NCBI GenBank assembly: GCA_902797705.1
Contig: CADBTX010000035.1
Coordinates: forward strand, 1 to 11,684
Reading direction: 5' to 3'
Source: an uncultured Lachnospiraceae bacterium
GTDB lineage: Bacteria; Bacillota; Clostridia; Lachnospirales; Lachnospiraceae
DNA length: 11,684 bases
In this document: positions 1 through 11,684 of the stretch, in pieces
Numbering within the stretch: position 1 is the stretch's first letter
Layout of the letters: every line of letters starts with the position of its first letter
Notes under the pieces: model-generated
Seen by the model: the letters and a program-made list of their open reading frames with translations, nothing else
Told to the model about the DNA's origin: nothing
Database searches by the model: none
Program-made: the position numbers and the translations under genes

Positions 1-278
1 CTCTTCGTAGTGATGATGCCGTCCGCCACTGTACTGGTTTTAATATAATCCAGAGCCACATCTCTGGATGAAAGGCCATTAATGAGGTCAACATGAACCA
101 TCGCGGTCCGGCCGGCGTCATGTATTCTTTTTACAATGTCCGGTATGGTGCAGATGTCTCCGTATAGGACAAAGATCACGCTTGATTCACTTGTAAGAGA
201 TAGTTGAAGCCCTTCGTCATCCTTGACGGCAGCTATTATGGGATTGTCTTCAACCTGTTCAACAAACGCCCTGCACAT
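1..278 (-). CDS. glpP: GlpP-family glycerol-3-phosphate-responsive antiterminator, N-terminal part (cut by window edge)
   Basis: I translated this minus-strand frame by hand. It gives 92 complete codons that start at an ATG (276-278) and run off the left edge without a stop. The product contains DNPIIAAVKDDEG near residues 11-23, VIFVLYGDI near residues 35-43, MVHVDLINGLSSRD near residues 62-75 and DGIITTK at the end. These match the conserved start of clostridial GlpP proteins (ENPIIAA, FVLYGDI, VHVDLI.GL, DGIISTK) and, more distantly, Bacillus GlpP. The family is a TIM-barrel-like RNA-binding protein. With glycerol-3-phosphate bound, it prevents early termination in leaders of glycerol uptake and oxidation transcripts. 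The ATG has a GGAG five bases upstream, and an in-frame TAG lies about 50 bases upstream, so no much longer start is available. It is transcribed away from the envelope directon and is probably a separate unit. The usual targets, glpF, glpK or glpD, are not in the window. Confidence 0.85.
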   Translation of the reverse strand, partial: MCRAFVEQVEDNPIIAAVKDDEGLQLSLTSESSVIFVLYGDICTIPDIVKRIHDAGRTAMVHVDLINGLSSRDVALDYIKTSTVADGIITTK

Positions 279-306
279 TTCGACTCCGTTCCGCGAGGGC
301 CCTCTG

Positions 307-435
307 ACATGAACTATGGGATTCTACCCTTTTGTGATCCCTGAGGCACCCACGTATTTAAATAAAAATAAGAACATGAACTACATAGCAGCTTCCTGCC
401 GATTTATAGCCACGTTCTCTCGTCTCATAGGCACC
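307..435 (-). repeat. Duplicated motif pair in the glpP leader
   Basis: Read on the minus strand, GGTGCCT (429-435) is followed 45 bases later by TAGTTCATGT (374-383). The same two words then recur in the same order, at 344-350 and 307-316, with 27 bases between them. An exact 10-base repeat is unlikely by chance in so short a stretch. The unit may be a decayed tandem duplication or a repeated RNA or protein binding site in the leader. Confidence 0.45.
381..428 (-). CDS. Possible 15-codon upstream ORF in the glpP leader
   Basis: This is a minimal ORF, MRRENVAINRQEAAM, ending in TAG. Its ATG at 426-428 follows a GAGG (five-base spacing) and lies about 20 nucleotides downstream of the predicted transcription start. 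Its TAG stop forms the first three bases of a 10-base repeat present twice in the leader. I know of no homologue. The length is small enough to occur by chance, so only the ribosome binding site and its position argue for translation. If it is translated, ribosome movement over it could affect folding of the leader RNA. Confidence 0.22.
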   Translation of the reverse strand: MRRENVAINRQEAAM

Positions 436-455
436 TCGATTCAACTGATGAGATG

Positions 456-484
456 ACTATAACACCATGTTGTTAAAAATGCAA
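456..484 (-). promoter_or_regulatory. Predicted sigma-A promoter for the glpP-like gene
   Basis: On the minus strand a TTGCAT -35 box (479-484) and a TATAGT -10 box (456-461) are separated by exactly 17 bases in AT-rich DNA. Transcription should begin near 449, which gives a leader of about 170 nucleotides before the glpP start codon. It is the only well-spaced promoter I could see in the non-coding DNA of the window. Confidence 0.6.
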
Positions 485-587
485 TACAAAAATTAAAAAA
501 AGACCAATAAAGTATAAAAAAATACTAAAGGGTTGCGGCTTTGCGGGCAATAATCACGGAAAAATCACTACATTCCCCGTCATTCCG
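485..587. other. AT-rich intergenic stretch at the 3' end of the main directon; no clear intrinsic terminator
   Basis: This lies between the deacetylase stop and the glpP promoter. On the minus strand a stem-loop can form from 573-580 and 556-563 (eight pairs, two of them G:U, nine-base loop). It is not followed by a U-run. Further on, 522-526 pairs with 511-515 (AGTAT/ATACT around six T) just before a T-rich tract (491-502). Either element could contribute to transcription termination, but neither is a textbook GC-stem terminator. No coding ORF, tRNA or repeat array is visible here. Confidence 0.4.
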
Positions 588-1484
588 TCACTCCTGCGAG
601 AAATATTGTATAAAATCCATCACCCGCCGGCTCTTCACCGCCATCTTCTCCTCTGTCCTGAAATGCGAGACCACGTAACCCTTATCCTCCGCATCATGGA
701 TACTGTCGATCTCGGAGCTGTCCTTTATGAAGTAGGGATGGACCATTATCTCCATATTCCTTCCGGAAAGGGCCTTAGAGCGCTTTTTTGCCGAAAGCAC
801 CCGCAGCATATTGTTTTCCGTCATCTTTCCGGAAAACAGGATGCAGCCGAAGTCTGCTGTATGTCCGGAAAGCTCCCTTCGGAACCTTATGAGATCGATG
901 TCGGAAAACAGTATGAGGAGCAGACTCTTTATGAGTCCGAAGGGCTGAAAATGATCAAAGCCCTTAAGTCCCTTATAAAGCCTCAGATCATCCTTTGTGA
1001 TACGGATATAATCGAGTTTCAGTCCCTTCTCCCGGATAAGCTCCATAATGACCCCGAAGATCATGGGTACCATGTGGATATGGCGGTGGCTGTCTATACG
1101 TATGCCCCTTTGATCCATATAGGGCAGGGCCCGGTCTATCTGCGCCGAAAGCTCGCGTTTTACGGCATTTCTGTATTTTGAGCGGTAAAAGGGGATAAGT
1201 GAGATCAGTATGTATCTAAGCCAGGTAATATTGAAATAGCCCTCTTTATCCGTGAGTACGGAAACCCCGGTAAGAGCCCGGCCCGTTATGAGATCCAGAT
1301 GAACGGAAAGGAATACCGGCTTTTTGCACTCATCCTTAAGGATCTCCATACATTCTTCGAAATAAGGGCTGTCCGGCATAATACTCGTGCCGTTTACCGA
1401 GCCTAAGTTGATGCACTCTATGATATCCCGGGAAGCGCCGGGACTTATGCAGAAGTCGTCAGCGTGAACCTCGATCATTTCCAT
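588..1484 (-). CDS. YdjC/ChbG/HpnK-family carbohydrate deacetylase
   Basis: This 298-residue soluble protein has the marks of the YdjC-type (ChbG/HpnK) metal-dependent deacetylases. There is an ADD motif at residues 8-10 (EVHADDF), a histidine at 62 in SVHLDL, the DSHRHIHM motif at 131-138, and a late EIMVHPYF motif around residue 249. In the family an Asp and two His bind a divalent metal that removes N-acetyl groups from sugars such as chitobiose or GlcNAc-containing lipids. The length is normal. The ATG at 1482-1484 follows AAGGAAAGG and overlaps the end of the GtrB-like gene by 26 bases. A second in-frame ATG lies at 1476-1478. Because it is the last gene of an envelope-sugar module, I infer that it acts on a lipid-linked or polymer-linked amino sugar rather than in chitin use. 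The exact substrate is unknown. Confidence 0.8.
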   Translation of the reverse strand: MEMIEVHADDFCISPGASRDIIECINLGSVNGTSIMPDSPYFEECMEILKDECKKPVFLSVHLDLITGRALTGVSVLTDKEGYFNITWLRYILISLIPFYRSKYRNAVKRELSAQIDRALPYMDQRGIRIDSHRHIHMVPMIFGVIMELIREKGLKLDYIRITKDDLRLYKGLKGFDHFQPFGLIKSLLLILFSDIDLIRFRRELSGHTADFGCILFSGKMTENNMLRVLSAKKRSKALSGRNMEIMVHPYFIKDSSEIDSIHDAEDKGYVVSHFRTEEKMAVKSRRVMDFIQYFSQE

Positions 1485-2463
1485 TCCCCGCCTTTCCTTC
1501 TCCGGGATCGTCGCTTAATAAAACGCTTACAAAATACCTGGGACGCCTCTTTGACTCCATATAGGTCCTGCCAATGTATTCCCCCAGTATACCCAGGGAC
1601 AGGAGCTGCACTCCTCCCAGAAGCCAGATGCTTATGGTCAGGGTGGACCATCCGGGAACCGTGGCTCCCCTTACATGGTCGTAAATGGTAAGACCCATCA
1701 TCACAAGGGATACGAGAAAAGCCAGGATCCCGAACATGAATACCAGTCTCAAAGGCTGTATGGAAAAGGAGGTGATGCCGTCAAGAGCCAGAGAGATCAT
1801 CTTCTTCAGGGTGTACTTGGAACTTCCCGCCTCTCTCCTGCTCACATGGAAGTATACGCTGTCGCTCTTAAAGCCTATATCCGGAACCAGCCCGCGGATA
1901 AAGAGATTATGCTCCTTATATTCCGAGAGCGCCGCCACAGCCCTTGAGGTCATAAGCCTGTAATCCGCGCTCTGGGGAATGATGTGTACCCCCAGGGCAT
2001 TCATAAGACCGTAATACATGGTGGCCGTGCTTCTCTTAAAAAAGCCGTCAGTATCCCTGGAATCCCTGATCCCGTACACGATATCCGCCCCCTCCCTCAT
2101 TTTACCGAGGAATTCCGGAAGGGCATTTATATCCTGCTGAAGATCCGCGTCTATGGTCACCATGCAGTCGGCCCCTTCCTTCAGGGCTGCCTCCATACCG
2201 GCAAAAATAGCGGTCTGATGGCCGTAATTCTTTGCGAGTTTTAGTCCTGAATAGACATGATCCTCTTCATGAAGGGAGGCTATGATGTCCCAGGTCCCGT
2301 CCTTTGAGCCGTCGTCCACAAAAAGGATGCGGCTTTCCGGAGAGACCGGATCTTCAGCCTGAGAGACAAGGGACCGGAGAACCTCACGGACCCTTTCCGC
2401 ACTTCTAAAAAGAATCTCTTCTTCGTTATAGCAGGGTAAGATTATATAGAGCTTTTCCGCCAT
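1459..2463 (-). CDS. GtrB/DPM1-like polyprenyl-phosphate glycosyltransferase (GT2)
   Basis: This family transfers a hexose from a nucleotide sugar to undecaprenyl phosphate on the inner face of the membrane. From the ATG I prefer, it is 334 residues. The N-terminal GT-A domain has LPCYNEEE (9-16), VDDGSKDGT (49-57), the DAD metal motif in TIDADLQQD (103-111) and the REAGSSKYTLKK segment (210-221). Two transmembrane helices follow (about 236-260 and 274-297). It ends with the family signature GEYIGRTYMESKRRPRY (294-310). The reading frame stays open up to a TTG at 2524-2526, but that start has no ribosome binding site. The ATG at 2461-2463 has AAGGAAGG five bases upstream and begins 11 bases after the preceding gene's stop. 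Its neighbours, a GT-C transferase and a deacetylase, fit a lipid-carrier sugar pathway. The sugar donor cannot be told from sequence. Confidence 0.88.
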   Translation of the reverse strand: MAEKLYIILPCYNEEEILFRSAERVREVLRSLVSQAEDPVSPESRILFVDDGSKDGTWDIIASLHEEDHVYSGLKLAKNYGHQTAIFAGMEAALKEGADCMVTIDADLQQDINALPEFLGKMREGADIVYGIRDSRDTDGFFKRSTATMYYGLMNALGVHIIPQSADYRLMTSRAVAALSEYKEHNLFIRGLVPDIGFKSDSVYFHVSRREAGSSKYTLKKMISLALDGITSFSIQPLRLVFMFGILAFLVSLVMMGLTIYDHVRGATVPGWSTLTISIWLLGGVQLLSLGILGEYIGRTYMESKRRPRYFVSVLLSDDPGEGKAGNGNDRGSR

Positions 2464-2468
2464 GGAGA

Positions 2469-2476
2469 CCTTCCTT
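2469..2476 (-). promoter_or_regulatory. Ribosome binding site fixing the GtrB-like start
   Basis: AAGGAAGG on the minus strand lies five bases before the ATG at 2461-2463 and overlaps the preceding gene's TAA. It supports this ATG over the TTG at 2524-2526, which would add 21 residues (MVPLSQDISS and onward) unlike the family's N-terminus. Confidence 0.75.
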
Positions 2477-3695
2477 AAGCCTTTTCCTTCTCTGCAGGAA
2501 GAGATGTCCTGCGATAGAGGTACCAAGCCGCATAAAGATAGGCGAAGAGGTACATAAGGCTCATATGCTGGTAATTTAACAGATTGTCACCCATATGGAA
2601 GAGATAGCTTCCGTAGGTGAATATCGGACAGAGATTCATGATGACCGCCGTTGGGGCCAGCTTTAGATCTATAGCCAGAGCGTACATGCTGAGTATTATT
2701 ATTGCGAGATAGTCATATCTCTCATGCATGGCGGGAAGGAACATCACACAGGTCATCACGAAGAATCCCGCGATCGCAAACATGAGCCGCTCGTCCAGCC
2801 TGTCCCTTCTCCTCATAAGGAAGCAGGCTATCAGCACCAGCACCGTCAGAGTTATCATAAGTGCCGGCACCGTCATGGCTTCATAGCTGTCTATGCCGAG
2901 AATATAGATATTGGGGAAGCCAATGCTCATCTTTGCCACATCCGTCTGCCTGAAATAGACAAGATACGTAGCCGCCGGAGACCTGCCGCAGATAAGGGCG
3001 GGAATGCCCGCAGCAAGATACAGTCCCGGGAACCACAGGAATTTCAGGATGCTGAATTCGTGGTAGCAGATATACATGGCTATCAGGAAGGGCACGAAAA
3101 ACAGGGTCTGAAGCTTGAAAATAAAGGCGATCCCGAAAAATATAAAGGCCGGATCGTATTTTTTCTTAAAAAAGAAATAGAGGCCGATAAAGATAAATGA
3201 GGTATAAAATGCATCACACTGCTTCCAGAGGGAGCCGTTCAGCATGGCCATGGGGAGATAGAGCATCATGGCGGCGGCAAAGGCAGACCTCACCTTATTT
3301 CCGCCGGTAAGATGATTCAGTATCTTGAACATGAAGAGCGCCCCCAGATACTCGCCGAATACGGAAACGACAGAGATCCAGATGCCCTCGTCAAATATGG
3401 GGATCACTGAGATGATTGCCAGGATGATGTTATAGGGCACATAGTAGTCCCCGATGGTACGGCTCAGCCCTTCCCGGACCCCAAGCTCCCTGTAGTAATC
3501 CACCCAGACCCGGAGAAATCCCCGGAAGTCCCCGGAAATATAGTCTCCGTTAAACTTAAAGGTGATGAGCTTGTACCTTATCACCAGAGAAAACAGCACG
3601 ATAACAGCCACCGCTATCTCATAGATGTGGTTTTCAATGATATTGATCAGTACTTTGTCAAGAGGGGTAAGCCCCTTCTTTTCATTTTGTTCCAT
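2475..3695 (-). CDS. Multi-spanning GT-C-type (GT87/DUF2029-like) glycosyltransferase
   Basis: This 406-residue integral membrane protein has about eleven or twelve hydrophobic helices, the first near residues 24-44 and the last near 379-395. Features fit GT-C enzymes that use polyprenyl-phosphate sugars on the outer face of the membrane. Acidic residues occur in the first external loop (NGDYISGDFRGF, 49-60). LWKQCDAFY (156-164) resembles the LWKQ-D segment of DUF2029 or mannosyltransferase-like proteins. PAMHERYDYL (321-330) has the HERY motif typical of this group. The ATG follows GGAGAG in the end of carB, and only one base separates the two genes. The next gene is a GtrB-like synthase, which would make this enzyme's lipid-linked donor. 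The acceptor (teichoic acid, polysaccharide or protein) is not apparent. Exact family assignment is less sure than the GT-C fold. Confidence 0.72.
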   Translation of the reverse strand: MEQNEKKGLTPLDKVLINIIENHIYEIAVAVIVLFSLVIRYKLITFKFNGDYISGDFRGFLRVWVDYYRELGVREGLSRTIGDYYVPYNIILAIISVIPIFDEGIWISVVSVFGEYLGALFMFKILNHLTGGNKVRSAFAAAMMLYLPMAMLNGSLWKQCDAFYTSFIFIGLYFFFKKKYDPAFIFFGIAFIFKLQTLFFVPFLIAMYICYHEFSILKFLWFPGLYLAAGIPALICGRSPAATYLVYFRQTDVAKMSIGFPNIYILGIDSYEAMTVPALMITLTVLVLIACFLMRRRDRLDERLMFAIAGFFVMTCVMFLPAMHERYDYLAIIILSMYALAIDLKLAPTAVIMNLCPIFTYGSYLFHMGDNLLNYQHMSLMYLFAYLYAAWYLYRRTSLPAEKEKA

Positions 3696-3696
3696 C

Positions 3697-6600
3697 TTAA
3701 CTCTCCGAATGCAGCTCCTGCAGCGATCTTACAGCCGGATCACCGGAGCGCTTTATCTCCCTTATACCCTCTGCCGCTGCTCTTGCCGCTGCGATCGTGG
3801 TGATATAGGGGATCCTGGCCTTTATGGCATCCTTCCGGAGATAGCTGTCGTCATGCATGGATTCCTTACCCACGGGAGAATTGATGATAAGGTCGATGCT
3901 GCCGTTGATTATAAGATCCCTGACATCGGGCCGTCCTTCGTAATTCTTGTTCACGTGCTCCACCGGCACTCCGGCTTCCGCTATCCTCTTGCAGGTCTCA
4001 CCTGTAGCGTAGATCTTGAAGCCGTCTTCATGGAAGGATCTGGCGATCTCTGCAGCCGCAGGCTTGTCCTCCTTATTTACGGATATCAGCACCGCGCCCT
4101 CCATGGGAAGAGGCGACTTTGTGGCTTCCGCCGCCTTGATAAAGGCCTCTCCCGGAGTCTCCGCAAGACCCAGCACCTCTCCTGTGGAACGCATTTCCGG
4201 ACCCAGTACGGGATCCACCTCAGGGAACATATTGAAGGGAAATACCGCTTCCTTCACGCCGTAATAGGGGATGTTCCTGTGTTTAAGCTCCGGCACGGGG
4301 GACTTTCTGCCTGTAAGATCAGAGGTTATGATATCTATGGCGATCGGCACCATCCTTATGGCGCAGACCTTTGACACCAAAGGCACCGTACGGGATGCTC
4401 TGGGATTTGCCTCCAGAACGTAGACCTTCCCGTCCTCTATGGCGTACTGCATGTTCATGAGTCCCACCACGTTCATCTCCGTGGCGATCCGCTTTGTGTA
4501 ATCCCTTATGGTCTCAAGGGACTTTTCGTCAATATGCTTTGAGGGAATGATGCAGGCGCTGTCTCCGGAATGGATACCCGCCAGCTCAATATGCTCCATC
4601 ACGGCAGGCACGAAGGCGTCATGTCCGTCACTTATGGCATCCGCCTCGCACTCCATGGCATTATGAAGGAATCTGTCGATAAGGATGGGACGGTCGGGCG
4701 TCACTCCCACCGCAGCGTTCATGTAATCCCTCATGCTCTCATCATCCCTTACGACCTCCATGCCTCTTCCGCCAAGGACATAGGAAGGACGCACCATTAC
4801 AGGATATCCGATCCTGTGGGCAAGCTCCGTGGCCTCTTCCACATTGACAGCCATTCCCGATTCCGGCATGGGTATATTGAGCTTATCCATGACCCGTCTG
4901 AACTGGTCACGGTCTTCCGCCAGATCTATGACAGCGGGAGAAGTGCCGAGGATCCTGACCCCGTATCTCTCAAGCTCGGAGGAAAGGTTCAGGGGAGTCT
5001 GTCCGCCGAACTGGGCGATCACTCCCACCGGCTTCTCCTTATTGTAAATACTTAAAACATCCTCCAGTGTCAGAGGCTCAAAATACAGCCGGTCACTGGT
5101 ATCGTAATCCGTGGACACGGTCTCCGGATTACAGTTGATTATGATCGTTTCAAAGCCCAGCTTCTTTAATGACTGGGCCGCATGAACGCAGCAATAGTCA
5201 AATTCTATGCCCTGCCCTATCCTGTTGGGGCCTCCCCCGAGTATCAGGATCTTCTTTTTACCGTTATCGATGCTCTCTGTGTCCTCGGGGAGACAGTAGC
5301 TGGAATAGTAATAAGCCGCGTCCTCCGTGCCGCTTACATGTACCTTATCCCACTTTTCCCTGCAGCCGAAGCCTTCTCTTTCCTTCCTTATGGCCTCCTC
5401 GGAAACCCCCAGGATCTCCGAAAGATACTTATCGGAGAATCCGTCCTGCTTGGCCTTTATAAGGGCTTCCTTCCCGGGAACCCTTCCCTTGAAGGAACGG
5501 ATAAGTTCCTCCTCTTCCTCCACCAGTTCCTTCATCTCACGGATAAAGTATTCCTTTACGGATGTGATCTTATTTATCTCTTCAATGCCGGCGCCCTTCC
5601 TTAAGGCCTCATACATAATGAAATGCCGCTCTGAGGAAGCGCTCCTTAAAAGGTTCAGCAGTTCTTCCTTTGACTTTTTGTCGTAATCCTTCACATGGCC
5701 GAGGCCGTATCTTCCCTTTTCAAGGGAACGGACAGCCTTCTGGAAAGCCTCCTTGTAGTTCTTTCCGATACTCATGACCTCGCCCACGGCCCTCATCTGG
5801 GTACCGAGCTTATCCTCCACGCCCTTGAATTTTTCAAAGGCCCAGCGGGCAAACTTGACCACCACGTAATCACCGTCCGGCTTGTATTTGTCAAGCGTAC
5901 CGTACTTCCCGCAGGGAAGCTCATCAAGGGTGAGGCCTGCCGCAAGCTTTGCTGACACCAGCGCGATGGGGAAGCCCGTAGCCTTGCTGGCAAGAGCAGA
6001 GGACCTGGAGGTCCTGGGATTTATCTCTATAACGATGACACGGCCGCTCTTCGGATCATGGGCGAACTGCACATTGGTGCCCCCTATGACTCCGATATGT
6101 TCCACGATGGAATAGGCCTGTCTCTGAAGCTCCTGCTGCAGTTCCTCTGAAATGGTGAGCATGGGCGCCGTACAGAAGGAGTCGCCGGTATGGACTCCCA
6201 CCGCATCCACATTCTCTATGAAGCAGACGGTGATCATATTGTTCTTGCTGTCACGGACTACCTCCAGCTCCAGTTCCTCCCAGCCCAGTATCGATTCCTC
6301 CACCAGCACCTGATGGATAAGGGAGGCCTGAAGTCCTCTTTCACACACCGTCTTCAGTTCCTCTTTATTGTATACGAAGCCGCCTCCCGCGCCTCCCATG
6401 GTGTAGGCAGGTCTGAGCACCACGGGATAACCGAGCTCCTCCGCGATCTCCAGAGCCTCTTCCACCGAATAGCAGGCCTTTGAACGCGCCATTTCTATAC
6501 CAAGCTCGTTCATGGTCTTTTTGAACTCGATCCTGTCCTCTCCCCGTTCAATGGCATCCACCTGAACTCCGATGACCTGAACCCCGTACTTGTCCAGAAC

Positions 6601-6918
6601 GCCCTTTTTATAGAGCTCCGAGCAGAGGTTCAGTCCCGACTGCCCGCCCAGATTCGGAAGCAGTGCATCCGGCCTCTCTTTTTCGATGATCTTCTCCACC
6701 CGTTCCACATTAAGCGGCTCAATATAGGTTTCATCCGCCATTTCCGGATCTGTCATGATGGTGGCGGGGTTTGAATTAACCAGCACCAGCTCATATCCAA
6801 GACTCCGAAGGGCCTTACAGGCCTGGGTCCCGGAATAATCGAATTCACAGGCCTGGCCTATAACAATGGGGCCGGAGCCGATTATCATTACTTTTTTGAT
6901 GTCATTTCTGCGAGGCAT
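3697..6918 (-). CDS. carB: Carbamoyl-phosphate synthase large subunit
   Basis: CarB makes carbamoyl phosphate from ammonia (delivered by the CarA glutaminase subunit), bicarbonate and two ATP, for pyrimidine and arginine synthesis in the cytoplasm. At 1073 residues it has the same length as the Escherichia coli enzyme. The first ATP-grasp half starts MPRRNDIKKVMIIGSGPIVI and has IEINPRTSRSSAL at 298-310. A linking oligomerisation region follows (about 400-550). The second half starts near 554 (KKKILILGGGPNRIGQG) and has VLEANPRASRTVPLV. An MGS-like allosteric domain begins near 939, with NSPVGKESMHDDSYLRKDAI in its binding region. No domain looks damaged. The ATG follows AGGAGAG. No carA is adjacent in the window. 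The gene lies 68 bases after lysA and one base before the GT-C gene, so it is probably co-transcribed with envelope genes. Confidence 0.97.
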   Translation of the reverse strand: MPRRNDIKKVMIIGSGPIVIGQACEFDYSGTQACKALRSLGYELVLVNSNPATIMTDPEMADETYIEPLNVERVEKIIEKERPDALLPNLGGQSGLNLCSELYKKGVLDKYGVQVIGVQVDAIERGEDRIEFKKTMNELGIEMARSKACYSVEEALEIAEELGYPVVLRPAYTMGGAGGGFVYNKEELKTVCERGLQASLIHQVLVEESILGWEELELEVVRDSKNNMITVCFIENVDAVGVHTGDSFCTAPMLTISEELQQELQRQAYSIVEHIGVIGGTNVQFAHDPKSGRVIVIEINPRTSRSSALASKATGFPIALVSAKLAAGLTLDELPCGKYGTLDKYKPDGDYVVVKFARWAFEKFKGVEDKLGTQMRAVGEVMSIGKNYKEAFQKAVRSLEKGRYGLGHVKDYDKKSKEELLNLLRSASSERHFIMYEALRKGAGIEEINKITSVKEYFIREMKELVEEEEELIRSFKGRVPGKEALIKAKQDGFSDKYLSEILGVSEEAIRKEREGFGCREKWDKVHVSGTEDAAYYYSSYCLPEDTESIDNGKKKILILGGGPNRIGQGIEFDYCCVHAAQSLKKLGFETIIINCNPETVSTDYDTSDRLYFEPLTLEDVLSIYNKEKPVGVIAQFGGQTPLNLSSELERYGVRILGTSPAVIDLAEDRDQFRRVMDKLNIPMPESGMAVNVEEATELAHRIGYPVMVRPSYVLGGRGMEVVRDDESMRDYMNAAVGVTPDRPILIDRFLHNAMECEADAISDGHDAFVPAVMEHIELAGIHSGDSACIIPSKHIDEKSLETIRDYTKRIATEMNVVGLMNMQYAIEDGKVYVLEANPRASRTVPLVSKVCAIRMVPIAIDIITSDLTGRKSPVPELKHRNIPYYGVKEAVFPFNMFPEVDPVLGPEMRSTGEVLGLAETPGEAFIKAAEATKSPLPMEGAVLISVNKEDKPAAAEIARSFHEDGFKIYATGETCKRIAEAGVPVEHVNKNYEGRPDVRDLIINGSIDLIINSPVGKESMHDDSYLRKDAIKARIPYITTIAAARAAAEGIREIKRSGDPAVRSLQELHSES

Positions 6919-6950
6919 TTTTTCTCTCCTGTATTCTTTATTCGTATTGC

Positions 6951-6978
6951 CAAAATCCCGCCCCTTCCGCGGGGAAAG
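6951..6978 (-). terminator. Possible weak stem-loop or attenuator between lysA and carB
   Basis: In the 68-base gap, minus-strand CCCGC (6969-6973 as template) pairs with GCGGG (6957-6961) around a seven-base loop, followed by ATTTTG. The five-pair GC stem and short T-run make a poor terminator at best. It could trim transcription into carB or stabilise the upstream transcript end. Confidence 0.27.
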
Positions 6979-6986
6979 TCATCGTA

Positions 6987-8279
6987 TCAGAGCTCCGGCA
7001 CCAGCTGGTTCTCATAGATCTGCTCGTAGCTCTGCCTTTTGACCATCAGGGCATGACGGCCCTCCTTTACCAGCACTGCAGCCGGCAGAGGGTTATTGTT
7101 GTAATTTGAAGCCATGGAATAACCGTAGGCTCCGGTGGAATAAACGGCCACGATGTCGCCGCTTTCAATGCTTCCCGGAACCGGAAGATCCCTTATTATG
7201 ATATCTCCGGATTCACAGCACTTACCGCAGATCGTCACCTTCTCCTCAGTGGGTTCATCTGCTTTATTTGCGACGCAGCCCGTATATACCGCGTCATATA
7301 AGGGAACCCTGATATTATCCCCCATTCCGCCGTCTATGGATACGTACTTCCTGACATTTTTTATCTCCTTTATCTGTCCCACGGTATAAAGGGTTATCCC
7401 GGCTTCGGCGATGATGCTGCGCCCGGGCTCGATGGCCACAGCGGGTCTTTCAACCCCCATGTCCTCCGACCACTCCTTTATCCTTTCCACCATGGGATCC
7501 AGGAAGAAGGAATAGGGCTTTCTCTCTTCGTCCACGTAGGTAGCCCCGAATCCGCCGCCAAGGTTCATCTCATGCACGTCCGCCCCCAGCCTTCTCTTTA
7601 TCTCCGTTGCGGTAGTGAGCATGACTTCAAGGGATTCCATGTACTCCTTTGTGGTGAAAAGCTGTGAACCGATATGCATGTGGAGCCCGTGGAATTCCGT
7701 GTAGGGTGAATCAATGACACTCTTTATCACCGGATATAAAACATCATCCTCCATAGGTATGCCGAACTTGGAATCCAACTTCCCCGTTATGATGTAATCA
7801 TGGGTGGAGGCCGCCACTCCGGGAGTGATACGCACCACCACCTTCACCTTTTTACCGTGCTTTTTGCAGGCTTCTTCAATGAGAGGAAGCTCCGCAGTGC
7901 CGTCCAGTATGAAGCGCTCCACTCCGTAGCCCACCGCCAGATCTATCTCCGACGGCAGCTTGTTATTTCCGTTAAACTCTATCCTGTCCGCAGGGAAATT
8001 GACGGACATCGCCACCGCCAGCTCTCCGCCGCTCACAACATCTATGGAAAGGCCCGACTTTTCAATAAGCTTATACATTCCCCTGGTACAGAATGCCTTC
8101 GAAGCATAGGCCACACGGCAGTTGCCGTGCTTTTCGATAAAATCCCTCTTAAGCTCCGCAAATCTCATCTCTATATCGCTCTGTGAAAAAACATAGAGGG
8201 GGGTGCCGTACTCCTTCGCAAGAAGCGTAGTGTCACAGCCGTCAAAAAACAATTTTCCATCTCTGATCTCTTTGAACAT
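6987..8279 (-). CDS. lysA: Diaminopimelate decarboxylase
   Basis: LysA removes the carboxyl group at the D-centre of meso-diaminopimelate to give L-lysine, the last step of lysine synthesis. The 430-residue protein is of usual length. Its alanine-racemase-like barrel has the PLP lysine K61 in YASKAF, SGGEL (83-87), HGLHMHIGSQ (197-206), the phosphate-binding GGGFG (241-245) and EPGR (284-287). The C-terminal part has CGKCCESGDI (351-360) with the catalytic Cys and the Glu-Ser-x-Asp substrate signature, and then GAYGYSMASNYN (383-394). All key residues are present. The start ATG follows GGAGAAAAGGAG, 48 bases after the mutase stop. That gap is far too short to hold a lysine riboswitch, so regulation must come from further upstream in the transcript. 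A second, divergent member of the same fold lies two genes upstream in transcription order. Confidence 0.95.
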   Translation of the reverse strand: MFKEIRDGKLFFDGCDTTLLAKEYGTPLYVFSQSDIEMRFAELKRDFIEKHGNCRVAYASKAFCTRGMYKLIEKSGLSIDVVSGGELAVAMSVNFPADRIEFNGNNKLPSEIDLAVGYGVERFILDGTAELPLIEEACKKHGKKVKVVVRITPGVAASTHDYIITGKLDSKFGIPMEDDVLYPVIKSVIDSPYTEFHGLHMHIGSQLFTTKEYMESLEVMLTTATEIKRRLGADVHEMNLGGGFGATYVDEERKPYSFFLDPMVERIKEWSEDMGVERPAVAIEPGRSIIAEAGITLYTVGQIKEIKNVRKYVSIDGGMGDNIRVPLYDAVYTGCVANKADEPTEEKVTICGKCCESGDIIIRDLPVPGSIESGDIVAVYSTGAYGYSMASNYNNNPLPAAVLVKEGRHALMVKRQSYEQIYENQLVPEL

Positions 8280-8327
8280 CCGGTTTCTCTCCTTTTCTCC
8301 TTCCGGTCAACTGTTCAACCCCTTATA

Positions 8328-10022
8328 TCACTCTACTGCCTCAGCCCTTGATATCACTGCTTCCTCAAGGGTCCTTGCAGCTTCCTCAGCCCTGTCTCTT
8401 CCGGCATCATCCACGGCGTAGAAATAAAACTTGATCTTCGGCTCCGTGCCCGAAGGACGCATAGCAAACCAGAGTCCCCGCTCCAGATAGAAGATCAGCA
8501 CGTTTGAAGCCGGGATATCCTCATAACCCTTTAGAAAATCCCGTTTTTCCAATACCCGGAAGCTGCCGAAGGATCCGATGTCCGAATCCCGGAAAACATC
8601 CATGATCCGGCCTATCCTCTCCTGTCCTTCTTTTCCCTTTAATACAAAGGACTTCTGCCTGTCGGAAAAATAGCCGTATTTCCCGTATATCTCCAGGAGC
8701 TTTTCATAAAGCCCCAGTCCCTTACGTCTGTAATAACCTGCCATTTCGGAGATCAGCATTCCCGCTGCCACTCCGTCCTTATCCCTGACCTTCTCTCCCG
8801 GGGCGCAGCCTATGCTTTCCTCATAGCCGAAGAAATAGTCAAAGCCCTTTTCCTGAAGCTCCGGTATCCGCCCGCAGATATTCTTGAACCCCGTCAGGGC
8901 TTCAAATACCTTTATGCCGTAGTCCTCACATATCCTCCGGCCCAGATCTCCCGTAACTATGGATTTTATCATGGCGGATCTTTCCGGAAGCAGACCCTTC
9001 TCCTTTTTGCTCTCCGCCAGATAGTTGATGATAAGGCCTCCGGTCTGGTTGCCGTTTAGGGGGATATACCTGTTCCCGTCCCTTACCTCTATCGCCATCC
9101 TGTCCGAATCGGGATCCGTGGCGATAAGGACCTCCGCATCATATCTTTCCCCGTACTCCTCTGCCAGGGCAAAGGCCTTCGGCTCCTCGGGGTTGGGGAA
9201 GGGCACCGTGGTAAATTCCGGGTCCGGATCCTCCTGCTCTTTTACCATATGGAAGTTCTCAAAGCCCCTTTCCTTCATGATACGGGAAAGAGGGATGCTG
9301 CCGGCTCCGTTTAAGGGAGTGTAGACTATGGAAACCTTCCTGTCAATTTCATCATCATCTCTCTGCCTTAAGGTCATAACATAGTCCAGGTACTTCCTGT
9401 CCATGTCTTCCCCCAGCGTTACGAGAAGTCCCTTTTTCGCGGCCTCCTCCTCAGAAAGGATGTCTACACTGTCAAAAAAGCTGTATTTCTGTATCTCTTT
9501 AAGGATCCCGTCCGAAACACTCCCGGATATCTGGGCTCCGTCCTCCCAGTACACCTTATAACCGTTATACTCCTTGGGGTTGTGGCTGGCTGTCATATTT
9601 ACGCCGGACACTGCATTAAGCTCCCTTATGGCGAAGGAGAGCTCGGGAGTCGGCCGGAGAGAAGGGAAGATATACACCTTTATCCCCATGGCGTTAAGTA
9701 TCCCCGCAGCGAGATATGAAAACTCCTTTGAGTGATAGCGGCAGTCGTAGGCAAATACCACTCCCCGGGACTTATCCAGCCCGGATTTCAGGATATAATC
9801 ACCTATGCCTCTGGTGGCCTTTGCCACGGTCAGGTCGTTCATCCTGTTGCTGCCGGCTCCGGTGATCCCCCGGAGTCCTGCGGTGCCGAATACTATCTCC
9901 TGATAGAAGCGGTCTATGATCTCCTCATCATTGCCCTCAATGGAAAGCAGCTCCTCCCTCATGGGGTCCCCGTGGGAAAGACTGCTTAACCAGATTTTGT
10001 ATTCTTCAAAGGGATCCCTCAT
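8328..10022 (-). CDS. Phosphoglucomutase/phosphomannomutase (alpha-D-phosphohexomutase, PgcA type)
   Basis: This enzyme interconverts hexose 6-phosphate and 1-phosphate and so supplies glucose-1-phosphate or mannose-1-phosphate for nucleotide sugars. It has 564 residues, close to Bacillus PgcA. All four active-site regions are visible: FGTAGLRG (45-52), the phosphoserine loop TASHNP (144-149, Ser146), the metal loop DPDSDR (303-308), and the sugar-binding GYEES (399-403), with the phosphate-binding RPSGTEPK (522-529) near the C-terminus. The ATG follows AAGGAGG with a six-base spacer and overlaps the decarboxylase gene's end by 17 bases, so translation is probably coupled. In this setting it plausibly feeds precursor to the glycosyltransferases further down the directon. 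Sequence alone does not separate glucose from mannose preference. Confidence 0.93.
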   Translation of the reverse strand: MRDPFEEYKIWLSSLSHGDPMREELLSIEGNDEEIIDRFYQEIVFGTAGLRGITGAGSNRMNDLTVAKATRGIGDYILKSGLDKSRGVVFAYDCRYHSKEFSYLAAGILNAMGIKVYIFPSLRPTPELSFAIRELNAVSGVNMTASHNPKEYNGYKVYWEDGAQISGSVSDGILKEIQKYSFFDSVDILSEEEAAKKGLLVTLGEDMDRKYLDYVMTLRQRDDDEIDRKVSIVYTPLNGAGSIPLSRIMKERGFENFHMVKEQEDPDPEFTTVPFPNPEEPKAFALAEEYGERYDAEVLIATDPDSDRMAIEVRDGNRYIPLNGNQTGGLIINYLAESKKEKGLLPERSAMIKSIVTGDLGRRICEDYGIKVFEALTGFKNICGRIPELQEKGFDYFFGYEESIGCAPGEKVRDKDGVAAGMLISEMAGYYRRKGLGLYEKLLEIYGKYGYFSDRQKSFVLKGKEGQERIGRIMDVFRDSDIGSFGSFRVLEKRDFLKGYEDIPASNVLIFYLERGLWFAMRPSGTEPKIKFYFYAVDDAGRDRAEEAARTLEEAVISRAEAVE

Positions 10023-11193
10023 GATCGGCCTCCTTTTCAGGTGTATTAAGGATCCAGCTGGCTTTCTCCGCCCTTAAGAGCCTGAGCCCGCCGTCATCCA
10101 TCCATACTTCCGGCATATTTCTTGATAAAAAGGCAAGAGCTCCCTCTGAAACGGAATAAGCCCCTGCCCTGTCAAAGCACAAAATATCCCCCGGTTTAAG
10201 CTCCGGGAGCATTACATTTCTGATAAGCACATCTGCCGTAGTGCAGAGACTGCCTGCAATGCAGTACTCTTTTCCCTCTTTTCCGGCATCTCCTTTTCCT
10301 GTGGAAAAGATCTCCTCTTCGCTGCGGATCACAGAGACCGGAGGAATCTTCATCCCCATGTTCTGAGCGTGGTATTTGACCTGATGCACCCCTCCGTCGC
10401 AGATAACGTAATTCACTCCTCCGTTACTCTTTACATCCATGACCTTTGTAAAGTAACGGCCGGAAGGGGCCGCGAGAAAGCGTCCCATCTCTATCCCCGT
10501 CCTGTATTTCCCGGCGAATTCCAGGATACGTCCGGAAACAAGGTTCAGAAGCTCCCTGTCCTTTTCCTCACAGGGCTCTTCGTAATATTCGGCAGAAAGC
10601 CCGGGACCGTATTCCACCAGGGAGGGGATAAAACCCCTGTCCTTTTCTGCCTTCGTAAGGAGCCCTTCCAGATTGGAAAGATCCCTTTCTATCTGCTTTT
10701 GCTTATTCTTTGCGGTGCCGGAGTAATAGTGTATCCCCACGATCTCCACATTATATCTGTCCCTTTCGGAAAGAATGTCCATGATGTCCTCTTCCGACAT
10801 CCCGAACTGGTTTCCGGAAGAAAGCCTGAGCAGTACCTTAAGGCTTTTTTCCCTTCCTTCCCCAGCCTTTGCAATAAGGGAAAAGTGGCCCTTGCTCTCC
10901 GCCGTCAGTATATCCGCGCCGTAGAGCACCGCTTCCCCGACATCCGTCTCTTCCTTCATGACGCCGGAATAGATGATCCTTTTCCCCTCTATATCCATAG
11001 CTTTACATATGGACAGTTCTCCGGGACTGCATACCTCCACATGACGGATAAGGCTCTCGTCCGGAAGGGCAACTAAAAGAAAAGGATTGGCCTTTATCGA
11101 AAAGGTCAGATCCAGTTCCTTAAAAACGCTCTTAACCAAAGCCGCTCTCGTCCGGAAGCGGTCTGCATCAAAAATATAGCGTGGTGTTTTCAT
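10006..11193 (-). CDS. Fold-type III PLP-dependent decarboxylase, BtrK-like, paired with a carrier protein
   Basis: This 395-residue protein belongs to the diaminopimelate/ornithine decarboxylase family but is clearly not a second LysA. Seen in the sequence: PLP lysine K34 in SIKANP, CSPGEL (55-60), SSGNQFGMS (125-133), GIHYYSGT (153-160), and EMGRFLAAPSG (235-245) in place of EPGR. GPG at 196-198 replaces the phosphate-loop GGG of LysA. ICDGGVH follows at 264-270, then IAGSLCTTAD (312-321) with the catalytic Cys317, and FDRAGAYS (340-347). From memory, CTTAD and DGGVH resemble BtrK (CTPED, DGGMH), the butirosin enzyme that decarboxylates glutamate bound to the carrier protein BtrI. Its ATG overlaps the carrier gene's TGA (TGATG), which supports a joint role. 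The substrate is unknown. Alternatives are a free amino-acid decarboxylase or a carboxynorspermidine-type enzyme. Confidence 0.75.
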   Translation of the reverse strand: MKTPRYIFDADRFRTRAALVKSVFKELDLTFSIKANPFLLVALPDESLIRHVEVCSPGELSICKAMDIEGKRIIYSGVMKEETDVGEAVLYGADILTAESKGHFSLIAKAGEGREKSLKVLLRLSSGNQFGMSEEDIMDILSERDRYNVEIVGIHYYSGTAKNKQKQIERDLSNLEGLLTKAEKDRGFIPSLVEYGPGLSAEYYEEPCEEKDRELLNLVSGRILEFAGKYRTGIEMGRFLAAPSGRYFTKVMDVKSNGGVNYVICDGGVHQVKYHAQNMGMKIPPVSVIRSEEEIFSTGKGDAGKEGKEYCIAGSLCTTADVLIRNVMLPELKPGDILCFDRAGAYSVSEGALAFLSRNMPEVWMDDGGLRLLRAEKASWILNTPEKEADHEGSL

Positions 11194-11423
11194 CAGGCTT
11201 CCTGCAGCCTCTCGATCAGTTCTTCCAGAGCATCAAGAGAATTGAAATTATCAGCCGTAAGATCCTTGGGGGATATCTCCACATCAAATTCATCATCCAG
11301 CTCCGCCACTATCTGGACGATGTCGAAGGATTCCAGTATATTCCCGCTTACCAGCTCCTTCTCATTTTCAAAATCCACGTCAGGTCTTACCTCACTTAAG
11401 ATCTCTAAAAGTTTTTCCCTCAT
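11193..11423 (-). CDS. Acyl/aminoacyl carrier protein, DltC-like
   Basis: This is an acidic 76-residue protein with the four-helix phosphopantetheine carrier pattern. The attachment serine is Ser32 in ILESFDIVQ (29-37), followed by the recognition helix IVAELDDEFDVEI (38-50) and the TADNFNSLDAL segment (56-66). The serine context and the DNFNS stretch look more like DltC-type carriers of Clostridia than the fatty-acid ACP, whose usual motif is DSLD. The start ATG follows GGAGG with an eight-base spacer. Upstream in the transcript is an adenylation enzyme that would load it, and its stop codon overlaps the start of a decarboxylase. I infer that it carries an amino acid, or the amine made from it, as a thioester. 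A phosphopantetheinyl transferase is not in the window. Confidence 0.85.
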   Translation of the reverse strand: MREKLLEILSEVRPDVDFENEKELVSGNILESFDIVQIVAELDDEFDVEISPKDLTADNFNSLDALEELIERLQEA

Positions 11424-11458
11424 ACGCTTTTCCTCCCGGAAGTCTATTTTGACTAATC

Positions 11459-11516
11459 GCTCCCAAAATTCCTGTCCCCGGCTAAGTTCTTCCCCGGCGG
11501 CAATTTCTTTTGGAGC
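11459..11516 (-). repeat. Inverted repeat and short direct repeat between adenylation and carrier genes
   Basis: In the 98-base gap, TTTTGGAGC (11508-11516) can pair with GCTCCCAAAA (11459-11468), giving nine pairs with one bulged base around a loop of about 39 bases. Inside the loop, TCCCCGGC occurs twice (11475-11482 and 11491-11498). It has no U-run, so it is unlikely to be a terminator. It could be an RNA processing or stability element that separates carrier-protein expression from the upstream gene, or it may have no function. Confidence 0.3.
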
Positions 11517-11521
11517 CTTAT

Positions 11522-11684
11522 TCAGTGTATCATATTTCTGAGTACATTAAAATCCGTTTTTCCATTGGGGAGAAGGGGCAGGCTTTCAAGGTTCTTTATC
11601 TTCCTCGGCACCATGAACCCCGGAAGTTTATCTCTCAGCGCGAGAGCCACTTCCCTCGTATTCTTTTCCCCTTCGTAGAAAAAC
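11522..11684 (-). CDS. Adenylation (AMP-binding) enzyme, C-terminal end only (DltA-like)
   Basis: This is a minus-strand frame entering at the right edge and ending at TGA (11522-11524), with 53 residues visible. It contains LRDKLPGFMVPRKI and LPLLPNGKTDFNVLR. These are the closing signature of the ANL superfamily (acyl-CoA synthetases, NRPS adenylation domains, DltA), where the lysine of PNGK is the catalytic A10 residue. The chain ends about a dozen residues after this motif, so no carrier domain is fused and a separate carrier is needed; one is encoded next. By gene order it activates an amino acid or other carboxylic acid and loads it on the carrier protein. Because nearly all of the enzyme lies outside the window, the substrate-pocket residues cannot be read. 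Confidence 0.8.
   Translation of the reverse strand, partial: FFYEGEKNTREVALALRDKLPGFMVPRKIKNLESLPLLPNGKTDFNVLRNMIH

Follow-up and report, generated by a model that had tools for sequence, protein, structure and literature searches.

A predicted Dlt-like operon with an added BtrK-related decarboxylase in gut and rumen Clostridia

The right-hand end of the window, the whole 11,684-nucleotide stretch of an uncultured Lachnospiraceae genome analysed here, carries part of a predicted five-gene operon with the order SGNH protein, MBOAT acyltransferase, adenylation (A) enzyme, stand-alone carrier and PLP-dependent decarboxylase. The operon is best read as one of the Dlt/MBOAT-SGNH type to which a carrier decarboxylase has been added, and not as an ordinary dlt operon. 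It probably serves the acylation of an envelope polymer, whereby aspartate or glutamate would be loaded onto the carrier by its side chain, decarboxylated there and transferred as β-alanine or γ-aminobutyrate (GABA). The gene set, its conservation, the family assignments, the motifs and the tree positions were observed directly. Dlt-type decoration governs the surface charge of Gram-positive bacteria and their resistance to cationic peptides.

Organisation of the operon

All genes of the unit lie on the minus strand. The decarboxylase is a 395-amino acid protein of fold III, the alanine racemase fold, encoded at positions 10006-11193 and matching PF02784 and PF00278; it is related to BtrK. The adjoining carrier (11193-11423) is a 76-amino acid protein of the PF00550 family, with Ser32 in the sequence ILESFD. 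The two reading frames overlap at position 11193 through a TGATG stop/start. This overlap, and the trio of A enzyme, DltC-like carrier and fold-III decarboxylase as such, had been described in a first-pass annotation of the window, and both were seen again in the translations and domain matches. The A enzyme of that trio is present, but the window holds only its C-terminal 53 codons and stop (11522-11683), recognised from the translation with the A10 motif LPNGKTD and running to the contig end.

The remainder lies on a second contig of the same genome, C272, with which the right end of the window shares an exact overlap of 87 bases. Beyond the overlap, C272 carries three genes on the same strand as those of the window, all read as minus. 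The first is the rest of the A enzyme (bases 3-1397); the tail in the window matches residues 440-491 of the A enzyme of a relative, L034 (75%). It is accompanied by a DltB-like MBOAT (frame 1384-2985), which ends in the acyl-shuttle motif MIYAKF, and by an SGNH protein (frame 2976-3950). Since the contig joined by the overlap supplies these three genes on one strand with the carrier and the decarboxylase, the five are predicted to form a single operon. The MBOAT and DltD-like partners that the first-pass annotation had proposed to look for beyond the right end are therefore found in the same genome.

Conservation of the gene set

The unit was followed through 80 named loci that had been retrieved with the decarboxylase. 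On its strand and no more than 9 kb away, the carrier was found at all 80 and the A enzyme at 76; the MBOAT was found at 69, the SGNH protein at 60 and all five genes at 58; at loci with ample flank, the complete set was found in 41 of 48. The trio of A enzyme, carrier and PLP decarboxylase on one strand, on whose co-occurrence in related genomes the earlier reading had been made to depend, was present at 76/80. A second sample, fetched by the A enzyme, gave 88 matches in 74 further genomes of the family to which the window belongs, and here the decarboxylase lay within about 5 kb in 37/88. With these counts obtained from both directions, the association of the trio is not due to chance. The 95 cassette A-enzyme rows represent 83 different sequences, as 12 contigs were fetched twice, and the 29 genus loci share members with the 80 named ones for the same reason.

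Of 200 genomes sampled from the window's family, 39 carry the decarboxylase, which is thus no rarity. The named loci include Ruminococcus bromii, Ruminococcus albus, Roseburia and Agathobacter, gut bacteria related to the rumen-type bacterium of the window. If the proposed reading is true, these common gut genera would bear a different surface group.

Clustering of the neighbours at the 80 named loci revealed no sixth recurring gene in more than 8 of them. A single cut was used for all genes in this clustering, such that a fast-changing sixth gene could escape it, and the carrier is too short for it. In the window, the cassette is flanked by a phosphohexomutase (8328-10022, minus strand, PGM_PMM domains), which stands outside the conserved unit, and by an ordinary LysA (6987-8279, minus strand). 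The latter scores 415.5 bits against the TIGR01048 cut-off of 297.9, carries the motif GKCCESGD and served as an internal control. These two genes, carB (named from its sequence) and the glycosyltransferases of the window were considered as members of the unit and dropped. The phosphohexomutase occurs near the cassette at 8/80 named loci, a carB-sized gene at 6/80 and lysA at 7/80, where it appears as a second, weaker decarboxylase match (L094-L098, L100 and L101). The placing of the lipid-carrier glycosyltransferases in the pathway, suggested from the window sequence, is not upheld by these counts, as no gene beyond the five exceeds 8/80.

The decarboxylase

The PLP-binding residue is Lys34, and the catalytic Cys317 resides in the sequence GSLCTTAD. 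Lys34, Cys317 and Thr318 are invariant in 30/30 aligned genus rows, all of which have LCT at the catalytic cysteine. The nearest solved relative by sequence is BtrK (2j66/7ru7, E about 1e-27, about 26% identity in structural alignment), with ornithine decarboxylases scoring lower in the same comparison. In a tree of 71 rows, which exclude VinO, FlvO and ornithine decarboxylases, the protein joins the BtrK-like clade (99/93) on a long stem, and LysA and NspC stand apart. The BtrK kinship proposed at first pass is supported by this grouping; the tight grouping with LysA that would have spoken against it is not seen. The motif GxLCT is found in 31/31 cassette-1, 7/7 cassette-2 and 14/14 BtrK-like tree rows, and LysA has GKCCESGD in 4/4. 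By its place in the tree, the enzyme is assigned as a BtrK-type decarboxylase, with a putative activity on carrier-bound substrate. An AlphaFold model was obtained at a pLDDT of 89; structure comparison did not separate BtrK from LysA and played no part in the assignment.

Three other identities were rejected. As LysA, the protein reaches 136.5 bits against the TIGR01048 cut-off of 297.9 and has GSLCTTAD instead of CCES. As a carboxynorspermidine decarboxylase (NspC), it scores 18.8 bits against 409, and the TIGR01047 proteins form a separate clade (100/100). As an exosortase-A decarboxylase (TIGR03099), it scores 139 bits against 478; four TIGR03099-matching tree rows proved mixed and were excluded as an exosortase reference. 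Public records label the homologues variously as alanine racemase or diaminopimelate decarboxylase, many with a PF01168 overlap.

Such names and overlaps would suit a racemase or epimerase that feeds a D-amino acid to an ordinary D-alanylation operon, and D-alanine is required by Dlt. This explanation is improbable, as the window protein matches PF02784 and PF00278, with no alanine racemase C-terminal domain, its catalytic cysteine is invariant in 30/30, the A enzyme of the relative falls far under the DltA cut-off and the window clade is without Asp235 (see below). It has also to be considered that meso-diaminopimelate, or another diamino acid, is loaded by one α-carboxyl and decarboxylated at the other end, leaving lysine or a diamine on the polymer. 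The decarboxylase is indeed a LysA homologue (136 bits to TIGR01048), and lysA adjoins the cassette in the closest relatives. However, lysA is close to it in only 7/80 named loci, the CCES of LysA is replaced by LCT, the segment aligned with RxxLY is altered and Asp235 is gone in the window clade, which makes the diamino acid route likewise improbable.

The carrier and the adenylation enzyme

The carrier matches PF00550 at 22.4 bits (gathering threshold 20.8), and its Ser32 (ESFDI) is invariant in 12/12 aligned sequences. An identity as DltC was rejected, with scores of 30.3 bits against 68 and 20.6 against 52.35, below both cut-offs. The A enzyme of L034 reaches 246 bits against the DltA cut-off of 559.85 (TIGR01734) and 167 against 592 for the exosortase-A ligase (TIGR03098), and neither identity was kept. 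No DltA over the cut-off was found in the 61 genomes searched (0/61), the window's genome included. Judged by these profile scores, the A enzymes of the cassette are not DltA.

The binding pocket is described here in GrsA numbering. The amino-anchoring Asp235 is replaced by isoleucine in the window clade (77/82 different readable cassette sequences), and the copy in the window's genome shows this replacement too. A second cassette clade keeps aspartate at this position, as do A enzymes beside true DltB. An extra aspartate, Asp233, tracks the decarboxylase in the A-enzyme-fetched sample (35/47 versus 1/40). The loss of Asp235 together with Arg239 was at one point taken as a mark of all decarboxylase operons; this was withdrawn, as the 88-match sample revealed that it marks one clade. 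A literature search on microcystin and Arg239 found nothing.

We infer the substrate and the order of the first two steps as follows. The A enzyme would adenylate aspartate or glutamate via the side-chain carboxyl and load it onto the phosphopantetheine of the carrier. The BtrK-related enzyme would then strip the free α-carboxyl on the carrier, which would result in a β-alanyl or γ-aminobutyryl thioester. The same end product would arise if free aspartate or glutamate were decarboxylated first and the A enzyme then activated the ω-amino acid. Precedent exists in incednine biosynthesis (PMC11284099), where IdnL3 (free β-Glu) precedes IdnL1. A displaced amino group would equally explain the altered positions 233 and 235, and those A enzymes of this type that have no decarboxylase close by (12/47) would still be functional if the ω-amino acid were sourced elsewhere. 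This order is nonetheless rather unlikely, since the decarboxylase groups with BtrK, whose substrate is carrier-bound, and in the window its reading frame and the one for the carrier overlap.

Transfer to the envelope

For the MBOAT, no solved protein other than DltB matches at E <= 0.01. An identity as DltB (TIGR04091) was rejected for the L034 protein, at 134 bits against 375; no protein over this cut-off is present in the window's genome, and 3 of 120 genomes exceed it (L184-L186). The C-terminus follows the pattern ..Y..[FY] in 66/69 named and 20/20 genus proteins, with the first position of the shuttle motif often M or L instead of F. In the SGNH protein, Ser67, Asp273 and His277 are invariant in 13/13 aligned sequences, so that the catalytic Ser/Asp/His are present. 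A pattern scan for the SGNH block V DxxH matched only 6/78 rows because the spacing here is DGGNH, and the alignment was used instead. Foldseek with the SGNH model gave PatB as the top match and DltD at rank 32. The pair thus combines a C-terminal FXYXXF-type motif with an SGNH-fold partner bearing a catalytic triad, as in MBOAT-SGNH acyltransferases. DltX and PatA carry the FXYXXF acyl-tyrosine shuttle, and the MBOAT-SGNH pairs with this motif target polymers of the envelope in the examples given by PMC12148441.

In the proposed operon, the DltB-like MBOAT would bring the acyl group through the membrane, attached to the tyrosine of its own C-terminal shuttle peptide. From there the SGNH protein would pass it to the putative acceptor, a hydroxyl group on a polymer of the wall or surface, which would gain a positively charged ω-amino acid ester; a physiological effect of this ester is inferred as well. 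It is a tentative proposal, of somewhat less than even probability, that wall or surface polymers esterified with β-alanine or GABA, formed by decarboxylation on the carrier, are an undescribed and widespread class of surface chemistry in gut and rumen Clostridia. The Asp235 clade would convert aspartate to β-alanine and the Ile235/Arg239 clade of the window glutamate to GABA. A literature search for a comparable system found none; subscription papers were mostly out of reach, so absence in print is not implied.

Relation to known systems

The dlt operon (DltA, DltB, DltC, DltD and DltX; D-alanylation of teichoic acids) shares with the cassette an A enzyme, a stand-alone carrier, a DltB-like MBOAT, an SGNH partner and a tyrosine shuttle motif. 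The cassette differs in its added decarboxylase, in a shuttle motif located on the MBOAT itself rather than on DltX, in the scores under the Dlt cut-offs of the A enzyme and MBOAT (relative L034) and of the carrier (window), and in an A pocket unlike that of A enzymes beside true DltB.

In butirosin biosynthesis, loading is done by BtrJ, an ATP-grasp enzyme. BtrK decarboxylates BtrI-S-Glu (PMC7857480), and the product is an antibiotic side chain, unlike that proposed here. What is shared is the decarboxylase: BtrK is its nearest solved relative, belongs to its sister group and bears GxLCT. The parallel with BtrI/BtrK drawn in the first-pass annotation holds to this extent, but the closest one with an AMP-forming loader had been missed. 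This is VinN/VinL/VinO of vicenistatin, in which a stand-alone carrier receives an acidic amino acid, as a β-amino acid, from an AMP-forming enzyme and VinO decarboxylates it there, together with FlvN of fluvirucin, whose substrate is aspartate (PMC11284099). The A enzyme, stand-alone carrier and PLP decarboxylase are common to both systems. The cassette is instead coupled to MBOAT and SGNH without a further recurring partner, and the equivalent of Asp230 of VinN is isoleucine in the window clade, the other cassette clade keeping aspartate. The one-residue-shorter loop after YGPTE of VinN was not seen in the A-enzyme alignment.

As these characterised trios (vicenistatin, fluvirucin, butirosin) yield antibiotics in the accounts cited, the carrier-bound ω-amino acid could be the starter of a secreted metabolite that MBOAT and SGNH release or acylate. 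The five genes have no recurring sixth, and the shuttle-motif MBOAT-SGNH pairs of which PMC12148441 gives an account modify polymers of the envelope, leaving this the least probable of the alternatives. Were envelope acylation confirmed, it would give a cell-envelope role to BtrK-type enzymes, which the papers cited place in antibiotic pathways.

The exosortase-A ligase and decarboxylase (TIGR03098/TIGR03099) also tie, by model names, an AMP-forming ligase and a PLP decarboxylase to one surface system; both equivalog cut-offs lie above the scores of the L034 A enzyme and the window decarboxylase. PatA/PatB, of peptidoglycan O-acetylation, likewise pair an MBOAT bearing a C-terminal FXYXXF motif with an SGNH partner. 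PatA uses acetyl-CoA as donor without a carrier (PMC12148441), whereas the cassette has one.

Completion of the Operon

Three genes occupy 10006-11683 on the minus strand of the window: the C-terminal 53 codons of an AMP-forming adenylation (A) enzyme with the A10 motif LPNGKTD (11522-11683), a carrier of 76 residues (11193-11423) and a fold-III PLP enzyme of 395 residues (10006-11193), with the genes of the last two overlapping in a shared TGATG. Downstream of this decarboxylase lie a phosphohexomutase and a genuine LysA, which scores 415 bits where the cut-off is 298. Further along are a carB-like gene, so named by its sequence alone, a GT87-type match short of the gathering threshold, a glycosyltransferase of family 2 and a protein of YdjC type. 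At 588-2526 the glycosyltransferase, which matches PgfS and ArnC-type models under their cut-offs, adjoins the YdjC-type deacetylase; these two are possibly a lipid-linked sugar modification pair that is separate from the cassette.

Contig C35, which the window spans in full, belongs to a fragmented assembly of 2.29 Mb and 355 contigs (completeness 80%, contamination 5.5%). The genome was searched with the A enzyme of a relative (locus L034), itself a DltA relative far under the cut-off (246 vs 560 bits). Residues 1-466 matched a second contig, C272, and residues 440-491 matched the window. On C272 the A enzyme is accompanied on the same strand by an MBOAT protein ending in GMIYAKF and an SGNH protein, in open frames that overlap slightly. 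The MBOAT and DltD-like proteins that the first-pass annotation had proposed to look for rightwards of the window are thus both present in its genome. The two contigs are linked by an exact overlap, the first 87 bases of C272 being the last 87 of the window, and by agreement with the gene order of relatives, which is not proof by itself.

Distribution and Gene Order

Among 61 genomes searched, the decarboxylase was found at E <= 1e-40 in 30 of the 37 from the genus and in none of the 24 from other families of the order. At E <= 1e-100 it was present in 39/200 sampled family genomes and 9/291 sampled class genomes (the window's own genome is counted in all three positive figures). A scan of named-genome contigs gave at least 577 matches, of which the best 80 were used. 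These include Lachnospiraceae, Ruminococcus albus, Ruminococcus bromii, Roseburia porci, Agathobacter ruminis and Pseudobutyrivibrio, along with MAGs titled Solobacterium, Mogibacterium and Christensenella. Within these best 80 loci, family HMMs detected the carrier in 80, the A enzyme in 76, the MBOAT protein in 69 and the SGNH protein in 60, with all five genes in 58 (41/48 where the flank was ample). The order was A-carrier-decarboxylase-MBOAT-SGNH in 34 loci, SGNH-MBOAT-A-carrier-decarboxylase in 13, SGNH-A-carrier-decarboxylase-MBOAT in 10 and another in one. When neighbours up to 9 kb away were clustered, none besides the five recurred in more than 8 of the 80.

All five genes are seen at 16/29 genus loci. 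In the wider family sample, MBOAT and SGNH are both present at 23 of 37 decarboxylase loci, and no MBOAT was found within about 5 kb at eight. The five-gene unit is therefore firmest in the window's clade. Two Pseudobutyrivibrio loci (L142, L145) carry the A enzyme, carrier and decarboxylase with no MBOAT or SGNH in reach; further downstream are a second A enzyme, at about 2-3 kb, and a second carrier, at about 4-5 kb.

Pocket of the Adenylation Enzyme

The motif of the window's clade around GrsA Asp235, the amino-anchoring position, is [SA][PQ][LF]DYIAA[IV]RD[IM]Y, which gives Asp233, Ile235 and Arg239. Ile235 occurs in 77 of 83 different cassette A sequences fetched by way of the decarboxylase, and in the window genome's own enzyme; five have Asp235 (PFDFDVSVKD) and one is unreadable. 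Asp235 is also found in four A enzymes encoded next to a DltB match, which exceeds the cut-off in three cases, and in one from a Dlt-like operon without a decarboxylase.

Since fetching by the decarboxylase biases the set, A enzymes were also sampled independently of it: all 88 other matches listed in a 200-genome family sample were fetched. A decarboxylase lies within about 5 kb of 37 of these listed matches. It stands beside 35/47 Asp233-type enzymes vs 1/40 of other types (one row unreadable), and Asp235 is kept in 34/36 readable decarboxylase loci. It is therefore Asp233, and not loss of Asp235, that tracks the decarboxylase, if not strictly. Residue 239 is basic in 36/37 of the listed matches with a decarboxylase and 33/51 without. 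In a tree of 123 A-enzyme rows, in which 25 of the decarboxylase-linked rows had been fetched by the decarboxylase, a 76-row group (SH-aLRT 89) contains 61 of the 62 linked rows and 12 without; the decarboxylase label requires eight changes against a shuffle average of 41.

The VinN residue equivalent to Asp235 is described as binding the beta-amino group of 3-methylaspartate (PMC11253843). As a guess, the larger clade, which keeps Asp235, would be suited to Asp as the substrate, and the window's clade, which has lost it, to an amino acid such as Glu whose amino group lies further away. Eight family A enzymes have Ser at this position (P[FL][YH]FSMSV; L278, L282, L285, L291, L295, L303, L310, L311), six of them with an MBOAT nearby on the same strand, and perhaps load a substrate that is not an amino acid, such as a hydroxy acid.

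Affinity of the Decarboxylase

Assignments of the decarboxylase to LysA, TIGR03099, NspC and other models all scored under the cut-offs. Its closest solved relative is BtrK (about 1e-27). In a 71-row tree, with ornithine decarboxylases outside the row set, the 43 rows from cassettes and "orphan" loci group with 14 BtrK-like proteins (99/93) and separately from LysA and NspC; one of the 14, P0121, has the same sequence as the BtrK query. The stem measures 2.07 changes per column, and the join is therefore not beyond doubt. LCT is found at the catalytic Cys in 30/30 genus rows and GxLCT in 14/14 BtrK-like rows, the LysA equivalent being GKCCESGD. The residue following this Cys, Thr in the decarboxylase, is one that in ODC and LysA points to the far end of diamine substrates. 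The sequence differs from LysA at its RxxLY segment as well. The predicted structure of the window's decarboxylase (pLDDT 89) ranks LysA (39.2) and BtrK (38.8) alike. In a published tree, BtrK shares a clade with FigC, SbnH, AcsE, MccE, DAP decarboxylases and D-ODC, whose members have no part in polyamine metabolism (PMC7857480).

The orphan decarboxylases form a separate, sister clade at five of 29 genus loci (L049, L050, L051, L052, L059). No A enzyme was found at these five, two of which are near contig ends. At L049, L050 and L052 the gene sits in a block with sugar-nucleotide pyrophosphorylase-like and sigma-factor-like genes, named by eye.

Proposed Pathway

In the proposed scheme, an amino acid would be loaded onto the carrier and decarboxylated while bound there. 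The acyl group would cross the membrane bound to a Tyr, and the SGNH Ser would perform the transfer. For each step a characterised relative exists; literature searches, with most subscription papers outside their reach, found no paper that combines loading, decarboxylation, Tyr and SGNH. BtrK is described as decarboxylating BtrI-S-glutamate (PMC7857480). According to a review of macrolactam biosynthesis, VinN loads 3-MeAsp, decarboxylation by VinO requires prior thioester formation, and Asp is the substrate of FlvN (PMC11284099). The chief rival is the reverse order, in which a free amino acid would be decarboxylated first and then loaded, and the same review supplies its precedent in IdnL3, which acts on the free amino acid, with loading coming after (PMC11284099).

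Dlt-like Operons of the Family

Many Dlt-like operons of the family lack a decarboxylase. A 21-row A-enzyme clade with the motif P[LF]Y[FV]DA[CS] (examples are L228, L229, L231 and L234-L240) has 20 rows without a decarboxylase and one with. Outside this clade, L181:9701-14451 is a further such operon with a different A motif, its A enzyme scoring under the DltA cut-off. DltB exceeds its cut-off in three of 120 sampled family genomes (L184, L185, L186). Judged from these sequence matches, true D-alanylation seems to be rare in the family and its Dlt-like relatives abundant.
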